Origin: a virus
Direction: 5' to 3' (one strand)
DNA: 35,299 nucleotides
Virus record (IMG/VR): IMGVR_UViG_3300023199_000272
Span: 1-35,299 of that record
Of the stretch, positions 1 to 35,299 are shown piece by piece. The notes below the pieces were generated by a model. That model saw only the letters and a program-made list of their open reading frames with translations. It searched no databases and was not told the DNA's origin. The translations under genes and the position numbers were made by a program. The first letter of the stretch is position 1, and every line of letters starts with the position of its first letter.

Positions 1-393
1 TTAGTTTTCGTCACCGCGATCGAACTCCCCGTCGAGGCCTAATGCGAGCTGTCCACCCTCAATCGCGTCAGGCAGGCCGAGCGTATGAGCTGCACCTTCC
101 CCCGCCATGACACCCGGTAGAACGCCAGCACCGATTGCAGCGAGATTGCCGCCACTTGCAAAAGCAGCTGGCACGCCCGTGGCCATGCCGCCAGCATAAG
201 GAAGCGCCCCGCGCGCTGCCGTTACGCCGAGCCTCTGCAGAGCCGACATAGGCGGGCCTGGCGATTGCGGGCCATTGGCGTAGTGCGGTTGCGCTTGCGG
301 CGGCGTTTCATTTGTAGGGTGCGAAGACGTTGTGGGCGGCCCCATTTGCTGAGCGGCCAGCGCTTGAATTTGAGCCTTACGAAGTTCATCCAT
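1..393 (-). CDS. Small Gly/Ala/Pro-rich protein at the end of the lysis module
   Basis: This gives a 130-residue protein with a charged helix at the N-terminus (MDELRKAQIQALAAQQ), a Pro/Ser/Thr-rich linker to about residue 50, and an Ala/Gly-rich stretch (about 60-110) with weakly hydrophobic runs such as GGMATGVPAAFASGG. No family is recognised. I prefer the ATG at 393; a TTG at 399 would overlap the holin stop. It is the last gene of the late module seen here, and its TAA stop is bases 1-3 of the window. The Ala/Gly segment resembles those in the phage's ejection proteins, so a minor virion or lysis accessory role is possible but unproven. Confidence 0.55.
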   Translation of the reverse strand: MDELRKAQIQALAAQQMGPPTTSSHPTNETPPQAQPHYANGPQSPGPPMSALQRLGVTAARGALPYAGGMATGVPAAFASGGNLAAIGAGVLPGVMAGEGAAHTLGLPDAIEGGQLALGLDGEFDRGDEN

Positions 394-395
394 GA

Positions 396-899
396 TCAAT
401 CCGTTTCTGAAAAATATTTGTCTAGCGATGCGTTTCCGGTTGCTTCGCCGCGCGGCTTTCTTTGAGCCTCAATCGCGGCTGCCACCTTCCCAACCTTCTC
501 AAGCGACGGCGCCTTGCTTCTCAGCTTCTCAAAATGCCGCCCACCAAAATAGAAGGTGATCACAACACCAAGGACAACCCACATCTCCTGCGGAACGGCC
601 TGCAAAGCCGTCATGGCCACCGTGAAGCCAGGCGGATCAGCTACGGCATAGACAAACAGCCCAACTGTTCCAAGGGCCATTAGCGGCCGCGGCATACGAT
701 TTATGCCATCCCAAAGAATGTCCCACCAAGAGCGCGTTGACGCCGCATAGCTAAATTCCCGCGCGTAAGCGTCCTGCAGGGCAACTTGCTCCGCATGATA
801 GGCCTTCTCGCGGCCTTCTTTATTCCCGAGCGTCACCTTGAATAATTCTGACAACGGCGATAGCAAGCTTGACAAGCCAGTGATCCAAGACAGCATCAT
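396..899 (-). CDS. Holin, three-helix GTA type
   Basis: This is a predicted holin of 167 residues, releasing the endolysin across the inner membrane. It has an N-terminal amphipathic region (ITGLSSLLSPLSELF), a charged linker (NKEGREKAYHAEQVALQDAY), an aromatic turn (RSWWDILWDGINR), and two clear membrane segments: about residues 75-95 (LMALGTVGLFVYAVADPP) and 105-122 (MWVVLGVVITFYFGG). The tail is charged. The linker followed by an SWW/NRMPRP region is typical of the GTA_holin_3TM family found in alphaproteobacterial phages and gene transfer agents. It follows the endolysin and its first 80 bases overlap the endolysin's 3' end in another frame. The holin start appears natural because the family normally begins with this hydrophobic helix. 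Confidence 0.75.
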   Translation of the reverse strand: MMLSWITGLSSLLSPLSELFKVTLGNKEGREKAYHAEQVALQDAYAREFSYAASTRSWWDILWDGINRMPRPLMALGTVGLFVYAVADPPGFTVAMTALQAVPQEMWVVLGVVITFYFGGRHFEKLRSKAPSLEKVGKVAAAIEAQRKPRGEATGNASLDKYFSETD

Positions 900-2010
900 T
901 AACCTCAGTGTTTAGCTCAACTTCAGGCTCTGGGATCAACTCGGGCTCGTCATCATTGACGGGCTCAAGCTGCTCAAGCTGATCAGGCCAGCGATAGCCA
1001 AGCAATTTTGTTTTTGGATATTTCGCTATATTAACAGAGTTTGATTGATTGCCGCCAAGCAAGTAAACATGCGTTCGCGTTTCGCGAATAAAGAACCCAA
1101 CATGCCCTTGCCAAGAGCTATTGCCACGCTTCAAAATGACGATGCAGCCCAATCGCGGCGAAGTGAGCTTCTTTCCCCATTTCAGATAAGAGCGCGCCAG
1201 CAGTGATTTCGTTGTGGGAAGCCCGGCCCGCTTTAAGACGGCGCCGACAAATGCGGCGCACCATGCCGTTTCATCGTCTTTTATGCCCGCAAAGCCCGCT
1301 TCACGAAAATATTGGACAATTGTTGCGTTGTGGCGCGTACGAGATGTGTTCTCTTTGACACCAAGCTCGCCACGGGCGATCTGCAGCCATTCCGGCTCGC
1401 CCAAAATGACGGGCACATCATCGTTCGCAGGCGCGCCAAGCGAAACGCGAAAGCTTTCTGAGCGGCGGAGCCAGCCCTTGAGAAAACGTTTCTTTTCCGG
1501 CTTGCGCCGCACAATGTCGCGAAAAAACGCGTTGCGCTCGTCAACAAGCGCATTGATCAGAACAGGGCCAAGCTTGCGGGAGCACGCCGCAGCCTGACGC
1601 GCGGTTTCCGGGCCAATTTCACCGTCAACGTCGCACGGAAAGCCCGCTTTATTCAACACCTCTTGAAGAATTCGCACAGCACGCGATGGGCCGTGGTTGA
1701 CGGCCATATCGAACACCTTGCCCTCAATAAAATCAGGCAACAGTGCCATGTTGGGACGCTCGTAATAATATTTGGCGTAGATTGATCGAGCTTCACCAAG
1801 TGTTAGCCGCCTCATTTCGGCGTCCGTGAGCGAGCGCACGGCGCGATGTTGCGCTAGCCGCTTTGCAGTAATCCCAAACTTTGTTCCGACAAGCTTGCCA
1901 TTTAGCCAATTGCCGTCGTCTTCACGCCACTGCTGAAAGCCGCCATCTGGCTCATTAGCACCTTCACGCTCAAGCGTAACGGCTAGCTGTCTTTCAAATT
2001 GCGTTGACAT
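820..2010 (-). CDS. Two-domain endolysin: GH108 muramidase plus CHAP/NlpC-like amidase
   Basis: This 396-residue peptidoglycan hydrolase carries two catalytic modules. Residues 1-190 match GH108 N-acetylmuramidase with its C-terminal peptidoglycan-binding part: REG at 15-17 with the expected catalytic Glu16, GTKFGIT at 42-48, DMAVNHGPSRAV at 101-112, and DVDGEIGPETA at 127-137. Residues 205-340 look like a cysteine amidase/endopeptidase of the CHAP/TIGR02594 type: AWCAAFVG with Cys251, QGHVGFF with His303, and GGNQSNSV with Asn321 as a possible third residue. A Glu/Pro-rich linker (345-370) leads to an amphipathic helix (LDHWLVKLAIAVVRIIQG). No signal peptide is visible, so export should need the holin next door. 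The ATG at 2010 follows the tail fibre stop by three bases. Confidence 0.85.
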   Translation of the reverse strand: MSTQFERQLAVTLEREGANEPDGGFQQWREDDGNWLNGKLVGTKFGITAKRLAQHRAVRSLTDAEMRRLTLGEARSIYAKYYYERPNMALLPDFIEGKVFDMAVNHGPSRAVRILQEVLNKAGFPCDVDGEIGPETARQAAACSRKLGPVLINALVDERNAFFRDIVRRKPEKKRFLKGWLRRSESFRVSLGAPANDDVPVILGEPEWLQIARGELGVKENTSRTRHNATIVQYFREAGFAGIKDDETAWCAAFVGAVLKRAGLPTTKSLLARSYLKWGKKLTSPRLGCIVILKRGNSSWQGHVGFFIRETRTHVYLLGGNQSNSVNIAKYPKTKLLGYRWPDQLEQLEPVNDDEPELIPEPEVELNTEVNDAVLDHWLVKLAIAVVRIIQGDARE

Positions 2011-2013
2011 GAA

Positions 2014-5000
2014 TTACCCAAAATCTGGGAAGGCCAAAAAGCTGTCCAGGTTGGAAACACTTAACAAGCCTAGGCAAGCACTTGTCACGGCACCGCAGCT
2101 GTAGAGCCTGCCATTATCGTCAAGTAGCAAAGCCCTTCCGTATCCTTCGTACCCAATCACTGAAAGATCGGCTATCGTTACTTCGGCGAGCCCCATGCAC
2201 TTATCAATTGATGCATCGTTGGTTACTGTGCCAGCCCCTCGGGCGCCTCGACTATTGTATCCTGACGCGTAAACCTCGCCATCACTTGTCAAGAGAAAGT
2301 TTGTAGGGCTATCGGCCCCACACGCAGCAATCTTTGTCACCTTTGTTTGGAAATCACCTGTGGGCTCATAGGGGTTGTTTCGCTGGGTTGTTGTTCCGTC
2401 ACCTACGGCACCAAAGTTGTTATATCCCCAAGTGTTTATTTTGCCGTTGCTCTTTAGTGCCCAAACTGTTGCATCCCCTCCGGCGGCATTAGCGATGTCA
2501 ATCCAATCTGTATCAGTGCCCACCTTAGTGAACGCATTTCGACCTGTTGTATCGCCCAGCCCAAGATTGCCCCGCGAGTTGTAACCCGTGGCCCATAGGG
2601 TGCCGTCTGTTTTGATAACAAAGCTATTTCCGCTGCTGCCACCATTGTAGGAGTTTTGTGTGTAGCATTTGTCGTTATCGCTACCCATAGACGTGATCTG
2701 CTTGAATGTAGTAATGTCTGTTGTGGTGCCGTCGCCGCACTGCCCGTCGTTGTTTCTGCCAGTAGCCCACAACGTTCCGTCGTTTCGGATTACAAGAGTG
2801 GTTGTTTGATATGTTGAGCCGATTGCCACCGTTTTTGTAGACGTGAAGCCAGACGCGGGGGCTGGTGTCAAAACGTTGGTTGTTGTTCCGTCGCCCAGCT
2901 GTCCATCGGTGTTACTACCCCACAAGTACAGCTGACCGTCGTCGTCAATTGCGGCGACAGAGCAATCAAAGTTGGTGTACGACTGGTTAGAGACAAAAAT
3001 TTGAGAAATTGTTTTGCTGTTTGTGACAAAGTACTCAATTCGAGTGAAGATGTACCGATCAGTGGTATCGCCTTGACCAAGCTCACCGTCGTCGTTTTGA
3101 CCAATGCCAAAAACGTTTCCTCCATCATCAAGTGCAATGCAGCCCCGTCCCGTTGGGTGTATTTGCACAATGTCCCCGTGAGGATGGGAGAACGGGATTT
3201 TCCTAAAAGCCTCAGTGTCGGATGCTCCCGGATGGCCATTAGCCATCAGGGTTCCGTCACCATTGGCCCAAACTTCATTGCCGTTAACAACAACATAGTT
3301 TGTTGAGTGGCCCGAACTTCCAGATTTGAACGACGGCAGCCCAGTGACGCGCCGCCCGCTAAGCTTTGCGATGGCTTGCTGCGTGCGCTGTGGCGTCATG
3401 AACTTGTTGGTTGTCGTGCCTGCTTCAGCCTCGGCTTGTGACGCCGCGTCGCCCAGTGTTAACAGTTTGTATGACGTGCCGTCGTCTTCCTCAGCTTCAA
3501 ACTGGCTGTTCCCGTCATCCCACTTCAGTGTTCGCGGCGTGTCGTTTGTGTCGTCATAAAAATCAATTGCAGCATCGCCACCTGTGTCTTTGCCCACTGT
3601 GGCACCGGCCTCAAGTGTCACGCCCTGCTTGAACTCAACAGCGCCACTCGCCTCAATGTGTGCAGCATCGTTACCGTTGATGGTGAAGACGGCTCGCGCC
3701 ACGCCGTTCGATGCGTCGCCTTCTGTTGACAGTTGAAGTTTAGCGCCGGAGCCGTCGCCGCGGCCTAGACGCAGGTGCTCTGCTGCAGCGCTTGTGTTGT
3801 CGGCGAACAGGGATGTCAGGAGGCCTGAAACCGTATCCCCTGATTTGGCAACCTTTCCCGAAATCGCTGTCGTGTTTGACGAAATGGCTGCAGTATTCGA
3901 CGCAATAGCAGATGTGTTCGTTGCAATATCGCTTGCATTGCCGTCTGCAAGTGCATCGAGCGCATCTAGCGCATCTGCGACGCTTGCGCCCGCCGCGTTA
4001 GAAGCGTTATTCATGATGGCGCTAGCGTTAACAGTGCCAATTTCGGCGTCACCAATAGAGTTAGCAGCAATTTGATTGGCACCAACGGCATCTGCCGCGA
4101 TCTTCCCGGCTGTCACTGCGTCATCAGCAATGGCGGCTGTATCAACGGCGTCGTCAGCCAGCTTGTCGGCCGTCACCGCGTCATTTTGCAGCTTGGCCGT
4201 GCTCACCGTGTCATCACCAACCGTAAGTGAGGTTGGTAGCCATTGGCCTGACGAGCCGTCAAATGCAAGTGCCTGCCCGTCTGCTGCGCCAGACGTGTTC
4301 ACATCTGAAAGGCCGGAAAGCGTGTTCGACACTTCCGGCCCGTTGTTCATCAGGCGAAACGACGTTCCATCATATTCAACATCATAGATCGCAGACGTAT
4401 CCAGCGAGGCAGCTAAAAGTGGGCTGTTCATGTTATCAACAACAGGCTTCGCGCCAATGCTGTTAATGTTGAGTGTCACAGCGCCTGTATTCGTTGCCGC
4501 AGGCGTAAAGCTGAACCGCATGCCGGCTTCAAGGGCGGACAAATCACCGTTGCTGGTGGATGCAGTTATAGTGTTGGCACCAGCAACACTCGATAGGCGA
4601 TAATGGCCTAGCTCTGCTCCATCTTCGAGTGCGGAAACGATGCGATATTCGGCGCCATTATATTCAAGCTCAACGTATTGCCCGGCTTTGAAATCATTGG
4701 CTTGCAAGTCGCTGCCGTCACGTCGCTTGATAGATTTCGCAGCAAGCGCATTGAGCGCAACCGTAACTGCTCCAGCGTTGTTGGAAGCCACAATTCCGCG
4801 CAATCTGTAACCAGCGGTTGGCCCAGCGGGAGCCGTGCTTAGTGTGGTAGCCCAAGCGCTTGCAGTTCCCCCAAAGGTTCCTGCAAAATTCAAAACGCCG
4901 CCTGTAACCTGCTTGAGCCGCACCGCATCGTTTTCAGACGTTGCTGCCGCTAGCCCCGTAATACGTTTTCCGCTCATGGGAATATTCGCGGTTGGGGTTG

Positions 5001-5160
5001 TTTCGCCCGTCCGCGTTAGGCAGTTTTCCAGCCCCTCCTTGATGTTTTCCAGCTCTGTCATCACCTTTTCAGAGGAAATCTGATTATCAGGTGATCCGGC
5101 TGCCGCATCTTGGCGGAAATCTTCAAGAAGGGAAAATGTTCCGGTGCCACTCCAAGGCAT
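2014..5160 (-). CDS. Tail fibre with C-terminal RCC1-type beta-propeller
   Basis: This 1048-residue protein is the probable receptor-binding fibre. The N-terminus has the phage fibre motif around TANIPMSGKRITGLAAAT (about residues 57-74), expected to attach to the tail. The middle has repetitive trimeric-fibre sequence (DDAVTADKLADDAV, TNTSAIASNTAAISSNT). From about residue 655 the protein carries repeated RCC1-like units: VFGIGQNDDGELGQGDTTDR, LYLWGSNTDGQLGDGTTTN, LWATGRNNDGQCGDGTTTD, LWATGYNSRGNLGLGDTTG, INTWGYNNFGAVGDGTTTQ, VYASGYNSRGARGAGTVTN and a degenerate last unit. Six or seven blades would close a propeller. RCC1 propellers are best known as protein-binding or exchange-factor folds; here surface recognition is the likely use. 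It lies between ejection proteins and lysis genes, the usual fibre position. Confidence 0.85.
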   Translation of the reverse strand: MPWSGTGTFSLLEDFRQDAAAGSPDNQISSEKVMTELENIKEGLENCLTRTGETTPTANIPMSGKRITGLAAATSENDAVRLKQVTGGVLNFAGTFGGTASAWATTLSTAPAGPTAGYRLRGIVASNNAGAVTVALNALAAKSIKRRDGSDLQANDFKAGQYVELEYNGAEYRIVSALEDGAELGHYRLSSVAGANTITASTSNGDLSALEAGMRFSFTPAATNTGAVTLNINSIGAKPVVDNMNSPLLAASLDTSAIYDVEYDGTSFRLMNNGPEVSNTLSGLSDVNTSGAADGQALAFDGSSGQWLPTSLTVGDDTVSTAKLQNDAVTADKLADDAVDTAAIADDAVTAGKIAADAVGANQIAANSIGDAEIGTVNASAIMNNASNAAGASVADALDALDALADGNASDIATNTSAIASNTAAISSNTTAISGKVAKSGDTVSGLLTSLFADNTSAAAEHLRLGRGDGSGAKLQLSTEGDASNGVARAVFTINGNDAAHIEASGAVEFKQGVTLEAGATVGKDTGGDAAIDFYDDTNDTPRTLKWDDGNSQFEAEEDDGTSYKLLTLGDAASQAEAEAGTTTNKFMTPQRTQQAIAKLSGRRVTGLPSFKSGSSGHSTNYVVVNGNEVWANGDGTLMANGHPGASDTEAFRKIPFSHPHGDIVQIHPTGRGCIALDDGGNVFGIGQNDDGELGQGDTTDRYIFTRIEYFVTNSKTISQIFVSNQSYTNFDCSVAAIDDDGQLYLWGSNTDGQLGDGTTTNVLTPAPASGFTSTKTVAIGSTYQTTTLVIRNDGTLWATGRNNDGQCGDGTTTDITTFKQITSMGSDNDKCYTQNSYNGGSSGNSFVIKTDGTLWATGYNSRGNLGLGDTTGRNAFTKVGTDTDWIDIANAAGGDATVWALKSNGKINTWGYNNFGAVGDGTTTQRNNPYEPTGDFQTKVTKIAACGADSPTNFLLTSDGEVYASGYNSRGARGAGTVTNDASIDKCMGLAEVTIADLSVIGYEGYGRALLLDDNGRLYSCGAVTSACLGLLSVSNLDSFLAFPDFG

Positions 5161-5212
5161 TAAACGAACTCCGAAGCCAAATATCTATTCAATTATAGCC
5201 TTGAGCAAATCT

Positions 5213-7450
5213 TTAGCGCTGGCTTTCAGGCGCTTTGTATGCCTGGCGTTGCGCCACTAAGCCGGCGATAGCTGCGGCAGCGCCACCGGCTCTAATTGTA
5301 ATGGCATCACTGCCGCGCTGAATGTTTCCTTGAATTTTTCCAACGTTATTCAGCAGTTGAATAACCTGCTTCTCATCCATGCGCGTAAGCATGTCTGCCA
5401 ATTCCCGTGCCTCGCGCTCCGTCAGATCGCCGCGAATAAAACGTGATACAGCTGACAGCATTCCAAGCGGATTGCCGCTCAGCATGTTTGCAGCAACGTC
5501 TGCATCAGCGCTCATTTGATCTGCACCAAGGAGCCGCCGTGCCGTGGGGCTTCCTTTTGTCATCTCATTGACGCGTGAGATTTGATCGCTCTCGCGCTTC
5601 ATCAACGAAGCCAATCGCGAACCGGCGTCCTCTCCGAGGGCTTCGCGCAGTTTGCGCTCAACTCCTGGCGACGAAAACTGCATAGCCGCGTTTCTGTGAG
5701 CCGGCTCGCGCTCGACACGTCGGATCAATTCATCCCCAAACGTTTGCCTGAACGCATTCACCTCATCCGCGCTGGCCTCACCCGTTGCGGTGCGCTGAGC
5801 GAAGCCTTCAAAAAGCTCTCGTGATTTGCGGCTATCAGATAGCGCCGTATCCATGCCCGTATTGGCTGCGCGCAGCGCTTCGCTTCCCTGGCGATAGCGA
5901 GTGCGAATATCGCGAAAGCTTACGCGCGGCGCTTGGGGATTTATGAGTGAACCAACATTTTCGAAATGGCCTTCCATGGCGTCAAGCAAGCGTTCGCGCA
6001 TATCTCCGTAAAAAGCTGCTGAACGTCGCGCTTGCGCGTCCATCATGGGCGAGATTACAGAACCCTCGCGAAGGCTTTTCTGCACCTCGTTTAACGTGTC
6101 AAAATCAAAGACATTCTCAGGAGCGGCTTCGCCATTGCGAAAGCTCATCATGCGGCGCACGTCTTTTTCAAGAGCATTGAATTCAGGCTGCTCGCGAAGC
6201 TGCGCAATGGCGCGGGCTGCAGGAGAGTTTTTTTCCGCTTCTGTAAAAACACGCACCGGCTGATAGCCGCGGAGCGTGTCATAATCATCACCGGCCCAAG
6301 CCTTCAGATCGTCGCCCATCTGCGCAATGCGACGCACCGCATTGCCACTGCCGCCAGTTTCATCACGCACTGCGTTAACAAGCCTTGGGCCATGTTGCGC
6401 TTGCCGATCAGCGAACCGCCCGGCCCCGACGCTCGCACCTTCCGGGCTAACGGCAATTGCTGTCTCAGCGCGTCGCTGAAGCGCTGTAGCATCGCCACCC
6501 GCTTCCGCAATCATGTCGATCACGTTGCGATTGCCGGTTGTCTGCTCATTCCACTGTCTGAAATAGCTACTCACCGTGCGTGGCGACACGCCCACCTCTG
6601 CAGCGATATCATCAACACTGCGCCCGCCACGGTTGGCAAACGCCATAAGCAGCGCGTTTTTCTGGCCTTGCGGAAGTGAGTTGCCCTGCCGGCGCGGAAA
6701 CACCGTATTCATCACCTGAAAAGCATCAGCACCGTCCTCGTTAAAGGCTTGTGCGACGCGGCGTGTTGCTCTGTCTTCAGCGCCTTCTGCAAGCACACGC
6801 CCGCCCGCGCGCAGCCCTGATCCCAAAGCCGTGAAGATCGGCGCGGCAACCGCACCTGTAGCCACGCCAAGCGCAGCGCCACCCGCTGCCCCCTGCGCCG
6901 TGTCTATAGCATTACCTTCAGCTGCTCCCGCGCCATATGCGCCGCCATAAACGCCGCCAAGGCGCGCGCCCTCCTTCACGCCGTGCCAAACGGCATTTGC
7001 GCCCTTGGGCACAGCTTGCGGGCTCACAAGCCGTGCTGCCGCGTTGAGCCCTGCACCGGCTTTTGTTGCCGCACCCACACCTTGAGCGGCACGGGCCAAC
7101 GCCATTCCCGGAAAAAACGCCGCGGGCAATCCGCCTACAATGTTTGCACCGGCTGCTGTGAGCGGGTTGTTTTTCACGTACGCGTCGTTTTCATCGCGTA
7201 TGCTCTTGAGTGTGTCGCGATAATCAGCGCCACCCAACGAGCGTGCACCCGCCTCGATCTCGTCAGCAAACCCAAACGTAGCGCCCTGCGCAACCTGGCG
7301 GCCAAAATCGCCCCACGTGGCGTGCTGCTCACCATCCTGAAAAAGAAGCCGCTCAAACTCATCAAGTGTGATTGTGTCTGGCCCACTCGACGGTGAAGGC
7401 GCACCAAACTGTAAGCGCTCAAATTCATCGAGCGTGATTGTGTCTGCCAT
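5213..7450 (-). CDS. Large ejection/internal virion protein with an embedded HTH-like motif
   Basis: The product is 745 residues from the ATG at 7450, which overlaps the preceding gene's stop in TGATG. The N-terminus carries two copies of DTITLDEFERL (about residues 4-14 and 26-36). It is followed by long Ala/Gly-rich hydrophobic segments (about 98-145 and 165-215, for example AAGGAALGVATGAVAAPIF) and then a long charged helical region to about 680. This pattern of membrane-active segment plus helical rod matches podovirus ejection proteins released into the cell envelope with the DNA. Residues about 279-301 read as a helix-turn-helix (SVDDIAAEVGVSPRTVSSYF), unusual in such proteins. The gene sits between another internal protein and the fibre. 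The exact family is not recognised. Confidence 0.65.
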   Translation of the reverse strand: MADTITLDEFERLQFGAPSPSSGPDTITLDEFERLLFQDGEQHATWGDFGRQVAQGATFGFADEIEAGARSLGGADYRDTLKSIRDENDAYVKNNPLTAAGANIVGGLPAAFFPGMALARAAQGVGAATKAGAGLNAAARLVSPQAVPKGANAVWHGVKEGARLGGVYGGAYGAGAAEGNAIDTAQGAAGGAALGVATGAVAAPIFTALGSGLRAGGRVLAEGAEDRATRRVAQAFNEDGADAFQVMNTVFPRRQGNSLPQGQKNALLMAFANRGGRSVDDIAAEVGVSPRTVSSYFRQWNEQTTGNRNVIDMIAEAGGDATALQRRAETAIAVSPEGASVGAGRFADRQAQHGPRLVNAVRDETGGSGNAVRRIAQMGDDLKAWAGDDYDTLRGYQPVRVFTEAEKNSPAARAIAQLREQPEFNALEKDVRRMMSFRNGEAAPENVFDFDTLNEVQKSLREGSVISPMMDAQARRSAAFYGDMRERLLDAMEGHFENVGSLINPQAPRVSFRDIRTRYRQGSEALRAANTGMDTALSDSRKSRELFEGFAQRTATGEASADEVNAFRQTFGDELIRRVEREPAHRNAAMQFSSPGVERKLREALGEDAGSRLASLMKRESDQISRVNEMTKGSPTARRLLGADQMSADADVAANMLSGNPLGMLSAVSRFIRGDLTEREARELADMLTRMDEKQVIQLLNNVGKIQGNIQRGSDAITIRAGGAAAAIAGLVAQRQAYKAPESQR

Positions 7451-8544
7451 CAATACACCTCTTGCCAGGTGTTATCTTTCGCCCCCTTAGCCGCGCGACG
7501 TTGTTCAAGAATTGTCTTGGCTTTCTCAACGCTAACGACACGGCCGTCTGGCAGCTTCACTTGCTTGCCTTCAGTTGGCGACCTATCAAACGGGCTTTTC
7601 ACTCGCTCGTATTCTGTAACGCCCATGTGACGCATAGCCACGCTTTGAAACTGCTTCAATAGCTCGAAATACTGACGCGCATCCTTTGCTTGCGTCATAG
7701 CCCTCGCCGGCGCTGCGATTGTAGCGGCCTCGTTTTCAGTGATTGGGCGGAAATATTTAGACAGCAGCTTGACAAGCCCAACCTCAAGAGAATTTGCCTC
7801 AATATCGAGACGCGCCTTAAGCGTCTCCGAGGGTGGCCCACCGCCCGTTATCCAGCTTTGAAAATCGTTGTAAGCTTTTGTGCCGCGGACAACACCTAGG
7901 CGCTGCTCAAGCAGCTCAGGATCGCCGCTTGCGATATCTGAGATTTCGCTGATTGAGCGCTTGAAGAATGTCGTATCACGATCCTGTTCGCGCTTCTCTT
8001 CGGATCGCTTCATTTTCTGCTTTAACTGCAGCTTGCGCTCTTCGCGTTCAATAGCGGCTGCAGTTGCGTTCTCCGTGGCTTTTGCGCGCTGTTCCGCCTT
8101 AATCCTCGCCTGCATTAATGACATGCCCGCGCCCGGCAGCGATGACGCAAGACTTGCTTCCTCAGGGCTAAGCCCGTACTCCGCAGACAACTCTTCAGCT
8201 GCGCGTCCATAGAAGGGATCATTCGAGCGCGCAAAATCCAACTCAGCAGCGCGCTGCCGGGCAGCCGATGCTTCGCCAGCAAACGCGCGAGCGGCGCCTT
8301 TGGGATCAACTTGAGCCAAGCGCATGATATCATCAGGAGCATTTGAGCCGCGCAGCGCATCTATTTGCCTCTGCCGCTCTGCTTCAATCCTTCTTTGCTC
8401 ACCAAAATCTTTAATTCCACTCGCTAGCCCTGAAAAATCCACGTGCCCTGGATTTGCGCGCACCGTCACGCCCTGAGAAAGGGGTGAAGGGCGGACATTG
8501 AACGACGGGCCTTGCTGAGCAGGAATAATGAATGGATTGGCCAT
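7450..8544 (-). CDS. Putative internal virion protein, helical
   Basis: This 364-residue protein has an N-terminal segment (FIIPAQQGPSFNVRPSPLSQG) followed by long predicted helices rich in Arg, Glu, Gln and Ala (about residues 45-190) with coiled-coil character (EEKREQDRD). The C-terminal half is helical and ends in a basic region. No enzyme motif is seen. It lies directly between the virion lysozyme and the 745-residue ejection protein, with two bases separating its ATG from the lysozyme stop and TGATG coupling to the ejection gene. The position suggests a component of the ejected protein set. Function beyond that is not supported by the sequence. Confidence 0.6.
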   Translation of the reverse strand: MANPFIIPAQQGPSFNVRPSPLSQGVTVRANPGHVDFSGLASGIKDFGEQRRIEAERQRQIDALRGSNAPDDIMRLAQVDPKGAARAFAGEASAARQRAAELDFARSNDPFYGRAAEELSAEYGLSPEEASLASSLPGAGMSLMQARIKAEQRAKATENATAAAIEREERKLQLKQKMKRSEEKREQDRDTTFFKRSISEISDIASGDPELLEQRLGVVRGTKAYNDFQSWITGGGPPSETLKARLDIEANSLEVGLVKLLSKYFRPITENEAATIAAPARAMTQAKDARQYFELLKQFQSVAMRHMGVTEYERVKSPFDRSPTEGKQVKLPDGRVVSVEKAKTILEQRRAAKGAKDNTWQEVY

Positions 8545-8545
8545 T

Positions 8546-9373
8546 TTACGCCTTTAGAAACTTAATGGTTTGAGCGCGGCGGTGATCGACAGCTCTCATG
8601 CTATTCTGTTCTCGCGGCGAAGAATATTTTACCGTGTCCATTGTAGCAGGTTTCATATTCTTCCCGATTTTCGCCAAAGCTTGCTCAAACGCAGCACCGT
8701 CAAAACCATCGAAATCCGCATAACGGATTTCTGCGTCATGTTGAGGCGAACTATTGGCAAGCGCAAAAGGTGCATCCGGCGCTTCAAATATACCGGGCGG
8801 GACATATCCGGTGTCAGCCTCTCCGTTCGGGTTTGGTGGCACATAACCTGTATCTTGCCCACCTTGCGCCGACAGGAACTCACCGCCCTCGCCGGCTTTT
8901 ACGGTTGTTGCTGCGCCTCCAAATGTCTCTGGCGCAGCCGCGTCGCCATCGAACAGCTGCGCACCCCATTGGCGCCGCCTAACAAGCCCTTCAAGGCGCT
9001 CGCCACCAGCGTTCACATATTGCGTAAAACGGTTCTTGGCATCATCCCAATCACCACGCGCGACGGCCTTGCCAAGCCCGGCATTAAACCAATCAGAGCC
9101 CGCATTGTATGTAAGATCAGTGAGTGCCATTAAGCGGCTGCTGTTCTCGGGCTTAGCCAAATCTGGAAAGCGCCGCAAAATTTGCGCTTGCTTTCTCGCC
9201 ACATGCGCACGCATCTCTTTTTCTGCATTTTGCGGCGATAGATTAATGCCTTTCTTGTAGGGCGTGCCATAGCCCCACGTCATTAGCTTGTAATCCCACT
9301 TTGGCTTGTACGGCTTGCCGCCGGCTTCAAAGTGACGGATTGCTGCGTAAAGGGGATTTTGCTGCCCTTGCAT
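8546..9373 (-). CDS. GH24-type lysozyme, probably virion-associated
   Basis: This 275-residue protein has a lysozyme domain at about residues 5-145. The triad of T4-type (GH24) lysozymes can be placed: Glu16 in HFEAGG, Asp27 in KWDYKL and Thr32 in MTWGYGTPY. Later family features are ALTDLTYNAGSDWF and GGERLEGLVRRRQWGAQLF, the conserved RR..W.LF end of the domain. A low-complexity extension follows with two copies of DTGYVPP and a charged C-terminal helix. It lies among ejection-protein genes, far from holin and endolysin, so it more likely opens peptidoglycan during DNA entry than during lysis. No signal peptide is visible. The domain call is firm; the virion role is inferred from position and the extra C-terminal domain. 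Confidence 0.8.
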   Translation of the reverse strand: MQGQQNPLYAAIRHFEAGGKPYKPKWDYKLMTWGYGTPYKKGINLSPQNAEKEMRAHVARKQAQILRRFPDLAKPENSSRLMALTDLTYNAGSDWFNAGLGKAVARGDWDDAKNRFTQYVNAGGERLEGLVRRRQWGAQLFDGDAAAPETFGGAATTVKAGEGGEFLSAQGGQDTGYVPPNPNGEADTGYVPPGIFEAPDAPFALANSSPQHDAEIRYADFDGFDGAAFEQALAKIGKNMKPATMDTVKYSSPREQNSMRAVDHRRAQTIKFLKA

Positions 9374-9387
9374 GTTTTATCGCCTTT

Positions 9388-11046
9388 TCAAACAGCAAAC
9401 GGCGAAATTTTTTGCTCACTGCGCCGCGTTAAGGCCCTAACGTCTTTATCCAAATCCTGCACGGCAGCCAACAGAAAGCCGCAAAAATCAAGCAGGTTTA
9501 TTGTTACACCATCGCCCAGCCGTGTGATCTTTTGGAAATCTTCAGCCATTGGGCCGAGATGTAAATTTCCTGCATCAAGGCCTGGCTTGTAACGCCATGT
9601 TTTAACCGGCAACGCTCTAGCAAGGTCAATGATGCGCGTAGGCTCGCCAATGTCCTCTTTCAACTCAGAGCGCGAGAAAGCCGAAATGCCGGCGCCAAGA
9701 ACACCGAACGCACCGCTCATCATGTTGCTCTGCCGTTGGGCTTGAGCGTTGTATGCGTTAACTTGCGCATTATAATTGGCCATGGTGAGGCCCTGAATAT
9801 CGGGCGGCGCGATATTATATTGCGGCACGCCTGGCGCCTGAGGCACGCCAAGAGCTGGCGAACCCTGAATGAGGGCCGATGCCTCGTTAAAGGCTTGCGT
9901 CCGGTTAAGAAGCTGCTCTTGCAACGCAGTTCCGCGCAAGTTCTGCTCACCCTGCACCCGCGCCAGCTTGTCAGAATTCGCGAGCTGATTATCTTGCACC
10001 GCTTCGCCTCGCGCAGTGCCACGCAGGCTTTGCTCAAAGCTCGTTTTGTTCGCGATGCTATCCCGGAGCATTTGATCGCGCGTCGCATCAATGCCAAATG
10101 CAGAGGCGTTAGCAGATTGCTGCTGATTAAAGCCTTGGCCAAGCGCGCCCAAAATAGCTTCATTGCCCGCCAGAGTTTGCCCAAATGCCGCGCTGTTAAT
10201 CCCCTGCTCCATGCCCAACTGGCGTTGCGCTTCTTGCCCGCCTGCTAACACGGCATCATTTGCAATGCGCTGATACTGATCGGCCTGTCCGCGGTTGAAA
10301 TTACTAAACGCATCGTTGTACGCCTCAGAGCCCACAGGAATACCCCTATCGGCCAAATCCTGCTCAAGCCTGTCGCGCTGTTGCGTGCGCATTGGATCAA
10401 GCAGGCTTGCCTGGCGATCAAAGAACGCCTGCGACACGTCATCTCGATAGGCGTCAACACCCTGGCTATAGCCTGTGCGAGGATCATAGGGCTGGGCGCC
10501 CGGCGCCGTTTCTCTCGCCAGCTCGCCAGCAACAGCATTCGGAGCGCCGGCCTGCCCATATAGCTGATCAGCGCGCTGGCCGGCTTCCATCGCGTCTCTT
10601 TGGGCCCTGACGCCAGACATGCCAAGCGCGGCCGCTTGCCCTTGATAGGCTTGCGAGCTGGGATCGTATGGAAGGTTTTCGGCGCCCTGCCATTGATTTA
10701 TCAAAGGATCGCCGTAACCCGTGGGATCGTAGGGCAGCCCGCTTGTGTCGAACTGCTCGGTGGGAATTTGCCCAATTTTTGTGTTTGCGATTTGCCCAAG
10801 CCCTACAGCGGCCTGATTTTGCAAATCAAGCTGCTGTTGCCCGCTATCTGAAAGCTGCGTGTATTGTGCAAGGGGCACGCCATCTTCATCTTTTTCGTAG
10901 GTGGTTTGGCCATACGGGCTATAAATATCAACGGCGTTTACTTTAGCGCTCTCGCGCACAGCCTCCTTGTTCGCAGTAGCTTGCGCTCGTGCGGTGGCAG
11001 CTGGATCAGGAGGCGGCGGTGCACTAGGGCCGGATTTCTTACCCAT
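9388..11046 (-). CDS. Structural protein ending in an S74 intramolecular chaperone domain
   Basis: This 552-residue protein starts with a Pro/Ala segment, continues through a Gln/Asn/Ala-rich helical middle (about residues 60-440) with YDP motifs, and ends in a domain of the phage tailspike chaperone (Peptidase_S74) type. The start of that domain, FSRSELKEDIG, places Ser458 five residues before Lys463, as in the Ser-Lys dyad used for self-cleavage of endosialidase-type spikes. WRYKPGL and HLGPMAEDF are further family signatures. Such domains trimerise a fibre or spike and then may be cut off. The Gln-rich helical body is more like an internal or needle protein than a beta-helix spike, so the exact virion location is unsure. 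Its ATG overlaps the GNAT stop (TAATG). Confidence 0.7.
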   Translation of the reverse strand: MGKKSGPSAPPPPDPAATARAQATANKEAVRESAKVNAVDIYSPYGQTTYEKDEDGVPLAQYTQLSDSGQQQLDLQNQAAVGLGQIANTKIGQIPTEQFDTSGLPYDPTGYGDPLINQWQGAENLPYDPSSQAYQGQAAALGMSGVRAQRDAMEAGQRADQLYGQAGAPNAVAGELARETAPGAQPYDPRTGYSQGVDAYRDDVSQAFFDRQASLLDPMRTQQRDRLEQDLADRGIPVGSEAYNDAFSNFNRGQADQYQRIANDAVLAGGQEAQRQLGMEQGINSAAFGQTLAGNEAILGALGQGFNQQQSANASAFGIDATRDQMLRDSIANKTSFEQSLRGTARGEAVQDNQLANSDKLARVQGEQNLRGTALQEQLLNRTQAFNEASALIQGSPALGVPQAPGVPQYNIAPPDIQGLTMANYNAQVNAYNAQAQRQSNMMSGAFGVLGAGISAFSRSELKEDIGEPTRIIDLARALPVKTWRYKPGLDAGNLHLGPMAEDFQKITRLGDGVTINLLDFCGFLLAAVQDLDKDVRALTRRSEQKISPFAV

Positions 11047-11501
11047 TAAGCGATAAATCCTTGCTTTTGAGCTTCGCTGCGCAAAAGGCCATAAACAATT
11101 GCGTTTGTCTTCCCATTATAACCTTTGCGCAATACCCCCTCTTTTCTGAAGCCAAGGCGCTTGACAAACCTCTGCGAGGGCTTGTTTGCTTCGGAGATAA
11201 CGGCGGTTAGCCTCTCGCACTGCGCTTTGTTAAAAACATAATTCAACAAAGGAGAAATTATATCAATTTTCTTCACGCCCCCAGTTGGCTGAGCAGCAAA
11301 AATAACTCTCATATCATTCCCGTAGGGCATTTCACGAAAGCCATTAAACACCGCGCCAGCCACTGGCTTGTCACCGTCCTTTACTATGCCCAACGCAACG
11401 CAAGGAGCCAACTCGCGTGGCGTAATTTCTTCCCCGATCTCTTGCATTCGTTGACAGACCCAGTTTGCAACCAATGGATCGTTGACACATTCCACCGTCA
11501 T
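11046..11501 (-). CDS. GNAT-family N-acetyltransferase
   Basis: This 151-residue protein has the GNAT layout: a central strand region (VAGAVFNGFR), a second strand (MRVIFAAQP), a helix (DIISPLLNYVFNKAQCERLTAVI) and the terminal motif NKPSQRFVKRLGFRKEGVLRKG, which matches the C-terminal GNAT segment that completes acetyl-CoA binding. Such enzymes move an acetyl group from acetyl-CoA to an amine. The substrate here is unknown. It is coupled to the tail hub gene by an ATGA overlap and to the S74 protein by a TAATG overlap, so it is expressed with virion genes. Related GNAT genes occur among tail genes of several podovirus groups; modification of a virion or host protein is possible. It does not resemble the phage Mu Mom DNA modifier closely enough to claim that role. 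Confidence 0.8.
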   Translation of the reverse strand: MTVECVNDPLVANWVCQRMQEIGEEITPRELAPCVALGIVKDGDKPVAGAVFNGFREMPYGNDMRVIFAAQPTGGVKKIDIISPLLNYVFNKAQCERLTAVISEANKPSQRFVKRLGFRKEGVLRKGYNGKTNAIVYGLLRSEAQKQGFIA

Positions 11502-13039
11502 CTAATTAACCCGCCTGGCTCGAAAATAAATGTTGTTGATGTCCACGATACGCTATCTCTCGACACGTCCAAACTTAGGCGTGGGCTCATGCAATACCCA
11601 AGCGCGTTTTCGCGATAAATTTGATCGAAAGCCGCGCGTTCAGGGCTCCATGTTGCATCATTCCAAACAGAGCCCGCGTCATCCCAAACGTAAGTTTCTC
11701 CGCCTGTGCCCACGGTTCGCGTCTGTCCGCGTGACACTGTTTCGAAATCCGCCCCCACATTCAGGCGCAGCGGTGGCAAAATCGACGTGATGAAAATCGG
11801 GCGCAGCATATTAAGTTTTTTCAGCTGGCTTCGATTGCCCAAATAGTTATAGGCCTGCTGAACATCCATCCCTATGAGCGCGCCATTGTCATTGTTGGCG
11901 CTGTCGAATTTGTGCACTTTCCCAGTGTTGTCACCGAAATACATGTCTGAGCCCAAGCGGCCCCAAGAGCCCGCAGGCATTGTCCACTTGCACCACGCCC
12001 CTGTGTCGATGTTCATGATATGCTGCTCGGATCGAGACGCACTGAACGGGACATTGACAATCAGCATTTCGCCGCGGCCGTACAGGGAAACCTGCCAATC
12101 GTCCGCAGCTCCCTTGACACCGATTGCTGTCAGAACCGCTGGGTTTATCTTGTCGGAAAGCAGATTGGCGCGATTTGTGGCCGAACCAAACGGGAGAACT
12201 CGGCTCAGCGGCTCATAGCCGCGATCTGTGACAACTACAACTTCACTATCAATCTGCAGAACACCGCGACGGCTAAGTGGGCGACCGATCTTGAACACGC
12301 CGACGCGCGACCAGTTATCCGCATCACCGGGATCGCTACCGGCGTAGACAACAGCGTCACCGCTCTCAAAAATGAACACTATGAAATCATCAGGCCCGGC
12401 ACCGCCGTCACGAGATATGGAAGTGACGAGTTTGAGTGAGCCGCCGAATGTTCCTGTTAGGCCAAGATCAAACTTGCTAAGCGTTCCCGTGACAGCACCT
12501 ACGCCGCCGTACCAAATTTCTTGAGTGTCTTTCTTTATCGCATAAATTCGGCTTTTGTGCGTATGGACATAATTGATATCAGATAACGTTAGGCCTGTGA
12601 ATGTGGCGTCAGCGATAGTGCTTCCGTCATACACTTGAAGCGTGTCAACTCCATTTGTCAAAAATTGTTTGCTGTTAAGTGTTGAATGAACAAAATAGAT
12701 AGCATCAGTGTCAAGCCCCGTCTTTAGTGATGTGGGTGTGCTCGTTGATGTTTCAAAAATCTTGCCATTTACGCAGGCCAACAGCTTATTTGCAGTGCCA
12801 AATTCATATTCAATGAGAGAGCCAACAGGCGTGCTCTCGCCCGTCGCGCAATGTTGCGTAAAGCCAGGACGTGAGCGCACACCGCCACGGCCTGGAAAAG
12901 CGTTTTCCATTGTTATGGCATCAAGCGCCGGCATGGTGTCAATGCTGTCTCGCGCATTCCAACCGCCTGTTGGGCTAGGAATAGAGCGCGAAATAGAGGA
13001 GCGGCCGCCCCTGATGTCCCTCAATGGGCGCATAAGCAT
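11498..13039 (-). CDS. Tail hub/stabilisation protein
   Basis: The product is 513 residues from the ATG at 13039, chosen because GTGAGG lies about nine bases upstream; a longer version would start inside the preceding gene. The sequence is nearly all beta: repeated strand-turn units such as LIEYEFGTANKLLACVNGKI, VDTLQVYDGSTIADATF, YVHTHKSRIYAIKKDTQEIW and VVVVTDRGYEPLSRVLPFG. The opening (GGWNARDSIDTMPALDAITM) is characteristic of a phage protein that plugs the head-tail adaptor channel, comparable in position and size to P22 gp10 or T7-type tubular protein B. It follows the adaptor and a large ejection protein and is coupled to the GNAT gene. The family name is inferred from motif and gene order. 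Confidence 0.7.
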   Translation of the reverse strand: MLMRPLRDIRGGRSSISRSIPSPTGGWNARDSIDTMPALDAITMENAFPGRGGVRSRPGFTQHCATGESTPVGSLIEYEFGTANKLLACVNGKIFETSTSTPTSLKTGLDTDAIYFVHSTLNSKQFLTNGVDTLQVYDGSTIADATFTGLTLSDINYVHTHKSRIYAIKKDTQEIWYGGVGAVTGTLSKFDLGLTGTFGGSLKLVTSISRDGGAGPDDFIVFIFESGDAVVYAGSDPGDADNWSRVGVFKIGRPLSRRGVLQIDSEVVVVTDRGYEPLSRVLPFGSATNRANLLSDKINPAVLTAIGVKGAADDWQVSLYGRGEMLIVNVPFSASRSEQHIMNIDTGAWCKWTMPAGSWGRLGSDMYFGDNTGKVHKFDSANNDNGALIGMDVQQAYNYLGNRSQLKKLNMLRPIFITSILPPLRLNVGADFETVSRGQTRTVGTGGETYVWDDAGSVWNDATWSPERAAFDQIYRENALGYCMSPRLSLDVSRDSVSWTSTTFIFEPGGLIR

Positions 13040-13049
13040 GGAATGCGCC

Positions 13050-15371
13050 TCACTGTGCTTCTCGCAAGGCGCGAGCAATTGTGTCCTGCCTTAATTGCGC
13101 GTCTAGTGCTGCAGCGCTGGCTGTCGCGGGAAGGCCGAATTTGACGCCGCTGTCACGAAGTGCTTTTAACGTCGCGACGCGATCACGGCCTTTGCTGTGG
13201 CCGGTGGCATGGCCAAGCTTACGCAGCTCCGTCAAGTAGGCGTTGACGTTCTCTTTTGACATCGAGGCGCCGCGCAAGGGTATTCCAAGCGCAACAGCGT
13301 CAACGCCCTCACCGCTTCCATTTTGTTGCCACTTCTGATAGTATGCTTCTTTAATTCGATCTTTTTGCTTTTGGCTCAATGGGGGTGGTTTTGATGACGC
13401 AGATTTCTGAGCTTTCTGAGGCGTTTGAGGCTGCTGACGCGCTTGCGTGCGAGCTGCGGCAGTTGCAGTTGCCTCAGGTTGAGCAGGTGCTGCGTCATCT
13501 ATCAAGCTGCCTACAGGCTGAGGACGAGCAGCTGACGCCTGAGGAAGCTGCAGCGGCTGAAGCGAGGGCTGAGCAGGCGCGTAAGGAATTTGCTTGCCGC
13601 TGGTAGCCTGTCCGCCAATCACCTTTGCATTCTGCTCTGTTGCACGCAAATCCTCCAAAACATCTTGCCGGCTTGCTCGCTGGTTATCCAACATCCGCAT
13701 GTTTTCGAGCTGATCACGGGTGCCGCGAAGGCGTTCCGCCTCAACTTGCTTTGACATGTCACGAACTTGCTTCGATCCCTGAACCGCGGCCGCATTCGTG
13801 CCGCGCAACTGCTCAGCGATAACAGCGTTGACGGCTGCCGCATCGTCAACAGCACCCTTTCCTGACATGCCGCCATAGGCCTGCGCGCGCGCAAGATTGT
13901 CACCCCTTGGCGTTGCAGTGCGGCCCATGTTCACGGCCTTGCCAATCATAGCGCTGCCGCCTGCGATGGTTGCGCCTAGAGCGCCAGGCCCAAGCCAGCG
14001 CTCAACGAATTTCTCAGGCGTAAATGTCTCCTGAGCCGCCTCGTAGGCCGTGGTGCCTGGCGCTTGCGTGCTGTAATCGATGACGGACGGCAGCGTGTTC
14101 GCCGCCGTCATCGCGCTTGCGCCCGTCACAACCGGCGCAACCATAGCGCCGGCTTCTGTAAACCTGCCCGCCTTCCTGTCGCCGGAAGCTGCGACGCGAT
14201 CAAAATCGCGCGCTGCCCGGCCTGCAGCTGCGGTGTCGGTAGAATTCAATTGGCCGCTTGCTCTCGCGCTATCGGCACGCTTAGCCGCCGCGTCAACCGC
14301 CCTTGAGGCTGCCTTTGCGGGCGCCAGCTCGTAGTTACGCAGCATGCGCGCCGTAACCTGTGGCGCAAGCCCGGCCGTTGCCGCAGCGATGGGCATGGCG
14401 TAATATGGGTAATCAGGATTGCGCTCAATAAAGGGTAGCTGCGCCTCATCGCGCTTTGCTGCAAGTTGCCTTTCAAAAGCCCCTCGCTCAGCCGCGGAAA
14501 TTCGAGAGTTTTCGTATTCAGGGGCACTTATCTCCCTTAGCCGGTTTTCGATGTCTGAAATCTGGCTCTGAATGGTCTTATTGCGCGTCTCAATCATGCC
14601 GCGCGTATTTGCTCCATTCTTTCCATCAACAGTTAGGCCCAGTTCCTTTTGAAGCTTTCGAATGAGTGCAGTGTCGCGCGTATTTTTATCAACAACACCC
14701 CTTTTCAGGTTGCTTATTTGAGAGCGCAGCTTTTCTTGCTCACTCGCTATTGTGTCTCTAATCTCTTTACGACGTTGCGCCATGCCAGCTGACATGTCGT
14801 CACCCTGAGCATCAGACGAAAGCCACGTTGCTGCGCCCACGCCCGTTGCAGTTGTCCGCGGTGCCGCACCCGCCATTTTCGCCATTGGGCCGGCCATGGG
14901 GCCAGCAGCCCCAAGCATGGCCTTGTATCCCGTGTCAGCATCAACGGCGCCGTGAACGCCGCCCACCGTTTCATCAAGCACATCGCTGCCCGCCAGGAAG
15001 CCTGCGCCAGTGCCCGCAGCCGCAAGCGCGCCGCCCATGGCCGGGCCAAGCGCAGCTGCGCCAGAAAGCGTTTGCCCCATAATCCCAGCCGGATGTGATG
15101 CAGTTTTTTCTCGCCAAGCGTCACGGCCTTCCGGGCTAACGGCACCGTAGATAGCACTTGGAATGTTGCCAGGATCGGTAAGGCCCGAGATCAGAGCTTC
15201 GCGAGCGGCCTGAGATTGGGCAGGATCAATAGGCGCGGGTTGCGCTGTTGCTGCGTAACCCTCGGGATCAGATGGCCGCGACTGCTGAGCGGCCAGGGCA
15301 GCGGCTTGCGCAGCCTTTTCTGCCTCCCCCTTCCGCAAATACTCAATCATAGCGTTGCGTTGAGCGTCCAT
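13050..15371 (-). CDS. Large ejection protein with membrane-active segment and peptidoglycan-binding-like motif
   Basis: The product is 773 residues from the ATG at 15371, which overlaps the adaptor stop in TGATG; a TTG four codons upstream is less likely. An Ala/Gly-rich hydrophobic stretch (about residues 100-190, for example ALGPAMGGALAAAGTGAGFL) precedes a charged coiled coil (about 197-290). Inside the coiled coil is a short module, LIRKLQKELGLTVDGKNGAN, resembling the LQ..LGL.VDG..G..T core of peptidoglycan-binding domains. A long Ala-rich helical region and a Gln/Pro linker follow, then a basic C-terminus. The composition matches podovirus ejection proteins that form a conduit across the envelope. 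Its position between the head-tail adaptor and tail hub is consistent. Confidence 0.6.
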   Translation of the reverse strand: MDAQRNAMIEYLRKGEAEKAAQAAALAAQQSRPSDPEGYAATAQPAPIDPAQSQAAREALISGLTDPGNIPSAIYGAVSPEGRDAWREKTASHPAGIMGQTLSGAAALGPAMGGALAAAGTGAGFLAGSDVLDETVGGVHGAVDADTGYKAMLGAAGPMAGPMAKMAGAAPRTTATGVGAATWLSSDAQGDDMSAGMAQRRKEIRDTIASEQEKLRSQISNLKRGVVDKNTRDTALIRKLQKELGLTVDGKNGANTRGMIETRNKTIQSQISDIENRLREISAPEYENSRISAAERGAFERQLAAKRDEAQLPFIERNPDYPYYAMPIAAATAGLAPQVTARMLRNYELAPAKAASRAVDAAAKRADSARASGQLNSTDTAAAGRAARDFDRVAASGDRKAGRFTEAGAMVAPVVTGASAMTAANTLPSVIDYSTQAPGTTAYEAAQETFTPEKFVERWLGPGALGATIAGGSAMIGKAVNMGRTATPRGDNLARAQAYGGMSGKGAVDDAAAVNAVIAEQLRGTNAAAVQGSKQVRDMSKQVEAERLRGTRDQLENMRMLDNQRASRQDVLEDLRATEQNAKVIGGQATSGKQIPYAPAQPSLQPLQLPQASAARPQPVGSLIDDAAPAQPEATATAAARTQARQQPQTPQKAQKSASSKPPPLSQKQKDRIKEAYYQKWQQNGSGEGVDAVALGIPLRGASMSKENVNAYLTELRKLGHATGHSKGRDRVATLKALRDSGVKFGLPATASAAALDAQLRQDTIARALREAQ

Positions 15372-16087
15372 CAGAGGTTCCAATTTCCATCGGGGATATA
15401 GCCTTGCGTCAGCGCCGTTTGAGGGCTGGGTGTAAGGCTAACCGTTGTTTTCGGCGTATCGCTTCCCCTTAGCTCCGCAAGGTGCGCTTCATACTCTCTA
15501 AATGCCTCGCCATATTCCAATCCGTTGGCCCGAAGCATTCGCCACTTCAATCCCAAGACAAGTGCCCAATCATCGAAAAGAGGCCTGTCTGTGTCAGCCT
15601 CAAAAACAGCTCTTTTTTCTAGCCCGTCCTCGTCTTCCCAGCAATATTTTGACACGTACTCAAAATAAATTTGATCACCCGCCGTTGGGTTTCCAAACAA
15701 ATACAAGCCATTTCGACGAATGCGAAAATGATAATCAGGCGTTATTGCAACTGATGCCTTAGCCGCTGCCCACGCCGTCGGATTTACGTTGCCGTAAACT
15801 TTTCTATTTTGAGAGCGGTTAAAAACAGTGTCTGGGCAAATCCTAAGCAAATCTGGCCAAGTTGTTCTGATATTGGCAATTTGAAGCTCATTCGCTACAG
15901 TTGTGAAATCAGCTTCTTCACGCAACTCTTGCCAGTTATGTCGCTTCGCGATGTCACGCATCGCAAGCTTCAACTGTGCACGCATTTGCTTAGGCAGATC
16001 GTTTGTCGCAGACACAAGAGCGAGCGGCTGAGAAATGCCGATATCGTCAGCTACCTGCTGAGCGATTTCTAGTGCTGTCATTCTCAT
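15371..16087 (-). CDS. Head-tail adaptor, P22 gp4/T7 gp11 type
   Basis: This 238-residue protein has the look of the dodecameric adaptor that docks under the portal: an N-terminal helical bundle (ALEIAQQVADDIGI, MRAQLKLAMRDIAKRHNWQEL) with the typical 'R-HNW-EL' motif, then a beta segment (ATPDY-like region reading ITPDYHFRIRRNGLYLFGNP, then GDQIYFEYVSKYCW) and a C-terminal helix pair (LVLGLKWRMLRANGLEYGEAF). These match tail tubular protein A or gp4-like families in order and spacing. The ATG at 16087 has a second in-frame ATG two codons later. The stop overlaps the ejection protein start. Confidence 0.75.
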   Translation of the reverse strand: MRMTALEIAQQVADDIGISQPLALVSATNDLPKQMRAQLKLAMRDIAKRHNWQELREEADFTTVANELQIANIRTTWPDLLRICPDTVFNRSQNRKVYGNVNPTAWAAAKASVAITPDYHFRIRRNGLYLFGNPTAGDQIYFEYVSKYCWEDEDGLEKRAVFEADTDRPLFDDWALVLGLKWRMLRANGLEYGEAFREYEAHLAELRGSDTPKTTVSLTPSPQTALTQGYIPDGNWNL

Positions 16088-16105
16088 GCGCGCTCACCCA
16101 AATAT

Positions 16106-16921
16106 TTACGCCGCTTGGCTGTCTAGGTACTCATCAATGATATCAATTGCCGCATCCTTGGACGTTACGGGTGCAGCTGTGATCGTCTCGCAAATATCTT
16201 TGAGGCGTGGCAGGGACAACCTGCGCCAATTGTCGGGAATGTTGATTACAGATTTAGTTTCTGGAATTTCCTGCGGAACGGTTTCAACAGGCTCAAGCGC
16301 CTGGCCCGCATTTGCGCCAGACAACTTGCGCTCCGCAGCCTCTAGCCGATCAAGCGCGCCTTGAAGCTGATCTTTAAGCAGAGCATTTTCCTTGCGCCGC
16401 TCTTCATTTTCCCTCACAAGACGAATGGGCGTTGCGCCCTTCTCTGCAGCCTCAAGATAGGCTGTAGCGCTGTCTCGAAGTTGCCGCGCTCCCATCCCAA
16501 CTCTTGTCAGCTGATCGTCCGTCAAAGAGGCGATTTGCTCCACGGTGAAGATATTCAACGCCTTAAGCGACGCACATTGCCCTCGCGACAGAAGCGGCCA
16601 ATGATCGATAGGCAGCCCATTTTCTGCCACTTCCTCACCCTTCACAAATTGGGCGTACTCGCGCGGGAACTGCTCCCGCACCGCGTCATTCACGTATTTC
16701 TCGACAACGCTAAGCCTGTCGCCTGGAATAACAAGTTTAACCTTCTCAACCGTTCGGAAATAGGGGCGGCCCAATTCCGCCGTCATTGCCTCATCATATT
16801 CGTCGTCCCGATAAAACATCGGGATCACCCTGCCACTGCCCTGCGTGGGCGGCGCGGACGTGTTTCCAACATCCGGCAAAGGCGGGCTCATATCGCGAGT
16901 AAAGTGGTGCGTATTGTCCAT
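16106..16921 (-). CDS. Capsid-module helical protein with an HhH-like motif, function unknown
   Basis: This 271-residue protein starts at the ATG at 16921, which follows a good AAGGAA ribosome site; an upstream start would add 17 implausible residues. A disordered Pro/Ser N-terminus leads to a conserved region (IPMFYRDDEYDEAMTAELGR, TVEKVKLVIPGDRLSVVEKY). The segment LKALNIFTVEQIASLTDDQL with GMGARQLRDSATAYLEAAEKG resembles the helix-hairpin-helix style 'pathway' repeats found in a conserved phage protein near capsid genes. A coiled coil (ENEERRKENALLKDQLQGAL) and a Pro-rich linker end the protein. It lies downstream of the capsid terminator and upstream of the adaptor. The family is recurrent in alphaproteobacterial podoviruses, to my recollection, without known function. 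Confidence 0.6.
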   Translation of the reverse strand: MDNTHHFTRDMSPPLPDVGNTSAPPTQGSGRVIPMFYRDDEYDEAMTAELGRPYFRTVEKVKLVIPGDRLSVVEKYVNDAVREQFPREYAQFVKGEEVAENGLPIDHWPLLSRGQCASLKALNIFTVEQIASLTDDQLTRVGMGARQLRDSATAYLEAAEKGATPIRLVRENEERRKENALLKDQLQGALDRLEAAERKLSGANAGQALEPVETVPQEIPETKSVINIPDNWRRLSLPRLKDICETITAAPVTSKDAAIDIIDEYLDSQAA

Positions 16922-16980
16922 TGTGAAATTCGTTCCTTTCGAGGGGTGCTGCAAAGCTTCTGCAAGCAGCAAACATGTTC

Positions 16981-17023
16981 GAAAATAAAGGCGCGCGGGA
17001 ACGCATCACCTATCCCGCACGCC
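16981..17023 (-). terminator. Intrinsic terminator after the capsid-accessory gene
   Basis: On the minus strand GGCGTGCGGG (17014-17023) pairs with CCCGCGCGCC (16990-16999) across a 14-base loop, with one G-U pair. The 3' arm is followed at once by TTTATTTTC. A GC-rich stem plus a U-rich run is the classic rho-independent form. It lies 17 bases after the stop of the capsid-accessory gene, so it would end or attenuate the capsid transcript before the adaptor genes. Confidence 0.75.
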
Positions 17024-17040
17024 TGGCTTGTGCACCAAAC

Positions 17041-17526
17041 TTAGTTGGTGGATGTTACGACGGGGCGATCAAGAACACCCACAGCTGTCGCTGCTGCACC
17101 ACCCACGGCGGCTTCAAGAGCAATGCCGGAAATATTCTTGGTGCCTGCGCCTGCGGCATCGTCAAGCTCGCCGGCCGTCGTGGTTGTCGTGACGGGCGCG
17201 TTCGCAGCACAGTTCGCGGCGGCCTGAATGGCATCGCACTTGCCTGCGCGTTGAAGCCAACCGTACTTGCCGGAAGCGATAGCCACAGGAGCAACGCCAA
17301 CGTGACGGCCATAGGCGCCGTTCGTGTTGGTAATCTCCTCAGCGCCCCAATCGTTGGCAATCTGACACACATAGCCTGCGGCAATTGCGTCATCAGCCTC
17401 GACATAGACAAACTCACTTCCCAAATCGCCACAAACAGTAGTGCCAAGGGGGAATTCTGCGCTGTCATCGACGCGGTTGACGTCAATGCCCAGCTCCATG
17501 CTCAAAACGTTTCGAGCTGTCGTCAT
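17041..17526 (-). CDS. Putative capsid decoration/accessory protein
   Basis: This 161-residue protein is rich in Ala, Thr and Val and predicted mostly beta: EFVYVEADDAIAAGYVCQI, GAYGRHVGVAPVAIASGKYG and NISGIALEAAVGGAAATAVGVL. The opening line resembles small capsid-binding (cement) proteins that follow coat genes, in which turns such as 'AGYVCQIAND' and 'VGVAPVAIASGKYGW' make a small barrel similar to DUF2190-type proteins. It directly follows the coat gene with a stable hairpin between them, and is followed by a terminator, so coat and accessory protein form one high-expression unit. A GGAGAAAAAC ribosome site precedes the ATG at 17526. Function is inferred from position and composition. 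Confidence 0.55.
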   Translation of the reverse strand: MTTARNVLSMELGIDVNRVDDSAEFPLGTTVCGDLGSEFVYVEADDAIAAGYVCQIANDWGAEEITNTNGAYGRHVGVAPVAIASGKYGWLQRAGKCDAIQAAANCAANAPVTTTTTAGELDDAAGAGTKNISGIALEAAVGGAAATAVGVLDRPVVTSTN

Positions 17527-17548
17527 ATGTTTTTCTCCGAGTTAAAGT

Positions 17549-17572
17549 AAGCAGCGGCCGAAGCCGCTGCTT
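17549..17572 (-). promoter_or_regulatory. UUCG-tetraloop hairpin between capsid and accessory genes
   Basis: On the minus strand AAGCAGCGGC and GCCGCTGCTT form a perfect 10-bp stem closed by a UUCG tetraloop, one of the most stable RNA hairpins known. No U-run follows, so it is more likely a 3' stabiliser or processing block for capsid mRNA than a terminator. It sits in the 57-base gap just upstream of the next gene's ribosome site. Confidence 0.7.
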
Positions 17573-17583
17573 GTTCTCTTTCG

Positions 17584-18540
17584 TTAGACGGTAATAACGG
17601 CCTGCAGAGAACGGTTATTAGTTGTGAGGTTTCCTGCCCAACCAATGAGCTTAACCATTGCGTCCTGATTGGTTGCAAACCGATCCGGCGAAAGCGGAAC
17701 CATGTTGCGAGCCGAGTGGGGACGATAGAAAAGGTAATTGGTATTCAGGAAGTACATGTGCGCAGAAGGTGCGTCACCACCAATACCCCCATCGGGAACC
17801 ACATCAGCGCCCTGGAATTTGAGGTTTTGGAAGCCAGCTTCTGCAAGGCTAGCGCTTGAGAAACGCTGCAGCGCCTGCAGGCTTTCCCAATATGCGCGAT
17901 ACGCCAGGTTGTCGGCCATGATCAAATCGCAAGCATCACGATTGCGCATCGTGGCAAGCCAGGTTTCATTCATGGCAGGCTGGACGTTCGAAGCAGAAAA
18001 CGCACCGCCAAGCGATTTCTTGTAGTTCTGCCAGAACGTCCAAGTTGAGCTGTCGATGCCGCCGACGGTTCCTGTGCCCGTGTCAGACACGAGAAGCTGC
18101 AGGCCGCCAATCTGCTTGCCACCATCAGCAGTGCCATCCGAATAAACATCGTTTGACATCTGGTTGATCATAGTGGCTTCAGCATTTTCAATGCGGCTTT
18201 CAAGTAAATCAATCACCTGCTCAGGGCCGGCATTCTGGAGCATTTCAAGGCCAGAAATGGTGATTGCTACAGCGGCCTGCTTAATGCCAAATTCAGCGGC
18301 CGTGAAAACATCAGATGGACGGATGTCCAGCTGTTCATAACCGCTATAGCGCTTGTATGTTTGGTTCTCAGCGTAGCTGATTTCTTGAACGATAGAACGC
18401 CCACCGGAAATAGGCTTCGCCTTTCCGCGCTGCTTCAGGCGCATGAGCAACGCGGTATTGCCCGTGAAGTTGTCAGCCAACTTCTTAGAGCGGTTGCGAA
18501 GTGTAGTTGTAACAATTTCACCGAGATTGGGGCTCGTCAT
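17584..18540 (-). CDS. Major capsid protein
   Basis: This 318-residue protein is the predicted coat protein, probably HK97-fold. The start TSPNLGEIVTTTLRNRSKKL and the segment PISGGRSIVQEISYAENQTY are typical of a coat family seen in podoviruses and some other phages. They are followed by a long spine-helix region (GPEQVIDLLESRIENAEATM) and a C-terminal beta part (FLNTNYLFYRPHSARN). The gene has the strongest ribosome site in the window (GGAGGATTTACC before ATG), is preceded by a 254-base gap with hairpins, and is flanked by scaffold and accessory genes. Length and position fit a coat protein. No protease gene is visible between portal and coat, so maturation cleavage is not implied. Confidence 0.8.
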   Translation of the reverse strand: MTSPNLGEIVTTTLRNRSKKLADNFTGNTALLMRLKQRGKAKPISGGRSIVQEISYAENQTYKRYSGYEQLDIRPSDVFTAAEFGIKQAAVAITISGLEMLQNAGPEQVIDLLESRIENAEATMINQMSNDVYSDGTADGGKQIGGLQLLVSDTGTGTVGGIDSSTWTFWQNYKKSLGGAFSASNVQPAMNETWLATMRNRDACDLIMADNLAYRAYWESLQALQRFSSASLAEAGFQNLKFQGADVVPDGGIGGDAPSAHMYFLNTNYLFYRPHSARNMVPLSPDRFATNQDAMVKLIGWAGNLTTNNRSLQAVITV

Positions 18541-18794
18541 GGTAAATCCTCCGTTAATGAAGCCCGTTAAGGTTCAAGCCGGGACGGTTTGCCATGCAGG
18601 AGCCCAGAAAAGCAGTAAGCCAAAAGCAAAACTGCTAAAGCGCTCATATTGCCGGTTGCTGTCGGCTTAGTTTCGTAAAGCTAGCTGAGCGGGCCTAAGC
18701 ATATCGCTCAGTTTTGTTCTTTGAATATAATAACGCATTAGAAATCCACGCGTGCGCCCAAGATTTAACGGTTTAGGCGCACGCGTCATTTGCC
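18541..18794 (-). promoter_or_regulatory. Capsid leader region with three hairpins
   Basis: No gene is seen in these 254 bases. Three inverted repeats can be read: 18748-18758 with 18776-18786 (perfect 11 bp, 17-base loop), 18685-18690 with 18706-18711 (6 bp), and 18611-18616 with 18631-18636 (6 bp, followed on the minus strand by a short U-rich run). The first, just after the scaffold stop, may be a terminator or processing site. An AT-rich TTATTATATTC lies between the first and second. I could not identify a convincing -35/-10 pair. The block separates scaffold from capsid expression. Confidence 0.6.
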
Positions 18795-20096
18795 TTATAC
18801 GCGTCCACGATTTTCCTGCTGTTGCCAGGCTTTTGTGATCATGGATCGAAGATCGCCAGAAGTATCGTCCGCTGGCGCGGAACCAACATTGACGCCTGAC
18901 GTGGGTAGGCTAGCGCCGGCTTTTCTGGCAGCTTCCGCTTCTGAGCGGCGACGCGCTTCGGCTTCTCGCTCCCATCGCCTCTGTATTGTTTCCATTTGAC
19001 GCTGCGAATATTCAGGATGAGCGGCCACTGCGGCGCTGTAGGCCTGCTCAAGCTGCGCGTTAGGGTTAGCATCCATGATTGCAGCCATGTCGTGACGAAC
19101 ATCCTCGAAAAACGGATATTTTGGATTACCGCTATCGTCCGTCATGCTTGCAAACTCTTGAATGCTTTGCTCGCCAAGTTGTGACGCATAGGCTTGCTGC
19201 TGCGTCATTTGCGTTGATGCATGCTGCGAAAGCTGGCTAACCTGTTGCCGAAGCTGCGCCAGCTCCTGCATAAGAGCTGGCGGCATCTGAGCTTGCTGAG
19301 GTGTCTGTTGCTGTTGGGCGGGCTGCTTTCCCTCAACCGTCTTTTCAAATTGATCAACAGGGTTGCCGGCCTGATCAACAACTTGAACAATGTGCTTTTC
19401 AATTGGTTCGGGCGCTTTTATGCCAAATTGCTCCGGTGTTAGGCCGCGTTGCTGCATAAACCACTGCGCGAACTCGGCTGGCTTGGCTGCCGCAAAATCG
19501 CTTAGTGCAAAAAGCTGTTGCAAAGCACGTGCGTCGTCAAGGCCCTGCATCTGCCAGCCCTGGCGCCGCGGCGCAATCATCTGCTCTATGCCATCGTAGC
19601 CGCGAAAGCGCGCTTGCATTTCTTCGCGCTCTTTGGCTAGCGCCTGCATCCTCTGCGTAAAGGTGCCTTCAATGCCTTTGTTGCGATTGACAAGAATTTG
19701 CTGTGCCTTGCGAGCAGTTTCGGCGTGCTCTGGGCCTAAAAGCTGTTCCAAGGCGTCGAAGGTGTCTTTTTCTTCCTTCGTCCACTTAACGGGCGGCTCA
19801 ACATCCCCCTCCTTCTTTGACGTAACGGCTTCATCTTTTTTCGCTTGATCGCCCGTCCGCTCGTCTCCCTTGGCGCTATCGTCGCCTGTTTCCTCAATCG
19901 AATTAGGGGCGGCCCGATCATCGCTGCTTTCGGGAACCTTGCCCTTGAGCGGGTTGTCTTCGGCGAATTGATCACCGCGCTGAAGCAAATCGTCAGCAGA
20001 AACATCAGCGGGAGAGCTACCGCCAAAAGCTGAAACTAAATCTCCACGCACGGAACCCTCTTGAACTTCAACGGTTTCTGTGTTGTTAAGTGGCAT
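18795..20096 (-). CDS. Scaffolding-like protein
   Basis: This 433-residue protein starts at the ATG at 20096, nine bases after AAGGAA. It is acidic and disordered at first (residues about 1-100, many Asp/Glu/Ser), has a conserved helix-rich middle (WTKEEKDTFDALEQLLGPEH, GIEGTFTQRMQALAKEREEM), then a Gln-rich coiled region (about 255-310) and a basic helical end (RRWEREAEARRRSEAEAARK). Position between portal-adjacent gene and coat, high charge, long helices and Gln content fit a scaffold or internal core protein needed to build the procapsid. In this phage type the middle helical block after a charged N-terminus is commonly annotated as scaffold. No protease motif is seen. Confidence 0.7.
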   Translation of the reverse strand: MPLNNTETVEVQEGSVRGDLVSAFGGSSPADVSADDLLQRGDQFAEDNPLKGKVPESSDDRAAPNSIEETGDDSAKGDERTGDQAKKDEAVTSKKEGDVEPPVKWTKEEKDTFDALEQLLGPEHAETARKAQQILVNRNKGIEGTFTQRMQALAKEREEMQARFRGYDGIEQMIAPRRQGWQMQGLDDARALQQLFALSDFAAAKPAEFAQWFMQQRGLTPEQFGIKAPEPIEKHIVQVVDQAGNPVDQFEKTVEGKQPAQQQQTPQQAQMPPALMQELAQLRQQVSQLSQHASTQMTQQQAYASQLGEQSIQEFASMTDDSGNPKYPFFEDVRHDMAAIMDANPNAQLEQAYSAAVAAHPEYSQRQMETIQRRWEREAEARRRSEAEAARKAGASLPTSGVNVGSAPADDTSGDLRSMITKAWQQQENRGRV

Positions 20097-20145
20097 TATC
20101 AAAATTCCTTTCGAGGCCTTCAACAAAGCTACGCAAGCCGCAGGC

Positions 20146-20191
20146 ATGTTCGATATAAGTTACAAATGGGAAATGTTCGATTTAAGTTACA
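20146..20191. repeat. Imperfect tandem duplication at the end of a portal-adjacent gene
   Basis: ATGTTCGATATAAGTTACA (20146-20164) and ATGTTCGATTTAAGTTACA (20173-20191) differ at one of 19 bases and are offset by 27 bases. The right copy includes the stop codon of the gene at 20182-20631. The left copy lies in the gap before the scaffold ribosome site. Confidence 0.85.
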
Positions 20192-20631
20192 TCGGCGCGA
20201 ACCACGTCGCCTGTCTTAATGTTTTCTGAAACATTTACGGGCGGTAAATCACTAGCGTCAGGCTCGGGTGCCTCAATAAAGCCCTGCTCAACTTTGTCGT
20301 AAGCTTCTTTAATGTCTTCCGCCAAAGAGGCTTTAGCCGCCCTTGCCGTCTTTTCTTCCGCAGATGCTGTGTCTATTTTTTCGTTACCCAATTCAATGCA
20401 ATCATGCACTTTTAAATGCTCTTTGTGCGAGCTGCGGGACGTAATCATTTCACCTGTAATAGGGCTTTTGTACTCAACGCGATCAAGAATAATCTGCGGC
20501 ATTGACAAATCAGATCGTTTGGACGCATCCCCACGGGCCCTACCGTGGTTCCACCTCTTGATAGCCCGTCCGCGAACGCGCTCAGCCGGCCCTAGGAAAT
20601 CCATATCAAGGCCTGAAAGGGAAATTGCCAC
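20182..20631 (-). CDS. Conserved small protein between portal and scaffold
   Basis: This 149-residue protein starts at a GTG that shares one base with the portal TAG stop; GGAG lies a few bases upstream. The middle holds a motif common in phages next to portal genes: MPQIILDRVEYKSPITGEMI then SRSSHKEHLKVHDCIELGNE, where a short peptide after 'K-P/MITGEMITSR' is followed by 'H-HL--HGCIE-GNE'. The C-terminus is a charged helix (EEKTARAAKASLAEDIKEAY) and an acidic tail. It is probably a small virion-assembly or portal-associated factor. No function is established. The stop codon lies in a duplicated 19-base segment. Confidence 0.7.
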   Translation of the reverse strand: MAISLSGLDMDFLGPAERVRGRAIKRWNHGRARGDASKRSDLSMPQIILDRVEYKSPITGEMITSRSSHKEHLKVHDCIELGNEKIDTASAEEKTARAAKASLAEDIKEAYDKVEQGFIEAPEPDASDLPPVNVSENIKTGDVVRADVT

Positions 20632-23108
20632 TACCTATCTCCAGTGTTATTTTGAGCTGCGGCGCGCTGTTGAGCCTCAGCTTTTGCCAATTCTGCTGCT
20701 ACCTTCTCCGTGTGCTTGGCAGAATCAAGCTCGCGAGTGGCATGCCCCTCAGACGCCTTGGCTTCAAGCGCTGCAATGTGCATTTCGCCGTCAATCATTT
20801 TCTCAGCCTGGCGCGTGGCGCGCTCTTGGGCCTTATCGCCCGCTTCACCATCTATCTTGAACAGCTGGATATCCTGTCCGCGCTTCGCTGTTTCTGCGTT
20901 CAGGTGCGCAGCTTCGCGCTGCGCACTAACTTGGGCCGCGGCCTTTTCGTTGTCGGAAACAAGCTTGGCTTCGCGCGCTTTGGCATCACGCTCCCTGCTC
21001 TGAGCGTCCACCCGAAGACGGCCAAACTTCTCTTGCGTTTCCATTTGCACGCGCTGGTCATCCACCCGGACGCGATTTTCTTCAATTCCAAGCCGGCGCT
21101 CGTCAAGTTGCAGTTTTTTGTGCTCAATCTGCAGCTCTTCAGGCGATTTTCCTTGTCGCTGCGCATTTGGATCAGTGCCAGGCCCCTCGCTCAGAACCTT
21201 TTCAATAGCTTCCTCAAGCTGCGCCTCCATGGTGCGGCCAATCGGGAAGCCGCGAACACCAAACATAAGCAGCTCAGCGATAACGGGGCCAAAGTTCGGA
21301 GCTGTCTTAGCCATCTCCATGGCACCAGTTATGTATTGCCCAACGCTTTGTAAGAATTGCACGCGCTGTTGTTGCTCTGCTGATTGCGCCTGCCCACCAA
21401 GTGTCTCGTTGTCGATCTTGATGCGAAATCCGCGCGTCACATCGTTACGGAGCAGGCTGAGCGCAGCGTTAAAGCGCTCCTCATCAAACACCGTCTGCGG
21501 CGGACGCGGGGGCTGCCCTAGCGCCTGAGCTTGCTGCTCTGCTTCTTTTGTGAATACCTGCTCGGCACTCGAAAGCGCCTTGATCTCTTCATCGCTGTAG
21601 TGCTTGCAGATAAGCTGAGCTTTGATCTCAAGAAGCTCGCGAGCATGGCGAGCAACCATCCTTTGGCGCTTGCGAAGACGCATCGTTGCGAAATCGCCTT
21701 TAACCTCTTGGGCGCGAGCCGTTTCGCGATAATCAGAGGCCCCGCGTACAATATCGCTAATGCCTGTAACTTCGTACAGCTCTTGCATGAGTTGGCGACG
21801 ATGGGCGCTCAACTCTTTTACAACAGCAATGATTTCTGCAAGAGGAAGAAAATCAATTGCACCCTTAAGCCCGCCACGCTCTGCAAAAGCTGCCCAACTA
21901 TCGACGGGAATTAACTCATTCTCGTTTGTCTGCCTCACTATGCGGGTGATTTCCTCACCCATGGCGCTGTCATAGCAACCTGCCACGCGCAGCGCGGAAA
22001 CGAGCAGTTTAAGCCGCTGCGTAACTTCGTCAATTTCGTCAAGCGTATCCTGCACCGTGTAATACAGCGGAACGGGAATAAGGCTTTCCGGTGTGGTTGT
22101 GCCGTACATTGGCTTGGGGCATGGATAAAAGCCCTCCAAGCCGTAGATGTCATCTTTTTTGTCCAACACGCTGTCATGAAAATCTGGGCAAATCCAAATC
22201 ACTTGACGCTTTGATCTGTCCCAAATTTCCCAAACTCGCGCCCGCCCAAAGAGCCCTTTAAAATCGTCAGGCTCACGGGCGGCAACATTTGTCATTCCGG
22301 TTCCGGGCTTAGGGCTCCTGTCCGTATATTGGAGCTTTTCAGCAACATCTTCGCCAAAGCGTTCCTTCGCCTCGCTGTAGAGCATGGGGACAAGACGCGC
22401 CACCCAGCCAACATGCCTCCAATCCGAAACCATTTCGTGCAGAAAATCCTTGAAAAGCACGTGCGTTACGTCGCACTCTTCGCCCACCTTCACTTGATAC
22501 TTCTCGCGATAAAATCGGCCGCCCTCATCCTCTCCAAGCTCGTAGCCTTCAGGCAGAGCCTTCTCATCGGGCAGCTCGCTTTCTTCAGTGAAATATTTTT
22601 GCTCAACAGACGTGCGAAGCTTGAAAAATGGCGTATAGCGCACCCATGTCGTGCCGCGCGCTGTTAGCTGCAGATCGTCAACGGCCTTATCTAGCGCGTC
22701 GTAAGTGTCATCGCCGTCCGAGCCGTACGAAAGGACGCGCTGCAAGATGAGAGAAGCATCGCGCGCAACACTGTCTCGATCTGAGAAACGCCGCTTCACA
22801 AACGGCCGCGGCATCTCCATAAACAGGTGCGGCTTCTCTGTCTGCACCAAGCTCCAAAACACGTTATAACGACGATAATCGTTCGGCCGGCCGTTATTCG
22901 AGTGCTGCCCATCATGTCTTTCGTCTCGATAGCGCTCAACAATGCTTTCAGAGCGCTTCCGCCATTCGTCGAAACGTTTTTCCGTGCTTTCGATCTCTTT
23001 TATCCACCTCAGCGCTTCTCGCTTCTCAGGCGGCAGCTTGTCCTCAAGCTCAGCTTTGTTTTTTACTTGCTCCGCATTTGGAGAAGTGTCGTGAGGTGTA
23101 TAAGCCAT
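20631..23108 (-). CDS. Portal protein, P22 type
   Basis: The product is 825 residues from the ATG at 23108, five bases after the terminase stop; a TTG at 23156 would overlap terminase by 43 bases and is less likely. The N-terminal half has the P22-portal pattern: FDEWRKRSESIVERYRDER, NVFWSLVQTEKPHLFMEMPR, a conserved beta/alpha core (FKDFLHEMVSDWRHVGWVAR, LIPVPLYYTVQDTLDEIDEV) and the wing helix region (DIVRGASDYRETARAQEVKG). From about residue 640 it turns into a long charged helix (ERRLGIEENRVRVDDQRVQM) as in the helical barrel of long portals. Twelve copies would form the DNA channel at one capsid vertex, next to terminase and above the adaptor. Confidence 0.85.
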   Translation of the reverse strand: MAYTPHDTSPNAEQVKNKAELEDKLPPEKREALRWIKEIESTEKRFDEWRKRSESIVERYRDERHDGQHSNNGRPNDYRRYNVFWSLVQTEKPHLFMEMPRPFVKRRFSDRDSVARDASLILQRVLSYGSDGDDTYDALDKAVDDLQLTARGTTWVRYTPFFKLRTSVEQKYFTEESELPDEKALPEGYELGEDEGGRFYREKYQVKVGEECDVTHVLFKDFLHEMVSDWRHVGWVARLVPMLYSEAKERFGEDVAEKLQYTDRSPKPGTGMTNVAAREPDDFKGLFGRARVWEIWDRSKRQVIWICPDFHDSVLDKKDDIYGLEGFYPCPKPMYGTTTPESLIPVPLYYTVQDTLDEIDEVTQRLKLLVSALRVAGCYDSAMGEEITRIVRQTNENELIPVDSWAAFAERGGLKGAIDFLPLAEIIAVVKELSAHRRQLMQELYEVTGISDIVRGASDYRETARAQEVKGDFATMRLRKRQRMVARHARELLEIKAQLICKHYSDEEIKALSSAEQVFTKEAEQQAQALGQPPRPPQTVFDEERFNAALSLLRNDVTRGFRIKIDNETLGGQAQSAEQQQRVQFLQSVGQYITGAMEMAKTAPNFGPVIAELLMFGVRGFPIGRTMEAQLEEAIEKVLSEGPGTDPNAQRQGKSPEELQIEHKKLQLDERRLGIEENRVRVDDQRVQMETQEKFGRLRVDAQSRERDAKAREAKLVSDNEKAAAQVSAQREAAHLNAETAKRGQDIQLFKIDGEAGDKAQERATRQAEKMIDGEMHIAALEAKASEGHATRELDSAKHTEKVAAELAKAEAQQRAAAQNNTGDR

Positions 23109-23113
23109 TAATG

Positions 23114-24664
23114 CTAAATCCGGTGCCGGGGCGCTTGGTGCGTCGCCGTTTTCCAAACATCATTCATTGTAACGTGAGTGATATCCGTCATTTTCTTCGC
23201 TTTTGCAGGCGTTTTTGCTGCGTAAGGGCGGCTCATGCAGCCATAGCGCACAGCATCGGGTGCGTGATCTTCGCCGTCTGTGTCGCAATCTTCCGGGTTT
23301 TTTTCGTCGTGCTGCAACATCGGCAGCGTTCTAATGATGTGTGGGCAGCAATCCATGAAATAAATCATCGGATGCTTGTCACCATGCATCTCGTGTTCTT
23401 CACCAACGAGTCGAGCCCGTATCGTATCCCAGCCCGATGTCCTGCTATTGTCTCCGCGGCGAAACATCACCTTGCCACGCACCTGGCGCGATCCTCTGAA
23501 AATGCGCTCCGCGATAGAATAGCCCCCGTCCTGCGCAAACGCGCTGGGATCAAGAACGCCATAAGTTATCTTGGGATCGCCCTTTTCGCGCTTGGCAACA
23601 CCCGCGCCCACTTCCTCCGCGAACATGCGGCAGCCCTTGTTGGGAATGAAGTTGCCCGCATTATCCTCATCACACCCGTACCACTCGCGATAGAAAACAA
23701 GCGCGCCTTTGGGGATGAGCTTGCCGCAGGGTGAATTCCACGCTTCTGAGGCAACGGCCACCCAATAAATTGCGAATGGCGAAGCTGATCCCCAATCGCC
23801 GCATCTGAAGCGCATCCACCAATCAGGAGGTGAGGTTGAGCGAATAACGTGCTTGGGAACAGAAAATTCGGGAAAATACGCGCCGTCTACAATGTTCCAA
23901 TCGCCCGTAAGCCACGCCTTTACAAGCTGCTCCGAGCCGGTCTGCGCTAGGCGGCCAACATAGCCAGGATCACTCTCAACAAGTTTTTTATTGTCTGTCA
24001 CCTTTGACGGAATGAAGGTGCGATAAACACTCTTTTTTATCAGCTCGTTTGTCTTGGGATCGAGCGTGTCCACTTCTTCGCCAATGATCTTGTAGCCAAG
24101 CGGCGAAGGATCGATGTAGCGCGCCTTAACCCAAGCGTGTCCAGGGCCACCGGGGTTTGCCGTGGCAATCATCTGACAGGGCACGCCGTGCGCAGAGCGC
24201 AGAATGCCCTTCAACTTCATGACGGGGCCAGGATTCGGGAAGTTTGTCAGCTCTTCGAAGACGATGCACTGAACGTTCCAACCCTGATATTTCTCAGCGT
24301 CGCTATCGCGCTCCAGGTGGCGCATGAGAATTTTTGCGCCATTCTTGAACTTCCAAGTTTTCTTTGCTTCCAGCCACTCAGCGTCATGAAGCGTATAAAT
24401 CTCTTTGGAGCGTGCGATAACCCCGTCTAGCTGCGTCAGCTCGCGCCGAAAAAATATGCCTGTGAAATTCTTGCCGTAGCGCTCGGCCATAATGAGAAGC
24501 TTGCCAAGCGCAGCATCCGTCTTCCCACCGCCTCTAGCTCCCCCGTATAAAATCTCCTCAACCGGACAGTGAACAAACGCAGTTTGCGGCCCCGCTTGAG
24601 GCCGCCAACTGAAATTCACATCTTCCTGATCTTCGGTGTAAGGATCGGAGCTAGCAGACAGCAT
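23114..24664 (-). CDS. terL: Terminase large subunit
   Basis: This 516-residue DNA-packaging motor has both enzyme domains. ATPase: Walker A GGARGGGKT at 41-49, Walker B CIVFEEL at 133-139 with the catalytic Glu, and the coupling motif ATANPGG at 167-173. Nuclease: Asp290 in CGDWG, Asp372 in LDPSAF, and a C-terminal acidic cluster DGEDHAPDAVRYG (463-475), consistent with an RNase H-like two-metal site. It cuts and pumps phage DNA into the procapsid through the portal. The gene follows the tRNA-Gln gene by 32 bases and leads directly into portal. The ribosome site is weak. The small subunit is not adjacent; the best candidate lies about 4 kb upstream. Confidence 0.93.
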   Translation of the reverse strand: MLSASSDPYTEDQEDVNFSWRPQAGPQTAFVHCPVEEILYGGARGGGKTDAALGKLLIMAERYGKNFTGIFFRRELTQLDGVIARSKEIYTLHDAEWLEAKKTWKFKNGAKILMRHLERDSDAEKYQGWNVQCIVFEELTNFPNPGPVMKLKGILRSAHGVPCQMIATANPGGPGHAWVKARYIDPSPLGYKIIGEEVDTLDPKTNELIKKSVYRTFIPSKVTDNKKLVESDPGYVGRLAQTGSEQLVKAWLTGDWNIVDGAYFPEFSVPKHVIRSTSPPDWWMRFRCGDWGSASPFAIYWVAVASEAWNSPCGKLIPKGALVFYREWYGCDEDNAGNFIPNKGCRMFAEEVGAGVAKREKGDPKITYGVLDPSAFAQDGGYSIAERIFRGSRQVRGKVMFRRGDNSRTSGWDTIRARLVGEEHEMHGDKHPMIYFMDCCPHIIRTLPMLQHDEKNPEDCDTDGEDHAPDAVRYGCMSRPYAAKTPAKAKKMTDITHVTMNDVWKTATHQAPRHRI

Positions 24665-24696
24665 AAGCCCATAATACGAGGGCTAGAATGCAAAAT

Positions 24697-24771
24697 TGGA
24701 TCACGGCGCAGGGACCGAACCTGCATTGTCGCATTCAAAGTGCGGTGTCCTACCAATTAGACGAGCCGTGA
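24697..24771 (-). tRNA. tRNA-Gln (anticodon UUG), CCA encoded
   Basis: Folded by eye on the minus strand. Acceptor TCACGGC pairs perfectly with GCCGTGA; the D-stem is GTCT/GGAC; the anticodon arm has loop CTTTGAA (24734-24740) with anticodon TTG at 24736-24738 and four paired bases plus one C-A mismatch; the T-arm is GCAGG-TTCGGTC-CCTGC. Position 73 is U and CCA is encoded (24697-24699), total 75 nt. The first pair is U1-A72, a feature of bacterial tRNA-Gln. Oddities are G58 instead of A in the T-loop, and U73. It is transcribed with the genes around it, so its processing would cut the transcript just before terL. Confidence 0.88.
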
Positions 24772-24776
24772 AAGAC

Positions 24777-25007
24777 TCAATTCAAAACAATCGCACTTGA
24801 TACGTCAGAGGCAGAGGGCGCGCGAACCTGCCTTATCATCTCCTCAGCCATACGCATGCTTTCGCGTTGAGTTATCAGCACCTTGACGGCCGGGCTAACG
24901 CTCCTCAGCGCAGCGAGGCTCATTGTCAACCGCGCCCCGCGGTGTTGCTGCATGATCTGCGCGTCTTGCACGCGCCGCTGCTGTGTCTGCGCCCTAATGT
25001 CCTTCAT
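24777..25007 (-). CDS. Small basic helical protein, unknown
   Basis: This 76-residue protein has a Gln/Arg-rich amphipathic N-terminal helix (MKDIRAQTQQRRVQDAQIMQ), a middle part (LTMSLAALRSVSPAVKVLIT) and a helical C-terminus. GAGGGATC directly before the ATG is a good ribosome site, and the stop lies six bases before the tRNA-Gln gene, so both are probably on one transcript. No family is recognised. Strong spacing and ribosome-site evidence support a real gene. Confidence 0.6.
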   Translation of the reverse strand: MKDIRAQTQQRRVQDAQIMQQHRGARLTMSLAALRSVSPAVKVLITQRESMRMAEEMIRQVRAPSASDVSSAIVLN

Positions 25008-25013
25008 GATCCC

Positions 25014-25451
25014 TCAAATGTGTTGTATGACGCGGAAAAGAGAGAATATTGCTACAAATGCAAAGACGTAACGCATTAACCATGCAATATTCGGAAAAGC
25101 GCCGACTTCAATAAGGCTGCTAGCTCGCCCGGCTTCAGGTTCGCTAGCGCCACCAATATGATTGCTACGATCCAACCTATTCGCCCCTGCCACTTTCGCG
25201 CCCAAGCCTTCCACCACTCTAGGGTTAGACAACCCTGTTCGTGCATTGACATCAGCGTATCGCTGATCAGGGCTATGTGCTCCGCTTGCGTCGCGGCGGC
25301 CTTGGCTTGCGCTTCCATCGCCTGAGATTGTTGAGCCATTGCTGCGCTTAAGTTCCGCAGCAAGTTCTCGTGCAATTTCTCTTGCGATTGCTTTGATATC
25401 GCCGTGCCCTTGGGAGTGCGTGTTGTCTTGCGTGGCATGCTCGACATTCAT
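25014..25451 (-). CDS. Small protein with C-terminal membrane segment, overlapping frame 1
   Basis: This 145-residue protein starts at the ATG at 25451, or three codons earlier at a GTG that overlaps the upstream stop as GTGA. The N-terminus has a charged amphipathic helix, DIKAIAREIARELAAELKRS, a pattern frequent in small phage proteins. A Gly/Ser/Asn-rich linker (about 40-115) precedes a C-terminal hydrophobic segment, IAWLMRYVFAFVAIFSLFRV. Another plausible gene (25076-25447) lies almost entirely inside it in a different frame, starting four bases later. Because the helix motif and the membrane end lie in this frame, I keep both. Function is unknown. Confidence 0.5.
   Translation of the reverse strand: MNVEHATQDNTHSQGHGDIKAIAREIARELAAELKRSNGSTISGDGSASQGRRDASGAHSPDQRYADVNARTGLSNPRVVEGLGAKVAGANRLDRSNHIGGASEPEAGRASSLIEVGAFPNIAWLMRYVFAFVAIFSLFRVIQHI
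25076..25447 (-). CDS. Small coiled-coil protein with one membrane segment, overlapping frame 2
   Basis: This 123-residue protein has a basic start (MSSMPRKTTRTPKG), a Gln/Ala-rich helix (LRNLSAAMAQQSQAMEAQAK), a second helix (AEHIALISDTLMSMHEQG), an aromatic-basic stretch (WWKAWARKWQG) and a membrane segment (IGWIVAIILVALANL) ending in an amphipathic helix. The composition is fully protein-like. Its ATG is four bases after the ATG of the frame-1 gene, so both would share one weak ribosome site. No lipobox or signal peptide is seen, so it does not fit an Rz/Rz1 spanin pair. If only one frame is expressed I cannot say which. Confidence 0.55.
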   Translation of the reverse strand: MSSMPRKTTRTPKGTAISKQSQEKLHENLLRNLSAAMAQQSQAMEAQAKAAATQAEHIALISDTLMSMHEQGCLTLEWWKAWARKWQGRIGWIVAIILVALANLKPGELAALLKSALFRILHG

Positions 25452-25456
25452 TTTGT

Positions 25457-26110
25457 TCACTTATCTATGCAGCGTGAATTGCCATTATCCCAAACTGGCG
25501 CATCAGGGCCGCACCCAAAGAAAGTGTGCCAGAAATCGGCACTGTTATAGCCAATTACGTACAGCAAGCCATATGCTCCCGTCACAACATAAACCCACTG
25601 GCGCCCAAAGGCGCGGCGCAGAGCGGGTGACATGGCGATAGCTGTGCCAAACATCACTCCAAACATAGGCGCGGCAGTTAGCCAGGCAAAAACGTTTTCT
25701 AGCTTGTTTCCGACGCCTTCGTAACCCAGCTCTTTAATTACGCGCCAGGTGTACCAATAGAGCCTGTGTATGCCCCAGGAAATTTCAAAAATGGCGCTTC
25801 CCAATAGCACCCAAGGCATAACTTCCGTGCGCGCTTCACTGTCAGCGAAAATAAGACGCCTAAACCCGCCATATTCTCTCAAGAGATAAAGCGCCGTTGC
25901 GGCTGTCAGAAAGTTACCTATGCCAACAGCGAAGTTCTGCCCTGCGACAGCTCTGTCAAGGGTTATGAGCGTGGACAACGGCTCAATGCCGATTAAGGTT
26001 CCTGACGCGGTGAATGCAATGTACGCAAGAAAGCTCGCCATAATGGCGTAAGGCAGCGCCTCAAACCAATGTTTCCTAAACCAGCTGTGTACGCGAGAAA
26101 AAACCTGCAT
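25457..26110 (-). CDS. Five-helix inner-membrane protein, unknown
   Basis: This 217-residue protein has five predicted membrane segments at about residues 18-37, 53-76, 96-118, 137-158 and 169-189 (for example LPYAIMASFLAYIAFTA and VMPWVLLGSAIFEISWGIHR), with short basic loops and a soluble Cys-containing tail (FGCGPDAPVWDNGNSRCIDK). No family is recognised. The stop overlaps a GTG start of the following small membrane gene. The cassette position between an Acb2-like gene and the tRNA suggests an accessory role such as superinfection exclusion, but this is inference only. Transport and lysis roles are not excluded; it is not near the holin. Confidence 0.65.
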   Translation of the reverse strand: MQVFSRVHSWFRKHWFEALPYAIMASFLAYIAFTASGTLIGIEPLSTLITLDRAVAGQNFAVGIGNFLTAATALYLLREYGGFRRLIFADSEARTEVMPWVLLGSAIFEISWGIHRLYWYTWRVIKELGYEGVGNKLENVFAWLTAAPMFGVMFGTAIAMSPALRRAFGRQWVYVVTGAYGLLYVIGYNSADFWHTFFGCGPDAPVWDNGNSRCIDK

Positions 26111-26112
26111 TT

Positions 26113-26649
26113 TTATTTTACAATTCTTGCAATGTCTTTTAGGGAGTTTTCGTTAAAAACCTCACCCAGAACTCTGTACACGCGAGCTTGCGTCGCTTTT
26201 GTCGTGTTGACACTGATCCGCGGCCAATTTTTCTGCAGCCAATCCCACTCAGAAATGGATGCGGGAGAATATCCGCTGTATGAACGGCTTGCTCCCATCC
26301 AATCTGCCACCATCTCGCGCACGAAATGCTCGGGCATGTCAATCGGCGTGACGCGCTCTGCGCCGCTCTGCAGCTTGTTCCCGCTGCGCGTAACCCAATA
26401 TTCCCAATGGTGCGGGTTTACGTTTTGGTGATGCAGCCAAGCGCGTGCAAACGCCTCATCGTTGCCGGTTTTGTCGCCGTGAAACTGGCGGGCGTACGGC
26501 AGAAGTTCGCTTGGCCCGAACTTGGAAAGATCATGAATAATCAATCGCCAAATCGGTACCTTTGTTCTGAGGCCTGCCATGAGCACAAAATACTTGTGCT
26601 GCAAGGTTGCCCAGACAAACTGAAGAACTGCTTTAATGTCGCGTTCCAT
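26113..26649 (-). CDS. DUF5662-like protein
   Basis: This 178-residue protein starts at the ATG at 26649, eight bases after AGGCG. It carries the signature of a small bacterial and phage family with a conserved His-Asp site: LQHKYFVLMAGLRTKVPIWR followed by IHDLSKFGPSELLPYARQF, then HHQNVNPHHWEYWV and VREMVADWMGASRSYSG. The HD.SKF and HH...H motifs suggest a metal-binding helical protein related in appearance to HD phosphohydrolases, although activity is not established for the family. It lies between the Acb2-like gene (65 bases away) and the five-helix membrane protein (three bases away). Confidence 0.75.
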   Translation of the reverse strand: MERDIKAVLQFVWATLQHKYFVLMAGLRTKVPIWRLIIHDLSKFGPSELLPYARQFHGDKTGNDEAFARAWLHHQNVNPHHWEYWVTRSGNKLQSGAERVTPIDMPEHFVREMVADWMGASRSYSGYSPASISEWDWLQKNWPRISVNTTKATQARVYRVLGEVFNENSLKDIARIVK

Positions 26650-26714
26650 AAAATCGCCTAGAATATTATACGTTTCGGCCCAAATGGGCGGTTTTGTATT
26701 TTCTATTATACAGC

Positions 26715-26969
26715 TTAGGCAAGCCCTGCTCGGGTTGCGGCCTGCTCCGAAATGTGACGGGTGCACCTCATGCACGCATCCTCCAAGTGCGTTTTCGCTA
26801 TGCTCAGCTCGCGTGAGTTGCCAAGGCCGTCAACAAACGCCCAAACGTGCGCAAAGGCCGCTCGCGCTGCCTCCATACGCGTCAATTCATCATCACTCAG
26901 CTTCACGCCAGCACTTGGAAACATGGCGCGCTCGCCAAGCTCAACGCGCTTCATATGATCGGAAATCAT
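26715..26969 (-). CDS. Acb2/Tad1-like hairpin protein, putative anti-CBASS cyclic-nucleotide sponge
   Basis: This 84-residue protein has a short N-terminal part and a helical hairpin: DDELTRMEAARAAFAHVWAF then GNSRELSIAKTHLEDACMRC-TRHI. The second helix matches the recurring phage pattern 'SRE-SLA-T-LE-A-MW---AI' that I associate with the Acb2/Tad1 hairpin family. Characterised Acb2 proteins bind cyclic di- and trinucleotides made by CBASS defence; Tad1 binds the Thoeris signal. Here Trp of the usual MWA motif is replaced (MRC), so ligand range is uncertain. AAAGGATGAC gives a good ribosome site, and the ATG overlaps the stop of a 58-codon gene (ATGA). The family call is from pattern memory and needs a profile search. 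Confidence 0.6.
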   Translation of the reverse strand: MISDHMKRVELGERAMFPSAGVKLSDDELTRMEAARAAFAHVWAFVDGLGNSRELSIAKTHLEDACMRCTRHISEQAATRAGLA

Positions 26970-27142
26970 TTTGTCATCCTTTCAATTCTTGCCTCAAGCT
27001 CGCGAATGCGCCTGCGGCTGAATTCAATCTCTTTTCTGTTACGTGTGCGCTGGCGACGCTGAATATCAAGCGACGCACGTAACTGTGAAATCTCACGAAG
27101 CAGTGCCTGCTCACGAGGCGCGTTAGGCAGCCGCTCTTGCAT
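26966..27142 (-). CDS. 58-residue Arg/Glu-rich helical protein
   Basis: This small gene reads MQERLPNAPREQALLREISQ at the start, then basic coiled-coil sequence (LRASLDIQRRQRTRNRKEIE) and a charged end (RRRIRELEARIERMTK). The heptad pattern suggests a dimer. The stop overlaps the Acb2-like start as ATGA, which couples their translation, and the start lies 20 bases inside the end of the out-of-frame segment upstream. No family is recognised; coupling to the Acb2-like gene may mean shared function. Confidence 0.55.
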   Translation of the reverse strand: MQERLPNAPREQALLREISQLRASLDIQRRQRTRNRKEIEFSRRRIRELEARIERMTK

Positions 27143-27282
27143 CTTCCTTGGCCTTCTCTGCAGCCTCTTTTTCTTTGGCTTTCACAAATCGGCGGATGCG
27201 TTGCCCGGATTGATGGGCAGTGTCAGCAGGGCCGTAGATGCTGCTATAAAAGAACAGTTCATCCCCGTCAAACGCGGACAGT
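27123..27282 (-). pseudogene. Out-of-frame C-terminal half of the CGTQACIAG-type protein
   Basis: Directly after the stop at 27283-27285 the next frame reads on as a natural protein: ELSAFDGDELFFYSSIYGPA then DTAHQSGQRIRRFVKAKEKE, ending in an Ala/Glu/Lys-rich tail at TAA 27123-27125. It has no ATG, GTG or TTG of its own near the start. Removing one T from the T8 run at the junction joins it in frame to the upstream gene, and the joined protein would be about 153 residues. The 'F--LSAF-GDELFF---YG' part is what normally follows CGT-AC-AGHA in this type of phage protein. I therefore treat it as the displaced end of the same gene. Confidence 0.65.
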
Positions 27283-27585
27283 TCAAAAAAAATCGTTAAC
27301 GTGATCGTCGTTAAATACCGTCGAAAAAGTTGGGCGCATACTGCCCCTGCACTTTATGAACAAATGGCCAATATCGTCCCACGCACCGATCAGGCCTTGC
27401 CGCCTGAAATACGGATCGAGCGCTGCATGTCCAGCAATACATGCCTGTGTGCCGCAAGCTGTTTTGTCGCCCCATGTGCCGATGCTAAATTCCTTCCGCA
27501 GCTTCGGGAGCCCTTCATAAGCGCCCTTGCGCTGCATAAGATCAACTAAACGCAGCAACAGCCTTTTAGTTCTCTTGTTCATCAT
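27283..27585 (-). CDS. CGTQACIAG-type phage protein, interrupted by a frameshift
   Basis: This is 100 residues from the ATG at 27585 (GGGGA upstream; a second ATG follows at once). It begins with a basic helix (MMNKRTKRLLLRLVDLMQRK), then FSIGTWGDKTACGTQACIAG with HAALDPYF. This Cys motif is common in small phage and mobile-element proteins of unknown function. The reading frame ends abruptly at a TGA formed within GATTTTTTTTGA (A8 on the plus strand at 27285-27292). The rest of the protein continues in the next frame to 27123. Either the gene is broken, the run is misread, or +1 slippage makes the full protein. It follows a structured RNA candidate. Confidence 0.6.
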   Translation of the reverse strand: MMNKRTKRLLLRLVDLMQRKGAYEGLPKLRKEFSIGTWGDKTACGTQACIAGHAALDPYFRRQGLIGAWDDIGHLFIKCRGSMRPTFSTVFNDDHVNDFF

Positions 27586-27609
27586 CAATTCCCCGCAATG
27601 AAATAAAAA

Positions 27610-27773
27610 TGGCACTCGTGGAACGCGTGCAGCCCACCCCCTCTTGATCTGTCAGCGCCCCTGCAGTGACGCATTAGCCGGCGCGCTTTCCGGCAAATCA
27701 ATCAAGCCTTTAACTTCTGCTGCTCGACACCCCCCAAGGGATTGCTTTAAGGTGACGCGCGCCACGAGTGCCA
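27610..27773 (-). ncRNA. Candidate structured RNA of about 164 nt
   Basis: The gap between two genes is closed by a 12-bp perfect inverted repeat (27610-27621 with 27762-27773). The helix continues inward after one mismatch and one G-U pair for five more pairs to 27628/27755. Inside, nested complementary pieces follow: 27629-27633 with 27719-27723, 27643-27648 with 27701-27706, 27677-27681 with 27690-27694, 27651-27654 with 27667-27670, and 27728-27731 with 27751-27754. All are compatible in one secondary structure. On the minus strand the closing helix is followed by ATTTTTATTTC, so a terminator or an attenuator is possible. It may be a free RNA or the leader of the following gene. Folded by eye only. 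Confidence 0.5.
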
Positions 27774-27780
27774 AATCGTG

Positions 27781-28065
27781 TTACGCAAAACCCTCTTTTT
27801 CGAAATCTCGACGCATGGCATAAATCGCGTTTGCCACTTGCTTGCCGTCGCGGCCGGCCTGAATGCTGTAGCGCTCGCTGTGTGAACGCCCGCCCTTGCG
27901 CACCGTCAAAACAACCTCAAGCATTCGCTCCTGTAGGTGCTCTGCAAAGTGAATTGTTGTTGGCATGCAAGAAAAGAACTTCTCAGCAATGGCCTCAAGC
28001 GCCATGAGCTTCAGCGTGTTCAGTTCCTCTGCCGCATCAATCATCTTTTCCGATAGCTTACCCAT
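27781..28065 (-). CDS. Small helical-plus-beta protein, unknown
   Basis: This 94-residue protein has an N-terminal helix pair (MIDAAEELNTLKLMALEAIA, HFAEHLQERMLEVV) and a C-terminal beta/helix part (VLTVRKGGRSHSERYSIQAG then VANAIYAMRRDFEKEGFA). No family is recognised. Its ATG overlaps the Com-like gene's end by eight bases (ATGGGTAA), so translation is probably coupled. In phage Mu the gene overlapping com is mom; this protein does not look like Mom. The structured RNA candidate begins a few bases after its stop. Confidence 0.65.
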   Translation of the reverse strand: MGKLSEKMIDAAEELNTLKLMALEAIAEKFFSCMPTTIHFAEHLQERMLEVVLTVRKGGRSHSERYSIQAGRDGKQVANAIYAMRRDFEKEGFA

Positions 28066-28288
28066 TCGCTTTCTTCCTTCGCTTTCTGACGCGCAACTGA
28101 GGTTCCAACACGTTTATGGTGCCGCAGCTTGGGCACCTGAGAATGCGCTCTATTAGGAGCGGTTTGAATTGAACGCGCGCATCGCACGCTCCGCACTCGA
28201 CAAGCTGATAGCCAGGCGCAGCATGCCGTCTAACTCTGAGACGCTTTCTATTTGCGTATTGGGCAATCTCACTTTCAACGCAGGACAT
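28058..28288 (-). CDS. Com-like zinc ribbon, putative RNA-binding regulator
   Basis: This is 76 residues from the ATG at 28288, chosen because TTGGAGC gives a ribosome site nine bases upstream; a longer version (start 28411) would add a low-complexity N-terminus encoded by RNA-like sequence. Two CxxC pairs (Cys32/35 and Cys52/55) are separated by 16 residues: ECGACD and ILRCPSCGTIN. The spacing and the 'IE-RCP-C' second knuckle match the Com zinc ribbon of Mu-like phages. Mu Com binds mom mRNA and exposes its start site. A basic tail (RVRKRRKKANG) would help RNA binding. The gene's own ribosome site lies in a hairpin. Target is unknown; a general zinc ribbon is the alternative. Confidence 0.65.
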   Translation of the reverse strand: MSCVESEIAQYANRKRLRVRRHAAPGYQLVECGACDARVQFKPLLIERILRCPSCGTINVLEPQLRVRKRRKKANG

Positions 28289-28296
28289 TGCGGTTT

Positions 28297-28320
28297 GCTC
28301 CAAGGTTTGCGATTTGGAGC
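28297..28320 (-). promoter_or_regulatory. Hairpin covering the Com-like gene's ribosome site
   Basis: On the minus strand GCTCCAA (28314-28320) and TTGGAGC (28297-28303) form a perfect 7-bp stem with a 10-base loop. The 3' arm is the GGAG ribosome site of the gene starting at 28288, and the 5' arm is the CCA-bearing end of the tRNA-like element. The two structures compete for two acceptor-stem bases, so only one can form fully. Confidence 0.6.
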
Positions 28321-28360
28321 TGCCGACAGGCTTCGAACCTGTAAGCTGATCTGCGGCAGC
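28315..28360 (-). ncRNA. tRNA-like minihelix (acceptor and T-arm only, CCA encoded)
   Basis: On the minus strand GCTGCCG (28354-28360) pairs perfectly with CGGCAGC (28319-28325). T-arm ACAGG-TTCGAAG-CCTGT (28326-28342) abuts the 3' acceptor strand exactly as in tRNA. Position 73 is T, followed by encoded CCA (28315-28317). Only 11 bases (28343-28353) stand where the D and anticodon arms would be. G1-C72, C2-G71 and U73 resemble tRNA-Gly acceptors. A normal full-length cloverleaf could not be built from the upstream sequence (best upstream acceptor match 5 of 7). It may be an RNase P-type substrate, a regulatory decoy, a decayed tRNA, or a tRNA-derived attachment core. Confidence 0.5.
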
Positions 28361-28410
28361 AATTGAGTGTGTTGGCGGCTCTGCTAACCACATGTCAGCT
28401 TCGCTTATCA

Positions 28411-29001
28411 TCAGTTGATGTCCTTCACGTTCCGCCCCTCGTTTTCGCCTGAAGCGCCCTCGCCGCCGTCGTTATCTTTGTGCGGGCTGAACTGCTTGTG
28501 CCAATCTGTTGCTGTGTAGGCCTTGTCGTCTGGCAACGTGCCAACAACGTGCACCTTGTGCGTAACCTCAGCTTCGCTCTTGTCTTTCTCACCAAGACGC
28601 TGCTTGCGCATCCATATGTGCACCTGAGGATTGACGCGGCTCAGAAACTCACCGGCAGCACGCAGCTCAAGCTTGCCCATTGCATCGCCCTGCTCCCATG
28701 CTGCTGCTGTCGCTTCATCCTCCTTGATCTGCTTTCGCAGCCAATTTTCCGAGACGCCTATTGCGGCCGCCGCCTCAGCGGGCGTTGCGCCAAGCTTGGC
28801 CAGCTGCTGAATGAACACGCGCCCTGTATCGGTGAGCAGCATGCTCGGGTTGAGGCCTGGCACCACAGAGACGCGAGACACCAAGGGCTCGTCTGGGCGC
28901 ACAATTAGGCCGGTGTCTGCAGCCGCTTCGCGCGTCTCGTCTAGCTCTTCCTTTTTGCCTTTCTTGCGGGGCATCTCATTCAAGCGCGATAGCTGCGCCA
29001 T
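28411..29001 (-). CDS. Putative terminase small subunit (HTH protein)
   Basis: The product is 196 residues (187 from the alternative ATG at 28974, which avoids overlap with the small gene upstream). A basic N-terminus (MPRKKGKKEE) leads to an HTH unit, LAKLGATPAEAAAAIGVSEN with WLRKQIKEDEATAAAWEQGD, then a helix and NPQVHIWMRKQRLGEKDK. The run 'HTH, A-W--G, L-----, N---HIW--KQ-LG-KDK' is typical of phage small terminase-like DNA-recognition proteins. The C-terminus is acidic and disordered. It lies about 4 kb before terL, separated by an accessory cassette, which is unusual. A transcriptional regulator of similar build cannot be excluded. Confidence 0.65.
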   Translation of the reverse strand: MAQLSRLNEMPRKKGKKEELDETREAAADTGLIVRPDEPLVSRVSVVPGLNPSMLLTDTGRVFIQQLAKLGATPAEAAAAIGVSENWLRKQIKEDEATAAAWEQGDAMGKLELRAAGEFLSRVNPQVHIWMRKQRLGEKDKSEAEVTHKVHVVGTLPDDKAYTATDWHKQFSPHKDNDGGEGASGENEGRNVKDIN

Positions 29002-29105
29002 CCCTTCGTTGCGTGAAACTCAACCCGGCGCGCGGTGCCGTTCGCTGCACGAAACAAGCGCGAAAAGATAATTCGGCGGTTCGGTGTGCCCTTACGCTTT
29101 TTCAT
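28980..29105 (-). CDS. 41-residue basic protein
   Basis: This small frame reads MKKRKGTPNRRIIFSRLFRA and continues ANGTARRVEFHATKGWRSYR. Its ATG overlaps the HAD gene's stop (ATGA), which is how most neighbours are coupled here, and its stop runs 22 bases past the first start of the HTH gene. Highly basic, possibly nucleic-acid binding. No family is recognised. Evidence is limited to coupling, good start and full use of the gap. Confidence 0.5.
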   Translation of the reverse strand: MKKRKGTPNRRIIFSRLFRAANGTARRVEFHATKGWRSYRA

Positions 29106-29908
29106 GAGCGGGCCTCAGCCGGATCAATTGCAAGCGCGTTAATTTCAGCATCGTATTTCCGCCCTACGCCATCCACGCGGATGCCAGTGTTCGGAAGAAC
29201 CTGCACAGCGCGATCATCCCAAAGCTCAATCATTGCGAAATCTTTTGTGCACGTGATCGGGAGCGTTTGGCCAAGATGCTTGCGGCACCATTCGCAGATT
29301 GCGTGATGGACGAGCTTGGTTTCTTCGAGACGGGCCTGATCGCCAGGTGGGCAATATGCGCGCGCCGTGAAGATGCGCACTTCTAGGCCATCGGCCAGCC
29401 AACGCTTGACGCGTGCGAGCATTGCGGGCACTGGCTCACCGATGTGTTCAGGGCCGCGCCAATGATCGTAGTGCGCAAGCGTGCCGTCGAGATCGACGCC
29501 GATCCACCCGCTTGGCTTTCGCCTCACGGTTACGCCCCCGCCTCCGTCGCTTCCGTCGCTGCGCTCGCTTGCAACGTCGCCCGCTGCGTCAAGTTCATCT
29601 GCATTAAGCGTCATGGAATTCTGCTCGTGTTGTTCGGCCTGGCGTGAATAAACCGCCCCTGGCTTGTCATGATCAATCAGCGTGCAATCACGGCCGCAGC
29701 GCTTGCATTTTGCGCCGAGCGTGACGACGCGCGAAACATGCCCGTCATCCGGTTCGTGATAGCTTTCCTCGCCAAAGCTGCACTTGTTTACGTGCACATC
29801 TTGCTCAGCGCCGTGGCTTTCGCAGTGCCTGCACGCGAGCGCGTGACGCGGGACGCGCTTCAATCGCTTCATTCGCGCTGGCGATACGTTGAACCTTTGA
29901 AAGCCCAT
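29102..29908 (-). CDS. HAD-like hydrolase fused to an N-terminal zinc-site domain
   Basis: This 268-residue protein has two parts. Residues 25-85 hold Cys/His clusters, ACRHCESHG, NKCSF and CKRCGRDC, consistent with zinc binding. After an acidic Gly/Ser/Asp linker (about 100-130) a compact HAD phosphatase-like domain follows: motif I VDLDGTLAHYD with Asp139 and Asp141, motif II IFTAR with Thr181, a Lys in CTKDF (222), and motif IV ELWDDRAVQV with Asp231 and Asp232. Short HAD proteins of this type are widespread in phages; substrates are unknown, with nucleotides or phosphorylated ends as candidates. The start shares one base with the stop of the coiled-coil gene. Both active-site pairs are intact. 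Confidence 0.75.
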   Translation of the reverse strand: MGFQRFNVSPARMKRLKRVPRHALACRHCESHGAEQDVHVNKCSFGEESYHEPDDGHVSRVVTLGAKCKRCGRDCTLIDHDKPGAVYSRQAEQHEQNSMTLNADELDAAGDVASERSDGSDGGGGVTVRRKPSGWIGVDLDGTLAHYDHWRGPEHIGEPVPAMLARVKRWLADGLEVRIFTARAYCPPGDQARLEETKLVHHAICEWCRKHLGQTLPITCTKDFAMIELWDDRAVQVLPNTGIRVDGVGRKYDAEINALAIDPAEARS

Positions 29909-31530
29909 TAGTTCGCCGCCTGCGCCTCTGCGGCGCGTGCTGTGCGCGCAGCGGCAATGACGTTAACGAGCTGCGTATCTTCTTCGAGCAAATCAGTGCG
30001 CTCACTGAGCTTGGCGATTGATGCCTTAACAGCTTCGTGCTTCTGGCTTGCGTGCTCGCGATGCTCATCGAGCTTCTTAGCAGTGGCGCCTTCTCTCTCC
30101 GCAACCTCGTCAAGATCGGCATCGATCTCATTGATGCGCTCTTCGAGCTTGTGCATTGCCTTGTTGCTGTTGAAAGCAAGCTGCTTGGCTTCGGTTGCAA
30201 CGCGCTCCGCGTTTTGAGCCAGCGCCTTCATGGAATTAAAGCTGTCGCCGTTTGCTTTCTCCAAAACATCCACACGAGACGCTAGGCGGTTGAGCGATTT
30301 CCAAATGGCGCCGTCAACTTCGGTTTTTTCCAGCCTCGCGATGCGCCCCGCCTGATTGTCAACGCGTACAGACAGCCGGCTTAGCAGCTCGTCATCTTCG
30401 CCCATGCGCTCAAGCAGCTCGTTATTGCGGCCGCTGATCATGGCAAGATGGTTCAACTCGCTTTCGAGGCGCGCAACGCGAGATGCGTTTGCAGTGCCAG
30501 CCGGGCCGATGCTCTCAAGCGCCTCGATGCGAGCAACGAGCAGCGCGTCGCCGTCAGCGCGAGCCACGTTGTCTTTGCAAAGCTGCTCTTCCATGGTTTC
30601 GAGCTGCGAAATGCGCGAGTGCTGGTTGCCGCTACCTTCCTCAAGCTCAACAATGCGCTCAGTTGCGGTTTTGAGCTGCTTGCGAAGCTCGATTGTGTCT
30701 GCGCCATTCTTGCCGGTTGCTTTGCCAGAAATTTCGGCAAGCGCTTTCGTGTCATCGCGTTCTTTTTTGAGAGCCTGCGAAAGCTTCACAAAAGTGATGG
30801 CGGAACCTAATACAAAATTGGCGTGTTGATTTTCGGCCTTCGCCAAGCGTTCCCGTAGATCGTTCACCTCAGCTCGGAGTGCTGATGCGTCAAGATCGTT
30901 GCGCGTTTGTGTTTCGAGAATGCTAACGCGCTCTTCGAGCATGTCGTGCTCAAATGTGGACGGGCGCTTTGCTTCCTTGTTAGCCTGCGTTTCCGCCAGC
31001 TCAGCATAAAATTCGTCATCTGCAGGCGCACCGATAGCTGTCTTCAAATCGCGACGCACGTCGGCGCTGTTGGCCCTGCGATCAAAATCATAGAACTTGT
31101 CCGGCATCTCTTCGCCGGAATTGGCGATGTCACTATCTGTCAGCTTTTCATAGCCAGAGAACCGGACATAAGGAGATTGCTTTTCCTTTAGGAGCTGCGG
31201 TGCGTCGAAACCGTCGCCAAGCAGGCCTATTTTTGCGTAGCTGGCTCTGTCGTCCTGATCCGCCTCAATGCGCCCAACCTCGGGTGAAACGTCTGGCTCC
31301 GTATAGCTGTCCTCAAGCGCTGTGATGCGCTGCTCGCGTTCGCGATCTCGTGCGCTGTTGGCACGTAGCTTTTCAAGCGCATCGCTCAGCTCAACGCTGA
31401 AACGTGTGTTTTCGTCAGTGTTCTGCTTGATGGCTGTGGCGAAAAGAGCCATGCGGCCCAAAAGAAAGACAGCGACGAGCGAAATGATGAGCGCGAGAAT
31501 GGCGACAGCAAGCGGCAGATGTTCAAGCAT
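29908..31530 (-). CDS. Membrane-anchored long coiled-coil protein, unknown
   Basis: This 540-residue protein has an N-terminal membrane helix (LPLAVAILALIISLVAVFLL, residues 5-24) followed by a short acidic folded region (about 75-185, including YVRFSGYEKLTDSDI) and then near-continuous heptad sequence to residue 520 (for example LRAEVNDLRERLAKAENQHA, RVARLESELNHLAMISGR, SRVDVLEKANGDSFNSMKAL). No known family. It is likely a long rod projecting into the cytoplasm, since no signal sequence processing is implied. It lies first in an early transcript, downstream of a candidate promoter and upstream of HAD and the small terminase. The length and cost are surprising for an early phage protein. Confidence 0.7.
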   Translation of the reverse strand: MLEHLPLAVAILALIISLVAVFLLGRMALFATAIKQNTDENTRFSVELSDALEKLRANSARDREREQRITALEDSYTEPDVSPEVGRIEADQDDRASYAKIGLLGDGFDAPQLLKEKQSPYVRFSGYEKLTDSDIANSGEEMPDKFYDFDRRANSADVRRDLKTAIGAPADDEFYAELAETQANKEAKRPSTFEHDMLEERVSILETQTRNDLDASALRAEVNDLRERLAKAENQHANFVLGSAITFVKLSQALKKERDDTKALAEISGKATGKNGADTIELRKQLKTATERIVELEEGSGNQHSRISQLETMEEQLCKDNVARADGDALLVARIEALESIGPAGTANASRVARLESELNHLAMISGRNNELLERMGEDDELLSRLSVRVDNQAGRIARLEKTEVDGAIWKSLNRLASRVDVLEKANGDSFNSMKALAQNAERVATEAKQLAFNSNKAMHKLEERINEIDADLDEVAEREGATAKKLDEHREHASQKHEAVKASIAKLSERTDLLEEDTQLVNVIAAARTARAAEAQAAN

Positions 31531-31612
31531 TGATGGCCCCTAGGCGTGAGGTTGCGGTTGCAGCGCACCGTTAAATCTAACACGCAGGACATGCTTGACG
31601 CGCTCACCACGC

Positions 31613-31641
31613 ATAAAACGCTATATTTTGCTCACCGTCAA
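31613..31641 (-). promoter_or_regulatory. Candidate promoter for the coiled-coil/HAD/terminase transcript
   Basis: On the minus strand TTGACG (31636-31641) and TTTTAT (31613-31618) are separated by exactly 17 bases, matching the sigma-70 consensus at five and four of six positions. The likely start would lie about 75 bases before the coiled-coil gene. The gap 31531-31696 holds no gene. A TGAT-ATTTTG-ATCA dyad lies just upstream and could be an operator. Confidence 0.5.
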
Positions 31642-31721
31642 CCAAAAATGCTTGATATTTTGATCATTTCTTTGGGTTCATTGGGTTGCATCACCCTCAA
31701 TCAGCATTGAGTGACGGCCGC

Positions 31722-32057
31722 TCAACGCGCTCGCGAACATTGCGCTTGCGGCCAAACCGCTGAACAGCCACCACGTGCAGCTGAAGCTGAGCGCCAGTGC
31801 GAGTGGCGATGGCGGCCGCGGAGTTGCGCAGCTGTCCAATCGGCAAGCTTTTTGTGCGCCAGGTCCTGCTGCTCGTGAGTTAGGCCATTTGTCCCGGCTG
31901 CGTGAACGCCAGAGCTGAGGCCTTCTGTCAAAAGCGCGTCATGTGCTGCGACGAATACAAAACCCCTTTCGCAGGTGTGATATTTTGCGGTTTCCGGGTG
32001 TTTCCACGTGTCATGCAAAACGTTCGTTGTGGGCACCTTGACGCGATAGCAATTCAT
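31722..32057 (-). CDS. Small unknown protein, C-terminus possibly out of frame
   Basis: This 111-residue protein opens with natural sequence (MNCYRVKVPTTNVLHDTWKH, CERGFVFVAAHDALLTEGLS, THEQQDLAHKKLADWTAAQ), then turns to Arg/His/Ser-rich sequence that looks like a wrong frame. The next frame over the same bases reads IGQLRNSAAAIATRTGAQLQ then LHVVAVQRFGRKRNVRERVE, stopping at 31697. The start overlaps the upstream gene's stop as ATGA, so it is translationally coupled. It is first-expressed region, function unknown. Confidence 0.5.
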   Translation of the reverse strand: MNCYRVKVPTTNVLHDTWKHPETAKYHTCERGFVFVAAHDALLTEGLSSGVHAAGTNGLTHEQQDLAHKKLADWTAAQLRGRHRHSHWRSASAARGGCSAVWPQAQCSRAR

Positions 32058-32275
32058 CTGGGCGGCTCCGCTACAGCTTGAGCGGCTTCAAGCATTTTTA
32101 GGCAAAGCTGCTCGCGGCCCTCAGGGCAATTAATCGATATTGATATGTTGCTTGCGCTCGTGTGCTGTGCCACGCCAACTTGGGATGCGCTCCAAAGCGC
32201 AAATGCCGCCGTGGCAAAAGCCGCGAGCCAAATGATCGTATCTCTATTGGTTTTTTGCACTTTCATTTCCTTCAT
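32054..32275 (-). CDS. Small single-pass membrane protein
   Basis: This is 73 residues from the ATG at 32275 (70 from 32266). A basic start (MKEMKVQKTNRD) precedes one membrane segment (TIIWLAAFATAAFALWSASQ). The exported tail has two Cys (NCPEGREQLCLKMLEAAQAV). It is not a lipoprotein because no Cys sits at the helix end. It is the first gene leftward from the divergent control region and couples to the next gene by ATGA. Start choice and function are uncertain. Confidence 0.5.
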   Translation of the reverse strand: MKEMKVQKTNRDTIIWLAAFATAAFALWSASQVGVAQHTSASNISISINCPEGREQLCLKMLEAAQAVAEPPR

Positions 32276-32716
32276 TGGTGTGCGGGCGCGCGCCGGGAAC
32301 CTTGAGCCTCGCTGGCTTGGTTCTCCTTTCGGCGACACCCGTCCCCGTTGTGTTTCTGTGAAAATTCCCGCTGATGGAGCATGGTTGTTTGACGGGGTGG
32401 GGGTGTTTTCCCTGCCCCAATGTTGGGAATTTTCTGCAGAGGAACGCTAAGCCACTGTGATCTTTGGACAAATGTTTTGAGCAGTGTGTTCTAGACGGGA
32501 GCTAACGCAGGGCCATCACCTCCCCCACCGGCATATCCTCAGTGCACGCACATTCTCAGCGTTGTTGGCGTAATGTGTGTGCGAGCCAGCGTGCAATCGT
32601 GCACTTTTGGCTCATGCTGCGTATTTTAGTGCTCGTATTCTTGTAGGCGAGTGCACCAAAACCGCGCAACAGTCCCGCGCGTTAATAGCACACTTGCGAG
32701 GCAAATTGTAACAATT
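32276..32716. promoter_or_regulatory. Divergent control region without a clear gene
   Basis: About 440 bases lie between leftward and rightward genes. Seen in it: a 10-bp perfect inverted repeat, GAAAATTCCC (32360-32369) and GGGAATTTTC (32425-32434), enclosing a TGGGG/CCCCA hairpin; GTGCAC at 32542, 32599 and 32651; a dyad GTGCA-atcg-TGCAC at 32591-32604, itself flanked by GAGCCA/TGGCTC. These could be operators. An AAAGGAG followed by no proper ATG precedes 32338 on the minus strand. I found no strong promoter pair, and the frames here read as noise. Confidence 0.5.
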
Positions 32717-33193
32717 ATGGCACGGAAACAGACAGGGCAAAGCGCAGCGCGGAAGACAAGCTCTCCCGAACTGCATGAACAAGCTTTGAAAAAGCGTTAT
32801 GAATTCAGGCACTTGTTGCACGACGTGCTTGAGCAGTTCTGTGGAGAGCGCACACTTATGGCGTTCAAAAAACTTATCCCCAAGATAACCAAATACAATC
32901 GCAGTGGGCGCGCAGTTAGGGGCTTTGGCAGTGCTGTCATTCAACGGCGCATGGGTATCGCGCTTGTTGAGGCGCTTGAAAGAGAGACGCTGCACAAGAT
33001 CGGTGAAATTCAAGGCGAGCTTGCGGAGTGGCGCAAGACCCAGGCCGACGTTGCGCAACTTAAGCTTATGATATCAGACAAAACTTGCGCTCAAATGATC
33101 TTTGATGGGCACAAATATCCACCCGAGATGGCCAAGCGGCACGGTGGCATGTCAACGGCCCGCGTCTACTCGCTTCTGCGCAAATCACGATAA
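32717..33193 (+). CDS. Basic helical protein, unknown
   Basis: The product is 158 residues from the ATG at 32717; a GTG at 32651 would add 22 residues. Highly basic start (MARKQTGQSAARKTSSPELH), then helices (LKKRYEFRHLLHDVLEQFCG, ALVEALERETLHKIGEIQGE) and a C-terminal stretch (PPEMAKRHGGMSTARVYSLL) that could form an HTH-like end. The ribosome site is weak (GAGG 15 bases upstream). It is the first rightward gene after the control region, so a regulatory role is plausible, but no family is recognised. Confidence 0.55.
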   Translation: MARKQTGQSAARKTSSPELHEQALKKRYEFRHLLHDVLEQFCGERTLMAFKKLIPKITKYNRSGRAVRGFGSAVIQRRMGIALVEALERETLHKIGEIQGELAEWRKTQADVAQLKLMISDKTCAQMIFDGHKYPPEMAKRHGGMSTARVYSLLRKSR

Positions 33194-33290
33194 CTGTGTG
33201 CGCCATTGGCCACACTCGACACCTTGCTAATCAAACCATTTTGGTGCAGCCTTTTAGCGCCGATTTGGCAAAGCAACAGGCAAGGATGTC

Positions 33291-33962
33291 ATGAAAATGA
33301 AAAACTCAATCTTGACGGCGTTGATGTGCGCCCTCACGTTGACGGGGGCGCTGGCTCACAACGCAACCGCGAGCGAGCTGGGCGGCGGTGGCGCGATGAC
33401 GGGTGTGTTTCTCGGGTTTGGCGTCGGCGGGCAACGTGTGGAGGCGGACGCAACTGGCGTAGCGTCAATGAGTGAAACCGGCGCTATAGGACAGGCCGTC
33501 GCCATAGCTCAATATGATTTTGGCGGCCTAGTTGTTGGGGGTGAGGCGCAAGCGAGCTACGCAGATAACAAGGCGTCGGCCGACTGCTCAGCACCTATAG
33601 GATTTGCCGGCATCAACTGTGCATCGCAGCAACAGGTGTCCTTCGCGCTGCTCGGGCGCGTCGGCTTTGCGTTTGGTGGCTTTATGCCATATGCGACCGC
33701 TGGCTTTGCAGTTGCGCCAAATACATCGGCGGGATTGGAGGGCTTCGGTGTGAAGCTGTCTCAAGAACTCGATTACGACGGGAAAGCGTTCGGCGGTGGC
33801 GTTATGTGGCGCGCTGCCGACTGGGTTGCCGTAGACGTGCAGTATCTGAAAATTGATTACGACACTGAGGAGTTGTCAGTTCCTGCCATTGCGTTTTCAC
33901 AAGACGTGGAAATGGAGGAGCAGCGCGTTGTGGCGCGCGTACTATTTCCGATTTGGCGTTAA
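33291..33962 (+). CDS. Outer-membrane beta-barrel protein, possible lysogenic-conversion gene
   Basis: This 223-residue protein has a clear signal peptide (MKMKNSILTALMCALTLTGA, cleavage near NATAS/E) and a small-porin or opacity-protein pattern: alternating beta strands with Gly and aromatic residues (VFLGFGVGGQRV, AIAQYDFGGLVVGGEAQASY, FALLGRVGFAFGGFMPYATA, GGGVMWRAADWVAVDVQYLK), ending in hydrophobic sequence (RVVARVLFPIW) typical of barrel termini. Length fits an eight-stranded barrel. AAGGATGTC before ATG is a good ribosome site. It is on the plus strand, apart from the late genes and near the repressor, like lom of lambda, so expression from the prophage to alter the host surface is likely. 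Confidence 0.75.
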   Translation: MKMKNSILTALMCALTLTGALAHNATASELGGGGAMTGVFLGFGVGGQRVEADATGVASMSETGAIGQAVAIAQYDFGGLVVGGEAQASYADNKASADCSAPIGFAGINCASQQQVSFALLGRVGFAFGGFMPYATAGFAVAPNTSAGLEGFGVKLSQELDYDGKAFGGGVMWRAADWVAVDVQYLKIDYDTEELSVPAIAFSQDVEMEEQRVVARVLFPIWR

Positions 33963-34000
33963 AAAAATTCGCAATAACAGGCAAGGGCTTGTTAACTCAA

Positions 34001-34064
34001 GCTACGAGGCGGCGTAGGAGAGCTGTTTACTTTATTGCGGCCCAGCGCCTACGCTCCTCATAGC
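34001..34064 (+). promoter_or_regulatory. Long imperfect hairpin between the barrel gene and the HTH genes
   Basis: GCTACGAGGCGGCGTAGG (34001-34018) pairs with CCTACGCTCCTCATAGC (34048-34064): 16 pairs, one mismatch, one bulge, one G-U, 29-base loop. No U-run follows, so it is a weak terminator candidate. It ends ten bases before the GGAGGTG ribosome site of the next gene, so a leader structure or operator is as likely. Confidence 0.65.
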
Positions 34065-34085
34065 TTTGAAATCGGAGGTGCAATG

Positions 34086-34436
34086 ATGGCGGCTATTCCG
34101 AATGTGTACGAATTGGAACCGGCCGGAAACGAAGATTATCACGTCAAATTGAACGGCCCGGCAATGGCATTGCTAGCAAAGGCCCTTGGAAGAATTGACA
34201 GAGCCAAGGGGCGGGAGCTGCGACGGGCGCAAATTGAATGCGAAAGATTGAGAGAAGGTAGGGGCGAGAACGATGGCAAAAGTGATGGCGAAGACAATGG
34301 GCGGAAATGCGACGAAAACACAAGCTGCACCGTCGCGGAAAAGGAGACCGAAAGCCGCCAAGGCAAAGGCCGTAACCAGCGTGGCGGTGGATATCTTGGG
34401 CGAAAGGAAAAGGAAAAAGAACGCAGAGCTGCCTGA
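34086..34436 (+). CDS. Small protein with charged C-terminus, unknown
   Basis: This is 116 residues from the ATG at 34086 (another ATG at 34083); GGAGG is seven bases upstream. The first half looks folded (AIPNVYELEPAGNEDYHVKL, ALLAKALGRIDRAKGRELRR). From about residue 60 it becomes Gly/Glu/Lys/Arg-rich (GRGENDGKSDGEDNGRK), where its frame overlaps the start of the HTH gene for 164 bases. The tail may therefore be a by-product of coding for the HTH protein in another frame, or a frameshift may link the two. Function is unknown. Confidence 0.5.
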   Translation: MAAIPNVYELEPAGNEDYHVKLNGPAMALLAKALGRIDRAKGRELRRAQIECERLREGRGENDGKSDGEDNGRKCDENTSCTVAEKETESRQGKGRNQRGGGYLGRKEKEKERRAA

Positions 34437-34689
34437 GCATCGTCGCAGCACGTATCGCGATCCCGACATGCTTGAGTTAAGCAAACTTCTTGCAGAAGAC
34501 ACCCGGCCCTACTCAGAGATAACAAAGGAGTTTGGGGTTGTTTACGCCACCATGAAGAACTGGAGCGAGGAGGGCGAGACAAAAAGACCGCAGGCTGCAA
34601 CGATGCGCGCGATAGCCAAAACACTCGGCTATGATTTCAAGCTAGTTCCCGTCAGCAAAAGGAGCAAGGGCAATGGCTCGAATGCTTGA
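34273..34689 (+). CDS. HTH DNA-binding protein with basic N-terminus
   Basis: This 138-residue protein begins with a Lys/Ala-rich basic arm (KRRPKAAKAKAVTSVAVDIL) and ends with an XRE-like HTH: LELSKLLAEDTRPYSEITKE, FGVVYATMKNWSEEGETKRP and ATMRAIAKTLGYDFKLVPV. The last helix plus 'LGY-F-LVP' is common in small phage and rhizobial regulators. AGGGGCG gives a ribosome site before the ATG at 34273. It lies on the opposite strand to the repressor and converges with it, ending five bases from the repressor stop. A Cro-like or transcription-antagonist role is possible but inferred. Confidence 0.65.
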   Translation: MAKVMAKTMGGNATKTQAAPSRKRRPKAAKAKAVTSVAVDILGERKRKKNAELPEHRRSTYRDPDMLELSKLLAEDTRPYSEITKEFGVVYATMKNWSEEGETKRPQAATMRAIAKTLGYDFKLVPVSKRSKGNGSNA

Positions 34690-34693
34690 ATCG

Positions 34694-35299
34694 CTAATCA
34701 GCGTAATTAAACGATGGTTCGGGCGTAAACGTACCCAACACCATGCCCTTAACAACAACGTCGTCACCGCCAACCGAGACCTTTTCGCCATCGGTGAGGA
34801 GTGTCAGAGAATCGTCCGAAGCGGCAAGGGCGATGACATGCCTATAGAGGCGCCCAGAGACATTAGACACCATGTGATGAGAGCCAGGAACAATCGCGCC
34901 ACCCTTTCGGACAGCCACCAAGCTGCCCTCGCTGAAAATACCGCCACAATCCTCGACAACACGAGCAACGAAAGCCTCGGGCTCGTAAAGATCAATTGGC
35001 ATGGAAATCAAATGACGTTTGTGAGGCGGCAGTTTGGATTGCTCACGCCACAAGCCGGGAGCCAACTCGTAAGAGATGCGTAAGCGGCCGGGGATGCGGA
35101 GGGGCGCCAGCTCATCAAATGGCACCCCTAACGCCTCACCCGCGCGCTCTATCCAGTCTATTGATGTCTTTCTTTCCCCACGTATCAAACGCCCTATCTC
35201 TTGGTGTGACGTGCCCAAAATTCGGCCAAGCGCAGCCTGGCTGATGCCCAGCCGCTGGCGCGTTGCCTCCAGTTCATTCCAAGGCCGAAATTTTGGCAT
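34694..35299 (-). CDS. XRE/S24-type phage repressor, cleavage dyad apparently degenerate
   Basis: This 201-residue protein has an N-terminal XRE HTH (LEATRQRLGISQAALGRILG, SHQEIGRLIRGERKTSIDWI) and a C-terminal part with the LexA/CI fold pattern (FSEGSLVAVRKGGAIVPGSH, DDVVVKGMVLGTF). Such repressors hold the prophage silent and are cleaved under RecA control using a Ser-Lys dyad. Here the position expected for Ser (in D-S-M) reads D-C-G, and the position expected for Lys near the strand 'GRLYRHVIAL' reads Arg. The ATG is the last three bases of the window, so the operators and any cro gene lie beyond the edge. The HTH call is strong, the dyad loss moderately sure. Confidence 0.75.
   Translation of the reverse strand: MPKFRPWNELEATRQRLGISQAALGRILGTSHQEIGRLIRGERKTSIDWIERAGEALGVPFDELAPLRIPGRLRISYELAPGLWREQSKLPPHKRHLISMPIDLYEPEAFVARVVEDCGGIFSEGSLVAVRKGGAIVPGSHHMVSNVSGRLYRHVIALAASDDSLTLLTDGEKVSVGGDDVVVKGMVLGTFTPEPSFNYAD

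Follow-up and report, generated by a model that had tools for sequence, protein, structure and literature searches.

The tRNA-like element between the terminase small subunit gene (terS) and a small zinc-ribbon gene of this phage is probably, at odds that we put at roughly 60%, the relic of a tRNA that has become part of a coding region rather than a switch for the neighbouring gene. The window, by which we mean the whole stretch of 35,299 bases that was analysed, corresponds to a single IMG/VR virus record, whose minus strand carries a block of late genes. On that strand, positions 28360-28315 read GCTGCCG-CAGATCAGCTT-ACAGG-TTCGAAG-CCTGT-CGGCAGC-T-CCA, 46 nt with intact acceptor and T stems that lie in an open frame and resemble the 3' halves of tRNAs. 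A decayed tRNA had been named as an alternative in the original prediction, and it holds up on its blastn matches to tRNAs, on tRNAs with the same acceptor and on deleted tRNAs found elsewhere. We suggest that an internal deletion would have removed the D arm and almost the whole anticodon arm from a phage-borne tRNA gene, sparing the acceptor stem, the T-arm, UCCA and some of the variable loop, and that this relic would have been absorbed into the 5' part of the zinc-ribbon gene. Ribosomes ending terS may then restart at the overlapping ATG at 28411 and read through the relic (residues ...IAAADQLTGSKPVGSSK...). The relic RNA would fold as three adjacent hairpins rather than as a minihelix, and terS-coupled translation would be the main source of the zinc-ribbon protein, because the last hairpin covers the internal ribosome site (28301).

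The features discussed here are the following.

28354-28360, minus strand: 5' strand of the acceptor stem, GCTGCCG, with seven Watson-Crick pairs to 28319-28325
28343-28353, minus strand: 11-base linker CAGATCAGCTT replacing the D and anticodon arms; AGCTT at the 3' end of the linker aligns to the tRNA variable loop (blastn)
28326-28342, minus strand: T-arm ACAGG-TTCGAAG-CCTGT; T-stem 28342-28338 / 28330-28326, five pairs; loop TTCGAAG at 28337-28331
28319-28325, minus strand: 3' strand of the acceptor stem, CGGCAGC, from sequence and pairing
28315-28318, minus strand: discriminator T (U73) at 28318 and encoded CCA at 28317-28315
28297-28320, minus strand: hairpin GCTCCAA(ATCGCAAACC)TTGGAGC over the internal ribosome site; 7 pairs, 10-base loop, -8.2 kcal/mol, z -3.4
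28298-28301, minus strand: GGAG, possible Shine-Dalgarno (SD) for the internal ATG at 28288, which follows 9 bases further on; the GGAG lies within CCTTGGAG (28305-28298)
28343-28401, minus strand: upstream hairpin whose formation uses up the 5' acceptor strand plus linker, precluding the minihelix; 59 nt, 20 bp, -23.1 kcal/mol, z -3.49
28058-28411, minus strand: 117-aa open reading frame whose start overlaps the terS stop (TGATG) and which contains the whole tRNA-like element; C-terminal zinc ribbon, weakly Com-like
28058-28288, minus strand: 76-aa form from the internal start, an ATG with GGAG 9 bases upstream, as assumed earlier
28411-29001, minus strand: probable terS, immediately upstream (phrog_309, E 6e-4)
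24697-24771, minus strand: intact tRNA-Gln(TTG) with U73-CCA (ARAGORN; Rfam, 51 bits), within this late region and immediately before the large terminase gene (terL)

Anatomy of the element and chance expectation

The 7-bp acceptor, 5-bp T-stem, TTCGAAG loop, U73, encoded CCA and 11-base linker of the original prediction were all confirmed from sequence and pairing. All 12 stem pairs (7 acceptor, 5 T-stem) are Watson-Crick, and the stems abut in the fashion of a tRNA. The 17-nt T-arm hairpin has a z score of -3.95 and is the single perfect T-arm in the window with a TTCRA loop followed by N-CCA. Chance expectation was modelled with 60 first-order Markov genomes of window length, scored for 7 + 5 pairs, wobble pairs included, with a TTCRA loop and a linker shorter than 30 bases. 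Without a CCA requirement these yielded 3 elements in 60 genomes, or 0.05 per genome, against exactly one in the real window; with N-CCA required they yielded 0 in 60. Arithmetic scaling (0.05 x 1/64) gives an expectation with CCA of ~8e-4 per genome, lower still for all-Watson-Crick stems. When synonymous codons were randomised with the peptide fixed, the T-stem arose in 25% of cases, against 0.15% for the acceptor stem and 0.5% for the SD hairpin; the rarity of the latter two argues that the stem pairing is not a by-product of the encoded peptide.

Similarity to phage tRNAs

The element shares with tRNA genes (RF00005) and phage tRNA pseudogenes a 7-bp acceptor, a 5-bp T-stem, a 7-base loop containing TTCGA, U73 and encoded CCA. 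In contrast to tRNA genes, its 46 nt have neither D arm nor anticodon arm, and it lies, unusually, within a protein-coding frame next to terS. Searches with tRNA models, proposed as a check on the original prediction, did not recognise 28360-28315: ARAGORN and the Rfam tRNA model made a sole detection in the window, the tRNA-Gln. In a blastn search of a 131-base stretch against 50,697 phage records, weak matches were found to tRNA-Arg genes of phiEco32 and Felixounavirus phages, and likewise to unannotated tRNA-like stretches. The tRNA matches span 35-40 bases, from TTACAGGTTCGAA-CCTGT to CCA, which corresponds to the variable loop, T-arm and CCA end; one by one they are weak (E 0.03 to 5), and they are specific to tRNAs. 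Because these parts match annotated phage tRNA-Arg genes, if weakly, the element is very probably tRNA-derived. The identical acceptor GCTGCCG/CGGCAGC occurs in tRNA-like matches of 14 viral contigs, several of them called tRNA-Thr, and complete viral tRNAs carrying it were found. As such, the element combines similarity to real tRNAs with the loss of essential arms, as a tRNA pseudogene or relic would.

Patterns for tRNAs with a shortened middle identified comparable truncations in other viral contigs. In contig L116 (3609-3658) a 7-bp acceptor, a 15-base linker with an anticodon-stem remnant, a T-arm and U73-CCA are present and the D arm is deleted too; the linker ends in AAGCTGAAGTC, as tRNA-Gly does, and the truncated tRNA adjoins a tRNA-Leu and overlaps the end of a CDS. 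L158 (1764-1720, minus strand) has a 10-base linker and TCCA, with the D arm deleted as well as the anticodon arm, while L112 (5691-5634, minus strand) and L137 (14352-14412) have kept the D arm and lost the anticodon arm. These four resemble the present element in their intact acceptor and T-arm and deleted anticodon arm; they differ from it in acceptor sequence or isotype and have no adjacent pair of terS and zinc-ribbon genes. They are possibly a recurring class, whether of deletion relics or of minihelices. A deleted tRNA is the simplest origin of our element given the tRNA blastn matches, the same-acceptor viral tRNAs, these similar deletions, the phage's own tRNA-Gln and a tRNA-Thr(TGT) 2.4 kb before terL in a TerL relative (L058). 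A full-length tRNA using an upstream D-arm-like AGCTGACATGTGGTTAGCAG was rejected on inspection, as the preceding bases do not pair with CGGCAGC.

U73 together with G1:C72 and C2:G71 suits glycine charging, a speculative thought for the present RNA. U73 is also a cysteine determinant in minihelices (PMC9976931), and its application here would be equally speculative; several of the same-acceptor tRNAs are Thr, unlike either of these charging ideas. Nothing here favours a role as tRNA decoy against defence systems that cut CCA ends (Cas12a3, PMC12851939), which was also considered. We infer that tRNA-type function is absent. Weighing against a relic, the 12 pairs, T-loop and CCA are all intact, more than should be expected of an old relic unless the deletion was recent, and the odds of the acceptor stem and SD hairpin under synonymous codon choice are low; so do the weakness of the individual blastn matches and the presumptive status of the 28411 start. 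If the element is a relic, it illustrates how a phage tRNA gene sheds its decoding arms and becomes coding sequence of a small regulator-like gene, and warns that such remnants are overlooked by tRNA-finding tools.

Reading frame and RNA folding in context

The original prediction had the Com-like gene start at 28288. An ATG preceded by GGAG is indeed present there, but the frame is open upstream to the ATG at 28411 that overlaps the terS stop, and the element therefore falls within the 117-aa frame. This upstream ATG is preceded by AAGGA ~9 bases away. The 41 codons upstream of 28288 are stop-free and score 0.093 per codon when measured against the codon usage of this phage, exceeding 91% of stop-free wrong-frame windows, with 12% of real-gene windows lower still; the zinc-ribbon core scores only -0.07. 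From this gene-like codon usage, the element most likely lies inside a translated frame, and the Com-like gene could be translated from 28411, coupled to terS, bypassing the internal SD.

All folds are predictions at 37 C that consider RNA free of proteins and translation. The 7-bp hairpin described earlier as covering GGAG and using two acceptor bases and the UCCAA end was recovered at 28320-28297, with every pair probability above 0.84 in context, and is real as a predicted structure. The comparison of competing folds proposed at the outset was run and favours the upstream hairpin (28401-28343) over the minihelix by ~8 kcal/mol, the cost of forcing the minihelix into the context fold. The upstream hairpin dominates that fold (0 of 200 shuffles were as stable), and the acceptor pairs have a probability of ~0 in the 154-nt leader. 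The original proposal made translation of the Com-like gene depend on whether the minihelix is folded, processed or charged, and these values speak against it. In an RNA starting at 28360, where the minihelix is possible, the four bases of GGAG have unpaired probabilities of 0, 0, 0.09 and 0.25, and in an RNA starting after the CCA end they are still mostly paired, bar one base. Because GGAG stays mostly paired with the minihelix, and because the minihelix overlaps the SD hairpin by just two bases, so that both can form together, an exclusive switch is not predicted by the energies; a start at 28411 would bypass the internal SD in any case.

Nor did conservation lend support to such a switch, as no related phage carrying the element was found. 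The 117-aa frame had no relatives in viral_contigs or genome_contigs, and against phages and plasmids just weak, unrelated-looking matches to transposases or unannotated stretches. TerS had no relatives in viral_contigs and one weak phage match. Scanning 80 loci with related TerL (at most 53% identity, 852 kb) for minihelices and zinc-ribbon frames revealed no homologue; one look-alike (L046, 7885, minus strand) has wobble pairs and was judged to be chance. The Mu-type com loci of ten other phages showed no T-arm upstream.

Alternative explanations

The element may instead be a functional acceptor/T-arm minihelix that serves as a signal for RNase P (and a tRNA 3'-end nuclease) in the late mRNA, separating the terS and zinc-ribbon messages and exposing the internal ribosome site, a reading that we consider unlikely. 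Acceptor/T-arm hairpins are efficient model substrates of bacterial RNase P (PMC11143913), and the element has their coaxial acceptor and T-stem-loop and 3' CCA, with stems and loop intact, U at -1 and G at +1; it differs from them in the 11-base bulge that separates the acceptor 5' strand from the T-stem and in its competing upstream hairpin. Similar elements occur in other viral contigs, one of them (L116) overlapping a CDS end, and ribosomes loading at 28411 could open the upstream hairpin, letting the minihelix form. However, the minihelix is predicted not to form in its own transcript, no conserved copy was found, cleavage would sever the 117-aa frame, and GGAG would, one base excepted, stay mostly paired even in the RNA that begins past the CCA end. 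A broader form of this idea, in our view distinctly improbable, is that phages keep arm-stripped minihelices as RNase P/CCA processing signals in mRNA or as decoys, with L116 and L158 as further members and with terS and the Com-like gene cut apart here only when ribosomes from 28411 melt the competing hairpin. Should the minihelix indeed be produced and processed, a structure familiar chiefly from in vitro work would have a natural example, and phages a means of cutting their own mRNA with a host enzyme.

It is also rather unlikely that the ribosome-site hairpin controls the zinc-ribbon gene, possibly through a Com-like protein binding its own leader at CCTTGGAG, with the tRNA likeness incidental or recruited. 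The 7-bp hairpin over GGAG is more stable than expected (z -3.4), and when 29 other gene leaders were set behind this CCA end, none reached 7 pairs. Mu Com binds a CC(N)2-3GAG hairpin motif (PMC6483171), which CCTTGGAG with its GGAG fits, but the fit is weak because a motif of five fixed bases is common (~1.5 occurrences per kb). The likeness to Mu Com (PF10122) and the com-mom leader hairpins lies in the small CxxC...CxxC zinc ribbon, here with the pairs CGAC and CPSC in 28058-28411, and in a CC(N)3GAG within a ribosome-site hairpin. In contrast to Com itself, the C-terminal ribbon scores 17.1 bits (E 0.004) against PF10122, below the cut-off of 22.9, and is also a sub-threshold match to LysW-type ribbons; the downstream frames 27781-28065 and 27283-27615 have no match to mom or a DNA methylase; and in Mu the leader hairpin belongs to mom, not com. 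A start at 28411 would again bypass the hairpin. As such, self-regulation of the zinc ribbon through CCTTGGAG is, by analogy with Mu, a lead and no more. In several Pseudomonas phages (L007, L009, L010, L013, L015 and L016), com is often unannotated and lies before a methylase or Mom-like gene; about 170 nt ahead of com these loci share a similar leader, GCCTGCAAGCC...AGGCC...GAGCCTA, which is GC-rich, looks structured and has no Rfam match, and phage Bise has a reverse transcriptase gene just upstream.

Inverted repeats that arose by chance, or an element acting as DNA, for example a pac (packaging) site, with a fortuitous likeness to a tRNA top half, would accord with the position beside terS and with the several inverted repeats clustered there, but are very improbable: the T-loop consensus, 7 + 5 pair geometry, gapless stems and N-CCA are all tRNA-like, fewer than ~1e-3 such elements are expected per window, and tRNA genes are among the best DNA matches. 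The T-arm to CCA of a tRNA is the usual core of a phage attachment site, and the HTH repressor gene of phage type at 34694-35299 is a hint of a temperate lifestyle, while the deleted tRNA of L112 lies ~1 kb from a probable integrase gene. An attachment core, also named originally, is nonetheless the least probable reading, since the T-arm and acceptor 3' strand occur once in the record and have 0 exact matches among the 84,980 species genomes of genome_contigs (the comparison for a host tRNA 3' end proposed earlier, made on a collection that may lack the true host), no tyrosine or serine recombinase (PF00589, PF00239) was found in the 35.3-kb record, itself possibly a fragment, integration here, with terS on one side and terL on the other, would break up the late genes, and the element includes the 5' acceptor strand too.

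Other features of the record

A DUF5662 protein is encoded between terL and terS (26113-26775, minus strand). An endolysin with GH108 and PG_binding_3 domains lies at 820-2010 (minus strand), and its C-terminal part matches a tail-lysozyme family (phrog_1259). At 33291-33962 (plus strand) the window encodes an outer-membrane beta-barrel protein (PF13505), possibly a gene that changes the host surface.
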